Made by a program: the position numbers and the translations under genes
Part shown: in pieces, positions 1 to 64,000 of the stretch
Layout: each line of letters starts with the position of its first letter
Position numbering within the stretch: the stretch's first letter is position 1
Assembly: GCA_020831885.1 (NCBI GenBank)
Contig: JAFIFU010000001.1
Coordinates: forward strand, 62,001 to 126,000
Length of the DNA: 64,000 bases
From: Ectothiorhodospiraceae bacterium
GTDB taxonomy: Bacteria > Pseudomonadota > Gammaproteobacteria > Nitrococcales > Aquisalimonadaceae
Reading direction: 5' to 3'
Notes under the pieces: model-generated
Databases searched by the model: none
Told to the model about the DNA's origin: nothing
The model's input: the letters and a program-made list of their open reading frames with translations, nothing else

Positions 1-437
1 AGGGCGTTGCCTTCCGGCTTGGCACCCGGCATTTCGTCGCACCCATGCGCCAGGTGGCCGAGATGCTCAAGTACCCTGAACTTTCACCGGTGCCGCGCAC
101 GCGCTCGTGGGTGCGCGGCCTCGCCAACGTGCGCGGCAACCTGCTGCCGGTGATGGACCTCAGTGCCTACCTGGGGGATCTGCCCGCCGGCGTCACCCGC
201 AGCAGTCGTGTGCTGGTTATCGATATTGACGGGGTGTTTGCCGGTCTGCTCGTCGATGAGGTCTTCGGCATGCGGCATTTCCAGGATGATCAGCAGAGCG
301 GGGTTCCCGCTGATCTGCCTTCCACCCTGGAGCCCTATGTCACGGACAGCTTCCGCGACGAGCGGGGGACGACCTGGCTGCTGTTCAGCATGGAGGCGCT
401 GGCCCATCACCCGCAATTTCTGAAGGTGGCCGGATGA
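1..437 (+). CDS. pilI: CheW-like coupling protein PilI (5' end missing)
   Basis: The reading frame is open from base 3, so the start lies before the window; only the last 144 or so residues are present. The visible part is a CheW fold: GTRHFVAP, then [18 protein letters not shown] and a terminal stretch ending in FLKVAG. CheW proteins couple a receptor to a CheA-type kinase. Its place just before a PilJ-type receptor matches pilI of the Pseudomonas pilGHIJK-chpABC cluster, where it links PilJ to ChpA at the cell pole. The pilI name rests on this context; the CheW family call is secure. Confidence 0.88.
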
Positions 438-513
438 ACACCCGGGATGGCCGGGTGGGTCAGGACCGAACGCTCCCGCGGCGGGGCGGACATTCTCTGG
501 AGGAACGACAACC

Positions 514-2571
514 ATGAAGGGTGCGGATTTCAAGGGGCAGCTCGACCGCCTGCGTCTGGCCACCAACGTGGTCGGCGGCCTGGCGTTGCTGGCCGTTCTG
601 CTCACGGTAGGCAGCTTCGCCTACGTGGTGTACTACGGGAACTTCGACGAAGAGTACATCGCGCGCACCGAAGCCGTGCGTGTGGCAACACAGTCCGTGG
701 CCAGGAACACGCTGGAGGCGGCCGCCGGTGACAGTAATGCTTTCGGGCGGCTGGCCAGCGCGCGCCGTGAACTGGAGAACAATATCTCCATACTCCAGGA
801 AGGGAATCCCGAGACCGGGTTGCCGCCGGCCGCCGAGTACAGTGACAGCACGGCGGCCAACCTGCAGCGTGCCAGCGGGCTTTGGGATGTGTCCCGTCAC
901 TACGTTGACGTGCTCCTGCAACGCCAGGACGAGATAGTCGGGGTGACCCGCCTTACGGAACAGCTCATCCGGTTCGAGGTGCCGCAGCTGGAGCGGGAGA
1001 TGGAAGCCGCTGCCACGCGCCTTGCGGCAATCGGTGCGGACCCCCGGCAGCTTCTTCTGGTGAGCCAGGGGCTGCTGGCCATTCAGGGGATCGGACGGGA
1101 TATGGACGCCATGTCCCGCGGGATTCTGGGGCGGACGACGGTTAACAGGAACCTGCGGGAGAACCTGGAGAAGCTGAGCGACTCCATCGACTCGCTGCTG
1201 GGCATCGGTCCCCTCAACGTTCCGGCGGTCACCGACACGGAAGCCCAGGCCGCGTTGACCCAGGCCCAGCGGACGGCGGAGACGGTGCGGGCCGAAGTGG
1301 TCCCGGTCATCGATGCATCCGTTGAGATATACCAGGTGCACGATGCAGCCGTGTGGATCTCCATGCTGTCCGGGAACCTGGAGGCGGACACCCAGGCCCT
1401 GTTATCCGTGCTGCGCGGTCTGCCGGCGGAACGGCCCATCAAATGGTGGTTCGGGTTCGTGCTGGGCGGATTGTTTGCGGTTCTGCTGGTGCTGCGTATC
1501 GTGCTGGACCGTATCATCGCCGGGCGGGAACTGGCGGCGCAGAAGGCCGAGAAGCAGAAGGCCGACGAAGCCGCCAAGAAGAACCAGCAGGCCATCCTGG
1601 ACCTGTTGGACGAAATCCAGGGGCTCTCCGAAGGGGATCTGACTGTGCAGGCCTCTGTGGGTGAGGAGTTCACCGGGGCCATCGGTGATGCCTTCAACGA
1701 CGCCATCGAAGCCCTGCGCAGCCTGGTGACCACCATCAACGAGACCTCGGTGCAGGTCTCCTCCGCGGCGCAGCAGACCCAGGCCACCGCCATGCACCTG
1801 GCGGAAGCCTCGGACCACCAGGCGCACCAGATAACCGCCGCGTCGGCCGCCATCAACGAGATGGCGGTGTCCATCGACGAGGTGTCCCGGAACTCGGAGG
1901 AATCCGCCGACGTGGCGCGCCGTTCAGTGGATCTCGCGCACAAGGGCGCCGACACGGTGCGTCGCACCATCGAGGGCATGGATGCCATCCGCGAACAGAT
2001 TCAGGAAACCTCCAAGCGGATCAAGCGTCTCGGGGAGTCCTCCCAGGAGATCGGCAACATCGTGGAACTGATCAACGACATTGCCGACCAGACCAACATC
2101 CTGGCGCTGAACGCGTCCATCCAGGCAGCCATGGCCGGCGAGGCCGGACGTGGTTTTGCCGTGGTTGCCGACGAAGTGCAGCGGCTGGCCGAGCGTTCCG
2201 GTAATGCCACCAAGCAGATCGAGGCTCTGGTGAAGACCATCCAGACGGATACCAATGAGGCGGTCATCTCCATGGAACAGTCCACAGCCGGTGTGGTCAG
2301 CGGGGCGCGGTTGGCGGAGGATGCCGGCGAGGCGCTGCGCGAGATCGAGACCACCTCCCAGCATCTGGCCGGACTGATCCAGAACATCTCCGAGGCGGCC
2401 AGACAGCAGGCGAAGGCGGCCGGCAATATCTCCGACACCATGAATGTGATCCAGGAGATCACCTCGCAGACGTCCGCCGGCACCAACGAAACCGCCACCT
2501 CCATCGGGAACCTGGCGGATCTGGCCAATGATCTGCGGAATTCCGTGGCGGGCTTCACGCTGCCGGACTGA
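514..2571 (+). CDS. pilJ: methyl-accepting chemotaxis protein PilJ
   Basis: 685 residues. A first membrane helix lies at about residues 18-42, a periplasmic sensor region follows, and a second helix is at about 311-332. A cytoplasmic coiled coil comes next, with the MCP signalling tip near residue 523 ([17 protein letters not shown]) and a methylation-helix region around it. Size, architecture and neighbours match PilJ, the receptor of the type IV pilus Chp system that controls twitching and surface-sensing cAMP signalling in Pseudomonas. The start is backed by GGAGG nine bases before ATG. The gene follows pilI by 76 bases and is followed closely by pilK. Confidence 0.95.
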
Positions 2572-2591
2572 GGTAGGTACCGAACTTGACC

Positions 2592-3479
2592 ATGACAGCG
2601 GCCATCCCTTTCCGGCAGAACTGGCAGCCGGCTGATTCACTGCCCGATATGGACGAGCAGGAATTCGGCCGCTGGGCCGCCTTGCTGGAAGACCGCACGG
2701 GCATGTTCATGCCTCCGGAGCGGCGCTCGTTCCTGGTGACGGGCGTCGGGCTGCGCATGCGGGAAGCCGGTTTCACCAACCATGAGGACTACTACCGGCA
2801 CCTGAATTCGGGTGTTAGTGGAAACCTGGAGTGGGCCGCGCTGGTGGACCGGTTGACCGTGCATGAGACGCACTTCTTCCGGGATCGGCGGGCCCTGGAT
2901 TTTCTGCGTGAGCAGGCCATTCCGGAACTGCTGGCTGCCCGGCGCCAGCAGGACGCGCTTCATCTCTGGAGCGCCGGCTGCGCCACCGGCGAGGAAGTGT
3001 ATACCCTGGCTATGCTCGTGGACCGGTATCTGGACGCGAGCGGCGACCCGCGGCCCTGGGGCATCACCGGGACTGATATCAGTTTCGCTTCCCTGGCGGC
3101 CGCCCGGGCCGGAATCTACAGCCAGCGTCGCTGCGGCGAGCTGTCGGCGGATCACCTGGAGCGCTATTTCCAGGAGCTTGACCAGGGCCGGTTTCAGGTC
3201 CTCCCTTTCCTGCGTCGGCATGCCTGTTTTGCGCACCTGAACATGATCGAGGTGGGCCGTCTGGCATCCCAGCAGGCGGACGTCATCTACTGCCAGAACC
3301 TGTTGATCTATTTCAGCCGCGCCCGTCGTCTGGATATTGTCAATGGACTGGTGCACCACCTGCGCCCGGGTGGCCTGCTGGTGCTTGGTGCCGGGGAGTT
3401 GGTCCACTGGCGGCATTCCGAGATGCAGCGCCTGCACAACCGCTGGGATGTGCTCGCCTACCGGCGTCGGGATAACTAG
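2592..3479 (+). CDS. pilK: CheR-type protein glutamate methyltransferase PilK
   Basis: 295 residues from this ATG; an in-frame TTG at 2586 lies closer to an AGGT box and could be the true start. CheR enzymes move the methyl group of S-adenosylmethionine to glutamates on the receptor, here PilJ. The SAM-binding loop SAGCATGEE is at about residue 127. An N-terminal helical domain precedes it (ALLEDRTGMF, VHETHFFRD), and the C-terminal YCQNLLIYFS and LRPGGLLVLG strands complete the methyltransferase fold. It sits 20 bases after pilJ and opposes chpB, the methylesterase, in setting receptor methylation. Confidence 0.93.
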   Translation: MTAAIPFRQNWQPADSLPDMDEQEFGRWAALLEDRTGMFMPPERRSFLVTGVGLRMREAGFTNHEDYYRHLNSGVSGNLEWAALVDRLTVHETHFFRDRRALDFLREQAIPELLAARRQQDALHLWSAGCATGEEVYTLAMLVDRYLDASGDPRPWGITGTDISFASLAAARAGIYSQRRCGELSADHLERYFQELDQGRFQVLPFLRRHACFAHLNMIEVGRLASQQADVIYCQNLLIYFSRARRLDIVNGLVHHLRPGGLLVLGAGELVHWRHSEMQRLHNRWDVLAYRRRDN

Positions 3480-3495
3480 GTGATGGTTGCTCGCC

Positions 3496-6400
3496 ATGAT
3501 TAGAACGGATTTCGATCGCGCCACCCTGGGCTGGGTCAGAAAGGAGCTTGACGAAACCCTGCGCCAGGCTGCCCAGTCGCTGGACGATTACAGCCAGGAC
3601 CGGAGCGATCGTACCCGTCTGCGCTTCTGCGCCAGTTATCTCCATCAGGTCTACGGCACGCTTCAGATGCTGGAGTTGTACGGTGCGTCCTCGCTGGCCG
3701 AGGAGATGGAACGTTTGGTTGAAGCGCTCATGGGTGGTGAGCTGGAGCAGGCGGGTGACGCCGAGGAAGCGCTGATGACGGCAATCCTCCGCCTGTCCGA
3801 ACTCCTGGAACGCATTCATGCCGGGGAGCGGGACGGCAGCCGGGAGCTGTTGCCTCTGCTGAATGACCTCCGGGCGGCCCGGGGGGCAGAGCCGCTGTCG
3901 CCCGGTGCGCTGTTCACGCCGGACCTGAGCGTGGTGGAGCGCGAGGAACGGGCCCGGGATGCCGCCGCTCCCCCGCTTTCGGATGTGGCCCGTGCCCACC
4001 GGCATCGGTACCAGCGGGCCTTGCTGGGCGTGATCCGGGGGCAGCAGCCTGACCGCTGCCTGGAAACCATGGTCCAGGTGCTGGAGGCCTTGGACGGTGC
4101 CGCGCAACAAGGCAGCCAGGCAGATCTGTGGTGGGTCGCTGCCGGCGTGGTGGACGGACTGCGGGTCGGCTCCCTGCGCCCGGACGGCGGCGTCAAAGGA
4201 CTGTTGGGACAGGTGGATCGGCAGATCCGCCGGGTGATCGAGGAAGGGGACGATGCGTTACGCAAGGATCCGCCGAACGATCTGCTGAAGGATCTGCTCT
4301 ACCACGTGAGTCGGATTGAGGACGCTGCCGGACGTCCTGCGGCCATTCAGCGCCGGTTCGGGCTTCAGCCGGCAGAGGAGGACGCCGACCGGCGGCCCGC
4401 GACCTTCGGGCCGGGGTCGGAAATCCTGGCCAGCGTGTCCGCGGCCATCCGGGAGGATATCGGTGGTATCAAGGACGCGCTGGACCTCCATGTCCGGGGG
4501 GCAGGGAAAGAGCCTGGCCGGTTGGAGGCGGCGGCAGCGGATCTGGTGCGTGTGGCCGACACCCTGGGCATGCTCGGCCTGAGCGGGCCCCGGAGTGTGG
4601 CCAGGGAGCAGGCGCGAATCCTGGAGCGTCTGGCGGAAGGGGTCCAGGGTACCGAACAGCAGTACATGGACCTGGCCCGGTCACTGCTTTACATCGAGGC
4701 ATCGCTGGATGGCCTGCTGCGCGGCGAACCCGGCGATCAACCGGAGGATGGCGACGCTGCCGGCCCCGCCTGTCCGGAGGACCAGGACGTCTTTGACCTG
4801 GAGTACCGCTCGGTTTACCAGAATGCCGTGCAGGAAGCGGTGGCTGATATCGGCGCGGTCAAGGAAGCCATCATCCAGTTCATCGACCGCAGCGACCACG
4901 CCGCCCTGCAGGATCTACCGGTACTGACCCGCCGCCTTCAGGGCGCACTCAACATGCTGGACCTGGACCGGGCTGCCGGCCAGTTCCGGGCGGTGGGTGA
5001 TTTCATCGAGGAGTACGTGCTGCAGCCCCGGTCGATGCCGGACGCCGATGTGCTGGATCCGCTGGCGGACGCCATCACCAGCCTGGAGTACTACCTGGAG
5101 GCGGTGCTGGAGCGGCGTAGCGGCCGCGACGAGATTCTGGATGTGGCGGAGCGCAGTATTGCCGAACTGCAGACATTGGGGGGGCAGCAGCCAGCCGTGG
5201 CGGAAGCGCCCCCGGAAACGGCCGACCCCGATGCCCCGGGAGATGATTACCGGGCCCAGGGGCAGCCCGGGGCTGAGGCCGACGGGGTACCGGTAGGACC
5301 ATCGGTGGCAGCCGCGCCAGCCTCTGGAGTTGGGGGCTCCGGAGACCGGACCGGCGATCAGCCCCCGGAACCGAAACCCCGTGCGGGGGCGCCCGGTGGT
5401 GTCAATCTGGATGTGGCTGTGGCCTCCGACGAGTTGGACGACGAGATACTCGAGATCTTTCTCGAGGAAGTCGAAGAGCTCATGGGCACCCTACGGGAGG
5501 AGTATCCCCGCTGGAAAGCGGACCCCGATCACGGTGACGCTCTGGCCACCACGCGGCGCATGTTCCACACCTTGAAGGGAAGTGGTCGTCTGGCGGGCGC
5601 GCTGCTGTTGGGCGAACTGGCCTGGGGCAACGAGCGCCTGTTGAACCGCATCATCGATGGCCAGCTACAGCCGACTCCGGCGATCCACGCGCTCATGGAG
5701 CGCAGTATTGCCGCCATTCCTCAACTGGTACGACAACTGCAGGACGGAGTGGAGCCGGCGGTTGATGCCCGGGAGTTGCTGCTGGAGGCCGACCGCCTGG
5801 CCGATCCCCTGCACCACGCGGAGCAGGATGCCGCCCGGGAGGCCGCCGGTGAGTCGGTGGCGTTGGAGCAGGAGAAGCAGGAGAAGCAGGAGAAGCAGGA
5901 GAAGCAGGAGGAGCAGGAGGAGCAGGAGGAGCAGCCGGTCCAGCAGACCACCGAGCCGGAGCAGGACGTCCACTGGGCCTCGGAATCGGCGGAAACGGTC
6001 TCCGGTGAAGCGCTGCCCGGGGGCTCCGGCGAGGTGACGGACGAAGCCGCGGCGATGACCCCGGATCCGGAATGGCGAGAGCAGGATGTGCTACCCGCCC
6101 AGGCGGATGTGCTTCCGGACGCGTCGCCTTCGGTGGCTGGTCCGGAAGTGGATGCCGAGGACATGGCGCGACATCCGGAAGTAACCGATGCCGGGGCCGA
6201 TGACCCGGCGCCGGAGCCGACGTCGGACTGGGAAGTCGAGCAGGACGCCGAGCAGGACGCCGAGCAGGACGCCGAGCGGGATATCGAGCAAGGGGTGCCC
6301 GGCTGGGAGGCCGTGACGTCCGAGGCCGATACCGGGCCGCAGCCGGCGTTTTCCGGGCTCGAGGCGCCGGTGCCAAGGACCGCGGAGCAGGCAGCGGCCG

Positions 6401-9400
6401 CCTCACCGGAGGCGAGCGCCCCGGTTCCGGTGCTGGATCCAACCCTGTACGAGATATTCCGCAACGAGACAGCGGACCATTTGGCTGTGGTTCGTCATTT
6501 CCTGGCCCGGGCCCGCAACGACGAAGACGCCAGGGGCGTGGATGCCACGTTGACCCGTGCGCTTCATACGCTGGCCGGCAGTGCCCGGATGGCCGATGTG
6601 GACAGTATTGCCGTGCTGAGCCGGCATCTGGAGCTGCTGGCGGACGAGCGCCTGGATGGCGGGCGCCGTCTGGATGATGAAGACATCCGGGTTCTGACCG
6701 CCGGTGCGGAGCGTATCGAGGCACTGGTGGATGCCCTGGGCGACGTCCAGCAGCCGCCACCGGAAACGGCAGACCTGCTGGAGAGGATCGAGCAGTGCCG
6801 GAATCGGTCTCCCGTCCCGGAAGAAGACCTGCCCCGTTCCGGTGAGGCTGTGCCGGCAGAGCCGGAGGTGGACCAGGACCTGGTGGAGCTGTTTCTGGAG
6901 GAGGCGGAGGATATCCTCCGGTTCCTGGATGGCACATTGGCCCGCTGGGAGGACGACACCACGCAGGAAGGCGCGATTGCCGAATTGCAGCGTTCCCTGC
7001 ACACACTCAAGGGCGGTGCCCGCCTGGCCCGTTTCGACGCCATTGGCGGTTTGTGCCATGCCCTGGAAGGGCTTGCTGTCGACGTGGAGGAGCACCGGGT
7101 CCCTGCGGACGATGCGTTTTTCGGTGTCTTGCAGAACAGTCTGGCCCGCGTGGCTGCGATGGTGGACGAGGCCAGGGCCGGCAGGCCGCCGCACACGGCG
7201 GATGATCTTGTCGATGCGATAGCGGCGCTGCGCGGGCAGGCGGATGTCTCCGTGCCACCGCGTACCGCTGCTGATGACGCTGGGCGGGATGCGGAGCTGG
7301 TGGAGGTTTTCCTCGAGGAGTCCAGCGAGATCCTGCACAGCATCGAGCAGGCACAACAGGCGTGGATGGAGGATCCGGAGGATCAGCGGCTGCTCCGGGA
7401 GATCCAACGGGCGCTGCACACGCTGAAAGGTGGCGCCCGCATGGCGGGGTTCTCACCGATGGCTGATCTTGCGCATACGGTGGAGACCCTGCTGAACGGT
7501 GTGGAGGAAAGGCAGATCCACCCCGGCGCCCGGCTGTTCGATCTCCTGGAGCAGTGCCACGACCGCCTGCATCAGATGCGTGAGCATGCGGCGTCCGGGG
7601 TTGCCATGGTGGCTCCGGCGGATCTGCTTCAGCAGATCCGGGCTGCGGAGCAGAACCGCACCGCGGACGGGGATGACGCCGATGGGTCCCCGGTTTCGCG
7701 CCCACGGGAGGGGCGTTCCACGGCTGCAGATGGCCCTGCGGCTCCGGTGCCGGCTGCAGCGGATGGCACGACTGCTCAGACCGGTGGCGTGGTCCGGGTG
7801 CGGGCGGAGCTGTTGGACAACCTGGTCAACTATGCCGGCGAGGTGAGCATCTATCGGGCACGTCTGGACCAGCAGGTGGGCTCCATGGGGTTCAACCTCA
7901 CCGAGCTTGAGCAGACCGTCTCCCGGCTGCGAACGCAGTTGCGGACGATGGAGATCGAGACCGAGGCCCAGATCCTCTACCGGTACGAGCGGGAGCACGA
8001 GAGTGCTTCCCTGGACGGGGATTTCGATCCGCTGGAACTCGACCGGTTTTCCCGTCTGCAGGAGCTCTCCCGGGCGTTGTTCGAGTCCATGAACGACCTG
8101 AACAGCATCCAGTCCACGCTGGAGAACCTGACCCGGGAATCGGAAACGCTCCTGCTTCAGCAGTCGCGGGTGAATACGGAGCTCCAGGACGGCCTGATGC
8201 GGACCCGCATGGTGCCCTTTGCGAACCTGGCGCCGCGCCTGCGCCGTATCGTGCGGCAGACCGCCCAGGAGCTGGGCAAGCAGGCCCAGATCAAGCTGCA
8301 GGGCGCCCAAGGGGAAATGGATCGTACCGTGCTCGAGCGGGTCACCGCACCGCTGGAGCATATGCTGCGCAATGCGGTGGACCATGGGATCGAGGCGCCG
8401 GAGGCACGGCGGGCGGCGGACAAGAGCGAGACCGGACAGATCGTCATCGCGCTGGATCGTGAAGGCGCCGATGTGGTGATCCGGGTCAGCGATGACGGGG
8501 CCGGCATGGACCTGGAGGCCATTCGTCGCAAGGCCGTCAACCAGGGCATGATGCGTGAGGATGCCCAGCTCAGCGACCGTGAGATCATGCAGTTCGTTCT
8601 GGAACAGGGGTTCAGCACTGCCGAGTCCGTGACCCAGATCTCCGGTCGTGGCGTCGGTCTGGATGTGGTCAACGCGGAGATCAAGCAGCTCGGCGGCACG
8701 CTGGAGATCGATTCCGTGCCCGGCGGAGGCACCCGGTTCACGATACGCCTGCCGTTCACCCTGGCCATGAACCAGGCCCTGCTCTGTTCCGCCGGAGAGC
8801 AGACCTATGCCATTCCGCTTTCCAGTATCGACGGTGTGGTGCGTTTGACCCGCGACCAGCTGGAGACCTATTTCGATCAGGGGATGCGCGCCCGGTACCA
8901 CTATGCGGGCGAGGAGTACCGGGTCACGAGCCTGGCCCGGTTGCTCGGTTCCGGAGAGACCAATCTGGCCGGGCTGGGGCGGCGGGTTCCCGTGGTGCTC
9001 GTGCAGACCGGTGACCAACGCCTGGCTGTGCAGGTGGATGAGCTGATCGGTAATCGGGAGATCGTCGTCAAGTCGGTGGGGCCGCAGATCAGCAGCGTGC
9101 CCGGTGTCTTCGGCGCCACGATTCTTGCTGATGGGCGTGTGGTTCTCATACTGGATATCAGTGCGCTGGCCCGGGTGGAGACCACGGTGGAGGAGCCGAC
9201 GGCGGCCGTGGACGACCGGGCGGAGGAAAACCGGGAGCCCCTGGTCATGGTTGTGGACGACTCCATCACCATGCGTAAGGTGGCCACCAGGCTGCTGGAA
9301 CGGAACCACATGCAGGTGGTCACCGCCAAGGATGGGGTGGATGCAGTGGCCCGGCTGCAGGAACAGGTGCCGGATGCCATGCTGCTGGACATCGAGATGC

Positions 9401-9618
9401 CGCGCATGGACGGTTATGAACTGGCCACGCACATGCGCAACGACGACCGGCTGCGGAACGTTCCGATTATCATGATCACGTCACGCACCGGCGAAAAGCA
9501 CCGTCAACGGGCGATGGATATCGGGGTCAACCGTTATATCGGCAAACCTTACCAGGAGCAGGATCTCCTGGATAATCTGCGGGAACTGCTGGACGAGCGC
9601 AATGGACACAGGGGGTAA
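3496..9618 (+). CDS. chpA: hybrid chemotaxis histidine kinase ChpA (multi-Hpt, CheA-CheW-REC)
   Basis: About 2040 residues. Order: degenerate N-terminal Hpt/FimL-like helices; four histidine phosphotransfer domains with His near 691, 1024, 1169 and 1308 (HTLKGSGR, HTLAGSAR, HTLKGGAR twice); CheA dimerisation region; HATPase (N box NAVDHGIE near 1626, G box DDGAGMD near 1666); CheW-like domain about 1755-1895; receiver domain from about 1914 with phospho-acceptor Asp near 1965 (LLDIEMPRMDGYE). This is the ChpA architecture; the Pseudomonas protein has more phosphotransfer domains. Linkers are acidic and repeat-rich. ATG 3496 follows AGGTGATG; a TTG at 3487 is possible. The pilin-motor response regulators pilG and pilH are not in the window and probably lie upstream. 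Confidence 0.95.
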   Translation: MIRTDFDRATLGWVRKELDETLRQAAQSLDDYSQDRSDRTRLRFCASYLHQVYGTLQMLELYGASSLAEEMERLVEALMGGELEQAGDAEEALMTAILRLSELLERIHAGERDGSRELLPLLNDLRAARGAEPLSPGALFTPDLSVVEREERARDAAAPPLSDVARAHRHRYQRALLGVIRGQQPDRCLETMVQVLEALDGAAQQGSQADLWWVAAGVVDGLRVGSLRPDGGVKGLLGQVDRQIRRVIEEGDDALRKDPPNDLLKDLLYHVSRIEDAAGRPAAIQRRFGLQPAEEDADRRPATFGPGSEILASVSAAIREDIGGIKDALDLHVRGAGKEPGRLEAAAADLVRVADTLGMLGLSGPRSVAREQARILERLAEGVQGTEQQYMDLARSLLYIEASLDGLLRGEPGDQPEDGDAAGPACPEDQDVFDLEYRSVYQNAVQEAVADIGAVKEAIIQFIDRSDHAALQDLPVLTRRLQGALNMLDLDRAAGQFRAVGDFIEEYVLQPRSMPDADVLDPLADAITSLEYYLEAVLERRSGRDEILDVAERSIAELQTLGGQQPAVAEAPPETADPDAPGDDYRAQGQPGAEADGVPVGPSVAAAPASGVGGSGDRTGDQPPEPKPRAGAPGGVNLDVAVASDELDDEILEIFLEEVEELMGTLREEYPRWKADPDHGDALATTRRMFHTLKGSGRLAGALLLGELAWGNERLLNRIIDGQLQPTPAIHALMERSIAAIPQLVRQLQDGVEPAVDARELLLEADRLADPLHHAEQDAAREAAGESVALEQEKQEKQEKQEKQEEQEEQEEQPVQQTTEPEQDVHWASESAETVSGEALPGGSGEVTDEAAAMTPDPEWREQDVLPAQADVLPDASPSVAGPEVDAEDMARHPEVTDAGADDPAPEPTSDWEVEQDAEQDAEQDAERDIEQGVPGWEAVTSEADTGPQPAFSGLEAPVPRTAEQAAAASPEASAPVPVLDPTLYEIFRNETADHLAVVRHFLARARNDEDARGVDATLTRALHTLAGSARMADVDSIAVLSRHLELLADERLDGGRRLDDEDIRVLTAGAERIEALVDALGDVQQPPPETADLLERIEQCRNRSPVPEEDLPRSGEAVPAEPEVDQDLVELFLEEAEDILRFLDGTLARWEDDTTQEGAIAELQRSLHTLKGGARLARFDAIGGLCHALEGLAVDVEEHRVPADDAFFGVLQNSLARVAAMVDEARAGRPPHTADDLVDAIAALRGQADVSVPPRTAADDAGRDAELVEVFLEESSEILHSIEQAQQAWMEDPEDQRLLREIQRALHTLKGGARMAGFSPMADLAHTVETLLNGVEERQIHPGARLFDLLEQCHDRLHQMREHAASGVAMVAPADLLQQIRAAEQNRTADGDDADGSPVSRPREGRSTAADGPAAPVPAAADGTTAQTGGVVRVRAELLDNLVNYAGEVSIYRARLDQQVGSMGFNLTELEQTVSRLRTQLRTMEIETEAQILYRYEREHESASLDGDFDPLELDRFSRLQELSRALFESMNDLNSIQSTLENLTRESETLLLQQSRVNTELQDGLMRTRMVPFANLAPRLRRIVRQTAQELGKQAQIKLQGAQGEMDRTVLERVTAPLEHMLRNAVDHGIEAPEARRAADKSETGQIVIALDREGADVVIRVSDDGAGMDLEAIRRKAVNQGMMREDAQLSDREIMQFVLEQGFSTAESVTQISGRGVGLDVVNAEIKQLGGTLEIDSVPGGGTRFTIRLPFTLAMNQALLCSAGEQTYAIPLSSIDGVVRLTRDQLETYFDQGMRARYHYAGEEYRVTSLARLLGSGETNLAGLGRRVPVVLVQTGDQRLAVQVDELIGNREIVVKSVGPQISSVPGVFGATILADGRVVLILDISALARVETTVEEPTAAVDDRAEENREPLVMVVDDSITMRKVATRLLERNHMQVVTAKDGVDAVARLQEQVPDAMLLDIEMPRMDGYELATHMRNDDRLRNVPIIMITSRTGEKHRQRAMDIGVNRYIGKPYQEQDLLDNLRELLDERNGHRG
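5866..5934 (+). repeat. in-frame 9-bp tandem repeat in chpA linker
   Basis: Units of GAGAAGCAG repeat about four times and then change to GAGGAGCAG about three times. They encode a Glu-Lys-Gln / Glu-Glu-Gln run between the first phosphotransfer domain (His 691) and the second. The unit length is a multiple of three, so copy-number change would alter linker length without breaking the frame. The repeat also opens a long antisense frame of leucine codons, which is not a gene. Confidence 0.9.
6238..6285 (+). repeat. in-frame 12-bp tandem repeat in chpA linker
   Basis: Three exact copies of GAGCAGGACGCC are followed by a diverged fourth unit. They encode Glu-Gln-Asp-Ala repeats in the same acidic linker as the 9-bp array upstream. 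Together they make an extended, negatively charged spacer between two phosphotransfer domains. Confidence 0.88.
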
Positions 9619-10582
9619 CAGTCCCTCGTCGGATGCCGTGGGGACCGTGACGGTTGCCATACTGTCACCCGGAGGGCAGGGAGAGGCGCTGGCAGCGGCC
9701 CTGGAGGGCTGCGGTCTCGCCACCTGCAGACTGGGGTTGGAGGATGTGCGGTCCGGACGCACCCCGGACCGGGGCCAGGCACTGCTGGTGGATCTTCACC
9801 GGGCGCCCGATGGTATGCTGGATGTGCTGGATGAACTCATCGACCAGGCCGGCGTTCCGGTGCTGTTCAACGAGGCGGGCCTGGCAGAGCAGCCCCGGGC
9901 ATGGGTCCGCCGCCTGGCGCGAAAGCTGCGGTCCATCGCTGTGCCGCGAACCATCCGGCCTGCGGCCACCGTCACCCCGCAGGTGCCCCCGACAGGGCCG
10001 ATGGTCTGGGTGCTCGGTGCATCCTTCGGTGGACCCGAGGCGGTTAAGCGGTTTCTGGACGCGATGCCGGAGGTGCCGCCGGTCTGCTTTCTGCTCGCCC
10101 AGCACATCGGCGAGGGATTCGTGGATCTTCTGGCCTCGCAGTTGACCCGTTCCACCCGCTTTCGTGTCCGTCCGGCAGCAGATGGCCAGCGTCCGGAACC
10201 GGGAATCATTCATGTGGCACCCGTGGAGTCCCGTATCCGTTTCGAGCCATCGGAGACATTCCGGCTGGAGCCGGATACGGTGCGGCGCCCCCATCGGCCG
10301 TCCATCGACTGCCTGCTGGAAGAGGTGGCCGCATTCTATGGCCCGCGGGCCGGTGTCATCGTGTTCAGCGGCATGGGCGATGACGGTGTGCGGGGAGCCC
10401 GGGCCGTGGCGGACGCCGGAGGCCAGGTGTGGGCCCAGGACAGCGATAGCTGCACCATCAGCAGCATGCCGGACTGCGCCGCCGCCACCGGTGTGGTGAG
10501 CCGGCGCGGCCCGCCCGAGGCGTTGGCGAAGGCCCTGGTCGAGTACCTCCAGGCCCGGGAAACCACCCGGGCTGCGCAGTGA
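9602..10582 (+). CDS. chpB: CheB-type methylesterase ChpB
   Basis: 326 residues. The C-terminal half is a CheB methylesterase: catalytic Ser near 141 in GASFGG, His near 168 in AQHIGEG, and Asp near 261 in GMGDDGVRG. The N-terminal 130 residues do not show a usual receiver domain (no aspartate phospho-acceptor motif is evident), as in ChpB of the pilus Chp system. It would remove methyl groups from PilJ and oppose PilK. The ATG lies inside the 3' end of chpA (17-base overlap), which suggests translational coupling. The Shine-Dalgarno match is weak, in keeping with coupling. Confidence 0.92.
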   Translation: MDTGGNSPSSDAVGTVTVAILSPGGQGEALAAALEGCGLATCRLGLEDVRSGRTPDRGQALLVDLHRAPDGMLDVLDELIDQAGVPVLFNEAGLAEQPRAWVRRLARKLRSIAVPRTIRPAATVTPQVPPTGPMVWVLGASFGGPEAVKRFLDAMPEVPPVCFLLAQHIGEGFVDLLASQLTRSTRFRVRPAADGQRPEPGIIHVAPVESRIRFEPSETFRLEPDTVRRPHRPSIDCLLEEVAAFYGPRAGVIVFSGMGDDGVRGARAVADAGGQVWAQDSDSCTISSMPDCAAATGVVSRRGPPEALAKALVEYLQARETTRAAQ

Positions 10583-10600
10583 CGGAAGGAGTTCGAACGC

Positions 10601-11068
10601 ATGGCAGCCGAGCAAACCGCCATCCGCAGCCTGCTCGTCCCGATGCAGGACGGTTATCTGCTGATGCCCGGGGCCCTGGTGGCCGAGGTGGTTTCCTACG
10701 CCGCCCCGGAGGCGGTCCCGGGTCAGTATCCCCAATGGTTCCTGGGGAAATTCAACTGGCGCGGGCAGCGCTTGCCCTGCGTGTCGTTCGAGGGCATGAA
10801 CGGTGGTCCGCCCGTGACGCCTGCCACCCGCGCCCGGATCATTGTCATGAAAGGCGTGAATAACCGGCCCGGATTGCCCTATTTCGCCTTGGTGTCCCAA
10901 GGGATTCCGCGGTTGCTCAGCGTGGAGGACGATGTGGTGGAGGCGCTGGATGAATCCATGGATGACGCGCCCGCTGTCCGCATGCCGGTCCTGGTCCATG
11001 GTGAGCCTGCATTCATCCCGGATGTTGAGTACATGGAAGACCAGGTTTACCGCGCGCTGTTCGGCTAG
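10601..11068 (+). CDS. chpC: CheW-like protein ChpC
   Basis: 155 residues with a CheW-like fold (LLVPMQDGYLLMPGALVAEV, then a WFLGKFNWRGQRLPCVSF segment). It is the second coupling protein of the Chp cluster, in the position of chpC after chpA-chpB. A strong GGAAGGAG ribosome site precedes the ATG. It starts 18 bases after chpB and its stop codon is 2 bases before rsmE. A role linking additional receptors or inputs to ChpA is known for the family; nothing in this sequence shows the partner. Confidence 0.88.
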   Translation: MAAEQTAIRSLLVPMQDGYLLMPGALVAEVVSYAAPEAVPGQYPQWFLGKFNWRGQRLPCVSFEGMNGGPPVTPATRARIIVMKGVNNRPGLPYFALVSQGIPRLLSVEDDVVEALDESMDDAPAVRMPVLVHGEPAFIPDVEYMEDQVYRALFG

Positions 11069-11070
11069 AT

Positions 11071-11934
11071 ATGAAGTGTCCCCGGGTCTATGTTCCGGAG
11101 CCCATTGCCGGGCCGGGCGAACTTGCCCTGAGTGGCGATGCGGCAAACCACCTGCGCGTGCTCCGTCTGCGTGCCGGTGATCCCCTGGTCCTGTTCGACG
11201 GGTGTGGTGGCGAGTTCACGGCCGAACTGCTTGCCGTGGACCGGAGGGCGATGCGTGTGCGCGTCCTGGAGCACCGGGCCGCGGAGCGTGAATCGCCCTT
11301 GCGGTTGACCCTGGTCCAGGCGATCAGCAAAGGGGATCGCATGGACTGGACCATCCAGAAGGCGGTGGAGCTCGGGGTCAGTCGTATCCAGCCCGTGTTC
11401 GCGGAACGCACCGTGGTGCGGCTGCAGGGTGAACGGCTGCGAAGGAAACTGCAGCACTGGCTTGGCGTGATCTCCAGCGCCTGTGAACAGTGCGGCCGCA
11501 ATCATCTGCCGGATCTGCTGGATCCCGCGCCGCTCACCGCCATCGGATCCCTGCTGGGTCAGCAGCGCCTGGCCCTGCTGCTGGATCCCGCAGACGGCTA
11601 CACGCTGAACCACTTCAGTGTCCCCCCGGACGCCAGTCTGGCGCTGCTTGTGGGCCCGGAGGGCGGGTTCAGCCAGGCGGAGCTGCGCTGGGCGCGGGAT
11701 CAGGGTTGTCACCCACTGCGCCTGGGGCCACGGGTGCTGCGAACGGAAACGGCGGGCATTGCCGCTATGGCCGGGATTCAGTTGCTCTGGGGGGATCTGC
11801 GTCAACCATTGTCGGTGCCCGTTCGGGCCGTACCTGTGGTGCGGGCGGGGGGTTACCCGCCCCGCTGGTGGTTTCCGGACAGTCCGAGATTGTGCCAGAT
11901 GGCTTCGCTGGGCCCGGCCTGGTTGAGCGTATAG
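11071..11934 (+). CDS. rsmE: 16S rRNA (uracil1498-N3)-methyltransferase RsmE
   Basis: 287 residues. RsmE methylates U1498 of 16S rRNA using S-adenosylmethionine. Family motifs are clear: LVQAISKGDRMDWTIQKAVE, the SPOUT-knot segment LLVGPEGGFSQAE and LGPRVLRTETA. Usual RsmE proteins end soon after the IQLLWGD strand (about 245 residues). Here the frame runs on about 40 residues and overlaps the convergent metF coding region by 82 bases, so the tail is probably extra sequence before the first stop. It starts 2 bases after chpC, with no strong Shine-Dalgarno, and may depend on coupling to the Chp operon. Confidence 0.93.
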   Translation: MKCPRVYVPEPIAGPGELALSGDAANHLRVLRLRAGDPLVLFDGCGGEFTAELLAVDRRAMRVRVLEHRAAERESPLRLTLVQAISKGDRMDWTIQKAVELGVSRIQPVFAERTVVRLQGERLRRKLQHWLGVISSACEQCGRNHLPDLLDPAPLTAIGSLLGQQRLALLLDPADGYTLNHFSVPPDASLALLVGPEGGFSQAELRWARDQGCHPLRLGPRVLRTETAGIAAMAGIQLLWGDLRQPLSVPVRAVPVVRAGGYPPRWWFPDSPRLCQMASLGPAWLSV

Positions 11935-12725
11935 AAATGCAGGCCGGGTGCCCCGCCCTCCAGCAGATCGAAACAGAGCTCGGTCACCACGTCGATGCCG
12001 AAGGCCTGGAGGGATTCCCGATCGTCGCCGAAGGCGGCCAGACGCTTGCGCAGCCAGCGGGGTATCTCCGCGCCGCAGGCATCGGAGAAACGTGCCAGTT
12101 GTTTGAAATTGGTGATGGGCATGATGCCGGGTACGATGGGCAGGTGGATTCCTTCCAGCTCGCAGCGCTCAACGAAGCGGAAATAGGCGTCCGGATTGAA
12201 GAAGTACTGCGTGATAGCGCAATCGGCCCCGGCCTCCACCTTGCGTTTGAAGTTCATCAGATCCGCATCCGCGTCCTCCGCCTGTGGGTGCACCTCCGGG
12301 TAGCAGGCCACTTCTATCCGGAAGTGCTCGCCGTGTTCCCGGCGGATGAACTCCACAAGCTCATTGGCATAGCGGAAATGGCCGGGTCCGCTCATGCCTG
12401 ACGGCATGTCGCCGCGCAGCGCGACCACGTGGCGGATGCCATGATCCCGGTACTGTTGAAGGATTTCCGCAATGCTTTCCGGAGTGGAGCCGATGCAGGA
12501 CAGGTGAGGCGCCGCCGGTATGCCGGACTGTTGCTGAATTTCGATCACTGTCTCGAAGGTGCGGTCCCGGGTGGAGCCACCGGCGCCAAAGGTCACCGAG
12601 AAGAAGCGGGGCTCAAGCAGGGCCAGGCGTTCCCGGGTGGCGCGTAGCCGTTGGACGCCCTCCGGGGTTTTCGGCGGGAAGAACTCGAAGCTGTATTCCG
12701 GCTGGTACTTGGCTTGGGATTCCAT
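11853..12725 (-). CDS. metF: 5,10-methylenetetrahydrofolate reductase MetF
   Basis: 290 residues from ATG 12725; a GTG four codons upstream (12737) is an alternative. MetF is the flavoenzyme that makes 5-methyl-THF for methionine synthesis. Seen: YSFEFFPPKT at the N terminus, VTFGAGGSTRD, VALRGDMP, EVACYPEVHP and QYFFNPDAY. It lies downstream of ahcY in the same direction, so both probably share the SAH riboswitch leader. A perfect 11-bp hairpin sits between them. Its stop codon lies inside a GC-rich hairpin shared with the 3' end of rsmE. Confidence 0.96.
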   Translation of the reverse strand: MESQAKYQPEYSFEFFPPKTPEGVQRLRATRERLALLEPRFFSVTFGAGGSTRDRTFETVIEIQQQSGIPAAPHLSCIGSTPESIAEILQQYRDHGIRHVVALRGDMPSGMSGPGHFRYANELVEFIRREHGEHFRIEVACYPEVHPQAEDADADLMNFKRKVEAGADCAITQYFFNPDAYFRFVERCELEGIHLPIVPGIMPITNFKQLARFSDACGAEIPRWLRKRLAAFGDDRESLQAFGIDVVTELCFDLLEGGAPGLHFYTLNQAGPSEAIWHNLGLSGNHQRGG

Positions 12726-12742
12726 GGGTTTTCTCACGACGG

Positions 12743-12768
12743 CACCCCCGGCCGTGGGGCCGGGGGTG
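12743..12768 (-). terminator. perfect hairpin between ahcY and metF
   Basis: CACCCCCGGCC and GGCCGGGGGTG form an 11-bp stem with a 4-base loop. It lies just after ahcY and a few bases before the metF start. There is no T run, so it may not be a full terminator; partial termination or mRNA protection of ahcY is more likely. Its GGGGGTG arm is also the only purine-rich box before the possible GTG start of metF, so folding could limit metF translation. Confidence 0.5.
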
Positions 12769-12793
12769 GTTTGAACGGAGGGCCGGCCCGGTT

Positions 12794-14209
12794 TCAGTAA
12801 CGGTACGTGTCGGGCTTGAACGGGCCTTCCGCCGGCACGCCGATATACTCCGCCTGCTCGGGACGCAGTTCGGTGAGTCGGGCGCCGAGTTTCTGCAGGT
12901 GCAGCCGGGCGACTTTTTCGTCCAGATGCTTGGGCAGCACGAAGACGCCGTTGTCGTAGCGATCGCGATGGTTGAACAACTCGATCTGGGCCAGTACTTG
13001 GTTGGTGAACGAGTTGGACATCACGAAGCTCGGATGCCCTGTGGCGCAGCCCAGGTTTACCAGACGGCCTTCCGCCAGCAGGATCAGCTTGTTGCCGCTG
13101 GGGAGGGTGATGTGATCGACCTGGGGCTTGATGTTATCCCACGGGTACTGCTTGAGGCTGGCCACGTCAATCTCGTTGTCGAAATGGCCGATGTTGCAGA
13201 CGATGGCGTTATGCTTCATCCGCAGCAGGTGGTCATGGGTGATGACATGGAAGTTGCCCGTGGCGGTGACGAAAATGTCCGCCTTATCGGCGGCGTCTTC
13301 CATGGTGACTACACGATAGCCTTCCATGGCCGCCTGGAGGGCGCAGATGGGGTCGATCTCGGTAATCCACACGGTCGCACCCTGTCCGCGCAGGCTCTGG
13401 GCGCAGCCCTTGCCCACATCACCGTATCCGCAGACAACGGCGATCTTGCCGGCGATCATCACATCGGTCGCCCGCTTGATGCCGTCCAGCAGGGACTCGC
13501 GGCAGCCGTACAGATTGTCGAACTTGGATTTGGTCACCGAGTCGTTGACGTTGATGGCGGGGAAGGGCAGTCGGCCTTCCTTCTCCATACGCAGCAGGCG
13601 GTTGACGCCGGTGGTGGTCTCCTCCGTCACGCCTCCGATGGCGGCCAGCGCCTTGCCGTACCAGCCGTGCCGGCTTTCCAGGCGCTTGCGGATGCTGGCG
13701 AACAGCGCCTCCTCCTCCTCGCTGCCCGGCTTGTCCAGCACCGAGGGGTCCTGCTCCGCCTGGGCGCCGAGCATGAGCAGCAGCGTGGCGTCGCCGCCGT
13801 CATCCAGGATCATGTTGGCGGTCTGGCCGTCACCGAAGTCGAAAATGCGGTGGCAGTACTCCCAGTAGTCGTCCAGGGTTTCGCCCTTGTAGGCGAACAC
13901 CGGTACGCCGGTGGCCGCAATGGCCGCCGCCGCGTGGTCCTGGGTGGAGTAGATGTTGCAGGAAGCCCAGCGCACTTCGGCACCCAGTTCCACCAGGGCC
14001 TCGATCAGCACCGCGGTCTGGATGGTCATGTGCAGGGATCCGGCGATCCGTGCGCCCTTCAGCGGCTGCTGGTCCCGGTACTCCTCGCGCACGGCCATCA
14101 GACCGGGCATTTCGGTCTCGGCGATGGCGATTTCCTTGCGGCCCCAGTCAGCGAGGCCGATGTCGCGCACGATGTAGTCGTTGGTCTTGGATTCCACGAC
14201 AGCATTCAT
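12794..14209 (-). CDS. ahcY: S-adenosylhomocysteine hydrolase AhcY
   Basis: 471 residues. It splits S-adenosylhomocysteine into adenosine and homocysteine, relieving product inhibition of methyltransferases. Seen: [33 protein letters not shown], the NAD-binding loop [28 protein letters not shown] and the C-terminal PDTYRY. The insertion with DDGGDATLL is typical of the bacterial long form. ATG follows GGAG by 8 bases. The gene lies between metK and metF on the same strand and is preceded directly by an SAH riboswitch. Confidence 0.98.
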
Positions 14210-14227
14210 GATGCAGACTCCGTTTCG

Positions 14228-14303
14228 CTGAGCGCCGTTGGTTAAGGAAAGGGTCCAGTGTCCGAGCCTGGCAGGGACGTGCCCTGTTGCAACGCTCCTC
14301 GCA
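14228..14303 (-). ncRNA. SAH riboswitch (ahcY leader)
   Basis: Read on the minus strand the leader has CGAGGAGCGTTGCAAC, a CAGGG/CCCTG hairpin, CCAGGCTCGG, and after a variable loop AACGGCGCTCA. These are the conserved blocks of the S-adenosylhomocysteine riboswitch in the right order. GAGCG pairs with CGCTC (P1), and CGAG can pair with CTCG as the pseudoknot. SAH riboswitches are known upstream of ahcY and metF in proteobacteria and switch expression on when SAH accumulates. The ahcY GGAG box lies 7-10 bases beyond the 3' P1 strand, so control by access to the ribosome site is possible. Confidence 0.93.
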
Positions 14304-14342
14304 CACCGGCCGGAAAATTCGGTTCACCGTTCCAGGTGAGCG

Positions 14343-14374
14343 GGGCGGCAGCGGTTCCGGCTCCCCTGCCGCCC
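14343..14374 (-). terminator. hairpin after metK
   Basis: GGGCGGCAG and CTGCCGCCC form a 9-bp perfect stem around a 14-base loop, 7 bases past the metK stop. No T run follows, so it is either a weak terminator or a 3'-end stabiliser separating metK from the riboswitch-controlled ahcY-metF unit. Confidence 0.45.
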
Positions 14375-14380
14375 GGCAGA

Positions 14381-15538
14381 TTACAGGCCCGCCGCCTCCC
14401 GCAGTGCCGCGGCCTTGTCGGTTTGCTCCCAGGTGTACTGTGGCTCTTCGCGGCCGAAATGGCCGTATGTGGCCGTCCCCTGGTAGATGGGGCGCACCAG
14501 ATCCAGCATCTTCAGAATTCCGTACGGGCGCAGGTCGAAGAATTCCCGGACCAGGTCACTCAGGCGGGATTCCTCGATCCTGGACGTGCCGAAGGTCTCC
14601 ACCATGATGGAGGTGGGCTCCGCCACGCCGATGGCATAGGAGACCTGGACCTCGCACCGCTCCGCCAGGCCGGCGGCAACGATATTCTTGGCCACATAGC
14701 GGCAGGCGTAGGCGGCGGAACGGTCCACCTTGGACGGGTCCTTGCCGGAGAACGCACCGCCGCCATGGCGGGCCATGCCCCCGTAGGTATCGACGATGAT
14801 CTTGCGCCCGGTAAGCCCGCAGTCGCCCATGGGGCCGCCCACCACGAATCGGCCCGTCGGGTTGATCAGATAACGGGTGTCGGCGGTTATCCAGTCTTTG
14901 GGCAGCACCGGCCTGATGATCTGTTCGATCACCGCCTCCTTCAGCTCGCTCTGGGTGATTTCCGGCGCGTGCTGGGTGGACAGGACCACCGCGTCCACGG
15001 CGGCCGGGCGGCCGTTGTCATAGCGCAGCGTCACCTGGCTCTTGGCGTCGGGCCGCAGCCAGGGCAGTTCGCCGGAGCGACGGACTTCGGCCTGGCGCCG
15101 TACCAGGCGGTGGGCGTAGGTGATCGCCGCGGGCATCAGCACATCGGTCTCATCGCAGGCGTAGCCGAACATGATGCCCTGGTCGCCGGCGCCCTGCGCC
15201 TCGGGCGTCTCCCGGTCCACTCCCTGGTTGATATCCATGGACTGCTTGCCCAGTGCATTGATGAATGCGCAGGTCTCCGCGTCGAACCCCATGTCCGAGT
15301 CGGTATAGCCGATGCGCCGTACCACCGCCCGGGTGATGTCCTCGTAGTCGACGTTCGCTGATGTCTTCAGCTCACCGGCGAGTATGATCAGGCCGGTCTT
15401 GGTCAGCGTCTCACAGGCCACGCGGGCCCGTGGATCCTGTTCAATAATGGCGTCCAGGATGGCATCCGAGATCTGGTCGGCCATCTTGTCCGGATGGCCT
15501 TCGGAGACGGATTCCGACGTAAACAGGAAACTCTTCAC
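14381..15538 (-). CDS. metK: S-adenosylmethionine synthetase MetK
   Basis: 385 residues from GTG 15538. MetK makes S-adenosylmethionine from ATP and methionine. Seen: [27 protein letters not shown]-like GELKTSA, the second signature [18 protein letters not shown] and KIIVDTYGG. The GTG is preferred because GAGGAGG ends six bases before it. An ATG two codons upstream (15544) directly abuts that box, too close for normal initiation. The gene heads the SAM-cycle cluster metK-ahcY-metF and is divergent from tkt across a 308-base gap. Confidence 0.96.
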
Positions 15539-15846
15539 CCTCATCCTCCTCACAGTCGCCGGCCGGGCCGGGGCGTTGTTCCAGCGGGGGTCCGGGGTGC
15601 TCCCGGGTGCGCGAACCTGCAAGTGTACCGTGCAACAAACCGCTTGACGACAGGCAGTGCGCGTTTCCGCAGGAAAGCGAGGGTTCCGAAGGCGCGGCTT
15701 GCTCCGGAAGGCGAATTCCTTGAAAATTGCGGCCCTTACACTATGGGCGAAATGCGCCGGGCAACGGTCCCGCCGCCGGGTGACGACCTGCACCCTGCCC
15801 ACCGCCCGCCACGCCTGAAGCCGTCGCAACCGGGAGATCCGCATCA
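15539..15846. other. divergent intergenic region metK / tkt
   Basis: The 308-base gap must carry promoters for both metK and tkt. Toward tkt, TTGAAA at 15720-15725 and TATGGG at 15742-15747 are 16 bases apart and form a passable sigma-70 promoter. Toward metK no good match was found. I saw no SAM riboswitch pattern, no tRNA and no credible small gene. In-frame codons upstream of metK do not look like coding sequence of this family. Confidence 0.5.
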
Positions 15847-17847
15847 ATGCCGTCGCGCCGCGAACTCGCCAACGCTATTCGAGCCCTGAGCATGGACGCT
15901 GTCCAGCGGGCGAAATCCGGTCACCCGGGTGCCCCCATGGGCATGGCCGATATCGCCGAGGTGCTGTGGAACGATTTTCTCCGGCACAATCCCGCCAACC
16001 CGCATTGGGTGAACCGGGACCGTTTCGTGCTCTCCAACGGACACGGTTCGATGCTGATCTACAGCCTGCTGCACCTCAGCGGCTACGATCTCCCCCTGGA
16101 CGAGTTGCGCAACTTCCGCCAGTTGCACTCCAAAACCCCCGGACATCCCGAATTCGGCTATACCCCCGGTGTCGAAACCACCACCGGGCCGTTGGGGCAG
16201 GGGCTGGCAAACGCGGTGGGCATGGCGCTGGCGGAAAAGGTGCTGGCGGCCCAGTTCAACCGGCCGGGCCACCCGCTGGTGGACCACTACACGTATTGTT
16301 TCGCCGGCGACGGGTGCCTGATGGAGGGCGTTTCCCACGAGGCCTGCTCGCTGGCGGGCACCCTGGGGCTGGGCAAGCTGGTTGTGTTCTATGACGACAA
16401 CGGCATCTCCATCGACGGCAAGGTGGAGGGCTGGTTCACGGATGACACCCCGCGCCGGTTCCGTGCTTACGGCTGGCACGTGATCGAGGACGTGGATGGC
16501 CATGATGCCGAAGCGGTGAAACGTGCCACGGAAGAGGCCCGACGCGTCACGGATCGCCCCACCCTGATCTGCTGCAAGACGGTGATCGGTTTCGGTGCGC
16601 CCAATGCCTGCGGCACCCACGGCGTCCATGGAGCGCCTCTGGGTGACGACGAGATCCAGGCCACCCGCGAATTCCTCAACTGGGAGCATGCGCCGTTCGA
16701 GATACCGCCGGCCATCTATGACGGCTACGATGCGAGGGAGGCCGGCGCCAGGGCGGAAGCCTCCTGGAACGAGACCCTGGCCGCCTATCGCAAGGCGCAT
16801 CCGGAACTGGCTGCCGAATTCGAGCGGCGGATGGCCGGTGCCCTGCCGAAGCACCTCGCCGGGCATGCGGACGACCTTCTTGCGCGGGTCGCGGATCAGG
16901 CCGAGAAGGTGGCAACCCGGAAGGCCTCCCAGAATGCCCTGGAGGGCTTCGGTCCCTATCTGCCAGAGCTGATCGGCGGTTCCGCCGATCTGACCGGGTC
17001 CAATAACACCAAGTGGTCCGGCTGCGCGGCGGTCACCGCCGAGGACGGTGACGGCAACTACGTGTATTACGGTGTGCGCGAGTTCGCCATGACGGCCATC
17101 CAGAACGGCCTGGCGCTGCACGGCGGCTTTCTGCCCTACGGTGGCACCTTCCTGGTGTTCTCCGACTATGCTCGCAATGCGGTCCGCATGGCGGCGCTCA
17201 TGAAACTGCGCAGTATCATGGTCTACACCCATGATTCCATCGGCCTGGGCGAGGACGGTCCCACCCATCAACCGGTGGAGCATCTGGCCAGCCTGCGCTT
17301 GATTCCGGGGCTGCATGTCTGGCGCCCCTGCGACTCGGTGGAAACCGTGGCCGCCTGGCGCAGCGCCATTGAGCGCGGGGACGGACCCACCTGCCTGGTG
17401 CTGACCCGCCAGGGGCTCCCCTGTCAGGAACGCAGCCCGGCGCAGCTCGACGCGATACGGCGCGGTGGCTATGTGCTGCGTGATTGCGACGGCGAGCCGG
17501 AACTGCTGCTGCTGGCCACCGGTTCCGAGGTGGCGCTTGCGGCCGGGGCCTGGGAGCGGCTCATGGAACAGGGGGTGCGCGTCCGCCTGGTGTCCCTGCC
17601 CTGTGTCGAGGTGTTCCTGGCCCAGGATCAGGCTTACCGGGACAGTGTGATCCCACCCGGCCTCCGGCGCCGGCTTGCGGTGGAAGCGGGGCACGTGGAT
17701 TACTGGTACAGGTTCGTCGGGCTGGACGGGGCCGTGATCGGCATGGACCGCTTCGGCGAATCGGCGCCGGCCGATGCCCTGTTCGCATACTTCGGCTTTA
17801 CCGTGGACAACGTGGTCAACACTGCCCTCGGGCTGCTGGGGGAGTAG
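15847..17847 (+). CDS. tkt: transketolase
   Basis: 666 residues. Transketolase moves two-carbon units between sugar phosphates with thiamine diphosphate. Seen: [20 protein letters not shown], the ThDP motif [13 protein letters not shown] with the following [10 protein letters not shown], the pyrimidine-domain [10 protein letters not shown], and the phosphate-binding [15 protein letters not shown]. Length is normal. A GGGAGA box precedes the ATG. It is the first gene of a tkt-epd-pgk set, 4 bases from the next gene, so the three probably form one operon for the pentose phosphate and lower glycolytic/Calvin reactions. Confidence 0.98.
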
Positions 17848-17851
17848 CCGC

Positions 17852-18880
17852 TTGTTGAAACTGGCCATCAATGGCTACGGCCGGATCGGCCGTTGCGTGC
17901 TGCGCGCCCTGTACGAGTCGGGGCGACGCTCGCGTGTGCAGGTGGTCGCCATCAACGAGCCCTCGGATCTGGAGAGCATGGTCCACCTGACCCGCTTCGA
18001 CTCCAACCACGGACGTTTTCCGGGAACGGTGGAGCGGGTGAAGCAGGGCATGCGGGTCGATGGCGATGTGATCCGCGTGAGTCACGCCACTGAGCCCGAG
18101 GGGGCGGACTGGTCTGGGGTGGATCTGCTGCTGGACTGTTCCGGCAGCTTCGGTGATCGGGCCACCGCCGAGCGTTTCATTGCCGTCGGCGTGCCCCGGC
18201 TGCTGGTATCCAACCCCATGTTCAGTGAGCACGAGGCGGATTTCACCGCGGTCATGGGGGTGAATCATGACCGGATCGGCGCTGACGCCCGTATCGTCTC
18301 CAACGCCTCCTGTACCACGAACTGCATTGTGCCGGTGCTGAGCCTGCTGGACGAGGCCTTTGGCGTGGCCGCCGCCAGTATCACGACGGTGCACTCGGCG
18401 ATGAACGATCAGCCGGTGCTGGACGGATACCACCGTACGGACCTGCGGCGTACCCGTTCGGCGATGCACTCCATCGTGCCGGTGTCAACCGGGCTGGCTC
18501 GCGGGATTGAACGTTTCATGCCGCACCTGGCCGGCCGGGTACAGGCCCACCATCTCCGGGTGCCCACGCCCAACGTCTCGGCGCTGGATACCTGTGTGCT
18601 GCTGGACCAAAGTGCGACGGCAGACGCGGTGAACGCGCTTTTCCGCGGGGCCGCCAAGGGTCCGCTGAAGGATATTCTGGCATACACGGAACTCCCACAT
18701 GCGTCCTGCGACTTCAACCATGACGGGCACTCGGCCGTCATCGACGGGACGCAGACGCAGATCAGCGGTGATCGTCTGCTGCACCTGATGGCCTGGTTCG
18801 ATAACGAATGGGCGTTCGCCAGCCGGATGCTGGACGTGGCCGAGGCGTGGAGCCGACGGTTCGCGACTAGACTTGATTAA
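17852..18880 (+). CDS. epd: glyceraldehyde-3-phosphate / erythrose-4-phosphate dehydrogenase (Epd type)
   Basis: 342 residues, starting at TTG 17852 (or TTG 17855) behind GGGGAG. The NAD fold begins LAINGYGRIGR; the catalytic Cys is near 154 in SNASCTTNC. Several stretches resemble E. coli erythrose-4-phosphate dehydrogenase more than GapA: RALYESGRR, HSAMNDQPVLDGYH, LRRTRSAMHSIVPV and FNHDGHSAVIDGTQT. Epd makes 4-phosphoerythronate for pyridoxal phosphate synthesis, but the tkt-epd-pgk setting suggests it could serve as the main GAPDH. Substrate choice cannot be read from sequence; family membership is certain. Confidence 0.92.
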   Translation: MLKLAINGYGRIGRCVLRALYESGRRSRVQVVAINEPSDLESMVHLTRFDSNHGRFPGTVERVKQGMRVDGDVIRVSHATEPEGADWSGVDLLLDCSGSFGDRATAERFIAVGVPRLLVSNPMFSEHEADFTAVMGVNHDRIGADARIVSNASCTTNCIVPVLSLLDEAFGVAAASITTVHSAMNDQPVLDGYHRTDLRRTRSAMHSIVPVSTGLARGIERFMPHLAGRVQAHHLRVPTPNVSALDTCVLLDQSATADAVNALFRGAAKGPLKDILAYTELPHASCDFNHDGHSAVIDGTQTQISGDRLLHLMAWFDNEWAFASRMLDVAEAWSRRFATRLD

Positions 18881-18885
18881 GCTTG

Positions 18886-19001
18886 GGCTTCGTTCCGGAG
18901 GGAGGCGGTGCCTCTCGACCGGACACGCCGTGAATACATCCCTGTAGGTTTGTCGGCGAGGTCCCTCTCGTCGACAGTCCACCCACGGCCGGAACGAAGC
19001 C
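18886..19001. repeat. REP-like palindromic element between epd and pgk
   Basis: A 13-bp perfect inverted repeat (GGCTTCGTTCCGG at 18886-18898, CCGGAACGAAGCC at 18989-19001) closes a region with three internal hairpins: GAGGC-GGT-GCCTC at 18902-18914, TACA-TCCC-TGTA at 18935-18946, and a 10-bp stem TGTCGGCGAG / CTCGTCGACA around GTCCCT at 18951-18976. It ends 44 bases before the pgk ATG. The nested palindromes look like an extragenic repeat of the REP/BIME kind; a structured pgk leader is the alternative. Confidence 0.6.
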
Positions 19002-19045
19002 TCCGAATATCCACGAATTGCCAGGCACGAGAAAGGAACACACCC

Positions 19046-20224
19046 ATGTCCGTACTTCGCATGACTGATCTGGAGCTGGGCGGCAAGCGCGTACTGATTC
19101 GTCAGGATCTCAATGTGCCCCTGAAGGACGGAAAGGTGGCTGACGATACCCGTATCCGCGCCAGCCTTCCCACCATACGCCATGCCCTTGACGCCGGCGC
19201 CCGCGTCATTGTGATGAGTCACCTCGGGCGACCGAAGGAAGGCGTGTTCGATCCTGAAGCCTCGCTGGCGCCCGTGGCCGAGCGCCTGCAAAGCCTGCTG
19301 GGGCAGCCGGTGAAGCTGGTGCGGGACTGGTTGGACGGCGTGGACGTGGATCCCGGGCAGGTGGTGCTGTGCGAGAACGTGCGCTTCAACACCGGCGAGA
19401 AGAAGGATGATGAAGCGCTCAGCCGCCGCATGGCCGCCCTGTGCGACATCTATGTGATGGACGCCTTCGGTACCGCCCACCGCGCCCAGGCATCCACCCA
19501 CGGCGTGGCGCGGTTCGCCCCGGTGGCCTGCGCGGGTCCGCTGCTGGCCGCCGAACTGGATGCCCTGGGCAAGGCCCTGGAACAGCCAAAGCGGCCCATG
19601 GTGGCCATTGTGGGCGGCGCCAAGGTGTCCACGAAACTCACCGTGCTGGAGTCGCTGGTCGAGACGGTTGATCAGCTCATCGTGGGTGGCGGTATCGCCA
19701 ATACTTTCATTGCGGCCGCTGGTCACCCGGTGGGGCAGTCGCTGCATGAGGCGGACCTGGTTCCCCAGGCCCAGGCCCTGATGAAGCAGGCACGGGACCG
19801 GCGCGGGGAGATCCCGGTCCCCGTCGACGTCGTCACGGCCAAGGCATTTGCCGAGGATGCGGCCGCGGAGACCAAGGATGTGGCGCAGGTGGCCGGGGAC
19901 GACCTCATTCTGGATATCGGCCCGGAAACCGCCGCCCGCTACGCGGCCCTGGTGAAGCAGGCGGGCACCATCGTCTGGAACGGTCCGGTGGGGGTGTTCG
20001 AATTCGACCAGTTCGGCCAGGGAACCCGGGTGCTGGCCCAGGCCATTGCCGACAGCCCCGCGTTCTCTATTGCCGGCGGCGGGGACACGCTGGCCGCCGT
20101 GGCCAAGTACGGTATCGGGGACCGAGTTTCTTATATCTCCACCGGCGGCGGCGCCTTTCTGGAGTTTCTGGAAGGCAAGACCCTGCCCGCGGTGGCGGTG
20201 TTGGAGGAGCGGGCCCGCGGCTGA
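19046..20224 (+). CDS. pgk: phosphoglycerate kinase
   Basis: 392 residues from ATG 19046 (AAAGGAACA before it). Pgk transfers phosphate between 1,3-bisphosphoglycerate and ADP. Seen: [62 protein letters not shown], the lysine-bearing [10 protein letters not shown] and the C-terminal [12 protein letters not shown] with [13 protein letters not shown]. Length is normal. It is third in tkt-epd-pgk, separated from epd by the palindromic element, so its expression may differ from the upstream genes. Confidence 0.98.
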
Positions 20225-20245
20225 CGACCTGCGGCCGAGGCCTGT

Positions 20246-21142
20246 TCAGTCGCCCAGCAGGCGACGTTGCGCCTCCCGGTATTTCTCCGCGGTTTTCTGC
20301 AGGATTTCCTCCGGCAGGTGCGGGCCCGGCGGCGTCTTGTCCCAGTCCAGGGTTTCCAGATAGTCCCGCACGAACTGCTTGTCAAAGCTGGGCGGAGATA
20401 TACCCGGCAGGTACTGGTCCGCCGGCCAGAAGCGGGAGGAGTCGGGAGTCAGGGCCTCGTCAATCAGAACCAGCCGGTCGTCGGCGTCCAGGCCGAATTC
20501 GAACTTGGTATCGGCGATGATGATGCCCCGCTCCAGCGCATAGGCCGCTGCCTCCCGGTAGAGGGCCAACGTGGTATCCCGCACCTGCTCGGCCCGCTGA
20601 GCACCAAGCAGTTCCACGGTCTGCTCGAAGCGCACATTCTCGTCGTGATCACCCACCGCCGCCTTGGTGGATGGTGTGTAGAGCGGTTCCGGTAGCCGGT
20701 CCGCCTGGCGCAGGCCCGGTGGCAGGGCAATGCCGCAGACGCCGCCGGTGTTCTGGTAGTCCTTCCATCCCGAGCCGATCAGATAACCGCGGGCAATGGC
20801 CTCCACAGGCAGGGGACGCAGGCGTTTCACCACCACCGCCCGCCCGGCCACCTGGGCACGGTCGTCGGAGTCCGGCACCGCCTGTTCCAGGGGTATGTCC
20901 GCCAGGTGGTTCGGGATGATGTGCGCCAAGCGTTGGAACCAGAAGCAGGAGACCGCAGTCAGCACGACACCCTTGCCGGGAATCGGATCAGGCAGGATCA
21001 CATCGAAGGCGGAGAGCCGGTCGGTGGTAACGATGAGCAGGTGTTCATCGCCCACCTGGTAGATGTCCCGGACCTTGCCGCGCTGGATCAGCGGCAGGGA
21101 TCTCAGATTGGTCTGGTACAGGGCGCTGGGGGTCTGACTCAT
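20246..21142 (-). CDS. purC: SAICAR synthetase (phosphoribosylaminoimidazole-succinocarboxamide synthase)
   Basis: 298 residues from ATG 21142. PurC joins aspartate to CAIR in purine synthesis. Seen: [57 protein letters not shown] and [13 protein letters not shown]. The frame stays open upstream, but the family N terminus begins at this methionine. It converges on pgk with a 21-base gap, and diverges from the CsoR-family gene, whose operator lies 34 bases upstream of this start and might also affect purC. Confidence 0.96.
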
Positions 21143-21167
21143 GACGTGGCTCAGTTGGTGTGGGGTG

Positions 21168-21194
21168 TTGAAAACATACCCTGTGGAGTATGAT
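21168..21194 (+). promoter_or_regulatory. promoter with CsoR-type operator for the CsoR-family gene
   Basis: TTGAAA (21168-21173) and TATGAT (21189-21194) are 15 bases apart. Between and partly over them lies ATACCC-TGTG-GAGTAT (21176-21191), one base off a perfect inverted repeat. It matches the C-tract/G-tract palindromes bound by CsoR/CstR-family repressors and nearly equals the perfect copy before the SulP gene. Placement over the promoter core suggests autorepression. Confidence 0.7.
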
Positions 21195-21271
21195 TCCACG
21201 ACGCGGTGCAAGAACAACTCCGGAAACAGCACCGCAAGGCGCCGATTATAAGCACTTATCGAGAGAATCCC

Positions 21272-21568
21272 ATGGCTACCGCAAGTGAAGCGAACCCGGT
21301 GTTGGAGCTGGACCCCCGGCGTCGAGCATTGGTCGCCCGGTTGGCCCGCGTGGAGGGGCAGCTCCGGGCGATCCGCCGTATGGTTGAAGCCCAACGGCCC
21401 TGCGAGGATGTGGCGCAGCAGCTATCCGCCTCGCGCAAGGCGCTGGACAAGGCATTCTACGAGATGCTCGCCTGCGCCATGGAGCGGGACCTCCCGGGTG
21501 GCGAGCTGCCGGAACCCGCCCGGGACAGGCTGGAACAACTGACACGGCTGCTCACCAAGTACGGCTGA
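21272..21568 (+). CDS. CsoR/RcnR-family (DUF156) transcriptional repressor with atypical ligand residues
   Basis: 98 residues from ATG 21272. All-helical DUF156 protein: [20 protein letters not shown], then [20 protein letters not shown]. Family members are tetrameric repressors released by Cu(I), Ni/Co, formaldehyde or persulfides. The first ligand Cys is kept (Cys44), but the positions that normally carry His and the second Cys (about 69 and 73) are Ala and Asp; a Cys at 68 replaces them. Copper sensing by the usual triad is therefore unlikely. It converges on a SulP transporter with one base between stops, and both genes carry the same operator. Confidence 0.88.
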
Positions 21569-21569
21569 G

Positions 21570-23333
21570 TCAACCCTGGCCCGTGGGCGACTCCGCTTCC
21601 GGTGGCACGCGCGTGCCCAGGTACTCCACCGCCTCTTCCGTGCTCAGGAAAACGCGGCCGCCGCCCATGGCCTCCAGCAGCCCGGAGCCGCGCAGACGGT
21701 CCATCACCGGGCCCTTGACCTCCGCCAGGTGGAGGGTGATGCCGCTGCGTGCCAGGTTGTCCGCCAACTGCTCCAGTGTTTCCAGTGCACTGAAATCGAT
21801 CCGGTTGACCGCGCTGCAGACAAGCACCACGTGCCGGAGCTGCGGCTGCTCCGCAACCCGCGCCGCCACCGCCTGCTCCAGAATGGCTGTATTGGCAAAG
21901 TACAGGCTCTCGTCCACACGCAGCAGCAGCAGATGGGGCCAGGTCTCCACGTTGTGCCGGTCCACATTGCGGAAATGCTCGGTCCCGGGAACCCGCCCGA
22001 CCGCCGCCGCGTGAGGATGTCCGGTCCGCCATAGGAAGACCCCCAGCGAGACCGCGAGACCGAAGACCAGCCCCAGTTCGATATCCACCAGGATCACGCC
22101 AAGAAAGGTCACGACCAAGGCCAGGCCATCAGCCCGGTCGAACTTCCAGGCCGCCTTCAGCGCGTGAAGGTCGATCAGCGGAATCACGGCCACGATGATC
22201 ACCGCCGCGAGCACTGCCAGCGGCAGGTACCGGAAGACCGGCGTGAACAGCACTGCCGCCAGGGCCACCAGCAGGGCGGTGATCACGCCGGCCATCTGAC
22301 TGCGGGCGCCCGCCTCGAAATTCACCATGGAGCGGGCGAACCCGCCGGCAACCGGCATGGTGCCGGTCAGCGCGGCCCCGGCGTTGGCGGCCCCGAGGGC
22401 GATCAGTTCCTGGTTCGGGTCGACCCGTTCCCGGCGGCGCCATGCGAGCACCCGGGCCACGGAAACGCTTTCCACGTACCCCACCAGGCTGATCACCAGC
22501 GCGGCCGGCAGCAGCTCGCGCCAGGTCTCGCCGCCCAGGAAACCGAGCGAGGGCATGGGTAGCCCCCGGGGGATGTCCCCCACCAAGGTGAGTCCCGGGA
22601 GTGCATGCCCACCCAGTGCCGAGGCGCCGGTGGCGCCGAGCACGATCACCAGCGGGGCGGCCCGGCTGGCCACCAGCGCCACCCGGGGTGAGACGCCCAG
22701 GCGCGCCAGCCAGCGCACCAGGGAGCGTCGTGCAAGCCACAACAGGATCAGGGAAACCCCGCCGAACACCAGCGGTCCGACGCGCAGCCCCGATAGACCG
22801 ATAGCCAGCGCGTAAAGCTGGGTCAGCAGGCCGTCCTCCCGCGGCAGGGGGATACCGGTGAGCTGGGGTACCTGGCTCGCGATGATCACCACGGCGGCCC
22901 CGCTGGTGAAGCCGGAAAGGACCGGATGGCTGAGAAAATTGGCCAATTCCCCCAGACGCAGGAAGCCCATCACCAACAGCATGCCCGCGGACAGCGCCGC
23001 CAGCATCACCGCCCCCTGGAGCCATTCCGTGCTACCGGGTTCGGCCCCGATACCTGCCAGTGCATTGGCCACCAGGAGCGAAGCCACTGAAACAGGGCCG
23101 ACGGCGAGGGTGCGGCTGGTTCCGAATACGGCGTAGACCAGGGGCGGCAGAATCCCGGCGTAAAGCCCGACCACCGGGGGCAGGCCGGCGAGCAGTGCCA
23201 GCGCCATACCCTGGGGAACCAGCAGCAGCGCTGTGATGACCCCCGCCAGCAGGTCGTCCTGGAGCCGGCGCCCTCGGGCGTCCGGCAGCCACTCCAGGAT
23301 GGTGAACCATTGCTTGAGGCGTGGTGAGGCCAT
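21570..23333 (-). CDS. SulP-family anion transporter with STAS domain
   Basis: 587 residues. About ten or more hydrophobic segments fill residues 25-430, including the SulP signatures LLLVPQGMALALLAGLPPVVGLYAG and LISLVGYVESVSVAR-like region. A cytoplasmic STAS domain follows at about 455-570 (VVLVCSAVNRIDFSALETLE). SulP proteins carry sulfate, bicarbonate, dicarboxylates or other anions; the substrate cannot be read here. The region FAR after GFARSMVNFEAGARSQMAG is typical of the family. The promoter holds a perfect CsoR-type operator, tying transport to the neighbouring regulator, perhaps in sulfur metabolism. Confidence 0.93.
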   Translation of the reverse strand: MASPRLKQWFTILEWLPDARGRRLQDDLLAGVITALLLVPQGMALALLAGLPPVVGLYAGILPPLVYAVFGTSRTLAVGPVSVASLLVANALAGIGAEPGSTEWLQGAVMLAALSAGMLLVMGFLRLGELANFLSHPVLSGFTSGAAVVIIASQVPQLTGIPLPREDGLLTQLYALAIGLSGLRVGPLVFGGVSLILLWLARRSLVRWLARLGVSPRVALVASRAAPLVIVLGATGASALGGHALPGLTLVGDIPRGLPMPSLGFLGGETWRELLPAALVISLVGYVESVSVARVLAWRRRERVDPNQELIALGAANAGAALTGTMPVAGGFARSMVNFEAGARSQMAGVITALLVALAAVLFTPVFRYLPLAVLAAVIIVAVIPLIDLHALKAAWKFDRADGLALVVTFLGVILVDIELGLVFGLAVSLGVFLWRTGHPHAAAVGRVPGTEHFRNVDRHNVETWPHLLLLRVDESLYFANTAILEQAVAARVAEQPQLRHVVLVCSAVNRIDFSALETLEQLADNLARSGITLHLAEVKGPVMDRLRGSGLLEAMGGGRVFLSTEEAVEYLGTRVPPEAESPTGQG

Positions 23334-23386
23334 GCGTGCTCCTGCAAACGGCCCTCGCGGAGCCGGAAGCGCAAATCGGTGCCTGC

Positions 23387-23416
23387 AATATACCCCGGAG
23401 GGTATTTTGTTGTCAG
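23387..23416 (-). promoter_or_regulatory. sulP promoter with perfect CsoR-type operator
   Basis: On the minus strand CTGACA (23411-23416) and TATATT (23387-23392) are 18 bases apart, a good sigma-70 promoter. ATACCC-TCCG-GGGTAT (23390-23405), a perfect 6+4+6 palindrome, lies between and over them. The same motif lies in front of the CsoR-family gene, so this site should let that protein repress sulP. The -35 element overlaps the 3' end of phrB. Confidence 0.75.
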
Positions 23417-24834
23417 CCGCCGCGAATGCTCTGGTATGCGGTCAGTGCGGCCCTGCGCGACTCGGCGAGATCCACCAGCGGATGCGGATACGTGCTCCCC
23501 AGTGTAATACCGGCCTGCCGCAATGTGGACGCGGATGCCCGCCAGGGGGCGTGAATCGCGGGGGCGGACAGTTGCCGAAGCTCCGGAACCCAGCGTCTGA
23601 TGTAGTCCCCTCGGGGGTCGAAGCGTTCTGCCTGGCGCACCGGATTGAAGATGCGGAAGTAGGGCGCGGCGTCCGCTCCACTGCCCTGGACCCACTGCCA
23701 GCCCATGCTGTTGTTGGCCAGATCGGCATCCACCAGTGTGTCCCAGAACCAGGACGCACCCCGCTGCCAGGGTATGCGCAGGTTCTTGACCAGCAGCGAG
23801 CCGACGATCATGCGCACCCGGTTGTGCATCCAGCCGGTCTTCCAGAGCTGGCGCATGCCGGCGTCGACCATGGGGATTCCGGTTTGGCCGGATTGCCAGG
23901 CCGCCAGGGCCGCATCCTGCTCAGCCGCCCAGGGGAAGTCCCGGAAACGGCGATCCAGCGGTTCGTCCGGCATGTGGGGATGGTGGTACAGCAGGTGATG
24001 CGCGAACTCCCGCCAACCCAGCTGGGCGAGAAAGGACGCGGACGCGTCGGCGGACGCTGTCCGGTCCACGGATTCCCGGATCTGCCGCGGGCTGACCTCA
24101 CCGAAGTGCAGATGCGGCGAAAGCCGGGAGGTGGCCGGTTCCGCCGGGAGATCACGGGCCCGTGGGTAAGCGTCCAGCGCCTGGTCCGTGAATGCGGCCA
24201 GCGCCTCCTGTGCCCCCGGTTCGCCGGGCCTCCAGCAGGCCTCCAGGCCCCGGAACCAGGGGGTCCGGGGTAGCAATCCCAGCGCCTTCGGGGGCAGGCT
24301 TTCCGGCCAGCGTTCGGGCGCCGCCATCGGGGGCGCCGGCAGCGAGGCGGGCAGGGGGAGCCGGTTGCAGGCGCGCCAGAAGGGCGTGAAGGAGCGGAAG
24401 GGTCCGCCATCACGGCGCCGGACCTCCCAGGGTTCCCAGAGCAGGTTGCCGGGGAGGCTTTCCACGCGAAGGCCATCCTCCCGTAATGCGCGCTTGACCC
24501 GCCGGTCAACGGCCATCCCAAGGGGTTCGTAGCGGCGGTTCCAGAGCACGGTCCTGGCCCCGGTTTCCCGGACCAGACGGCGCAGTAGCTGCAGGCTGTC
24601 CTGGCCCCGCAGGATGATCAGGCGCGAACCGCGTCGGGCCAGCGAAACCGCCAGCGCATCCAGGCTGTGATGCAGCCACCAGCGTGCGGCGGCGCCGGTG
24701 GTCCAGCCGCCTTCTTCTTCCGGCGCATGGATGTAGACGGGGATGACCGGGCCGACGGCCGAGGCCCGGTGCAGCGCCGGGTTGTCCGCGAGTCGCAGAT
24801 CCCGCCGCATCCAGACGAGAGCGACAGACGTCAT
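23413..24834 (-). CDS. phrB: deoxyribodipyrimidine photo-lyase
   Basis: 473 residues from ATG 24834. Uses FADH- and blue light to split cyclobutane pyrimidine dimers. N-terminal antenna domain begins ALVWMRRDLRLADNPAL. The FAD domain shows TSRLSPHLHFGEVSPRQI, LGWREFAHHLLYH, GIPMVDAGMRQLWKTGWMHN, RMIVGSLLVKNLRIPW and NNSMGWQWVQGSGADAAPYF, all typical of class I CPD photolyases. It begins 4 bases after the merR stop and ends the lgt-thyA-folA-merR-phrB run, so it is likely controlled by the adjacent MerR protein. Confidence 0.97.
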   Translation of the reverse strand: MTSVALVWMRRDLRLADNPALHRASAVGPVIPVYIHAPEEEGGWTTGAAARWWLHHSLDALAVSLARRGSRLIILRGQDSLQLLRRLVRETGARTVLWNRRYEPLGMAVDRRVKRALREDGLRVESLPGNLLWEPWEVRRRDGGPFRSFTPFWRACNRLPLPASLPAPPMAAPERWPESLPPKALGLLPRTPWFRGLEACWRPGEPGAQEALAAFTDQALDAYPRARDLPAEPATSRLSPHLHFGEVSPRQIRESVDRTASADASASFLAQLGWREFAHHLLYHHPHMPDEPLDRRFRDFPWAAEQDAALAAWQSGQTGIPMVDAGMRQLWKTGWMHNRVRMIVGSLLVKNLRIPWQRGASWFWDTLVDADLANNSMGWQWVQGSGADAAPYFRIFNPVRQAERFDPRGDYIRRWVPELRQLSAPAIHAPWRASASTLRQAGITLGSTYPHPLVDLAESRRAALTAYQSIRGG

Positions 24835-24838
24835 GTGC

Positions 24839-25750
24839 TTACGGGCAGGGCGGGACGCGCTGCCGCAGCGCGGCCAGCACATCATCCCGGTGGTGGATCG
24901 GCAGAATCCGTTCCGTCGTGACACCGTCTGCCCAATGGGCGGCATCCGGCAGCAGAAACACCGGCGTCCGGCTGTTCTGCAGCAGCCGCATCAGACCGTC
25001 GGGGGGCTCCGGGCCGGTGCCGGTGATTGCCAGTGCGGCGCATCGGGCGATATCCAGCGCATGGGCGAGTTGGGGCAGTGGTACATCGGTTCCCAGGGAG
25101 ATGCAGCGGTACCCGTTGGACTGGGCCATGGCCGCAAGCAGGAGGAGCGGGAGTTCGTCGCAGCTCCCGGCGGGTGCCGCCAGCAGCAGGCGCGGTCCAC
25201 TGGCGAAGGCACCCTGGTGATGAACCCTGGCGGCGAGCTTGACGCGCAGAAAGGTCCGCAGGAACTGCCTGCGCAGAGCGGCTGCGGTGTCATCGTCGTT
25301 GTCCGCGGTGGTTTGCAGCTCCTCCAGTAGCGGCAAGGCGAGTTCATGCAGCACCTCGTCCATGGAAAACAGCCCCAGGGCGGAGGCGTAGGCCTGCTCC
25401 AGGCGTCGTTCGTCCAGTGCGGACAGGGCTTCCAGCCATTCCCGGCGCAGCGCGTCCCGGTTACGGTGTCCGTGGTGTTCCGGAGGGTGGGCAGGAGCAG
25501 GTGTTTGCCCGTCCAGGGCGGCCTTGGCCTGACTGATGGGGATTCCGCGTTCCAGCAGCATCAGGACCTGCTGGATGCGTTCCAGATCCTGCTCGGTGTA
25601 GAGCCGGTGGCCCTTTGGCGTCCGCTGCGGCCGGATCAGGCCGTAGCGGCGCTCCCAGGCGCGCAGCGTGACCGGATTGACGCCCGTCATCGCGGATATG
25701 GTGCGGATTGGATAGAGACCCCTGGCCAACCTGGCAGCTCCGATGGTCAT
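24839..25750 (-). CDS. MerR-family regulator with degenerate cobalamin-binding-type domain (CarH/LitR-like)
   Basis: 303 residues. A MerR winged helix covers residues 10-80 (YPIRTISAMTGVNPVTLRAW, RPQRTPKGHRLYTEQDLERI). A helical bundle and a Rossmann domain follow ([28 protein letters not shown]), as in light-sensing CarH/LitR regulators. The cobalamin signature normally holds a His near this APAGS..ELP loop and ends in Gly; here the segment is S-C-D-E-L-P, so base-on cobalamin binding looks lost. Regulators of this kind control photolyase and carotenoid genes. It sits directly before phrB and 12 bases after folA. Confidence 0.9.
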   Translation of the reverse strand: MTIGAARLARGLYPIRTISAMTGVNPVTLRAWERRYGLIRPQRTPKGHRLYTEQDLERIQQVLMLLERGIPISQAKAALDGQTPAPAHPPEHHGHRNRDALRREWLEALSALDERRLEQAYASALGLFSMDEVLHELALPLLEELQTTADNDDDTAAALRRQFLRTFLRVKLAARVHHQGAFASGPRLLLAAPAGSCDELPLLLLAAMAQSNGYRCISLGTDVPLPQLAHALDIARCAALAITGTGPEPPDGLMRLLQNSRTPVFLLPDAAHWADGVTTERILPIHHRDDVLAALRQRVPPCP

Positions 25751-25762
25751 TGCGGTGTACAG

Positions 25763-26302
25763 TTATTGTATCAGTTTTCCGGGGCTGCCACCCATCCCTT
25801 TCCCCTTCCCCTTCCGGCGCCGCTCCAGAGTCTGGTACACCAGCGGATAGGGGCTGTCATCCCCGGGCGGTTGCGTCGCCTCGTCCGTGACGACCCACTC
25901 CTGCCGGTCGAAGCAGGGAAAGCGGGTGTCACCCGGGATCGGGGCCTGGACCCAGGTCAGGTACATGCGATCGGCCATGGGGAGAAAATGCCGGTAGATC
26001 TCCGCGCCGCCGATGATCATGATCTCCTCCGCGTCCCCGGCCAGTTCCACGGCTTCCTCCGGAGACCGGGCCACCTGACAGCCTTCGACCCGGAAGGCGG
26101 GGTTGCCGCTGATGATAATGTTGGTCCGCTCCGGCAACGGGCGCCCGATGGACTGGTAGTTCCGTCGGCCCATGATCACGGGCTTGCCCAGGGTCAGACG
26201 GCGAAAGTGCCGGAGGTCGGCGCGGATGCGCCAGGGGAGGTCATTGTCCCGGCCAATGACGTGATCGGGAGTCAGTGCCGCAATAAGGCTGATACGGGCC
26301 AT
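25763..26302 (-). CDS. folA: dihydrofolate reductase
   Basis: 179 residues. FolA regenerates tetrahydrofolate with NADPH. Seen: ISLIAALTPDHVIGRDNDLPW, LPWRIRADLRHFR, GKPVIMGRRNYQSIG, RPLPERTNIIIS and IMIIGGAEIYRHF. The last 20 residues are a basic Gly/Lys-rich tail (RRKGKGKGMGG), unusual for the family and of unknown role. Its ATG overlaps the thyA stop by one base (TGATG), a coupled pair that works together because thyA produces dihydrofolate. A TACAAT sequence in its last codons might act as a -10 for merR, but no good -35 is seen. Confidence 0.97.
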   Translation of the reverse strand: MARISLIAALTPDHVIGRDNDLPWRIRADLRHFRRLTLGKPVIMGRRNYQSIGRPLPERTNIIISGNPAFRVEGCQVARSPEEAVELAGDAEEIMIIGGAEIYRHFLPMADRMYLTWVQAPIPGDTRFPCFDRQEWVVTDEATQPPGDDSPYPLVYQTLERRRKGKGKGMGGSPGKLIQ

Positions 26303-27096
26303 CAGACCGCCACCGGCGCCTTGATATGCGGGTGGTGGCGATACCCTTCCAGACGGAAGTCCTCGTACCGGAAACCGAACAGGTCCTCCACGTCCGGGTT
26401 CAGTCGCATGCGGGGCAATGGGTACGGCTCACGGCGTAGCTGCTCGTCCGCCTGCTCCAGGTGATTCAGGTACAGATGGGCGTCGCCCAGCGTGTGGATG
26501 AACGTCCCCGGGGCCAGGCCGGTGACCTGGGCCACCATCATGGTGAGCAGGGCGTAGGACGCGATATTGAACGGCACGCCCAGAAAGATGTCGGCGCTGC
26601 GCTGGTACAGTTGGCAGGACAGCCGGCCTTCCGCCACGTAGAACTGGAACAGTGTGTGACAGGGCGGCAGGGCCATGTGGTCCACTTCCGCCGGATTCCA
26701 GGCGGTGACGATCAGACGGCGGGAATCCGGATTGGTGCGGATCTGTTCCACCACCCGGGCGATCTGGTCCAGCGAGCCGCCATCCGGCAACGGCCAGGAC
26801 CGCCATTGCACGCCGTAGACGGGGCCCAGGTCGCCGTTCTCGTCGGCCCATTCATCCCAGATGCTGACGCCGTGCTGCTTGAGATAGGCGATATTGCTGT
26901 CGCCACGGAGAAACCACAGCAGTTCATGGATGATCGATTTCAGGTGGATTTTCTTCGTGGTGACCAGGGGAAAACCGTCCTGAAGATCGAAGCGCATCTG
27001 GTGGCCGAACACCGACAGCGTGCCGGTGCCGGTCCGGTCGTGCTTCCGGGTCCCTTCGTCCCGCACCCGTCGCATCAGGTCCAGGTATTGCTGCAT
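26302..27096 (-). CDS. thyA: thymidylate synthase
   Basis: 264 residues. ThyA methylates dUMP to dTMP with methylene-THF. Seen: [35 protein letters not shown], the active-site [13 protein letters not shown] with catalytic Cys, [20 protein letters not shown] and [11 protein letters not shown]. Length equals the E. coli enzyme. It lies 6 bases after lgt and overlaps folA, so lgt-thyA-folA form one transcript as in many gammaproteobacteria. Confidence 0.98.
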
Positions 27097-27102
27097 AGTC
27101 TT

Positions 27103-27900
27103 CTACCTCGCACCAGGCACGTCGTTGCGCCGGTATGCCAGCACCAGCAGGAGGCCGCCGCCGAGGATCATGGGCAGGGACAGGACCTGCCCCATGGTCA
27201 CCCAGCCGAAGGCCAGGTAACCGATATGGGCATCCGGCATGCGGGCGAATTCGACGACGAAACGGAACACGCCGTACAGCACAAGGAACAGTCCGGAGAC
27301 CGACATGGTGGGACGCGGTTTCCGCGAAAACAGCCACAGCGCGATGAACAGGACCACGCCTTCCAGCAGGAACTGGTAGAGCTGCGAGGGATGGCGCGGA
27401 TCCGCTCCCAAGGGGGCGTAGACCATGCCCCAGGGCAGGTCCGTGGGCTTGCCCCAGAGTTCGCCGTTGATGAAATTGCCGATCCGCCCCGCCCCCAGGC
27501 CAATGGGGACAAGCGGCGCGACGAAATCCATCAGGCGGAAAAAACCGGTGCCCGCCTTGCGGGCGAACAGCAGGCAGGCGAGGAGTACGCCGATCAACCC
27601 GCCATGGAAGCTCATGCCGCCCTGCCAGATGCGGATCAGCCGCAGCGGGTCGTCCAGCACCTGCCCCATGTCATAGAACAGGATGTAGCCGATGCGCCCG
27701 CCGAGAATCACGCCCAGGGCAACGTATAGCACCAGGTCACTCATCTGCGGCGGTGTGACCGGTCGCCAGGGTTCCCTGGCGCGCATCCGGCCCAGCCACC
27801 ATCCGGCGAGGAAACCGAGGCCGTACATGAGCCCGTACCAGTGAATGGCCAGTGGGCCCAGTTGCAGGGCGACGGGGTCGATATCGGGATAGGTCAGCAT
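27103..27900 (-). CDS. lgt: phosphatidylglycerol-prolipoprotein diacylglyceryl transferase
   Basis: 265 residues, a seven-helix inner-membrane protein. Lgt attaches diacylglycerol to the lipobox Cys of lipoproteins, the first step in making proteins such as the Slp pair in this window. Seen: [27 protein letters not shown], the signature [15 protein letters not shown] and [20 protein letters not shown]. It is first in lgt-thyA-folA-merR-phrB. Its promoter must lie in the repeat-rich gap 27901-28225. Confidence 0.97.
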
Positions 27901-27965
27901 GGGTGAGGATAGTAAAGCATCATGGCCGACCGGGCCATCGGTGCGGAGTGGGGTGAGCAGCTTGA

Positions 27966-28038
27966 TACCTCGACAGCTATGTCGGGGCTTCGAGCCGGCA
28001 CCAACCTCGAGTTTGGCAGAGTCGGCCCCATCGAAGCC
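27966..28038. repeat. palindromic element upstream of lgt
   Basis: CGACA-GCTA-TGTCG (near 27971-27984) is a perfect hairpin. Directly beside it GGCTTCGA (27986-27993) pairs with TCGAAGCC (28031-28038), enclosing further complementary stretches (CCAA/TTGG and GCCGGC/GTCGGC). Like the element before pgk it is intergenic, GC-rich and multiply self-complementary, which suggests a second extragenic repeat family. Only one copy is seen in this window. Confidence 0.45.
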
Positions 28039-28052
28039 GCACAGGTTCGGCG

Positions 28053-28219
28053 TTAAGGAAGCGCTGATCTCTTCCCATGGTGCTCTGGCTTTGCAGCGTG
28101 TCCGGTTGCCGCGTTGCGGTTCTTGCCAAGGGCGACGGCCATTGCCTCCGAACGCCGCCTTGTCAGTGCACGCGAATGGCTCCGCAGAGCATCATGGGAA
28201 TAGATCAGTGCTTCCTTAA
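28053..28219. mobile_element. MITE-like element (IS5-type ends)
   Basis: A 167-bp segment bounded by TTAA. The left end begins TTAAGGAAGCGCTGATCT and the right end, read on the other strand, TTAAGGAAGCACTGATCT. Over 35 bases the two terminal inverted repeats differ at only 3 positions. There is no credible open frame inside. GGAAG-start ends and a four-base YTAR-type target (TTAA) fit non-autonomous relatives of IS5-family elements; this family link is inferred. It lies 6 bases past the stop of the acyl-CoA synthetase gene and upstream of lgt. Confidence 0.75.
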
Positions 28220-28225
28220 GCCCGT

Positions 28226-29872
28226 TCAGCCCTTGCTCGAACGGTGCGTCGCCTGACCGTCATCCAGGGTGTTGGCCTGATCGCGCAGGACGAATTTCTG
28301 GATTTTCCCGGTGGAGGTCTTCGGCAGTTCCCCGAAAACAATGTGTCGAGGCACCTTGAAGCCGGCCAGGTTGTCCTTGCACCAGGCGATGATCTCGTCC
28401 GCCGTGGTGTTTTCCTTTCCGGGCTTCAGGGTGACGAAGGCGCAGGGCGTTTCGCCCCAGCGTTCGCTGGGCGCTGCCACCACCGCCGCCTCCATCACCG
28501 CCGGATGGCGGTAGAGCACGCTTTCCACTTCGATGGTGGAAATGTTCTCGCCGCCGGAGATGATGATGTCCTTGGCCCGATCCTTGATCTCCAGGTAGCC
28601 GTTCGGGTGCCAGACCGCCAGATCGCCGGTGTGGTACCAGCCGCCGCGGAAGGCTTCTCCGGTGGCGTCCGGGTTCTTCAGATAGCCGGTCATCACACTG
28701 TTGCCGCGAACCATGATCTCGCCCAGGGTCCGGCCGTCCATGGGAACCGGCTCCATGGTGTCCGGGTCCGCCACCATGCTCTCCTCGATGGTGAGATAAC
28801 GCACGCCCTGGCGAGCGGTCTGCTCGGCCCGGGCATCGGCGTCCAGGGCGTCCCATGCATCCTGCCAGGCGCAGTAGTGGGAGGGGCCGTAGGTCTCCGT
28901 CAGGCCGTAGAGATGCACGACATGAATGCCGATGCGTTCCAGCGCGCTGATCACGGACGCGGGAGGTGCCGCCCCGCCCACATACGCGGTGACCGGTTGT
29001 TCCAGGTTCAGGGTTCCGGCTTCCGGCGCATTACAGAGCATGTTCAGCACCAGCGGTGCCCCGCAGAAATGGGTGACCTTCTCCGCCTGCAGCAGCCGGA
29101 AGATCTCGGCGGGGTCCACCGCCCGCAGGCAGACGCTGGTTCCGGCCACCGCCGGCAGGGTCCACGGGAAGCGCCAGCCGTTGCAGTGGAACATGGGCAA
29201 GGTCCACAGGTAGGTGGGCTGTTGTCCCATCTGGCAGGCGATGATGTTGCTGAATGCGCCCTGGTGGGCGCCGCGGTGGTGGTAAAGCACCCCCTTGGGG
29301 TTGCCCGTCGTGCCGGAGGTGTAGTTCAGACTGATTGTGTCCATCTCGCTGGCCGGCCATTGCCAGCGGAAATCCGCGTCCCCCTCGGCCAGCAGGCTTT
29401 CATAGTCCAGCTCACCCAGGGTGTCGCCCCCCGGTCCCAGGGGATCGTGGATGTCCACCACCAGGGGTTTGTGCCGGAGTCCGGCCAGCGCCTCCCGAAT
29501 GACCGGAGCGAAGGCGGTGTCGGTCAGCAGAACCTTCGCCTCGCCATGCTCCAGGATGAAGGCGACGGTGCGCGCATCCAGGCGGATGTTGATGGTGTTC
29601 AGCACCCCGCCGGCCATGGGGACACCGAAGTGCGCTTCCAGCATGGGCGGGATGTTCGGCAGCATTGCGGCAACCGTTTCGCCGGGTTTGAGCCCGCGGC
29701 GGCGCAGTGCCGATGCCAGTCTGCGGCAGCGCGCATCATACTGGGCGTAGCTGGTTCGTTGGTCGCCGTAGATCACGGCGGTCTGCTGCGGATAGACACT
29801 GACCGCCCAGTCCAGCAATGAGAGCGGGGTGAGCGGCACCTGGTTCGGAGCCGGCATGCCGGTGTCCTGCAT
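28226..29872 (-). CDS. AMP-dependent acyl-CoA synthetase (AlkK/DmdB-like)
   Basis: 548 residues. Adenylates a carboxylic acid and forms its CoA thioester. Seen: P-loop NYTSGTTGNPKGVLYHHRG, LYGLTETYGPSHYC, the hinge WYHTGDLAVWHPNGYLEIKDRAKDIIISGG and catalytic Lys region KTSTGKIQKFVLR. The sequence style is that of medium-chain fatty acyl-CoA ligases and methylmercaptopropionate-CoA ligase; the substrate is uncertain. AGGAGGAG five bases before ATG is a very strong ribosome site. It follows a Crp/Fnr gene on the same strand. A MITE-like element abuts its 3' end. Confidence 0.94.
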   Translation of the reverse strand: MQDTGMPAPNQVPLTPLSLLDWAVSVYPQQTAVIYGDQRTSYAQYDARCRRLASALRRRGLKPGETVAAMLPNIPPMLEAHFGVPMAGGVLNTINIRLDARTVAFILEHGEAKVLLTDTAFAPVIREALAGLRHKPLVVDIHDPLGPGGDTLGELDYESLLAEGDADFRWQWPASEMDTISLNYTSGTTGNPKGVLYHHRGAHQGAFSNIIACQMGQQPTYLWTLPMFHCNGWRFPWTLPAVAGTSVCLRAVDPAEIFRLLQAEKVTHFCGAPLVLNMLCNAPEAGTLNLEQPVTAYVGGAAPPASVISALERIGIHVVHLYGLTETYGPSHYCAWQDAWDALDADARAEQTARQGVRYLTIEESMVADPDTMEPVPMDGRTLGEIMVRGNSVMTGYLKNPDATGEAFRGGWYHTGDLAVWHPNGYLEIKDRAKDIIISGGENISTIEVESVLYRHPAVMEAAVVAAPSERWGETPCAFVTLKPGKENTTADEIIAWCKDNLAGFKVPRHIVFGELPKTSTGKIQKFVLRDQANTLDDGQATHRSSKG

Positions 29873-29994
29873 GGTTTCTCCTCCTGGTACTTGTATCGTT
29901 CTGTCGCCGTGGGGCGTGCGCGCCGACGGTTGCTCCCGGTTGGCCCTGACGTCCCGGCAGCCTGGACCGTTGACACGCGGATCGGTGCGCGTCC

Positions 29995-30735
29995 CTAGGC
30001 TTCGTAGGTCTGGAGGCCTTCCAGATCGCGTATGGTGATGCGTCCGTACTCTACGTGCAGCAGACCAGCATCTTCCAGTTCCCGCAACGCCTGATTGACC
30101 CGCTGACGGGACATGCCGGCCAGTTGGGCCACCTCCTCCTGGGGGAGCTGCAGACTGAGGGAACTGTTCGGATACAGGTAGGGGTTGAACAGGGTCGCCA
30201 GGCAGCGGGCCACGCGGGCCTCCGGCCGCAGCATCCGGTCGTAACCCACCATGGAGATGAACAGCCCCAGACGTTCGTTGAGTTGGTGCAGCAGGAAGCG
30301 GTTGAAGGAAATGCTGTTGTCCAGCAGCCAGTTGAAGGTACTGCGCGGCATCAGTGCCACCCGGGTGTGACCCACGGCACAGCCGTCATAGCGACGGGGT
30401 TCATCCTTCAGCAACGAACCCTCACCGAACCAGCCGCCCGCATTGACCCCGGTGAAGGTCACGGTCTTGCCCTCCGGCGAGACGCCGGTTAGTTTTACCA
30501 GTCCCTCGATGACGCCGATCCAGTGCACGGCGGAGCGGCCCTGGTGGCACACGTGTTCGCCCGGGCCCACGCTACGCTCGGTGATCCGGGCGCGGACGTT
30601 GTCGAAGGCGACCGGATCCAGGTCCCGTGCCCAGATCGAGCTGCGTAGCATCTCGTCCAGGCTCTGGCCGGGAGCTGGGGCGGCCGGATCCGGGGTGTGG
30701 GTCGTCCCCTGTGGGGTCTGTCCGCTGCGCGACAT
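29995..30735 (-). CDS. Crp/Fnr-family transcriptional regulator
   Basis: 246 residues from ATG 30735, chosen for GAGGT nine bases upstream; an ATG at 30774 without a clear ribosome site would add 13 residues. The N-terminal cyclic-nucleotide-type barrel spans about 40-150 (GEHVCHQGRSAVHWIGVIEG, GGWFGEGSLL); a dimer helix follows. The HTH reads LPQEEVAQLAGMSRQRVNQALRELE. No Fe-S cysteine cluster of the FNR type is seen. It lies between an acyl-CoA synthetase and the divergent acyl-CoA/Liv/valine block, with a Crp-type palindrome upstream, so it likely regulates these genes and itself. Ligand unknown. Confidence 0.93.
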   Translation of the reverse strand: MSRSGQTPQGTTHTPDPAAPAPGQSLDEMLRSSIWARDLDPVAFDNVRARITERSVGPGEHVCHQGRSAVHWIGVIEGLVKLTGVSPEGKTVTFTGVNAGGWFGEGSLLKDEPRRYDGCAVGHTRVALMPRSTFNWLLDNSISFNRFLLHQLNERLGLFISMVGYDRMLRPEARVARCLATLFNPYLYPNSSLSLQLPQEEVAQLAGMSRQRVNQALRELEDAGLLHVEYGRITIRDLEGLQTYEA

Positions 30736-30782
30736 GGCGGATTGACCTCGTGTTGCGACGAATCTGCTATTCATGTCCAGAT

Positions 30783-30798
30783 TGTCGCGGAAACGACA
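30783..30798. promoter_or_regulatory. Crp/Fnr-type operator TGTCG-N6-CGACA
   Basis: A perfect 5-bp inverted repeat with the 6-base spacing of Crp-family sites lies 48 bases before the likely start of the Crp/Fnr gene and 368 bases before the divergent acyl-CoA synthetase. The half-site differs from the CRP half-site TGTGA at two positions, in step with a recognition helix that has Gln where E. coli CRP has Glu (SRQRVN versus SRETVG). Binding by the neighbour is inferred. Confidence 0.5.
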
Positions 30799-31104
30799 GC
30801 TTGTTGCAGCACCTTTGTGTATAGCTGTTACGCGTTCTCGCCGGGACGGGCTTGCAGTCCTCCCGGAAACGCCGGTGACGGGCCGCTTGTGGAAATGTCC
30901 GGGAAGCGGTTAGCCTGAAACGGCGATCTGCGAAATATAAGCACGGTTAATAATAAACAGGCCGTGACATAGTGACTGGAGGAGAGGTCCTTGAGGTGTG
31001 TCCGTCTTTCTGCGGACGATCCGCGGCGAGCGTTTTTCGCCGTGGGCTCCGCACACTGTCCTGAACTGTTGCGCCGTCCGCCACCCCGCAGAACCCTGGC
31101 GGCC

Positions 31105-31120
31105 GGGCAGGCGTATTGCA
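31105..31120 (+). promoter_or_regulatory. possible sigma-54 promoter for acyl-CoA/Liv operon
   Basis: GGGCAGGCGTATTGCA has GG and GC ten bases apart and the TTGCA -12 block; five of seven bases fit the TGGCACG -24 block. It lies 46 bases before the ATG at 31166. In GC-rich DNA such matches arise by chance fairly often, and no enhancer-binding regulator is encoded nearby, so this is tentative. Confidence 0.25.
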
Positions 31121-31165
31121 AACTCCATCCGTCTACCGACTTAAACCATGCAGGGGGTTGGCACC

Positions 31166-33112
31166 ATGGCTGCCAGTGAGCTGGATACCTTCCCGAAGCT
31201 GTTGATGAACAACGCCAAGGTTCGTCCAAACAAGGACGCCATGCGCGAAAAGGATCTGGGCATCTGGCAGACCTGGACCTGGAGCCAGGTGCTGGATGAG
31301 GTTGAGGCGCTGGCCGGCGGCTTGAAAGCCCTGGGCCTGGAGCGTGGCGACAAGGTCGCCATCATCGGTGATAACCGCCCGCAGCTCTACTGGGCCGTCT
31401 GTGCCGCCCAGGCTCTGGGCGCGGTGCCGGTGCCGCTGTACCAGGACTCCGTGGGCGAGGAGATGCAGTACGTGCTGCATCATGCCGAGGTCCGCTTCGC
31501 CGTCGTGGAGAACCAGGAGCAGGTGGATAAGGTGCTGGACATCAAGGATCAGGTGCCCAGCCTGGAGGTGATGGTCTACGATGATCCCCGGGGGCTTCGG
31601 GGCTACCAGGAGCCGTTCCTGCATGCGCTGACCGATGTTCAGGAGAAGGGTCGGGAGTACGGGCGTCAGCACAGCGGGTTCTTCGAGCAGGAGGCCGCCA
31701 AGGGCAAGGGCGGGGATCTGTCCATTATCGTGTACACCTCCGGCACCACCGGCCGGCCCAAGGGTGTGATGCTCAGCTACGACAACCTCATCGAGACCGG
31801 TCGTCTGGCAATCAAGTTCGACAACATCACCGAGACGGACGAGACGCTGGCCTACCTGCCCATGGCCTGGGTGGGCGACCACTTCATCACCTACGGCGAG
31901 AGCCTGATCGCCGGCTTCTGCATCAACTGCCCGGAATCGCCGGAGACCGTGCTCACCGACCTGCGGGAAATCGGACCCACCTATTTCTTCGCGCCGCCGC
32001 GGATCTGGGAAAACCTGATCACCAGCGTGATGGTGCGCATGGAGAATGCGGGCCGTCTCAAGCGGGCCATGTTCAACCATTTCATGAAGGTCTCCCGGAA
32101 GGTGGGGGTGCGCCTGCTGGAGGGCAAGCCGGTGTCCCTGGGTGAGCGGCTCCATTACGCGCTGGGTAATCTCCTGGTGTACGGGCCGTTGCGCAACGTG
32201 CTCGGTTTCAGCCGCATCCGGCTTGCCTACACCGCCGGGGAGGCGCTGGGGCCCGATATTTTTGATTTCTTCCGTGCGCTGGGTGTGAACCTCAAGCAGC
32301 TCTATGGCCAGACGGAATGCTCCGTTTACCTGTGCCTGCAGCGTGATGACGACGTCCGGCCGGACACCGTGGGCCCCCCGGGCGAAGGCGTGGAGATCAA
32401 GCTGGACGAGCGCGGGGAAGTCCTGTTCCGCAGCCCGGGCGTCTTCATGGGCTACTACAAGAACGAGGAAGCCACCCGCGAGACCAAGACCGAAGACGGC
32501 TGGGTGCATAGTGGTGACGCCGGTATGTTCACCGAGGACGGCCATCTTCGCATTATCGACCGGGCCAAGGATGTGGGTCGCCTGAACGATGGCACCTTGT
32601 TCAGTCCGAAATTCGTCGAGAACAAGCTCAAGTTCCACCCGCACATCAAGGAAGCGGTGGCCTTCGGGCATGAGAAGGATTTTGTCACCGCCTTCATCAA
32701 CATCGACTTCGAAGCGCTCAGCAACTGGGCCGAGCGGCAGAACATCTCGTTCACCGGCTACGTTGATCTGGCCAGTCGCAAGGAGGTGTACGACTTGATC
32801 CGGGAGGAAGTGGAAGAGGTCAACCGCGACCTGTCCCAGGATCCCGAGATGGCGGCAATCCAGATCCACCGGTTCCTGATCCTGCACAAGGAGCTGGATC
32901 CGGATGATGGCGAGATCACCCGTACCCGCAAGGTGCGCCGCCGTATCGTGGCCGAGCGTTACGCGCCCCTGATCAATGCCCTGTACGACGGCTCCGATCA
33001 GGTGGATGTGGAGGTGCAGGTCACCTATGAGGATGGCAGTACCGGCAAGCTCCGGGCGAACCTGGCCATCAGCGACGCCAAAACCTATCAGCCCCTTAGC
33101 AAGGCAGGATGA
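31166..33112 (+). CDS. long-chain acyl-CoA synthetase-type AMP-binding protein
   Basis: 648 residues from ATG 31166, preferred because GGGGG precedes it; ATG 31148 lacks a ribosome site. ANL-superfamily ligase: P-loop VYTSGTTGRPKGVMLSYDNL, LPMAWVGDHFITY, YTAGEALG, LYGQTECSVYLCLQ, DGWVHSGDAGMFTEDGHLRI and RAKDVGRLNDGT. It resembles the large FACS group commonly linked to Liv-type ABC genes. It probably activates an acid brought in or formed by the neighbouring pathway; the substrate is unknown. Its stop overlaps the livG ATG (ATGA), so the two are coupled. Confidence 0.94.
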   Translation: MAASELDTFPKLLMNNAKVRPNKDAMREKDLGIWQTWTWSQVLDEVEALAGGLKALGLERGDKVAIIGDNRPQLYWAVCAAQALGAVPVPLYQDSVGEEMQYVLHHAEVRFAVVENQEQVDKVLDIKDQVPSLEVMVYDDPRGLRGYQEPFLHALTDVQEKGREYGRQHSGFFEQEAAKGKGGDLSIIVYTSGTTGRPKGVMLSYDNLIETGRLAIKFDNITETDETLAYLPMAWVGDHFITYGESLIAGFCINCPESPETVLTDLREIGPTYFFAPPRIWENLITSVMVRMENAGRLKRAMFNHFMKVSRKVGVRLLEGKPVSLGERLHYALGNLLVYGPLRNVLGFSRIRLAYTAGEALGPDIFDFFRALGVNLKQLYGQTECSVYLCLQRDDDVRPDTVGPPGEGVEIKLDERGEVLFRSPGVFMGYYKNEEATRETKTEDGWVHSGDAGMFTEDGHLRIIDRAKDVGRLNDGTLFSPKFVENKLKFHPHIKEAVAFGHEKDFVTAFINIDFEALSNWAERQNISFTGYVDLASRKEVYDLIREEVEEVNRDLSQDPEMAAIQIHRFLILHKELDPDDGEITRTRKVRRRIVAERYAPLINALYDGSDQVDVEVQVTYEDGSTGKLRANLAISDAKTYQPLSKAG

Positions 33113-33939
33113 CGATCATGGCAGCAAATGCAGCAGACGTGACGTCCCGGGCCGGATCTTCCGAGGTGCTCCTGAAGGTGGAGGACGTGGAGCTCCGCTT
33201 CGGGGGGGTGCGTGCCCTGCGCGGCGTGAGCTTCGAGATTCGCCGCGGTGAGATTTTCTCCATCATCGGCCCCAACGGCGCAGGCAAGTCGTCGATGCTG
33301 AACTGCATCAACGGCTTTTACCATCCGACCTCCGGGACCATTACCTACAAGGGGCAGCCCCGCAAGGCGATGCGGCCTTACGTGACGGCCAGTCAGGGGG
33401 TGGCGCGGACGTTCCAGAACATCGCGCTGTTCAAGGGCATGTCCACCCTGGACAACATCATGACCGGGCGCCACCTGAAGACGAAGGCCACCCTGCTGGA
33501 GAACGCCTTCTGGTTCGGGCGCGCCAAGCGCGAGGAAATGGAACACCGCAAGTTCTGCGAGGAGATCATTGATTTCCTCAATCTGCAGCATGTGCGCAAG
33601 ACGCCCGTGGGCACGCTGCCCTACGGGCTGCAGAAGCGGGTGGAACTGGGGCGCGCCCTGGCCGCCGAGCCGGAACTGCTCCTGCTGGACGAGCCCATGG
33701 CCGGGATGAACCTGGAGGAAAAACAGGACATGGCCCGGTTCGTCCTGGACGTGAACGACGAGTTCGGCATGACCATCTGTCTGATCGAGCACGACATGGG
33801 CGTGGTGATGGACCTGTCCGACCGCATCGTCGTGCTGGACCACGGTGAGATGATTGGCCAAGGCACCCCGGCGGAGGTGAGCAACGATCCCAAGGTGATC
33901 GAGGCCTACCTGGGTGTGCAGGAAGAGGGGGAAGCCTGA
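33109..33939 (+). CDS. livG: branched-chain amino acid-type ABC transporter ATP-binding protein LivG
   Basis: 276 residues. One of two ATPases driving a Liv-type importer. Walker A GPNGAGKSSM, Q-loop QNIALFKGMST, signature LPYGLQKRVELGRAL, Walker B LLLLDEPMAGMN and switch His in IEHDMGVVMDL. The signature begins LPYGLQ rather than LSGGQ, as is common in LivG proteins. It overlaps the upstream acyl-CoA synthetase by 4 bases and is 2 bases from livH. The transported solute is probably a branched-chain amino acid or short organic acid; context cannot decide. Confidence 0.95.
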   Translation: MTIMAANAADVTSRAGSSEVLLKVEDVELRFGGVRALRGVSFEIRRGEIFSIIGPNGAGKSSMLNCINGFYHPTSGTITYKGQPRKAMRPYVTASQGVARTFQNIALFKGMSTLDNIMTGRHLKTKATLLENAFWFGRAKREEMEHRKFCEEIIDFLNLQHVRKTPVGTLPYGLQKRVELGRALAAEPELLLLDEPMAGMNLEEKQDMARFVLDVNDEFGMTICLIEHDMGVVMDLSDRIVVLDHGEMIGQGTPAEVSNDPKVIEAYLGVQEEGEA

Positions 33940-33941
33940 CC

Positions 33942-34826
33942 ATGATGTTCTTCTTCGAAGTCCTGATCGGCGGTCTGATGTCCGGGATCATGTACGCCCT
34001 GGTGGCCCTGGGGTTCGTGCTGATCTTCAAGGCATCCGGGGTGTTCAACTTCGCCCAGGCCGCCATGGTGCTGTTTGCCGCCATGTTCATCGCCGGGATG
34101 CATGGCGACTGGGGGGTGCCGTACTGGATGGCGATTCCCATCACCATCCTGTTGATGCTCGGCCTGGCCTGGATTATCGAGCGCGTGGTGCTGCGGCAAC
34201 TGGTGAACCAGGAGCCCATCATCATGTTCATGGCCACCATCGGCATCTTTTTCGCCATCATCGGCTTTGCCGAGATCATCTGGGGTAGCCGCTCCCGCAC
34301 CCTGGATATCGGTATTCCCGATCAGCCGCTGTTCATCGGGGACATGCTGTTCCAGCAGTACGACATCGTCACGGCAATCGCCGTTGCCGTTCTGGTGGTC
34401 CTGTTGCTGATCTTCTCCCAGAGGACCCGCATGGGACGGGTGTTGCGGGCGGTGGCCGACGACCATCAGGCCGCTCAGTCCGTGGGCATCAAGCTGAACA
34501 CCGTCTGGGTGGTGGTCTGGTTCGTGGCCGGCATCGTGGCAGTGGTCGCCGGCATCGTCTGGGGCGGGGCCCTGGGGGTGCAACCGGTAATGGTGGACGT
34601 GGCCTTCAAGGCGCTGCCCGTGCTGCTGCTGGGCGGGCTGACCTCGATCCCCGGCGCGATTATCGCGGGCTTGATCATCGGCTCCGGCGAGGCACTGGCC
34701 GAGGTCTACCTGGGGCCGATCATCGGCGGCGGCATCGACAACTGGTTCGCCTACATCATTGCCATGGCATTCATGGTCTGGCGGCCGGAAGGCCTGTTTG
34801 GCGAGAAAATCATCGAAAGGATCTGA
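33942..34826 (+). CDS. livH: Liv-type ABC transporter permease LivH
   Basis: 294 residues, about eight membrane helices. Starts FEVLIGGLMSGIMYALVALGF and carries GVFNFAQAAM, the common LivH pattern, then RMGRVLRAVADDHQAAQSVGI, a cytoplasmic coupling loop that meets the ATPase, and a GGLTSIPGAIIAGLIIGSGE segment. It pairs with LivM to form the channel. It lies 2 bases after livG and 4 bases before livM, in one operon. Confidence 0.95.
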   Translation: MMFFFEVLIGGLMSGIMYALVALGFVLIFKASGVFNFAQAAMVLFAAMFIAGMHGDWGVPYWMAIPITILLMLGLAWIIERVVLRQLVNQEPIIMFMATIGIFFAIIGFAEIIWGSRSRTLDIGIPDQPLFIGDMLFQQYDIVTAIAVAVLVVLLLIFSQRTRMGRVLRAVADDHQAAQSVGIKLNTVWVVVWFVAGIVAVVAGIVWGGALGVQPVMVDVAFKALPVLLLGGLTSIPGAIIAGLIIGSGEALAEVYLGPIIGGGIDNWFAYIIAMAFMVWRPEGLFGEKIIERI

Positions 34827-34830
34827 CGGC

Positions 34831-35889
34831 ATGATCTACAGAGAATCCGGACAGTTCAAGAAGAGCTACGCAGCCGACCAGGCCATACTCCCGCTGCGCC
34901 AGGATCAGGTCTTTCTGATCGGGGCGCTGCTGGTGGCCTTCCTGGTCATCCCCATGGTGGCGTCCAACTACGTCATGAACGCGCTGCTGCTGCCGTTCCT
35001 GATCTATGCGCTGGCCGCCATCGGCCTGAACCTGCTGGTGGGTTACTGTGGGCAGATTTCCCTGGGTACCGGGGGCTTCATGGCGGTGGGGGCCTTCGCC
35101 GCCTGGAACCTGGCCACGCGAACCGAGCTACCCATGCCGGTGGTGTTTCTGCTGGCGGGCCTGATCACGGCCGGCACCGGTGTGCTATTCGGTCTTCCGG
35201 CGCTGCGGATCAAGGGCTTCTACCTGGCGGTGACCACGCTGGCGGCGCAGTTCTTCCTGATCTGGCTGCTCCAGCGTCCCTGGTTCAACAACTACAGCCC
35301 CACCGGCGTGATTTCCGCGCCGGAGGTGAACATGTTCGGGTGGGTGGTGGACTCGGTGACGGACCGCTACTACCTGGCCCTGATCATCCTCGTGGTCATG
35401 GCCCTGCTGGCGAAGAACATCGTCCGCAGCAGTACCGGGCGAAAGTGGATGGCCATCCGGGACATGGACGTGGCGGCCGAGATCATCGGCATCCGCCCCA
35501 TGGCCACCAAGCTCAAGGCCTTTGCCGTGAGTTCGTTCTTCGTGGGTATTGCCGGGGTGCTGTGGGGTTTCCTGTACCTGGGGCAGTTGGAGGCCGAAGC
35601 GTTCAATATCTATGTCTCCTTTGATGTGCTGTTCATGATCATCATCGGCGGCCTGGGTTCGATACTTGGAAGCATTCTGGGGGCGGCCTTCGTGGTGCTT
35701 GTGCCGATCTTCCTGAATGTGGTGCCCAGTGCCATCGGCCTGCCCCTGAGCACCGCGATGATCAGTTACGTGGAGATCTTCATCTTCGGCTCCCTGATCA
35801 TCTTCTTCCTGATCGTGGAGCCCCACGGAATGGCCCGGCTGTGGAGCATCATCAAGCAGAAGCTGCGGCTGTGGCCGTTCCCGTACTGA
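34831..35889 (+). CDS. livM: Liv-type ABC transporter permease LivM
   Basis: 352 residues from ATG 34831; the frame is open upstream but overlaps livH and is not family-like. About ten membrane helices. Seen: IYALAAIGLNLLVGYCGQIS, LGTGGFMAVGAFAAW, GLPALRIKGFYLAVTTLA and the coupling loop KWMAIRDMDVAAEIIGIRP. GGLGSILGSILGA near the C terminus is typical of LivM. It is the second channel subunit of the importer. A strong hairpin follows the gene. Confidence 0.95.
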   Translation: MIYRESGQFKKSYAADQAILPLRQDQVFLIGALLVAFLVIPMVASNYVMNALLLPFLIYALAAIGLNLLVGYCGQISLGTGGFMAVGAFAAWNLATRTELPMPVVFLLAGLITAGTGVLFGLPALRIKGFYLAVTTLAAQFFLIWLLQRPWFNNYSPTGVISAPEVNMFGWVVDSVTDRYYLALIILVVMALLAKNIVRSSTGRKWMAIRDMDVAAEIIGIRPMATKLKAFAVSSFFVGIAGVLWGFLYLGQLEAEAFNIYVSFDVLFMIIIGGLGSILGSILGAAFVVLVPIFLNVVPSAIGLPLSTAMISYVEIFIFGSLIIFFLIVEPHGMARLWSIIKQKLRLWPFPY

Positions 35890-35892
35890 GGG

Positions 35893-35931
35893 GATGCCGC
35901 ATGTCGTCGGGTCGGCACGGCATGCGGCATC
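35893..35931 (+). terminator. hairpin between livM and binding-protein gene
   Basis: GATGCCGCATG and CATGCGGCATC form an 11-bp perfect stem around a 17-base loop, 3 bases past the livM stop. No T run follows. It probably separates the transporter mRNA from the highly expressed binding-protein message by partial termination or protection of RNA ends. Confidence 0.5.
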
Positions 35932-36045
35932 AAACACTGTTTAGGCAGACCGCATTCGCGGTAGTCTGAAGGCCGGTTGCTCAACTTTCTGGGCGAAACC
36001 GACCAACGCTAGAAGCGGGGCTGAGCCCCAATGGAGGAGAGAAGC

Positions 36046-37371
36046 ATGACGACACCCTTTCTGAAGAAAGCGGCGATGATCGGCCTCGGTGCCGCCATCG
36101 GCCTTGGCAGCGTGTTTGCCGCCCAGGCCCAGGCCAGCGAGCAGTACCTGCCCAGTCTGGTGTACCGGACCGGACCCTTTGCTCCCAGTGGCATCGGCTT
36201 TGCCGACGGCTTCGCCGACTACGTGACCCTGATCAACGAACGGGACGGCGGTATCAACGGCGTGCGGATCCGGCTGGAGGAGTGCGAGACCGCGTACGCC
36301 AACGACCGGGGCGTGGAATGCTATGAGCGGCTCAAGGACCGCGGCAACGGCGCCACTGTGGTTGCGCCCCTGTCCACCGGCATCACCTACGCCGTGATCC
36401 CCCGCTCCCGCCGGGACGGGATCGTGCTCAGCACCATGGGCTACGGGCGCGCGGACGCCGCCTACGGCCGGGTGCTGGACAACGTGTTCATGGTGCCCAC
36501 CACCTACTGGTCCAGCATGACTGCGACCCTGTCATATATCGCCGAGCAGGAGGGCGGCTGGGACAACCTGCGGGGCAAGGATATCGTCCATGCCTTCCAC
36601 GACTCCGCCTACGGACGCGAGCCCCTGGCGGTGCTCCGCCACTATGCGGAGGAGTATGGCTTCACCCTGCACGAAATGGCCATTTCCCCTCCCGGGGTGG
36701 AGCAGCGCTCCGTGTGGCAGCAGATCCGTCGCATTAACCCCGACTGGGTCTCGCTGTACGGCTGGGGTGTGATGAACCCCACCGCCATCCGCACGGCGGC
36801 CTCCATGGGTATCCCTCGTGAGCGCATGATCGGCGGCATCTACGCGGCCCAGGACGACGCCGTGTTGCCGGCGGGCAGCGCCGCCGTTGGCTACAAGGCG
36901 GTCACCTTCCATGGTCCGGGTGCCGATTACCCGATCTACGAGGACCTGCAGCGGTATGTCTACGATGCAGGGCTGGCTGCCGGTGACGGCGACCTGACCG
37001 GCACCATCGCCTACAACCGCGGGTTGATCAATGCGGGCTACATCATCGAGGCGTGGCGGCAGGCCCAGGCCGAGTTCGGCGAAGGGCGCCCCTCCACCCG
37101 TGAGGAAACCCTCTGGGCCTGGCAGCAGCTTCAGATCCCGGAATCCCGCACTGAGGAGCTGGGCATGGGTGGTCTGATGCCGCCGGTGAACATCACCTGC
37201 GAGAACCACGAAGGTGACGGTCGCGTGCTGGTCCAGCAGTGGGACGGCGAGAACTGGGTACAGCTCACCGACTGGATCGACACCAACCGGGAGCTGGTGG
37301 AGCCCATGTACCGGGAGTCGGCCATGCGGTACGCCCAGGAAGAAGGGATCACTCCGCGGGAGTGTGACTGA
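36046..37371 (+). CDS. periplasmic substrate-binding protein of Liv-type ABC transporter
   Basis: 441 residues from ATG 36046 (GGAGGAG before it; the ATG at 36031 is within that box). A signal peptide of about 28 residues ends AAQAQA. The mature protein is a Peripla_BP_6 fold: FADGFADYVTLINERDGGINGVRI, VECYERLKDRG, WVSLYGWGVMNPTAI and MIGGIYAAQDD. It is longer than LivJ/LivK (about 345 mature residues) and resembles the 400+ residue binding proteins found with aromatic or organic-acid importers, so branched-chain amino acids are not assured. Hairpins flank the gene on both sides. Confidence 0.92.
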   Translation: MTTPFLKKAAMIGLGAAIGLGSVFAAQAQASEQYLPSLVYRTGPFAPSGIGFADGFADYVTLINERDGGINGVRIRLEECETAYANDRGVECYERLKDRGNGATVVAPLSTGITYAVIPRSRRDGIVLSTMGYGRADAAYGRVLDNVFMVPTTYWSSMTATLSYIAEQEGGWDNLRGKDIVHAFHDSAYGREPLAVLRHYAEEYGFTLHEMAISPPGVEQRSVWQQIRRINPDWVSLYGWGVMNPTAIRTAASMGIPRERMIGGIYAAQDDAVLPAGSAAVGYKAVTFHGPGADYPIYEDLQRYVYDAGLAAGDGDLTGTIAYNRGLINAGYIIEAWRQAQAEFGEGRPSTREETLWAWQQLQIPESRTEELGMGGLMPPVNITCENHEGDGRVLVQQWDGENWVQLTDWIDTNRELVEPMYRESAMRYAQEEGITPRECD

Positions 37372-37379
37372 GGCTTGGC

Positions 37380-37409
37380 GATCCGGGGCGCGGTAACGCG
37401 TCCCGGATC
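37380..37409 (+). terminator. 13-bp hairpin with GUAA tetraloop after binding-protein gene
   Basis: GATCCGGGGCGCG pairs with CGCGTCCCGGATC (one G-U pair) around a GTAA loop, a stable GNRA-type tetraloop. It starts 9 bases past the stop. No T run. Such structures downstream of binding-protein genes often protect that message from 3' decay, giving more binding protein than channel. Confidence 0.6.
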
Positions 37410-37456
37410 CTCCGCAGACACACGACCACGGCCCCGGTAACCGGAGGAACAGTTTC

Positions 37457-38293
37457 ATGGCGGAACAGGCAAGCGCGCAGCAGGCGGAGCAGGCACTGCT
37501 GTCGCTGAACAATATCGAGGTGGTCTACAACCACGTCGTGCTGGTGCTCAAAGGGGTTTCCCTGGAAGTGGCGCCAGGCAGCATTGTGGCCCTGCTGGGG
37601 GGCAACGGTGCGGGCAAGAGCACGACGTTGAAGGCGATCTCCGGTCTGCTCACCGGCGAGCGCGGCGAGATCACCCGCGGCACCATCCACTACAACGGCG
37701 AGAACGTGACACACATGAGCGCGGCGGACCGGGTACAGCGCGGCGTTCTGCACGTCATGGAAGGCCGCCGGGTGTTCGAACACCTGACCGTGGAGGAGAA
37801 TCTGCAGGTCGGTTCCTATGGTCGCAAGGACGGTGCGGCGGCAATCCAGAAGGACATGGAAATGGTCTTCGAGTACTTCCCGCGCCTGCGGGAACGCCGC
37901 AAATCCGTGGCGGGGTATACCTCCGGCGGGGAGCAGCAGATGCTGGCCATGGGCCGGGCGCTGATGGCCCGTCCGCGCATGATCCTGCTGGATGAGCCGT
38001 CCATGGGGTTGGCGCCGCAGTTGGTGGAAGAGATCTTCCACATCGTCACCACGCTGCGCCGGGAGGAAGGCGTGACCTTCCTGGTGGCGGAACAGAACAC
38101 CAACGTCGCTCTGCGCAATGCGGATTACGGCTACATTCTGGAGAACGGCCGCATCGTGATGTACGGGGATGCCGCGCGGCTCCGCGAGAACCCGGACGTC
38201 AAGGAGTTCTACCTTGGCGTGAGTTCCGGGGAAGGCAAGACAAGCTTCCGCAACGTCAAGCATTACAAGCGGCGGAAGCGTTGGTTGTCCTGA
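37457..38293 (+). CDS. livF: Liv-type ABC transporter ATP-binding protein LivF
   Basis: 278 residues. Second ATPase of the importer: Walker A GGNGAGKSTTLK, GVLHVMEGRRVFEHLTVEEN, signature YTSGGEQQMLAMGRALM, Walker B MILLDEPSMGLAP and switch region LVAEQNTNVAL. The C terminus carries a basic tail (KHYKRRKRW) beyond the usual 235 residues of LivF. GGAGGAA precedes the ATG. It completes livGHM-binding protein-livF. Confidence 0.95.
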   Translation: MAEQASAQQAEQALLSLNNIEVVYNHVVLVLKGVSLEVAPGSIVALLGGNGAGKSTTLKAISGLLTGERGEITRGTIHYNGENVTHMSAADRVQRGVLHVMEGRRVFEHLTVEENLQVGSYGRKDGAAAIQKDMEMVFEYFPRLRERRKSVAGYTSGGEQQMLAMGRALMARPRMILLDEPSMGLAPQLVEEIFHIVTTLRREEGVTFLVAEQNTNVALRNADYGYILENGRIVMYGDAARLRENPDVKEFYLGVSSGEGKTSFRNVKHYKRRKRWLS

Positions 38294-38368
38294 GCGGGTT
38301 CCGTTCCTCACAGTATCCAGAGAACGTGCCCTGGCCCACCGGGTCAGCGGCCGTCACGGAGGATAAGC

Positions 38369-39616
38369 ATGGCGACCGATAGTCCATACATGGACGATCG
38401 CGAAACGCGCTCCCGGGAGGAGCGCGCCCAACAGCAGTGGGCCACGCTGCGGGCCGCCCTGGCTCATGCCAAGGCGAATTCGGTTTACTGGGGCAAGGTG
38501 CTGGAGGAGGTGGATCCCCAGGCCGTCCAGGGGCCGTCCGATCTCGCGCGGGTTCCGCTGACCCGCAAGTCGGAGGTGCCCGGCAAGCAGGCTGGAAACG
38601 GTCCCTTCGGTGGCATGGAAGCGGCCTCCATGGGTCAGTTGGCCCGTGTGTTCCAGTCGCCCGGTCCCATCTACGAGGGGGGCGAGGACAAACCGGATTA
38701 CTGGCGCTTCGGCCGCGCCATGTGGGCCTCGGGCATGCGGCCCGGGCACTTGGTCCACAACACGTTTTCCTACCATCTGACGCCGGCCGGAATGATGGTG
38801 GACAGCGGTGCCCGTGCCATCGGCTGCGCTGTCTTCCCGGGCGGGGTGGGTAACACCGAGATCCAGCTGGATGCCATCGAGCAGTTGAAGCCGGCCTATT
38901 ACGGGGGCACCCCCTCGTTCCTGAAAATCCTTCTGGACAAGGGCGAGGAGCTGGGCCGTGACACCCGCTCGTTCACCCACGCGCTCATGGGCGGCGAGCC
39001 GTTCAGCAACAGTCTGCGCCAGGAACTGGCGGAACGGGGCGTGCGGGCCTTGCAATGCTTCGGCACCGCCGAACTGGGTCTGGTGGCGTACGAGTCCGAG
39101 GCCATGGAAGGGCTGATCACCGACGAGGACGTGCTGGTGGAGGTGGTCCGTCCGGGCAGCGGGGAGCCGGTGCCGGAAGGTGAGGTCGGGGAGATGGTGG
39201 TGACCGTGTTGCGGGAGGGCGCCTTCCCGGTGATCCGTTTCGCCACCGGCGATCTGACCGCCATCATGCCGGGCGTCAGCCCCTGCGGGCGCACGGCGCC
39301 CCGTATCCGGGGCTGGATGGGGCGCGCCGACCAGCGGACCAAGGTCAAGGGCATGTTCGTCGCCCCGGAACAGATCAATCAGCTCATGCAGCGCTATCCG
39401 GAGATCCGCCGGGCACGCCTTGTTGTCACCCGTGAGAACGAGCAGGATCGCATGACCCTGATGGCGGAGTGTGAGGGCACGGATTCCGCGCTGGCGGAGA
39501 AGCTGACGGAAAGCCTGCAGGGGGTCACCAAGCTGCGGGGTCAGGTGAAGCTGGTTGCGCCGGGGGAATTGCCCAACGACGGCAAGGTGATTGCCGACGA
39601 GCGGAGTTTCGACTGA
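38369..39616 (+). CDS. phenylacetate-CoA ligase-like AMP-binding protein (PaaK family)
   Basis: 415 residues, the short ANL form seen in PaaK-type ligases. Visible: LTRKSEVPGKQ, PGPIYEGG, YGGTPSFLKILL, FGTAELGLVAYES (A5 block), VIRFATGDLTAI and the C-terminal lysine segment PNDGKVIADERSF. The usual P-loop (SSGTTGxP) is poorly kept: the matching region reads FQSPGPIYEG. Family members activate aromatic acids, yet homologues in Liv-linked clusters act on unknown acids. GGAGG precedes the ATG. Function beyond an AMP-forming ligase is inferred. Confidence 0.85.
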   Translation: MATDSPYMDDRETRSREERAQQQWATLRAALAHAKANSVYWGKVLEEVDPQAVQGPSDLARVPLTRKSEVPGKQAGNGPFGGMEAASMGQLARVFQSPGPIYEGGEDKPDYWRFGRAMWASGMRPGHLVHNTFSYHLTPAGMMVDSGARAIGCAVFPGGVGNTEIQLDAIEQLKPAYYGGTPSFLKILLDKGEELGRDTRSFTHALMGGEPFSNSLRQELAERGVRALQCFGTAELGLVAYESEAMEGLITDEDVLVEVVRPGSGEPVPEGEVGEMVVTVLREGAFPVIRFATGDLTAIMPGVSPCGRTAPRIRGWMGRADQRTKVKGMFVAPEQINQLMQRYPEIRRARLVVTRENEQDRMTLMAECEGTDSALAEKLTESLQGVTKLRGQVKLVAPGELPNDGKVIADERSFD

Positions 39617-39704
39617 GGGCATCGCCGACGCCATGGCGGGACCGGTACGGTGCCGGGCCCGCCGGTCGTTTCCCACCTGTTCTGCTGCCATTGTGGAGCG
39701 CACG

Positions 39705-40865
39705 ATGGACTTCGAACTGAATGAGGATCAGGTCGCATTTCAGGACCTGGCGCGTGATTTCGCCGCCCGGGAGCTGGCGCCCCACGCGGCGCGCTGGGAT
39801 GCGGAATGCATATTCCCCGTGGACACCCTGCGCATGGCCGGGGAACTCGGTTTCTGCGGTGTCTACAGCCCGGAGGACGTGGGCGGCCTGGGTCTGAGCC
39901 GCCTGGATGCCACGATCATTTTCGAGGCGTTGGCCGGCGGCTGCACCTCCACCACCGCCTTTATCACCATTCACAATATGGCCACGTGGATGCTGACCGC
40001 CTTCGGCCAGGCGGCGCTGCGGGAGGAGTGGGGTCCGCAGCTCACCAGTGGTCAGAAGCTGGCCTCCTACTGTCTGACCGAGCCGGGCGCGGGGTCCGAT
40101 GCCGGCTCGCTGCGGACCCGGGCCGAGAAGGATGGGGATCGGTACCTGCTCAGTGGGAGCAAGGTGTTCATCTCCGGCGCCGGGGATACCGATATGCTGG
40201 TCGTGATGGCGCGTACCGGCGGCGATGGCCCCGGCGGTGTCACCGCCTTCGCCGTGCCCGCGGACGCGGAGGGCATCAGCTATGGGCGCAAGGAAGAGAA
40301 GATGGGCTGGAACAGCCAGCCCACCCGGGCTATCACCTTCGACAAGGTGGCGGTGCCCGAGGGCAACCGCCTCGGTGAGGAAGGCGAAGGCTTCAAGATC
40401 GCCATGAAGGGACTGGACGGTGGTCGTCTGAACGTGGCCACCTGTTCCGTGGGTACAGCCCAGGCGGCGCTGGAGGCTGCCCGTGCCTACGCCACGGAGC
40501 GCAAGCAGTTCGGCCAGCATCTGGCCCAGTTCCAGGCCATCCAGTTCAAGCTGGCGGACATGGCCACCGAACTGGTGGCTGCCCGGCAGATGGTCCGTCT
40601 GGGGGCCACGAAGCTGGACGCCGGCCATCCGGAAGCCACCACCTACTGCGCCATGGCCAAGCGACTGGCCACGGATCTGGGCTTCCGGGTCTGCAACGAA
40701 GCCCTGCAGATTCACGGGGGGTACGGCTATATCCGCGAATACCCCCTGGAACGGTACGTACGCGATACCCGGGTACACCAGATTCTGGAAGGCACCAACG
40801 AAATCATGCGTCTGATCATCGCCCGCCGGTTGCTCGCCGACGGTGCGGATGAGCGGATTCGGTAA
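39705..40865 (+). CDS. acyl-CoA dehydrogenase, probable isobutyryl-CoA dehydrogenase
   Basis: 386 residues from ATG 39705 (GGAG eight bases upstream). FAD-dependent oxidation of an acyl-CoA to the enoyl-CoA. Seen: [35 protein letters not shown], the [17 protein letters not shown] segment, [20 protein letters not shown] and catalytic-Glu region [22 protein letters not shown] resembles isobutyryl-CoA dehydrogenases, and the next three genes are later valine-pathway enzymes, which supports that substrate. Confidence 0.93.
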
Positions 40866-40878
40866 AGGAGACAAGAGT

Positions 40879-41655
40879 ATGGCTTACCAGAACATCCTGA
40901 CGGAAAAGCGTGGTGCGGTTGCGCTGATCACACTGAATCGCCCCAAGGTGCTGAACGCCCTGAACAGTGAACTGACAGCCGAGCTGGGGGATGCACTGCG
41001 GGGTTTCGAGGCTGACGATGCCATCGGTGCCATCGTGATCACGGGCACCGACAAGGCCTTTGCCGCCGGCGCCGACATCAGCGAAATGCAGAGCAAGGGC
41101 TTTGCCGACGTGTACAAGGAGGATTTCATCACCGCCTCCTGGGAGGAGGTCACCCGCTGCCGCAAACCGGTGATCGCCGCCGTGGCCGGTTACGCCCTGG
41201 GCGGCGGTTGTGAGCTGGCCATGATGTGCGACTTCATCATCGCCGCCGACACCGCGAAGTTCGGCCAGCCGGAAATCAAGATCGGCGCCATTCCCGGTGC
41301 CGGGGGCACCCAGCGTTTGACCCGTTTCGTGGGTAAGTCCAAGGCGATGGAGATGTGTCTTACCGGCCGCATGATGGATGCCGAGGAAGCCGAACGCTCC
41401 GGTCTGGTCAGCCGCGTGGTGCCAGCGGACCAGTTGCTGGAGGATGCGATCAAGACCGCCGGACAGATAGCAGGGCTTTCCCGCGTGGCGGTGATGATGG
41501 CCAAGGAATCCGTCAACCGTTCCTACGAGACCACGCTTTCCGAGGGCGTGCTGTTCGAGCGGCGGGTGTTCCACTCCGTGTTCGCCACCGAAGACCAGAA
41601 GGAAGGCATGAAGGCCTTTGTCGAGAAACGGCAGCCGAAGTGGAGTAACCGTTGA
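40879..41655 (+). CDS. enoyl-CoA hydratase
   Basis: 258 residues from ATG 40879 (AAAGGAG upstream). Crotonase fold: [17 protein letters not shown], oxyanion-hole loop [26 protein letters not shown] with the first catalytic Glu near [12 protein letters not shown]. Hydrates methacrylyl-CoA and similar enoyl-CoAs. It follows the acyl-CoA dehydrogenase by 13 bases and overlaps the next gene at TGATG, so the three are coupled and act in sequence in valine breakdown. Confidence 0.95.
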
Positions 41656-42779
41656 TGTCCGACCAGAACGTACTGCTTGTCCAGGAGCTGCCCACCGCCG
41701 ATGGTCAACGCCTGCTGCGTGTCCGCATGAACCTGGAAAAGGCGCTGAATGCCCTGAACCAGGACATGATCGACCAGTTTCAGGTGGCGTTGGACCGCTG
41801 GAAAGGGGAGGACGACGTCGCCGGTATTTTTCTCGAGGGCGCCGGCGAGAAGGCCTTCTGTGCCGGCGGCGACGTGGTGACACTGTACAAGGCCATGATC
41901 CAGCAGGAACCGGGCCAGCCGGTGGCGGTGGCGGAGCGCTTCTTCAACACGGAGTACCGTTTGGACCATGACCTGACGGTTTTCCCCAAACCGGTGATCG
42001 CCTGGGGTACCGGCTACGCCATGGGCGGTGGTGTTGGCCTTATGGCTGCCTGCAGCCACAAGGTGGTGACGGAGACCACCCGCATGGCCATGCCGGAGAT
42101 GCCTTTGGGCCTGTTCCCGGATGTGGGCGGTACCTGGTTCCTGAACCGCATGCCCGGTCGGGTGGGTTACTTCCTCGGTATCACCGGTATCCAGGTCACC
42201 GGGGTGGACATGATGCCCCTGGGGCTGGCCGATTACGGCATCCAGTCGGATCAACGGGAAGCGGTTGTCCAGGCCCTGACCGGTGCCCACTGGGGCGGCA
42301 GCGACGCCGAGCGCCATGAAACCGTCAGCCAGGTGCTGGCAGGCTTCGCCCGTCGGCACGGAGTGGAAGGCGAGGGCGAGTTGATGAAGCACTTCGATCG
42401 GATTCACGCGGTAACCGATCACGCCACCCCGTCGGCCGTGGCGGAAGCCATCCGACAGGCGGCGGAGAATGACGAGTGGCTGCAGCCGGCGGCCAAGGCG
42501 TTGACGCGGGCCTGCCCCGTGTCGGTGGCGATCTTCGACCGCCAGTACCGCAGCGGGCGTTTCCTGAATCTCGGGGAGGTGTTCCGCATGGAGCTGGCCA
42601 TGGCCATCGGTTGCTCGCGGCATCCGGATTTCCGTGAGGGTGTGCGTGCCCTGCTGGTGGACAAGGACCGCAAGCCCCAGTGGAGCTACACCCGGATCGA
42701 GGATGTGCCGGAGTCGGTGATCGACGCCCATTTCACCATGCCGGCGGACTACCCGGAGCACCCGCTGGCGGATCTCTGA
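41655..42779 (+). CDS. 3-hydroxyisobutyryl-CoA hydrolase
   Basis: 374 residues from ATG 41655. Long crotonase-superfamily protein: ALNALNQDMIDQFQVAL, GEKAFCAGGDVVTLYK, YRLDHDLTVFPKPVIAWGTG, AMGGGVGLMAACSHKV, EMPLGLFPDVGGTWFLNR. These match HIBCH, which releases CoA from 3-hydroxyisobutyryl-CoA so that free 3-hydroxyisobutyrate can be oxidised by MmsB, encoded next. The one-base overlap with the upstream hydratase stop indicates coupling. Confidence 0.93.
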   Translation: MSDQNVLLVQELPTADGQRLLRVRMNLEKALNALNQDMIDQFQVALDRWKGEDDVAGIFLEGAGEKAFCAGGDVVTLYKAMIQQEPGQPVAVAERFFNTEYRLDHDLTVFPKPVIAWGTGYAMGGGVGLMAACSHKVVTETTRMAMPEMPLGLFPDVGGTWFLNRMPGRVGYFLGITGIQVTGVDMMPLGLADYGIQSDQREAVVQALTGAHWGGSDAERHETVSQVLAGFARRHGVEGEGELMKHFDRIHAVTDHATPSAVAEAIRQAAENDEWLQPAAKALTRACPVSVAIFDRQYRSGRFLNLGEVFRMELAMAIGCSRHPDFREGVRALLVDKDRKPQWSYTRIEDVPESVIDAHFTMPADYPEHPLADL

Positions 42780-42841
42780 AGCAGTGCAGGGTGCGCGCCG
42801 TCTCCCGGTGCGCGCGGTCCCGGACAGGAGGGGAACAAATC

Positions 42842-43741
42842 ATGGCGACCATCGGATTCATCGGCTTGGGCAACATGGGGGGGCCCATGGCCATCAACCT
42901 GGTCAAGGCCGGCCATCAGGTCCAGGCCTTCGACCTCAGTGAGGCGGCCATCAAACGGGTCGCGGATGCCGGCGCCACTGGCGTCGCCAGCGTGGCGGAG
43001 GCGGTCCGGGGCGCGGAATTCGTCATTTCCATGTTGCCGGCAGGTAAGCACGTGCGCGGCCTGTACCTGGGGGATGACGGTCTGCTGAAGGTGATGGAGC
43101 AGGGTGCGTTGGTGATCGATTCCAGCACCATTGATGCGGACAGCGCGCGTGCCGTGGCCCAGGCAGCGCGGGAAGCCGGCTGCTCCATGATCGATGCCCC
43201 GGTTTCCGGCGGTGTGGCCGGCGCCGAGGGGGGGACCCTTACCTTCATGGTGGGCGGGGATGGCGCCGACGTGGAACGGGCGCGTCCGCTGCTGGAGGTG
43301 ATGGGGGCCAAGCTGTTCCATGCCGGTGACGCGGGGGCCGGGCAGGTGGCCAAGATGTGTAACAACATGTTGCTGGCCATCAGCATGATTGGCACCTCGG
43401 AAGCCTTGAACCTGGGTGTGTCGGAGGGGCTGGATCCGGCGGTTCTGTCCGAGATCATGCAATCCGCCTCTGGCGGCAACTGGGTCCTGAACGTGTACAA
43501 CCCGTACCCGGGCGTGATGGAAAAGGCGCCGGCATCCCGGGGTTACACCGGCGGCTTCGGCACCGCGCTGATGCTCAAGGATCTGGGGTTGGCTGCCGAT
43601 GCCGCGGTCAAATGCGGTACCTCCACGCCCCTGGGTGGCCTGGCCCGGCAGTTGTACGCCATGCATGCCGCTGGCGGGGCAGAGGACAAGGACTTCTCCA
43701 GCATCCTGCAGATGCTTCAGGGCAAGTCAGCAACCTCCTGA
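42842..43741 (+). CDS. mmsB: 3-hydroxyisobutyrate dehydrogenase
   Basis: 299 residues from ATG 42842, with AGGAGGGGAAC before it. NAD-binding GFIGLGNMGGPMAINLVKAGH, substrate motif DAPVSGGVAGAEGGTLTFMV, catalytic Lys in GAGQVAKMCNNMLL and KDLGLAADAA. It oxidises 3-hydroxyisobutyrate to methylmalonate semialdehyde. It is the last gene of the valine set; mmsA, the next enzyme, and the branched-chain keto acid dehydrogenase are not in this window. Confidence 0.96.
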   Translation: MATIGFIGLGNMGGPMAINLVKAGHQVQAFDLSEAAIKRVADAGATGVASVAEAVRGAEFVISMLPAGKHVRGLYLGDDGLLKVMEQGALVIDSSTIDADSARAVAQAAREAGCSMIDAPVSGGVAGAEGGTLTFMVGGDGADVERARPLLEVMGAKLFHAGDAGAGQVAKMCNNMLLAISMIGTSEALNLGVSEGLDPAVLSEIMQSASGGNWVLNVYNPYPGVMEKAPASRGYTGGFGTALMLKDLGLAADAAVKCGTSTPLGGLARQLYAMHAAGGAEDKDFSSILQMLQGKSATS

Positions 43742-43757
43742 CCGGGCTGGGGTCTCC

Positions 43758-43786
43758 GGGTCCGTCGCTTCTTGTCCGGCGGACCC
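43758..43786. terminator. bidirectional hairpin between mmsB and DUF2905 gene
   Basis: GGGTCCGTCG and CGGCGGACCC form a 10-bp stem (one wobble pair) around CTTCTTGTC, in the 46-base gap between convergent genes. No clear T run on either strand, so termination may be weak or Rho-assisted. Confidence 0.5.
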
Positions 43787-43787
43787 C

Positions 43788-43988
43788 TCACTTCCGGAAC
43801 AGCCAGAAAATGAGCGTGAGGATTACGCTCACGACGATGGACGTCATCAGCGGGAAATAGAACGTGTAGCCATCCCGTCGGATGATGATATCCCCGGGAA
43901 GTCTGCCCAGCCCGAGTCGGGAAAGCCAGGGCCACAGCAGACCCGCAGCCAGGATCAGCAGGCCCAGGATAATCAGTGTCCGCTGCAT
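43788..43988 (-). CDS. small membrane protein, DUF2905 family
   Basis: 66 residues with two membrane helices (LIILGLLILAAGLLWPWL and ITSIVVSVILTLIFWLF-like end) separated by LGRLPGDIIIRRDGYTFYFP, the hallmark of DUF2905. Function unknown. It begins 2 bases after rpiA on the same strand, so it is probably cotranscribed with it. Confidence 0.9.
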   Translation of the reverse strand: MQRTLIILGLLILAAGLLWPWLSRLGLGRLPGDIIIRRDGYTFYFPLMTSIVVSVILTLIFWLFRK

Positions 43989-43990
43989 GG

Positions 43991-44650
43991 TTACCGCTGA
44001 ATGGTTCTCACGCCCTCCGCCGTGCCCAGCAGTAGCGTGTCCGCCGGCCGCATGGCGAACAGGCCGTTGCAGACGACGCCGGCGATATTGTTGATCTGCT
44101 GCTCCAGGCGGATCGGCTCATTGATGGTCAGTTCATGTACGTCCAGGATCACGTTGCCGTTGTCGGTGATCACCCCCTGGCGGTATACCGGCCTCCCGCC
44201 AAGCTTTATCAACTCGCGGGCCACGTAGCTACGCGCCATGGGGATGACCTCCACCGGCAGCGGAAAGCCACCCAGCGCACCCACCAGCTTGCTTTCATCC
44301 GCGATGCACACGAACTGCCGGCTGGCCGCGGCAATGATTTTCTCCCGGGTGAGTGCGCCACCGCCGCCCTTGATCAACTGAAGATGGTTGTTGGCTTCGT
44401 CCGCACCATCCACGTACACGGCGATCCCGTTCACCTCGTTCAGCGACACCACCGGAATGCCCGCCTCCTCCAGCAGCGCGCTGGACGCCTCCGAGCTGGA
44501 GACCGCGCCGGGAATGTCCTCGCGCAGATCCGCCAGGGCCCGGATGAAGTGATTCACGGTGGATCCGGTGCCCACCCCCAGGATCTCGCCCCGGGAGACG
44601 TAACGCAGGGCCGCTTCGGCCACGGCGCGTTTCTGGGCATCTGCCGACAT
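43991..44650 (-). CDS. rpiA: ribose-5-phosphate isomerase A
   Basis: 219 residues. Interconverts ribose 5-phosphate and ribulose 5-phosphate. Seen: [61 protein letters not shown] and [17 protein letters not shown] lies eight bases before the ATG. A good promoter, TTACCA-N17-TATCAT, is upstream. It diverges from ilvA. Confidence 0.97.
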
Positions 44651-44681
44651 GGCGGAACTCCTTTACCGGTTCGTGCCTGCA

Positions 44682-44710
44682 ATGATACTAAGCTTCCCGG
44701 CGGTTGGTAA
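44682..44710 (-). promoter_or_regulatory. rpiA promoter
   Basis: On the minus strand TTACCA (44705-44710) and TATCAT (44682-44687) are exactly 17 bases apart; the -10 matches five of six consensus bases. It lies 32 bases before the rpiA ATG with its strong AAGGAG box. Confidence 0.55.
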
Positions 44711-44741
44711 GCGTGACTGGCGCCGAGGCAGGCCGGCTTGC

Positions 44742-44770
44742 TTTCCAACCGGGCGTCAAGCCCCTACACT
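44742..44770 (+). promoter_or_regulatory. ilvA promoter candidate
   Basis: TTTCCA (44742-44747) and TACACT (44765-44770) are 17 bases apart, each matching four of six consensus bases, 40 bases before the ilvA ATG. The implied leader is about 33 bases, with no attenuator or leader peptide seen. Confidence 0.4.
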
Positions 44771-44809
44771 GGAGCGCTTGCCGATTCCCACGCACAAAAA
44801 CAGGATTCC

Positions 44810-46324
44810 ATGACTCGACCGTATCTTGAACGCATACTGACCGCCCGCGTCTACGACGCGGCCGAGCACACGCCGCTGGAGCCCGCCCCGAATCTGAGCG
44901 CCCGCATGGGCAACCAGGTCCTGATGAAGCGAGAAGACCTGCAACCGGTGTTCTCGTTCAAGATCCGCGGCGCCTACAACAAGATCGCCAAACTGCCCGA
45001 GGCCGCGCGACGGCGCGGCGTGATCTGCGCTTCCGCGGGGAATCACGCCCAGGGGGTGGCGCTCTCGGCCCATCGCCTGGGTATCAAGGCCATCATTGTC
45101 ATGCCGCGCACCACCCCCCGTATCAAGGTGGACGCGGTGCGCGCGCTGGGCGGCCGCGTCGTGTTGCATGGGGACGGCTATGACGAGGCGGCGGCGCATG
45201 CGGCGAAGCTGATGGAGGAGCGGGGCCTGAGTTGGATACCACCGTTCGATGATCCGGACATCATCGCGGGGCAAGGAACCGTGGGCATGGAGATCCTGCA
45301 TCAGCACCCGGAGAAGCTGCACGCCATCTTTGTGCCGGTTGGGGGCGGAGGGCTTGCCGCGGGTGTCTCGGTCTATGTGAAGCATCTGCGGCCCGATATC
45401 CGGGTGATCGGCGTGGAGCCGGAGGATGCGCCGACGCTGCACCATGCCATGGCCAGCGGGCGTCGTGTGATGCTGGACCAGGTGGGCCTGTTTGCCGATG
45501 GCGTCGCCGTTCGCCAGGTGGGCAAGGAGACATTCCGGGTGTGCCGCAAACATGTGGACGAAGTGGTGCTGGTGAGTACCGACGAGATCTGCGCCGCCAT
45601 CAAGGACATTTTCGACGATACCCGTAGTGTCATGGAGCCCGCCGGTGCCCTTGCCATGGCCGGGCTGAAGAAATACGTGGAGCGGGAGGGCGTCAGCGGT
45701 CAACGCCTGGTGGCGATCAACAGCGGTGCCAACATGAATTTCAGCCGCCTGGGGCACGTGGCCGAGCGCGCCGAGATCGGTGAACACCGGGAGGCGGTGC
45801 TGGCGGTCACAATCCCGGAGCGTCCGGGGAGTTTCCGGGAGTTCTGCCAGGCCATCGGAAGCCGTACCGTCACCGAGTTCAACTACCGCTTTTCGGATCC
45901 GGACAGCGCGCACGTGTTCGCCGGCGTGCAACTGAATGACGGCGAGGCGGAACGCCATGCCCTGGTGGACAGCCTGCGGCAACAGGGTTATCCAGTGCTG
46001 GATCTGACCGAGAATGAGATGGCCAAGGTGCATGTGCGGCACATGGTCGGGGGGCACGGCAGGCTGGTGGACAATGAGGTGGTCTACCGTTTCGAGTTCC
46101 CGGAGCGTCCCGGTGCCCTGCTGAATTTTCTGACCCGCCTGGGGCGGCGCTTCAACATCAGCCTGTTCCATTACCGCAACCACGGCGCAGCCTATGGCCG
46201 CGTGCTGGTTGGGGTTCAGGTGCCCCCCAACCAGCGCGAGCGCTTCCAGCAGTTCCTGGACCGGCTGGACTACCGGTATTTCGAGGAAACCGGCAATCCG
46301 GTCTACGCGTTGTTCCTGAGCTGA
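44810..46324 (+). CDS. ilvA: threonine ammonia-lyase, biosynthetic
   Basis: 504 residues from ATG 44810. PLP enzyme making 2-oxobutyrate for isoleucine. PLP Lys lies in FSFKIRGAYNKI; also SAGNHAQGVALSAHRLG and the glycine loop VPVGGGGLAAGVSVYVK. Two ACT-like regulatory domains occupy about 330-500 (LAVTIPERPGSFREFCQAIG and YRFEFPERPGALLNFLTRLG), so isoleucine feedback control is expected. Length fits the E. coli enzyme. It is divergent from rpiA. Confidence 0.97.
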   Translation: MTRPYLERILTARVYDAAEHTPLEPAPNLSARMGNQVLMKREDLQPVFSFKIRGAYNKIAKLPEAARRRGVICASAGNHAQGVALSAHRLGIKAIIVMPRTTPRIKVDAVRALGGRVVLHGDGYDEAAAHAAKLMEERGLSWIPPFDDPDIIAGQGTVGMEILHQHPEKLHAIFVPVGGGGLAAGVSVYVKHLRPDIRVIGVEPEDAPTLHHAMASGRRVMLDQVGLFADGVAVRQVGKETFRVCRKHVDEVVLVSTDEICAAIKDIFDDTRSVMEPAGALAMAGLKKYVEREGVSGQRLVAINSGANMNFSRLGHVAERAEIGEHREAVLAVTIPERPGSFREFCQAIGSRTVTEFNYRFSDPDSAHVFAGVQLNDGEAERHALVDSLRQQGYPVLDLTENEMAKVHVRHMVGGHGRLVDNEVVYRFEFPERPGALLNFLTRLGRRFNISLFHYRNHGAAYGRVLVGVQVPPNQRERFQQFLDRLDYRYFEETGNPVYALFLS

Positions 46325-46375
46325 GTCCGCCCCGGGCCACCCGGCCCCATGAGCGCATCGCGCTGTGGCGAACGT

Positions 46376-46885
46376 TTACGGGAACGCCGGGATGGTGGGC
46401 TCCGTGCCCCGGATCCTGACTTCGGGGTGATGGCTGCGGATCAGTTCCTCGATCTCCTCCACCCGTCGCTTGGGAACGTCAACCATCATCAGGATCTGCC
46501 CTTGGTCGATGGCCTGTTCGAAGCGGCGCAACTGGCTGTTCGGTGCCCCGGCACCGATCATGCTGGCTGCCCAGGCACCCACGCCCGCCCCGGCGAGAGT
46601 GATACCCAGGACGGCTCCGCCGCCCAGCACCAGGCCCGCCGGCGGTACGGTCACCGCCACCAGGCCGGCAATGGCGCCTGTGGCGCCGCCGATGGTCAAC
46701 CCTTTTTCCAGGGCCGGGATCAGATCGGTCCGCTGAAGCACCGAAGCCGTCGGTAGATCGTCCATCTGCTGCTCATCCTTGGCGATCAGGTGAATATGCC
46801 GCTCTTCCACCCGCGCCAGCAGGAGTTCGTCCACCAGGGTCCGGGTCAGATCCAGGGTCGGTACCAGGAAATAGATACGGCGCAT
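46376..46885 (-). CDS. DUF1269-like membrane-associated protein
   Basis: 169 residues. N-terminal ferredoxin-like segment (RRIYFLVPTLDLTRTLVDEL), a central glycine-rich hydrophobic stretch of about 60-115 (GGATGAIAGLVAVTVPPAGL, then GAGVGAWAASMIG), and a conserved C terminus (ILMMVDVPKRRVEEIEELI, RIRGTEPTIPAFP). Close-looking proteins are common in gammaproteobacteria; the role is unknown, though distant stress-protein similarity has been assigned to such families. GGAGGTG before the ATG is strong. It lies 59 bases after tex on the same strand. Confidence 0.8.
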   Translation of the reverse strand: MRRIYFLVPTLDLTRTLVDELLLARVEERHIHLIAKDEQQMDDLPTASVLQRTDLIPALEKGLTIGGATGAIAGLVAVTVPPAGLVLGGGAVLGITLAGAGVGAWAASMIGAGAPNSQLRRFEQAIDQGQILMMVDVPKRRVEEIEELIRSHHPEVRIRGTEPTIPAFP

Positions 46886-46944
46886 GGTGCACCTCCGTTA
46901 GTGCCGCCCGTTCCCTTTCAGTGTAGTTGGTCGGTTGCCGGCGC

Positions 46945-49242
46945 TCAGCGCTTTTTCGCCGCCATCAGGGCCTGGGCAAGTGCACCCCCGGGATCCTTCC
47001 GCCTTTCCCGGGGTTTCTGATCACCGCGGCGATCCCGGCCCGGGCGGGGGCGACGGTCGTCGTCTTCCCGGGGTAACGGATCCTGCAGACGCATGGTCAA
47101 CGCGATTCGCTGACGCTTGTGGTCCACGTCCAGGACTTTCACTTTGACCACGTCGCCGGAACGGGTGATTTCCCGCGGATCCCGGACAAACTTGTCGGAC
47201 ATGGCGGAGATGTGCACCAGCCCGTCCTGGTGCACGCCAACGTCCACAAAGGCGCCGAAGTTGGTCACGTTCGTCACAACGCCCTCCAGGACCATTCCCG
47301 GATCCAGGTCGGCGACGGTCTCCACGCCGTCCCGGAACGCGGCGGTTCGGAATTCCGGGCGCGGGTCCCGGCCGGGCTTCTCCAGCTCCGCGAGAATGTC
47401 CCTGACCGTGGGCTCGCCGAAATGCGCATCCGTGTAGTCCGCGGCGTTCAGTGCGCGCAGGAAACCGTGATCACCGACCACCTGGGTCAGCGTCCGTCCG
47501 TTGCGCTCCAGGATGCGCTCCACCACCGGATACGCCTCCGGATGTACGGCCGAAGCATCCAGCGGCTGATCCCCATCCCGGATACGCAGGAAACCCGCCG
47601 CCTGCTCGAAGGTCTTGTCGCCCAGGCGGGGTACCTGCCGCAGCGTCTCGCGGTTACGGAATGCGCCGTGGGTATCGCGATGCCGGACGATCCGTTCCGC
47701 CAGTGTCGGCGTCAGCCCGGATACCCGCGAAAGAAGGGGCGCGGAGGCGGTGTTCAGGTCCACCCCGACGGCGTTCACGCAGTCTTCCACCACGGCGTCC
47801 AGGCTGCGCGCCAGTTGCACCTGGCTGACATCGTGCTGGTACTGGCCCACGCCGATGGATTTCGGGTCGATCTTGACCAGTTCCGCCAGGGGGTCCTGCA
47901 GGCGCCGGGCGATGGAGACCGCGCCGCGCAGGGAGACATCCAGATCGGGGAACTCGGCGGCGGCCAGTTCCGAAGCCGAGTAGACCGAGGCCCCGGCCTC
48001 CGAGACCATGATCTGGGTAAGACGCAGGCCAGGGTGGCGTTGGCCCAGCTCCCGGACCAGGCGCTCCATGTCCCGCGAGCCGGTGCCGTTTCCGATGGCC
48101 ACCAGCTCCACGCCGTGACGGGATGCCAGAGCGGCCAATGTGGCGATGGATTCGTCCCAGGCCTTGCGCGGTGGCAGCGGATAAATGGTGGCGGTGTCCA
48201 CCAGCTTGCCGGTGTTGTCCACCACCGCCACTTTGCAGCCGGTACGGATGCCCGGGTCCAGGCCCATCACGCAGCGGTTGCCGGCGGGCGCGGCCAGCAA
48301 CAAATCCTTCAGATTGCGCGCGAACACCTGGATGGCCTCGGCTTCCGCCGCCTCCCGCAGCCGTGCCATGAGGTCCGTCTCCAGGCGGGTGTAGATCTTC
48401 ACCCGCCAGGTATAGCGGACCAGTGCCGCCAACCAGTCGTCTGCGGCGCGGCCCTGATGGTGGATGCCGAAACGGGCGGCGATACGGCGTTCGCAGTGTC
48501 CCGGTGTGCGCTCGTCGCCGTCCACCACCAGGGTCAGGCGCAGCACCCGTTCCTTACGGCCGCGGAACAGCGCCAGCGCACGATGGGACGGGATTTTCTT
48601 CAGCGGCTCCGAATATGCGAAATAGTCGGCGAACTTGGCGCCGCTCTCCGCCATCCCTTCGGCCACTTCCGAATGCAGCACGCCATGCTCCCAGGCATGG
48701 TCCCGGAGTTCTCCCACCAGCTCGGCGTCTTCCGCGAAGGTTTCCGCCAGCAGGTGCTTGGCGCCGTCCAGTGCCGCTGCCACGTCGGGAACGTCCCTGC
48801 CCGGGTTCACGTAGGAGATGGCCGCCTCCTCCGGCACCGTGTCCGGCTGTTCCAGCAACTGGCGGGCCAGGGGATCCAGGCCGGCCTCGCGGGCCATCTG
48901 CCCCCGCGTGCGTCGCTTTTTCCGGTACGGAAGGTACAGATCCTCCAGGCGTTGCTTGGTGTCCGCGGCCAGGACCGCGGCCCGGAGCTCCGGTGTGAGT
49001 TTGCCCTGTTCCTGGATACTGGTCAGAACGGTGTCCCGTCGCTCATCCAGTTCCCGCAGGTAATGCAAGCGTTCGTCCAGTTGGCGCAACTGTGTGTCGT
49101 CGAGCCCGCCGGTGGCCTCCTTCCGGTAGCGGGCGATGAACGGCACCGTGGCACCGTTGTCCAGCAGGTGTACGGCGGCTTCCGCCTGACGGGGTTGGAT
49201 CTGCAGTTCCTGGGAAAGGCGTTGGATCAGCTTCTCGGTCAT
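46945..49242 (-). CDS. tex: Tex family RNA-binding transcription accessory protein
   Basis: 765 residues from ATG 49242. Cytoplasmic Tex/YhgF protein linked to transcription and RNA metabolism. N-terminal helices ([35 protein letters not shown]), YqgF-like domain ([17 protein letters not shown]), helix-hairpin-helix repeats ([18 protein letters not shown]), and a C-terminal S1 domain ([20 protein letters not shown]). The last 45 residues are basic and Arg/Asp-rich, an RNA-binding type tail. No clear Shine-Dalgarno precedes the ATG. Confidence 0.96.
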
Positions 49243-49361
49243 CGGTGATATCGACTGGTTTGGCGGAAAAGGCCAAACGGTAACCCCGTTGGGGGGATTT
49301 CGCCAGTGGCAGGGGCAGCCGCCCAAGGCGATGCCGCCCCTGCCAGATTCGAGCCATGGGA

Positions 49362-49919
49362 TCAGAACCGGAGCTGGAGATTCAGCGAGCCCATGTCCAG
49401 GTCGGTGTCATCCAGTGCAAAACGTTCGTATTCCATCCGCAGGTCCAGGTTGTGGGACAGCGCGAAGCGGGCACCGACGCCGTAAAACATGTCGTTGCCG
49501 TCCCTGCTGGTACTCACGGGGCCCGCCTCCAGGTCCGCATCCCAGAATAACTGTCCGAGCTTTGCATACGGAGCGAAGTTCGGGGTGACCGGCAGGGCGG
49601 CGGTGCCGGCCAGGCTCCAGCCGCTGGCATCAGCGCTGAAGGGGCCGCGGGATGTCTTGCCGAAATCCGTGTAGCCAAGCTCGGCGGAGAGTACGCGGTT
49701 GAACTGCACGCCGGCGAACACCTTCCATGACCAGCGGTCGTCCTTGAACCGTTCGTCCTCGTCCAGGAAATCCTCGTCGTTCAGGCGGTAATAGCCGACA
49801 CCGCCGCCGATATACCCCTGCGGTGGTCCTGCCCAGGGTGATTGCTGGGTCCAGCCGGTCTGGGGAAGGCTCACCAGGCCGGTGCCGATGAGAGCGATGG
49901 GGAGAAGGCGCTTCATCAT
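49362..49919 (-). CDS. small outer-membrane beta-barrel protein (OmpA/OmpW-like)
   Basis: 185 residues from ATG 49919 (GGAGG seven bases upstream). A signal peptide of about 22 residues ([19 protein letters not shown]) precedes alternating strands such as [37 protein letters not shown] and [22 protein letters not shown], ending in aromatic LNLQLRF, as in eight-stranded barrels assembled by BAM. No OmpA-like peptidoglycan domain. The function is unknown; protection or small-molecule roles are seen in such families. Confidence 0.82.
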
Positions 49920-49984
49920 GCCGTGTCCTCCTTCGTTGCCATGACGGAAACGATACAAGGCATCGAGGAGACAAGCATGGTAGA

Positions 49985-50011
49985 TCGAGACAACAACAAC
50001 AATTGTCTCGA
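49985..50011. repeat. hairpin-forming inverted repeat upstream of barrel gene
   Basis: TCGAGACAA and TTGTCTCGA form a 9-bp perfect stem around CAACAACAA. It lies in a relatively AT-rich gap between the first slp gene and the barrel gene, 66 bases before the latter's start on the minus strand. It could be an operator or a weak slp terminator; no T run is present. Confidence 0.4.
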
Positions 50012-50063
50012 AATGGCGTCGTTAATCAATTTTGCTGTTGCCGAACAGTCACATTCGCCAGCA

Positions 50064-50561
50064 CTATCGGGATATCATCACACCGACGCCAAAGCGCACC
50101 CGCGGTTCCTCACGCACACGCTGGGGTTCCCTCGGCCAGAGGTGCAGTGCCTCGGCGTGCACCACCGGATAGCGGTACTCCGCCTCTCCGATGCGCCCCT
50201 TGCGCGGTTGGTCGAGCTCCCCCGTGACCGTGATCAACCGGTCGGGGGCGTAGTCCGCCGGTTCCAGATAGCCGGGATGGACCACCAGGAAGCGCCCTTG
50301 GGAACCCTCGGTGGTGTCCGGTTTCTGGTTACGCTGTAACGGGTAGGCGAGGACTTCCATGCGGGTTTCCCGGTCCTCTGGTTCCGTCTGGATGATGCGA
50401 CCTCCCCAGATCACCCGCTCCCCGCGCGCTCCCTCCGCGGTGGCCGATGCCGCGCGCGCCACCAGTTCCGTGTTGACATGCTCGGTGGGGAAGCCGGGGC
50501 CGGTAGCACAGCCAGCCAGTACCGGGAGCGTGCACAGGAACAGCAGAGCCAGACGTGTCAT
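50064..50561 (-). CDS. Slp-family outer membrane lipoprotein (copy 1)
   Basis: 165 residues with AAGGAG before the ATG. Lipoprotein signal with lipobox LAGC (Cys near 18). The mature part is the Slp domain: VIWGGRIIQTEPEDRETRME, LEVLAYPLQRN-like, GRFLVVHPGYLEPADYAPDR and LITVTGELD. Slp proteins are outer membrane lipoproteins, in E. coli starvation- and acid-induced; the precise role is unclear. The second Slp gene starts 24 bases upstream in the same transcript. Confidence 0.92.
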   Translation of the reverse strand: MTRLALLFLCTLPVLAGCATGPGFPTEHVNTELVARAASATAEGARGERVIWGGRIIQTEPEDRETRMEVLAYPLQRNQKPDTTEGSQGRFLVVHPGYLEPADYAPDRLITVTGELDQPRKGRIGEAEYRYPVVHAEALHLWPREPQRVREEPRVRFGVGVMISR

Positions 50562-50585
50562 GTGAACTCCTTGGTTGGCGACGCG

Positions 50586-51146
50586 CTACCAGCGACGCGG
50601 TCGCCAGTAGGGATGCCAGGGATCATGCCACCACGGACGGTACCAGGGATCGTACCAGGGGTCGTACCAATAGGGGCCTGGCGGCGGGCGGTGGAGCGTG
50701 GGTTCCGGCGGCCAAAGGTGCAGGCCTTCGACCTGTATCCGGGGGTAGCGGTAGTCGAAGTCCCCGACTTTCCGCACCACAACGCCTTCCAGTCGCCCGG
50801 CCACCGTAACCGCCTTGCCCTGCGCGTACTCCCGGGGATCCAGGAAGCCCGGGACGATGGCCAGAAAACGGCCGGGACTTGCCTGATCCTCGTTCGGCCG
50901 GGTGTCACGCCGCAGCGGGCGGGCAATGATCTCCACTTCGGAGTGCTCCGCGGTGTTCTCCACAGAGATGACCGTGCCACCCCAGCGGACCCGGGAACCG
51001 CTCAACCGATCCGGATCACGTTGTGCATCGGCCAGCGTGGGTTCAGGGTCGGAAACGGGTAGGTCCACGGAGGAGGGCACGCTGGCACAGCCAGCCATGA
51101 TCAGTACGGACAACAGGAGCAAGCATACGCGCGGCATCGGGTACAT
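50586..51146 (-). CDS. Slp-family outer membrane lipoprotein (copy 2) with aromatic tail
   Basis: 186 residues from ATG 51146 (ATG 51137 also possible). Lipobox MAGC. Slp core: RVRWGGTVISVENTAEHSEV, RPNEDQASPGRFLAIVPGF and YAQGKAVTVAGRLEG. The last 30 residues are rich in Trp, Tyr, Pro and Asp with a repeated WYDP motif, absent from the shorter copy. Tandem arrangement suggests duplication followed by divergence. Confidence 0.9.
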   Translation of the reverse strand: MYPMPRVCLLLLSVLIMAGCASVPSSVDLPVSDPEPTLADAQRDPDRLSGSRVRWGGTVISVENTAEHSEVEIIARPLRRDTRPNEDQASPGRFLAIVPGFLDPREYAQGKAVTVAGRLEGVVVRKVGDFDYRYPRIQVEGLHLWPPEPTLHRPPPGPYWYDPWYDPWYRPWWHDPWHPYWRPRRW

Positions 51147-51219
51147 CCCCCGCCCATTCCGGACCCGTGTTCATGAGACCGCTCGCCGGTGGAGGTGTTC
51201 CCGTATGGCGCGACCGCCG

Positions 51220-52737
51220 TCAGTCGGAATCCAGCATGGCCAGACGGGTATCGGCCTCCGCCTCCTCCAGCAAGGCCAGCAGATTGCTGGTGCTGGCCTT
51301 GAAGTCCGCCAGTTGTTCCCGGGGTACCGGATCACCGTTGGGCAGCTCGACCCGCATGGCATCCCGTGGTTGGCCGTTGACGTGAAACTCGTAATGCAGG
51401 TGGGGTCCGGTGGCCAGGCCGGAGCGGCCCACATAGCCGATCACCTGACCCTGGTCCACGCGGCTGCCCACCCGGATGCCGTCCGCATAGCGTGACATGT
51501 GGGCATACAGAGTACGGTACTGGTTACTGTGCTGGATGATCACGGTGTGTCCGTATCCGCCTTTGCGGCCGGCGTGTACCACGCGACCGGCACCGGAGGC
51601 CATGATGGGGGTCCCGGTGGGGGCGGCGAAGTCCGTGCCCAGGTGGGGGCGTGTCACCCCCAGAACCGGATGCTTCCGGTTGCGGTTGAAACCGGAGCTG
51701 ATCCTCGCATTCTGAACCGGGCGACGGATAAACGCCTTGCGCAGATTCTCGCCTTCGGGCGTGAAGTAGCCCTGGGTGCCGTCGGGGAGTTCGAAGTGAA
51801 GCGCCTGGAATGTCCGGCCGCGATTCTCGAAGCTGGCAGCGATGATGCGTCCGTCCGCGACCCGTTCGCCATCCAGAAAGTCGGCTTCGTAGATGACTGA
51901 AAAGCGGTCGCCACTGCGGACATCGCGGTTGAAGTCCAACTGCCACTCGAAAATGCTCATGAGCTGCATGATGTGGCGGTTGGACAGGCCCGCCTGCCGG
52001 CCGGCAAGGTACAGGGAGCGGTCAATGGTTCCGGTTGCCTGCAACCGTCGGGTTTCCAGCGTCTGCTCGTGGATAGCCGCCCGGAAACCCTCCTCCTCGC
52101 GCTCAACGATGAGCGTGCGGGTGCGGTCCAGAGGATAGCGGAGTTCCGCGAGCCCCTCGCCGTCGTCCAGTAGCCGGAAATGCATTTCCCGTCCGGGATG
52201 GATTCGGCTGAGTGCGCGTGTTTCGTCGCCGGCATGTACGACCCGATGCAATTCCTGGGCGCTCAAACCCATACGGCTGAAGATGGCGGACAGGCTGTCA
52301 CCGGATCGCACGGTCACGGTCTCGAAGTCGGCCAGCGGGTCCGGTGGTTCGGGAGTGGCCGCCTCCATGGCGGCAATCCGTGCGTGCAGGGAATCTCCGG
52401 GGAAGAATGGCACCAGGGGCTCCAGCAGCGGCGAGGGTTCCCAACGCAGACGGGCCAGTTCCTGCCTGGCCGGATCAGGCATGGAAGCACGTCCGGCCAC
52501 GCGCGGTTCCGGATCGGGCGCGGGATCGCCACCGGCAGCGCGCAGTTCCGGGATGGGTATGTTTGTGACGTCCAGCTCGACTTCCGTGGTGCCGCCGGGT
52601 TTTCCTCCGGTCATGGCCAGTGCCAGCAGTCCGGATACCATCACCGCAAGCGCCGCCAGCGCCGGCCGGCGCCGGAACCGGGTGAACCAGCCAGCGCGCC
52701 GCTCCGTATAGCGCCAGCGGCGGCGCTTGAAATCCAT
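51220..52737 (-). CDS. M23-family murein endopeptidase with LysM-like domain (MepM-like)
   Basis: 505 residues from ATG 52737; a TTG eight codons upstream (52761) with AGAGGG is an alternative. An N-terminal membrane anchor follows a very basic stretch (FKRRRWRYTERR), then an OapA/LysM-like region (VRSGDSLSAIFSRMGLSAQE) and the M23 domain with zinc ligands in RPHLGTDFAAPTGTPI and GPHLHYEFHVNG. It matches MepM, which opens D,D-cross-links to let peptidoglycan grow. It probably acts in the periplasm. A promoter is seen 120 bases upstream. Confidence 0.93.
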   Translation of the reverse strand: MDFKRRRWRYTERRAGWFTRFRRRPALAALAVMVSGLLALAMTGGKPGGTTEVELDVTNIPIPELRAAGGDPAPDPEPRVAGRASMPDPARQELARLRWEPSPLLEPLVPFFPGDSLHARIAAMEAATPEPPDPLADFETVTVRSGDSLSAIFSRMGLSAQELHRVVHAGDETRALSRIHPGREMHFRLLDDGEGLAELRYPLDRTRTLIVEREEEGFRAAIHEQTLETRRLQATGTIDRSLYLAGRQAGLSNRHIMQLMSIFEWQLDFNRDVRSGDRFSVIYEADFLDGERVADGRIIAASFENRGRTFQALHFELPDGTQGYFTPEGENLRKAFIRRPVQNARISSGFNRNRKHPVLGVTRPHLGTDFAAPTGTPIMASGAGRVVHAGRKGGYGHTVIIQHSNQYRTLYAHMSRYADGIRVGSRVDQGQVIGYVGRSGLATGPHLHYEFHVNGQPRDAMRVELPNGDPVPREQLADFKASTSNLLALLEEAEADTRLAMLDSD

Positions 52738-52856
52738 GTCGGTGAGCCTGGACGATCGCAAAACAGGACCCTCTGTTGCCCGGCTGATTCCGGGGTGTTT
52801 GTCGATTTTCTGCCCGGCGGCTACTGGCCCGGGAACCGGATCAGCGATACCGGAAC

Positions 52857-52884
52857 ACTATATCACCGGTCTTCAACACTCAAG
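52857..52884 (-). promoter_or_regulatory. extended -10 promoter for M23 peptidase gene
   Basis: On the minus strand TGATATAGT is an extended -10 element (TGn plus TATAGT, 52857-52862). CTTGAG (52879-52884) lies 16 bases upstream as a weak -35. This makes a leader of about 110 bases before the peptidase ATG. Confidence 0.45.
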
Positions 52885-52932
52885 CAAAAAGTCCGCATAA
52901 CTCCGCGGGATTGTTGGGTTTTGGCAACAAAT

Positions 52933-53886
52933 TCACTCCCCGCTCGGGCGCAACTCCAATCCGTTCAGTTGATCCAGGCCGTTGCTGCGGATCATGCGCT
53001 GCACTTCCTGAACGTAAGCCTCGCCCCGCTCCGAGTAACGGGTGAGCCCCTGCGCCAGTTCCAGTCCGTGAAGGGGGCGGCCCTCCCGGCGCCGCCGTTC
53101 ACGCAGCAGACGCAGGTCGCGGTAGGCGTCACCCACGTTCAGCGTATAAACATAATTGCGTACCGAGGCCTGCAAATCCGGGAACACGCGCACATAATGA
53201 CGGGCTCCCTCGCTGCGGTTCTCCGGTTCGAGCCCTTGTTCGGCATCCCAGGTCCAGACGCCGAACAGGTTGTTGGCCTGCTGCGCGAAGCGCGAGGTTC
53301 CCCATCCGCTTTCGTTGGCGGCCTGGGCCAGGGCCATGTCCACGGGCACCTCATCCACACGGCGCAGAAGGCGTCGACGGACCTCGGGGGCGTTGGGATC
53401 GCCGCTGAGCTGGTAACGGTGAAGCAGGGTGGCCACCTCCTGCCAGGCACGGCTGTCCGGCTCCAGCTCGCCATTGGCGAAGACGGTTTCCAGCCGGCTC
53501 CGCAGGCGCCGCAGGCGCGCGTTCTCCATCAACAGCAGAGGCAGCAGACTCTGAAGAAACAGGGTCTTGCGTTCCTCCACCGTGAGCTCGCCGATATCGT
53601 CCGGGAAACGCTGGATGGCCAGAGGCGGAACCTGTTCCCCCGGCGGCCAGCCGTATCCCGAGGCCTGGAATCTTGCCTGGATCTCCTGAGCGCTGTCCAC
53701 GGACACCGGCAGCGGCTTCACCGGCAGCGCGTCGCTGGCATAGCCCGGCGGGGCGTTGTCCATGGCCAGCAGTGCCTGCCATCCCATGTGCAGGCCGGTG
53801 ATCATGGCCAGGAGCGTGCACGCCAGCACCAGGACGCGGTAATCCGTCGGCCGGATGCTCTGCCTCGTCGGTGTCTGGCTGTTCAT
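52933..53886 (-). CDS. Bax-like glucosaminidase-domain protein
   Basis: 317 residues, GAGGGG before the ATG. A membrane helix lies near residues 17-40 (VLVLACTLLAMITGLHMGW); the C-terminal glucosaminidase fold shows ALAQAANESGWGTSRFAQQA, NNLFGVWTWD and DLQASVRNYVYTLN, typical of Bax. The catalytic Glu is expected in ANESGWG. Such enzymes cut peptidoglycan glycan strands. It is next to the M23 peptidase, on the same strand but with a 195-base gap and its own promoter between them. Confidence 0.92.
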   Translation of the reverse strand: MNSQTPTRQSIRPTDYRVLVLACTLLAMITGLHMGWQALLAMDNAPPGYASDALPVKPLPVSVDSAQEIQARFQASGYGWPPGEQVPPLAIQRFPDDIGELTVEERKTLFLQSLLPLLLMENARLRRLRSRLETVFANGELEPDSRAWQEVATLLHRYQLSGDPNAPEVRRRLLRRVDEVPVDMALAQAANESGWGTSRFAQQANNLFGVWTWDAEQGLEPENRSEGARHYVRVFPDLQASVRNYVYTLNVGDAYRDLRLLRERRRREGRPLHGLELAQGLTRYSERGEAYVQEVQRMIRSNGLDQLNGLELRPSGE

Positions 53887-53923
53887 GGCGTCCCCTCGCG
53901 GCGCTTGGCGGAAAAAGCTGGAA

Positions 53924-54382
53924 TCACTCCAGCGAGAGGATGAAGTCCCAGTGGCGCTTCTCGACCGGCATGACTGACAGGCGGTTGCCCCGGCGCACCA
54001 GAGCCAGCCCGTCCAGTTCCGGCCTGTCCTTCAGCTCCGCCAGAGTGATCACGCGCCGGAGCTTGCGGACGAAGCGGACATCCACCATGAACCAGCGGGG
54101 GTTGTCCGGGTCGCTCCTGGGGTCGTAATGCGGGTCCTCCGGGTCAAAGGCGGTGTGATCGGGGTAGCCCTCGCGGACGACTTCGGCCACGCCCACGACG
54201 CCCGGGGGCTGTGTGTTGGAATGGTAAAAGAGGATCTGGTCGCCCACCTTCATCTGATCACGCATCATATTGCGGGCCTGATAGTTGCGCACCCCGTCCC
54301 AATGCTCGGTCTGGCCCGGTCGGCTCGCCAGGTCATCAATGCTGAACTCGTCCGGTTCCGACTTCATCAGCCAGTACTGCAT
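53924..54382 (-). CDS. EVE domain-containing protein
   Basis: 152 residues, GGAGAG before the ATG. Starts WLMKSEPDEFSIDDL and contains WDGVRNYQARNMMRD, QILFYHSNTQPPGVVGVAEV and DPRWFMVDV-like strand, the EVE fold of the PUA-like group. Such proteins read modified bases in DNA or RNA; the substrate here is unknown. It lies near fau, as in other gammaproteobacteria. Confidence 0.95.
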   Translation of the reverse strand: MQYWLMKSEPDEFSIDDLASRPGQTEHWDGVRNYQARNMMRDQMKVGDQILFYHSNTQPPGVVGVAEVVREGYPDHTAFDPEDPHYDPRSDPDNPRWFMVDVRFVRKLRRVITLAELKDRPELDGLALVRRGNRLSVMPVEKRHWDFILSLE

Positions 54383-54449
54383 GGGGAACTCTCCGCCTCA
54401 CCGCGCTGGGCGTAGGATACTGAAACCGTTCCGGACTTGCGACTGCGGG

Positions 54450-55040
54450 TCAGCCGCGCAAGTCCAGCAGGCCGCGATCGGTCGCCACCGCTGCCAGCGG
54501 GACATCCCAACGGCTGGCCGGAAGTTCCGGCACCTGCTGAAAGGCGTGGGCAATCCCCACCAGGCGCGGTCTGCACCAGCCGGGGTGGCGGTTCAGGAAC
54601 GCGAAGCTGCGGTCGTAGAAGCCTCCACCCATCCCCAGGCGGTTGCCACGGGCGTCGAAACCCACCAGCGGCGTGAGCACCAGGTCCAGTCGCCGCGGCG
54701 GTACCGGCCGTTCCCTGGGCCAGGGCTCGGGGATACCGAAACGATTGGGTAACAGACGTTGTCCGGGCCGGTACTCCAGAAACCACAGCAGCGGGGGACC
54801 GAAGGGGCGCAGCACCGGTAGATAGACCTGCTTGCGTTGAGCCCAGCAGTTGCGGATCAGGGACCGGAGGTCCGGTTCCCCGTCGTTAGGTAGGTAGACG
54901 GCCAGCCGGCGCGCCCGACGGAACGGCGGCCACCGGGTCAGGTGATGCTGCAGTCGCGCGGCTGCCTGCACCCGCTCCCGGGCGCTGAGCGCGCGTCGCC
55001 GGCTGCGCAGTTGTTCGCGCAGTTGCTTGCGGGAGGTCAT
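54450..55040 (-). CDS. fau: 5-formyltetrahydrofolate cyclo-ligase
   Basis: 196 residues (YgfA/Fau). Converts 5-formyl-THF to 5,10-methenyl-THF using ATP, recycling a folate trap. Seen: KQLREQLRSRRRALSARE, AVYLPNDGEPD, the DLVLTPLVGFDARGNRLGMGGGFYDR core. It is immediately downstream of 6S RNA, the same order (zapA, 6S RNA, fau) as in E. coli. No strong Shine-Dalgarno is visible; processing from the 6S transcript is possible. Confidence 0.95.
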   Translation of the reverse strand: MTSRKQLREQLRSRRRALSARERVQAAARLQHHLTRWPPFRRARRLAVYLPNDGEPDLRSLIRNCWAQRKQVYLPVLRPFGPPLLWFLEYRPGQRLLPNRFGIPEPWPRERPVPPRRLDLVLTPLVGFDARGNRLGMGGGFYDRSFAFLNRHPGWCRPRLVGIAHAFQQVPELPASRWDVPLAAVATDRGLLDLRG

Positions 55041-55071
55041 GCGATGCGCCGTCGGTTGGAATGGCAGACAA

Positions 55072-55265
55072 GGACATCCCCCGCAGGCGCCGTGCGGGTG
55101 TCGCCCCTTGAACCCAAAGGTTCAGGTGGGGACGGCGGGCGATGTCATAGGCTTTCCGCACGTAACGGACATGCTCACCGAGCATCGCCACACCGTTGTC
55201 CCCCGGCGATCTCGTTGAGGGTCAAGGATTGCAGTTCCCGCTCTCGTACGCCGCAGGGGATGTCG
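55072..55265 (-). ncRNA. ssrS: 6S RNA
   Basis: On the minus strand between zapA and fau. The ends are complementary (GACATCCCCTGCGGCG near the 5' end with CGCCTGCGGGGGATGTC near the 3' end). Conserved 6S blocks occur in order: GGTGTGGCGATGCTCGGTGA, GTCCGTTACGTGCGGAAAGCC, and CACCTGAACCTTTGGGTTCA. The long hairpin with a central bubble mimics an open promoter and sequesters sigma-70 RNA polymerase in stationary phase. Ends are approximate. Confidence 0.93.
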
Positions 55266-55320
55266 CATATCCATGGTGGAGGTAAAGCGACCGGACTGCA
55301 AGCGCGGTTAGGGAGGCGCC

Positions 55321-55623
55321 CTAGTGTCCGCCGGGGAGTGCCGTGTCCAGCCGCCGATGCATGTTGGTCAGACGCTGCTCCAGGCTGTCCGCCAGGGCGT
55401 TGCCGGCATCCTCGCTGCGGAGCAGTTCGTGGGCCAGGTTCAGCGCCGCCATCACCGCGATGCGGTCCGCCCCCACCACCTTCCCGCTTTCGCGGATCTC
55501 CCGCATGCGGCGGTTCAGTATGCTGGCGGAACGGAGCAGCCCTTCCCGTTCGTCCTCGGGACAGGCGATCAGATACTCCTTGTCCAGGATCGTGACCTTG
55601 ACGGGTTCCACGGATGGTTTCAT
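55321..55623 (-). CDS. zapA: cell division protein ZapA
   Basis: 100 residues. N-terminal VKVTILDKEYLIACPEDERE folds as the ZapA globular head, followed by a coiled coil (AALNLAHELLRSEDAGNALA). ZapA bundles FtsZ filaments at midcell. It starts at the overlap TGATG with the upstream coiled-coil gene and precedes 6S RNA. Confidence 0.95.
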   Translation of the reverse strand: MKPSVEPVKVTILDKEYLIACPEDEREGLLRSASILNRRMREIRESGKVVGADRIAVMAALNLAHELLRSEDAGNALADSLEQRLTNMHRRLDTALPGGH

Positions 55624-55850
55624 CAGTGATGCTCCATGGCCTTGAGCCGGCTGATCATGGCCTCGATACGGGAGCGCGCCAGCTCGTTTTTCTCCAGCAA
55701 TGCGGCCCGCTCCGCGTTCAGGGTTTCCTGGGACTGACGCAGCACCCGGTTCTCTTCCTCAAGCCGGGCAACCTGCTGAACAAGTTGATCCAGTCGGTGC
55801 TCCAGTCGCTGCAACTCTTCTGTCAGCCTGATGACTCGGTCGCTGTCCAT
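55623..55850 (-). CDS. small coiled-coil protein (TIGR02449/ZapB-like)
   Basis: 75 residues from ATG 55850 (AGGGG seven bases upstream). Almost wholly heptad-patterned coiled coil: ELQRLEHRLDQLVQQVARLE, EENRVLRQSQETLNAERAAL. It overlaps the zapA start by one base, so its product is likely to work with ZapA in cell division; this role is inferred from position and shape. Confidence 0.88.
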   Translation of the reverse strand: MDSDRVIRLTEELQRLEHRLDQLVQQVARLEEENRVLRQSQETLNAERAALLEKNELARSRIEAMISRLKAMEHH

Positions 55851-55995
55851 GTCCTGTCCCCTGTCCCACGGCACCACCCCGCAGTCTCCGTGACACGCTA
55901 CCGCAGCCGCCGTTCCCGCGTCTATGAGAAATGGTAGGATAACCGCTTTACCAAACGAAGTAAGCGCTGCCCGGCCGCTTTCGCGGGAAGGAATC

Positions 55996-56586
55996 ATGAA
56001 ACCCGAACTCCCCGGATACATCGAACTTCACCAGGCGCTGCGGGATGTGGGGGCCGCGGTGGGAGCCGCCGAGGCCCAGGGCATGCTGTGCGGCATGCTC
56101 AGCAGCACCGCCGAAACGACCCCGGCGGGCTGGATCGCGCAGGTGCTCGATGGGACCGAGCCGAAAGGTGAGCCCGCGCGGCGCTGTCTGGAGTTGCTGG
56201 CGCTGACCTTTCAGGTGACCCAGGCCGGTCTGGATGACAGCAATCTCGACTTCCGCCTGATGCTGCCCCCGGATGACGCCGAGCTCCCGGAACTGGCGGA
56301 AGCCCTGGGGGCATGGGCCGGGGGTTACCTGTACGGGTTGGGCAGTGTCCGCCCGGGGGCTGACGCTGACCTGCCTCCGGACGTGCGGGAGGCATTGGCC
56401 TCCCTGGCGGAAATCGCCCGTGTCGACGACGAAGCTGCCGCGGAGGCGGATCGGGAGGCCTTCGAGGAAGTGGTGGAGTTCCTCCGGGTGGCGGTTCTGC
56501 TGGTGCGGGAGCAGCTTCGGCCATCGAAGCGTCGCGAACCCGTGGACGTGAAGCAACCGCACGCCAAGGGGCGAACCCTGCATTGA
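55996..56586 (+). CDS. ygfB: UPF0149 family protein YgfB
   Basis: 196 residues from ATG 55996 (GGGAAGGAATC before it). UPF0149 features: YIELHQALRDVGAAVGAAEAQGMLCGML near the N terminus, LDFRLMLPPDDAELPELAEA and LGAWAGGYLYGLG. No catalytic residues known; in Pseudomonas YgfB affects antibiotic tolerance genes. It heads ygfB-pepP-ubiH-ubiI and diverges from the zapA transcript, as in E. coli. Confidence 0.95.
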   Translation: MKPELPGYIELHQALRDVGAAVGAAEAQGMLCGMLSSTAETTPAGWIAQVLDGTEPKGEPARRCLELLALTFQVTQAGLDDSNLDFRLMLPPDDAELPELAEALGAWAGGYLYGLGSVRPGADADLPPDVREALASLAEIARVDDEAAAEADREAFEEVVEFLRVAVLLVREQLRPSKRREPVDVKQPHAKGRTLH

Positions 56587-56669
56587 GCGGGCGAGACGGG
56601 CTGAGTGAACCCGGCGGTGTCTTCCCGGACCGCTCCCGGTTATCCCACACCGCCCAGAGCGGAGGAACT

Positions 56670-57974
56670 ATGGAAACGGACGAATACCGGCGTCGCCGTC
56701 GTGAGTTGATGAACATGATGGGCGAGCAGGCGGTGGCTGTGCTGGCCGCCGCGCCGGAGCAGGTGCGGAACCGGGATGTGCTCTACCCCTATCGCCAGGA
56801 CAGTGATTTCCAGTACCTCACCGGTTTTCCCGAGCCGGAGGCCGTGATGGTCCTTGTGCCGGGCCGGGAGCATGGCGAATACCTGCTGTTCTGCCGGGAC
56901 CGGGATCCCGATCGGGAGCAATGGGACGGACCCCGCGCCGGGCAGGATGGTGCGCGGGAACGCTACGGTGCTGATGATGCCTTTCCCATTGACGATATCG
57001 ACGAGATACTGCCGGGTCTGCTGGAGGGGCGGGACAAGGTCTACTGCATGGTGGGTGTGCACCAGGACTTCGATCAGGCCCTGTTCGGCTGGGTGAACCA
57101 GATCCGCGCCCGGTCCCGGACCGGCGCCCGGGCGCCGGGCGAGTACGTGTCCCTGGAGCACCTGTTGCACGAGATGCGCCTGATCAAGAGCCCGGCCGAA
57201 CTCAGGCAGATGCGGGACGCCGCGCAGATCTCGGCAGCCGCGCACCGCCGGGCGATGGCGGCGTGCCGTCCGGGTCTGCACGAATACGAGATCGAGGCCG
57301 AGTTCACCTATCTTTATCGCCGCCATGGCGGGCAGCATGCGTATCCGCCCATTGTCGGCGGTGGACGTAACGCCTGCATACTGCACTACATCGAGAACAG
57401 TGCGCCGTTGCGCGATGGCGACCTCCTGCTGATCGACTGTGGCTGCGAGCTGGACTGCTACGCCTCCGACATCACCCGGACCTTCCCGGTGAACGGGCGC
57501 TTCAGCGGCGAGCAGCGGGCTGTTTACGACATCGTGCTGGAAGCCCAGTCCGCCGCCATCGACGCCGTGCGCCCCGGCAACCACTGGAATATGCCCCACG
57601 AAGCGGCCCTGCGGGTGCTCACCCAAGGTCTGGTGGATCTTGGGCTGCTCAAGGGTGCCGTGGGCGAGCTTATCGAGGCGGAGGCCTATCGGCCCTTTTA
57701 CATGCACCGCACCGGACACTGGTTGGGCATGGATGTGCACGATGTGGGCGACTACCGGGTCGATGGCCACTGGCGGGAGCTGGAGCCCGGCATGGTGCTC
57801 ACCGTGGAACCGGGCCTTTATATTTCCGACAGGATCCCGGGTGTGGATCCGCGCTGGCACAACATCGGTGTCCGCATCGAGGATGATGTGGCGGTCACGC
57901 GGGACGGACACACCCTGCTCAGCGAGGGCGTCCCCAAGGCGCCGGAGGACATCGAAGCCCTGATGCGGAGCTGA
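56670..57974 (+). CDS. pepP: Xaa-Pro aminopeptidase (PepP)
   Basis: 434 residues from ATG 56670 behind GGAGGAAC. Removes N-terminal residues before proline; a dinuclear Mn enzyme. Creatinase fold: NRDVLYPYRQDSDFQYLTGF, metal residues in LLLIDCGCELDCYASDITRT, MHRTGHWLGMDVHDVGDYR, LEPGMVLTVEPGLYIS and GVRIEDDVAVT. Length is normal. It precedes ubiH by 3 bases, a conserved order of uncertain meaning. Confidence 0.97.
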   Translation: METDEYRRRRRELMNMMGEQAVAVLAAAPEQVRNRDVLYPYRQDSDFQYLTGFPEPEAVMVLVPGREHGEYLLFCRDRDPDREQWDGPRAGQDGARERYGADDAFPIDDIDEILPGLLEGRDKVYCMVGVHQDFDQALFGWVNQIRARSRTGARAPGEYVSLEHLLHEMRLIKSPAELRQMRDAAQISAAAHRRAMAACRPGLHEYEIEAEFTYLYRRHGGQHAYPPIVGGGRNACILHYIENSAPLRDGDLLLIDCGCELDCYASDITRTFPVNGRFSGEQRAVYDIVLEAQSAAIDAVRPGNHWNMPHEAALRVLTQGLVDLGLLKGAVGELIEAEAYRPFYMHRTGHWLGMDVHDVGDYRVDGHWRELEPGMVLTVEPGLYISDRIPGVDPRWHNIGVRIEDDVAVTRDGHTLLSEGVPKAPEDIEALMRS

Positions 57975-57977
57975 GCC

Positions 57978-59228
57978 ATGCACGAGCCGGATGTGGACGT
58001 ACTGATCGTCGGCGGCGGCATGGTCGGGGCCAGCCTGGCGCTGGCCCTGGCCGACAGCCCCCTGCGTCTGGCGCTGGTGGAAGCGGTGCCGCCCCGGGCC
58101 GCCGGGCAGCCCTGCTATGACGAGCGCAGTACCGCCCTGGCCCCCACCAGCCGGCGGGTATTCCAGGCGCTGGGGTGCTGGGAGTCCATCGCCGTCGGTG
58201 CGGCGCCGATCACCGAAATCCACGTCTCCGACCAAGGGCATTTCGGGATGGCCCGGCTCGCCGCCGCCAGCGAAGGGCTGGACGCACTGGGGCATGTGGC
58301 ACCGAACCGCGTGCTCGGCCGGGCGCTGCACGAGCGCCTGGCAGGTCAGGCGAATCTCCAGCAGTTTTGTCCGGCCCGTGTCACCGGGCTGGAGGATCTG
58401 GGGGATCGGGTCCGGGCAGCCATTGCCGCGGACCAGCGCCTGGATACCGTGACCACCCGGCTTGTGGTGGCCGCTGACGGCACCCGATCGCCGGTGCGCG
58501 AACAGCTCGGCCTGGGTGTTCGGGAAACCGACTATGGCCAGGTGGGAATCATTGCCAATGTGACGCCGGAGCGGGATCCCCAGGGTCGTGCCTTCGAACG
58601 CTTCACCCGGCAGGGACCGCTGGCCCTGCTGCCTCTGCCCGGGGGGCACGCCTCCCTGGTCTGGACGGTTACCGGACCGGACAGTGAACGCTTGATGGCG
58701 CTGAATGATGCCGCTTTCCTCCGGGCGTTGCAGGATGCCTTCGGCTATCGCCTCGGGCGTCTGCTGCGGATCGGGCGGCGGGCGTCCTACCCGCTGAACC
58801 TGGTGCGCAGCCGGGCCCGCCGCAAGGGCAGGGTCGTGGTGGTGGGCAACGCGGCCCATACCCTGCATCCCGTGGCCGGTCAGGGGTTCAACCTGGCCTT
58901 GCGGGATGTGGCCCAACTGGCCGAGCATCTGCACGGTGCGGCGGTGCGGGCGGAGGATCCCGGTGCTGCGCGCCTGCTGGATGCGTATCTGGCGGCGCGG
59001 GCGCCGGACTACCGTCGGGTGGTGGGCTTCACGGACGGCCTGGTGCGGCTGTTCTCCAACCGGCTTCCGGGTGTCACGCTGGGGCGTAACCTGGGTCTGT
59101 GCGCACTTGGCCTGATGCCGGGGCTCCGGCGGCGTCTCATGCAGCAGGCCATGGGCCGCAGCGGTCCGCTACCGCGGCTCGCCCGTGGCCTGCCTCTGGC
59201 TGTGGAAGGGGTCCGGCAGCATGGCTGA
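57978..59228 (+). CDS. ubiH: 2-octaprenyl-6-methoxyphenol hydroxylase UbiH
   Basis: 416 residues. FAD monooxygenase of ubiquinone synthesis. FAD-binding VDVLIVGGGMVGASLALAL, VAADGTRSPVREQLG and the second FAD motif VVVVGNAAHTLHPVAGQGFNLALRD. UbiH-type sequence and order with ubiI support the name over UbiF. It overlaps ubiI by 8 bases, indicating coupling. Confidence 0.94.
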   Translation: MHEPDVDVLIVGGGMVGASLALALADSPLRLALVEAVPPRAAGQPCYDERSTALAPTSRRVFQALGCWESIAVGAAPITEIHVSDQGHFGMARLAAASEGLDALGHVAPNRVLGRALHERLAGQANLQQFCPARVTGLEDLGDRVRAAIAADQRLDTVTTRLVVAADGTRSPVREQLGLGVRETDYGQVGIIANVTPERDPQGRAFERFTRQGPLALLPLPGGHASLVWTVTGPDSERLMALNDAAFLRALQDAFGYRLGRLLRIGRRASYPLNLVRSRARRKGRVVVVGNAAHTLHPVAGQGFNLALRDVAQLAEHLHGAAVRAEDPGAARLLDAYLAARAPDYRRVVGFTDGLVRLFSNRLPGVTLGRNLGLCALGLMPGLRRRLMQQAMGRSGPLPRLARGLPLAVEGVRQHG

Positions 59229-60453
59229 ACGGGATTTCGACGTTGTCATCAACGGTGGCGGCATGGTGGGACTTGCCCTGGCGCTGGCCCTGCGCGGCGG
59301 CGGCCTGCGGGTGGCCCTGGTGGAGGCCCGCTTGCCTGAACCCTGGCGCCGGGAGCAGATGCAGAACCGCGTGTCCTCGCTGACCCTGGCCTCGCAGCGT
59401 CTGTTGGAGCGGTTGGGCGTGTGGGGCGCGCTGGAAGCAGCCCGGGTCAGCCCGTTCGAGGCCATCCACGCCTGGGATGCGGGAGCGGGTATCCATTTTC
59501 ACGCCCGGGATCTGGGCGAGCCCTGGCTGGGGCATATCGTCGAGAACGGGCTTCTGCAGCAGACCCTGTTCGACGCCGTCCAAGGGGCGTCGGAGACCAC
59601 TGTGTTCGCGCCGGCAGCCATCGAACGGGTCCGGCGGGAGGACGATGGTACCGTCCATATCCGCCTGGATGACGGCCGGCGCCTGCGCAGCCGCCTGCTG
59701 GTAGGAGCGGACGGGGCACGGTCCGCGGTGCGGGAGTGGGCCGGCATCGGTCTGCGTCAGCACGACTACCGCCAGCGCGGCGTGGTGGCCACCATCCGAA
59801 CCGAGCGGCACCACGGGCTGGTGGCGCGGCAGCGGTTTCTGAGCGGAGGGCCGCTGGCCCTTTTGCCATTGGCGGACGGTCGTTGTTCCATTGTCTGGTC
59901 GCTACCCGAGGATGAGGCCGAAGCGGTGCTGGGCATGGACGATGAGGCGTTTCACCGGGCATTGGGCGATGCCTCGCAGCAGGTGCTGGGGGCGGTGGTC
60001 CACAGCGAGTCCCGGGCGGCTTTCCCGCTACGCGCCATGCATGCGGAGCGCTACGTGAGTCCGGGGTTCGCCCTGGTGGGGGACGCGGCCCACGTGATCC
60101 ATCCGCTGGCGGGGCAGGGGGTGAATCTGGGTTTTCTGGATGCCGCCGGGCTGGCCCAGGTGCTGGTGCAGGCCGCAGGAAGCGGCCGGGACCCGGGCGG
60201 CCTGGCGACTCTGCGTCGCTACGAGCGCTGGCGCCGGGGTGATAACCAGTTGATGCAGTCCGCCATGGACGGTTTCCACTGGCTGTTCAGTAACCGGGAC
60301 CCGGTGCGCGGCCTGGTGCGTAACCTGGGGTTCGCGCTCACGGACCGTGCCGGGCCGGTGAAGCGCCGGCTCATGGAATACGCGGTGGGCCTGCGCGGCG
60401 ACCTGCCGGCACTGGCACGGGTGGGGTCCGCGGACCCCGGCGTGACCATCTGA
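59221..60453 (+). CDS. ubiI: UbiH/UbiF/VisC-family hydroxylase (UbiI type)
   Basis: 410 residues from ATG 59221. Second FAD monooxygenase of the ubiquinone pathway: [37 protein letters not shown] and [20 protein letters not shown]. Family members hydroxylate C5 (UbiI), C6 (UbiF) or are bifunctional; position after ubiH supports UbiI, but substrate position cannot be read. It ends 67 bases before rpe. Confidence 0.92.
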
Positions 60454-60520
60454 CACCCGCCGGTGGCCGATCCGGACTCCTTTCGGTACAGTTCCCGCTT
60501 TGTCGCCTGTCGAGGTTGCC

Positions 60521-61195
60521 ATGAGTGACTACCGCATCGCCCCCTCCATCCTGTCTGCCGATTTCGCCCGGCTGGGCGAGGAAGTGGATGCCGTGCTTGC
60601 GGCCGGGGCCGACATGGTGCACTTCGATGTGATGGACAACCACTACGTCCCCAATCTGACCATCGGCCCGCTGGTCTGCGAGGCGCTGCGCAAGCACGGC
60701 GTCACCGCTGACATCGACGTGCATCTGATGGTCAAGCCCGTGGACCGGATCATTCCGGATTTCGCCGCCGCCGGTGCCACTTGGATCACGTTCCATCCGG
60801 AAGCCAGCGAACACATCGACCGCAGCCTGCAACTGATCCGGGATCACGGTTGCAGGTCCGGGCTGGTGTTCAATCCCGCAACGCCGCTGAGCTATCTGAA
60901 CTATGTGATGGACAAGGTGGATATGGTGCTGCTGATGTCGGTGAACCCCGGCTTCGGCGGCCAGTCCTTCATCCCGTCCACGCTGGAGAAGTTGCGGGAG
61001 GCCCGGCAGATGATCGAGGCCAGTGGTCAGGACATCCGCCTGGAAGTGGACGGTGGCATCAAGGTGGACAATATCCGTACCGTTGCCCAGGCGGGTGCGG
61101 ACACCTTCGTGGCGGGCTCGGCGATTTTCGGTCAACCGGACTATCGCCGGGTGATTGATGCCATGCGCGCCGAACTTGCCCGGGCGGGGGGCTGA
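60521..61195 (+). CDS. rpe: ribulose-phosphate 3-epimerase
   Basis: 224 residues from ATG 60521 (GAGGT six bases upstream). TIM-barrel metal enzyme interconverting ribulose and xylulose 5-phosphates. Seen: [67 protein letters not shown] and [12 protein letters not shown]. It lies 1 base from gph and ahead of trpE, a common arrangement. With tkt, rpiA and epd it covers most of the non-oxidative pentose phosphate steps in this window. Confidence 0.97.
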
Positions 61196-61196
61196 C

Positions 61197-61871
61197 ATGC
61201 GTCACGTGGAAGCGTTGCTTTTCGATCTGGACGGTACCCTGGTGGACAGCGCGCCGGATCTGGCGGACGCGGTGGATGCCATGCTGCGCTCCTACGGCCG
61301 GGAGCCCGTGGGCGAGGAACGGGTTCGCCTCTGGGTGGGCAACGGCGCGCAGCGCCTGGTGATGCGGGCATTGACCGGGGATATGCACGGCGATCCCGGC
61401 GAGGCGATGACCCGGGAGGCGTTATCCCGCTTCCTGGAGCTGTATCGTCAGCGCCTCAGTGTCCGCAGCCGGCTTTACTCCGGGGTGCGGGAGGGGCTGG
61501 ACCGCTTGCGTGCCGACGGGTATCGTCTGGCCTGTGTCACCAACAAGCCGGAAGGGCTTGCCAGGCCTCTGTTGCAGGATCTCGGCCTGGGCGATGACTT
61601 CCCGGTGGTGGTCGGCGGCGACACCACGCCGGAGAAGAAGCCCTCGGCCGTTCCGCTGCAGCATGCCATGTTCCTGCTGGGCAGTCGGGCGGACCGGACC
61701 CTGATGGTGGGGGATTCGCGGAACGATGTGGAGGCGGCCCGCAACGCCGGTGTTCCGGTCGTCTGTGTGCCCTACGGCTACAACCATGGCGGAGATGTGC
61801 GTGACACGGGCCCGGACGCTGTGGTGGATGATTTTCTGGCCCTGCACGCCCTGCTGCGGCAGGCCGCCTGA
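61197..61871 (+). CDS. gph: phosphoglycolate phosphatase
   Basis: 224 residues from ATG 61197. HAD phosphatase: motif I LLFDLDGTLVDSAPDLADAV, cap residues ALTGDMHGDPGEAM, motif II VTNKPEGLARPLL, motif III KKPSAVPLQHAM and motif IV MVGDSRNDVEAARNAG. Cleaves 2-phosphoglycolate. Start chosen because it begins the family N terminus and follows rpe by 1 base. The trp leader follows 14 bases past its stop. Confidence 0.95.
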   Translation: MRHVEALLFDLDGTLVDSAPDLADAVDAMLRSYGREPVGEERVRLWVGNGAQRLVMRALTGDMHGDPGEAMTREALSRFLELYRQRLSVRSRLYSGVREGLDRLRADGYRLACVTNKPEGLARPLLQDLGLGDDFPVVVGGDTTPEKKPSAVPLQHAMFLLGSRADRTLMVGDSRNDVEAARNAGVPVVCVPYGYNHGGDVRDTGPDAVVDDFLALHALLRQAA

Positions 61872-61885
61872 AACGGAATGAAACC

Positions 61886-61951
61886 ATGATTGGCAAACCG
61901 TCGGTAATCGGAATGACCGGCCGCCAGCGGCGATGGCGGGCCTGGCGCTAG
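61886..61951 (+). CDS. trpL: trp operon leader peptide
   Basis: 21 codons: MIGKPSVIGMTGRQRRWRAWR, ending TAG. Two Trp codons (RRWRAWR) near its end lie in a hairpin arm that can also pair downstream. A GGAA precedes the ATG by eight bases. It lies 67 bases before trpE. Ribosome stalling here when Trp-tRNA is scarce should favour the antiterminator. Too short for automated gene callers. Confidence 0.82.
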   Translation: MIGKPSVIGMTGRQRRWRAWR

Positions 61952-61985
61952 TCCGGCCCGGGGCGCGGCCTCGGGGGCCCTTTCC
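61921..61985 (+). terminator. trp attenuator (alternative hairpins)
   Basis: Segment 1 CCGCCA (61921-61926) pairs with segment 2 TGGCGG (61934-61939), covering the first Trp codon. Segment 2 can instead pair as CGGGCC (61937-61942) with segment 3 GGCCCG (61955-61960). Segment 3 can pair as GGCCC with GGGCC (61975-61979), a GC-rich terminator followed by CTTTCC. This is the usual 1:2, 2:3, 3:4 attenuator order. Confidence 0.75.
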
Positions 61986-62017
61986 ATCCCCATTGGCAAT
62001 GACGACGGTTGACCAGA

Positions 62018-63520
62018 ATGAAACAGGCAGATTTCGACCAGTTGGCCCGCCAGGGCCATAACCGCATCCCTGTGATCCGCGAGGTGCTGGCGGATCTCGA
62101 TACTCCGCTTTCCACATACATGAAGCTGGCCCATGGGCCGTATTCCTTCTTGCTGGAATCCGTGCAGGGTGGCGAGAAGTGGGGCCGGTATTCCATTATC
62201 GGACTGCCCTGCCGCACGGTGCTGCGGGTCTACGATCACGAGATCTCGGTGACCGAGGACGGACGCGAGGTGGAACGCCTGCGCTCCGAGGACCCTCTGC
62301 GCTGGATCGAGGATTTTCATGCCCGGTACCAGGTGCCCACGCCGCCGGGCTTTCCGCAGCTTCCGCGCTTTCTTGGCGGGCTGGTGGGCTACTTCGGCTA
62401 CGACACCATCCGCTACATCGAGCGTCGGCTGAAACGGCCGGTGCACCAGCTCGATGACGTGCCGGTGCCGGACATCCTGCTGATGGTGGCCGAAGAAGTG
62501 CTGGTGTTCGATAACCTGGGCGGCCGTCTCTACCTGGTGGTGCACGCCGATCCGGCGGAAGCCGGTGCACTGGCGCGGGCTGAAGCGAGGCTGGACGAAC
62601 TGGTGGGCACGCTGCGGGCCGCCACCACCGAATACCAGCCGGAGCACCCGCGACGCCGGGTGACCGAGGCCGATTTCCGCCATAACATGGACCAGCCGGC
62701 CTTCGAGGAGGTGGTGCGTCAGATCAGGCAGTACATCATTGACGGCGACGCCATGCAGGTGGTGCCGTCCCAGCGCATGAGCTGCGACTACGGCGCTGCG
62801 CCGCTGGATGCCTACCGGGCCCTGCGTGCCACCAACCCATCGCCCTACATGTACTTCCTGGACCTGGGGGATTTCCATGTGGCCGGCTCCTCGCCGGAAA
62901 TCCTGGTGCGGGTGGAGGACGGTGACATCACCGTGCGGCCTCTGGCCGGCACCCGCAAGCGGGGCGCCACGGAAGACGAGGACCGGACCCTGGAGAAGGA
63001 GCTGCTGGCGGACCCCAAGGAAATCGCCGAACACCTGATGCTGATCGACCTGGGGCGCAACGACGTGGGCCGGGTCAGCCGTACCGGCAGTGTGCGGGTG
63101 ACGGAGCGGATGGCCGTGGAGCGCTACTCCCACGTCATGCATATCGTCTCCAACGTCACCGGCCGTCTGAAGGACGGTCTGTCGCCCATGGACGTGTTAC
63201 GGGCTACCTTCCCGGCGGGAACCCTGAGCGGTGCGCCGAAGATCCGGGCAATGGAGATCATCGACGAAGTGGAGCCCACCCGGCGCGGCCTGTATTCCGG
63301 AGCCGTGGGCTATTGGAGCTGGTCGGGCAACATGGATACCGCCATCGCCATTCGCACGGCCGTGATCCGGGACGGCCGGCTGTATGTGCAGGCGGGTGCC
63401 GGCGTCGTCTACGACTCCGTGCCTGCCAGCGAATGGGAAGAGACGGTGAACAAGGGGCGCGCCGTGATGCGCGCGGTAGCCATGGCCGAGCAGGGCCTGG
63501 ACAGGCTCGACCAGCGCTGA
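62018..63520 (+). CDS. trpE: anthranilate synthase component I
   Basis: 500 residues from ATG 62018; a TTG three codons upstream is less likely. Forms anthranilate from chorismate with TrpG-derived ammonia. Seen: Trp-feedback residues region [84 protein letters not shown] and [19 protein letters not shown]. It follows the trp leader and attenuator; trpG starts 8 bases past its stop. Confidence 0.98.
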
Positions 63521-63528
63521 GGTGTGCC

Positions 63529-64000
63529 ATGCTGCTGATGATCGACAACTACGATTCCTTTACCTACAACCTGGTGCAGTACTTCGGCGAGCTGGGCGCC
63601 GATGTGCAGGTTCACCGTAATGACGAGATCAGTGTCGCGGAGATCGAGCGCCTGGCTCCGGAGCATCTGGTCATTTCCCCCGGTCCCTGTGCGCCGGATC
63701 AGGCGGGCATCTCACTGGCGGCGGTGCGCCATTTCGCCGGTCGCGTGCCCCTGCTGGGCGTGTGCCTGGGACACCAGGCCATCGGCCAGGCCTTCGGAGG
63801 GTACGTGGTGCATGCCGGCCGGGTCATGCACGGTAAGACCTCGCCGGTGTACCACCGGGATCAGGGGGTGTTCCAGGGCCTGCCCAACCCCATGATCGCC
63901 ACGCGCTATCATTCCCTGGTGGTGGACAAGGCACGTTTGCCGGACTGCCTGGAGATCACCGCATGGACCGAGAACGCGGACAGCAGCATGGAGGAGATCA
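63529..64000 (+). CDS. trpG: anthranilate synthase component II (3' end outside window)
   Basis: The first 157 residues only; the frame is open at the window edge. Class I glutamine amidotransferase: [20 protein letters not shown], the oxyanion strand [13 protein letters not shown], and nucleophile Cys in [16 protein letters not shown]. The third catalytic residue should lie just past the end. It could also serve folate synthesis as pabA, but position after trpE favours trpG. It begins 8 bases after trpE. Confidence 0.95.

Follow-up and report, generated by a model that had tools for sequence, protein, structure and literature searches.

A SAH riboswitch between metK and ahcY in an Ectothiorhodospiraceae bacterium, most likely acting on ahcY translation

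Riboswitches control either transcription or translation. In the SAH riboswitch family, a P1 stem, a P2 stem and a pseudoknot fold around SAH, which is bound with strong discrimination against SAM, and in the original description of the family this binding is said to raise the expression of the downstream gene. To judge from the part of one comparative study considered here, SAH riboswitches are found ahead of ahcY, together with metF, and are not placed at metK; ahcY and metF form the core regulon and metK is not controlled (PMC4239095). Both this kind of riboswitch and its ahcY/metF setting are already known; what is new is the individual member described below, found in a contig of an Ectothiorhodospiraceae bacterium (JAFIFU010000001.1, positions 62,001 to 126,000, forward strand), the whole stretch of 64,000 nucleotides being referred to as the window. 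Taking identification and translational mode of action together, we are confident, short of certainty, that a SAH riboswitch occupies the stretch between metK and ahcY, where its most likely target is the translation of ahcY.

The aptamer, its fold and the adjoining genes

When the window was scanned with cmscan, the SAH riboswitch model of Rfam (RF01057) was matched at 14306-14223 on the minus strand, full-length (model positions 1-78 of 78); the match scores 56.4 bits, the gathering score being 37, with an E value of 1e-7, and a genome-wide scan found no second one. A first-pass annotation, made from the sequence alone, had placed a SAH riboswitch before ahcY at 14228-14303 and suggested the Rfam SAH model as a check; the above-threshold match bears it out and extends the span by 5 nt on the 3' side and 3 nt on the 5' side. 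The three conserved blocks quoted there are all present in the sequence, and the P1 stem and possible pseudoknot it described are both conserved in 56 homologues, P1 with one G.G mismatch in the window. On sequence grounds the element at 14306-14223 can be taken as confirmed, an ordinary SAH riboswitch of a known family in the expected place, and by analogy with the family SAH is most likely its ligand. The SAM/SAH riboswitch model (RF01727) gave no match at gathering in the window, where the sole other Rfam family matched is 6S RNA (RF00013; 55074-55262, minus strand; 78.9 bits, gathering score 46.4).

The RF01057 alignment pairs the P1 5' strand (14305-14299) with the P1 3' strand (14265-14259), the sole G.G mismatch falling at 14302/14262; the P2 hairpin (14272-14286, with 14286-14282 pairing with 14276-14272) appears in both the alignment and the fold. 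The pseudoknot is formed by GAGCGU at 14297-14292 and GCGCUC at 14235-14230. These 56 aptamers comprise the 26 from a search of relatives and the best 30 of 114 from a search of the class, aligned with MAFFT; P1 and four P2 pairs were taken from the Rfam structure line and the pseudoknot was read from the sequences. Across P1, P2 and the pseudoknot, standard pairs fill 96.2% of cells, whereas shuffles reach 80.5% and slid partners 33-41%; changes on both sides are seen in 10 of the 17 pairs, and the covariation score was reached by none of 500 shuffles. The pseudoknot cells are 99.1% paired, its terminal pair being broken in 3 of the 56 sequences, and since three of its six pairs never vary its support is mostly conservation: just one pair, 11/94, has a change on both sides, being altered in a compensatory way in one sequence and G-U in seven. 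Under a fold model without pseudoknots the leader folds no better than shuffles (z +1.44).

The gene order on this one strand is metK, riboswitch, ahcY, metF, all three genes passing the NCBIfam equivalog cut-offs by which they were assigned. Upstream lies metK, for methionine adenosyltransferase (14381-15544, start taken from the translation; TIGR01034, 630.9 bits, cut-off 309.4); downstream follow ahcY, for adenosylhomocysteinase (12794-14209; TIGR00936, 622.7 bits, cut-off 497.6), and metF, for methylenetetrahydrofolate reductase (11853-12725, starting at ATG 12725 or GTG 12737; TIGR00676, 355.4 bits, cut-off 293.7). Beyond them the metF (minus) and rsmE (plus) reading frames are convergent, with 3' ends overlapping by 82 bp at 11853-11934. 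The ahcY Shine-Dalgarno, read from the sequence as GGAG at 14218-14221, had been described as lying next to the 3' strand of P1, which is actually some 38 nt away; its neighbour is the 3' strand of the pseudoknot, 8 nt before it, and the start codon follows 8 nt after it. From the 3' end of the aptamer model to the start codon there are 13 nt.

Transcript layout and level of control

In the mechanism that we propose, rising SAH would cause P1, P2 and the pseudoknot to fold round the ligand, and the folded pseudoknot would sequester the strand just upstream of the Shine-Dalgarno, leaving the ribosome site and start codon open; AhcY would then be made and SAH removed, and metF would come next on this message. 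When SAH is absent, the freed strand could pair with sequence further down, which in some predicted folds means the ahcY start codons, and initiation would be reduced. SAH-dependent activation of ahcY is suggested here by analogy with the family, and translation is the likely level of control because the 13 nt between aptamer and start are too few to hold an intrinsic terminator. In an unconstrained fold of the window leader the ahcY start codons are indeed paired with the pseudoknot 3' strand, but a longer stretch gives a different best fold. When the pseudoknot strands were barred from other pairing, the region from Shine-Dalgarno to AUG became more open in 8 of 26 leaders and was equally or less open in 18. 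Simple folding thus fails to explain how the ribosome site would be freed, and the notion that it frees the Shine-Dalgarno was set aside.

One question then is whether the element works at all and, if so, at which level. A degenerate, non-functional aptamer, to which the G.G mismatch in P1 might point, as might the higher scores (61.9 and 66 bits) of the two other members of the genus that were searched, is scarcely credible when the near-invariant core positions are all kept, the pseudoknot is complete and the score stands 19 bits over gathering. Action of the same riboswitch on transcription, by intrinsic or Rho-dependent termination before ahcY, deserves somewhat more thought, riboswitches in general using both modes and 4 of 26 genomes having 41-66 nt and a predicted hairpin between aptamer and ATG; it is nevertheless unlikely for the window, which shares with 21 other genomes a spacing of just 13-17 nt, and a search for terminator-like sites found none in the leader. 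Translational control of ahcY thus being preferred, the transcript on which it would operate may be considered separately. The predicted hairpin between the metK stop and the aptamer (14340-14377, minus strand) had been taken to set metK off from the control unit, a view that does not hold up: the hairpin has no U-tract, the terminator scan did not call it, and the gap between metK and aptamer, which measures 74 nt in the window, ranges from 12 to 213 nt over the 26 riboswitch-bearing genomes from the search of relatives, 13 of which have at most 40 nt. An intrinsic terminator after metK was rejected on the missing U-tract and the absent terminator call, and the 81-nt stretch that holds the hairpin is only modestly more stable than shuffles (z -1.57).

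A separate promoter between this hairpin and the aptamer, which would leave metK outside the ahcY transcript and is compatible with translational control, is less likely than not. The 74-nt gap with its predicted hairpin would accommodate it, and in Burkholderia cenocepacia the adenosylhomocysteinase gene has a long 5' UTR, delimited by start-site mapping, in which a SAH riboswitch was found (PMC4603805). Against it stand the short gaps just given, matched by 24 of the 59 genomes of the class sample with metK upstream (again 40 nt or less), and the riboswitch-less members of the window's order, in which 17 of 20 loci (one gene sometimes contributing two of them) have metK and ahcY separated by 2-33 nt. 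A search of 11700-15900 gave no promoter-like site, which says little since shuffles give just 0.6 on average. Most simply, metK and ahcY form an operon and the switch sits between its cistrons, ahcY probably being co-transcribed with both metK and metF, although a promoter may lie within the gap or within metK.

Whether or not the message is shared, metK is upstream of the switch, in agreement with the lack of metK control in the portion of the comparative study cited above (PMC4239095), and even on a shared message it would be left free. With a switch placed between two cistrons, SAM synthesis and SAH removal would be uncoupled at the level of translation. The likely regulation of ahcY in the window is fixed by the element: SAH hydrolase, and probably MetF too, is most likely made in answer to SAH.

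The first codons of ahcY

A further question is whether the switch extends into the coding region. The first five codons of ahcY (ATGAATGCTGTCGTG; 14195-14209, minus strand) begin with a start that is associated with the riboswitch across genomes and are a candidate competitor for the pseudoknot 3' strand. On this reading the first codons (ATGAAYGCYGT) would be part of the switch: when SAH is absent they would replace the aptamer 5' strand, pair with the pseudoknot 3' strand and hide the start codon, so that the N-terminal MNAV would be kept by the needs of the RNA and not of the enzyme, and be lost with the riboswitch. We regard this as tentative and, on present evidence, unlikely; if true, part of the enzyme N-terminus would be conserved for the riboswitch's sake. 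Among the papers listed by a literature search, with the founding paper of the family outside it, titles and abstract openings pointed to none on a coding-region role for the SAH riboswitch.

All 26 riboswitch-bearing genomes of the relatives search open ahcY with ATGAAYGC, and in the class sample a start codon followed by AAYGC occurs in 46 of 70 riboswitch-bearing genomes, being missing in the other 24, as against 1 of 34 riboswitch-less ones (Fisher's p 1.4e-10, relatedness ignored). Here the 70 positives are the best-scoring 30 of 114 riboswitch-bearing class genomes plus 40 hand-picked from the remainder; the negatives are the 34 with a callable start among 36 riboswitch-less genomes hand-picked from the continuous ahcY matches listed, G045 being left out. 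Covariance model R1 found the aptamer in 40 of 40 hand-picked positives and 0 of 36 negatives, and start calls allowed ATG, GTG and TTG, a start giving [NS]A at residues 2-3 being preferred in both groups when several starts were possible. Likewise, in a second set of 80 named loci, 78 of them callable, the motif is found in 32 of 57 with a riboswitch and 1 of 21 without, the latter being mostly from other phyla or alphaproteobacteria, and among riboswitch-less loci of the window's order it is found in 2 of 20 (one genome). Among riboswitch-bearing genes with alanine at codon 3, GCT encodes it in 54 of 78; GCT accounts for 11 of 36 alanines at codons 5-9 in these genes, and for 0 of 7 codon-3 alanines in riboswitch-less ones.

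Descent complicates this picture. In riboswitch-less members of the order (G014, G019, G020, G034, G037 and others; L052-L081) the AhcY encoded beside metK has no counterpart of window AhcY residues ~144-180. Because it aligns in two pieces, skipping those query residues, gene replacement is a confounder of the start-motif comparison; it looks as if gene type and riboswitch had been exchanged together. In a tree test of riboswitch against start motif (quick tree, LG+G4, 89 of 90 rows) there are 4 independent pairs on well-supported branches, with a best p of 0.25; over 200 pairings a mean of 2.7 went the same way and 0.0 the opposite way (rounded; a few had one), so that the test did not confirm the codon reading.

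The folding data are mixed. In folding ensembles, pairing of codons 2-4 with the pseudoknot 3' strand reaches 0.224, as against 0.105 when riboswitch-less starts are placed on the same leaders (n=86, higher in 46), and no other segment differs as clearly; the stretch from Shine-Dalgarno to AUG is not more paired with native starts (0.585 against 0.574). The pseudoknot 3' strand pairs with ahcY codons 1-8 better than with riboswitch-less starts in 71 of 91 leaders (mean -7.83 against -5.42 kcal/mol). Stretches deeper in ahcY pair as well or better, the first stretch giving the strongest pairing in just 7 of 26 and 7 of 65 leaders; so do synonymous recodings, of which a median share of 0.78 is at least as stable, a share of 0.05 or below being seen in 7 of 91. 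Specific pairing of codons 1-8 with the pseudoknot 3' strand was therefore not confirmed by these two comparisons. It is because recodings and deeper stretches pair as well or better, independent pairs are few and 24 of 70 genes lack the motif that we hold the codon reading to be so doubtful.

Occurrence among relatives and comparison with known riboswitches

Riboswitch calls throughout were made by covariance-model scans, a plain motif scan missing members with a GGGGCG core, and matches with E >0.01 were dropped. These were one of 16.5 bits in L135, a locus thereafter counted as lacking the riboswitch, and the weaker of two matches in each of L153, L127 and L128. On this basis 26 of the 40 genomes in the relatives search, the window's own included, carry the riboswitch, in every case flanked by metK upstream and ahcY downstream, both on its own strand. 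The spacing from aptamer to ATG is 13-17 nt in 22 of them and 41-66 nt in 4 (L013, L017, L018 and L023), where an extra hairpin is predicted before the Shine-Dalgarno. Two SAH riboswitch matches each occur in 8 of the 114 riboswitch-bearing class genomes (G109, G112, G145, G157, G193, G261, G272 and G303), those of G112 lying ~1.3 kb apart on one contig. Matches of 35.7-58 bits to a SAH model built here, not that of Rfam, were also seen just upstream of ahcY in L097, L100, L103, L106 and L148, whose records are titled Mariprofundaceae, Holophagaceae (two), Armatimonadetes and Hyphomonadaceae, four of the five being MAGs; these fall outside the usual range of the SAH riboswitch, which is the beta and gamma groups.

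What follows ahcY is more variable. On the same strand metF comes next in 16 of the 26 riboswitch-bearing relatives, the window included; of the remaining 10, 8 have a same-strand rsmE after ahcY and 2 have neither gene in the fetched stretch. Of the joint control of ahcY and metF that the first-pass annotation thought likely, the ahcY part stands on its placement and the Rfam match, and control of metF by the same riboswitch is plausible, given these 16 genomes and the core regulon set out in part of the comparative study (PMC4239095). The relative of rsmE found in metF's place (44-52% identity) occurs in order members L039, L041, L044, L045, L047, L049, L050 and L051. Because rsmE follows ahcY on the same strand there, the SAH switch might also control a 16S rRNA methyltransferase, and the same source, in the part considered, lists rsmE (COG1385) as a member of the SAH-riboswitch regulon in Moraxellaceae (PMC4239095).

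Compared with described systems, the element in the window agrees with the SAH riboswitch (RF01057) in its full-length model match, its core sequences, its P1, P2 and pseudoknot, and its position before ahcY with metF next, and differs in nothing essential, the one G.G mismatch in P1 apart. Its location between metK and ahcY is likewise common: of the 70 riboswitch-bearing class genomes examined, 59 have a same-strand metK no more than 600 nt upstream of ahcY. The SAM/SAH riboswitch (RF01727) resembles it in sensing the same metabolite pair and in its association with metK; that model, however, is unmatched in the window, and in the part of the source considered it is reported only in Rhodobacterales, immediately upstream of metK and not between metK and ahcY (PMC2864571). 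The SAM-Chlorobi motif (RF01724), described in the same part of that source in leaders of operons with metK and ahcY (PMC2864571), shares this genetic setting but has no match at gathering in the window.
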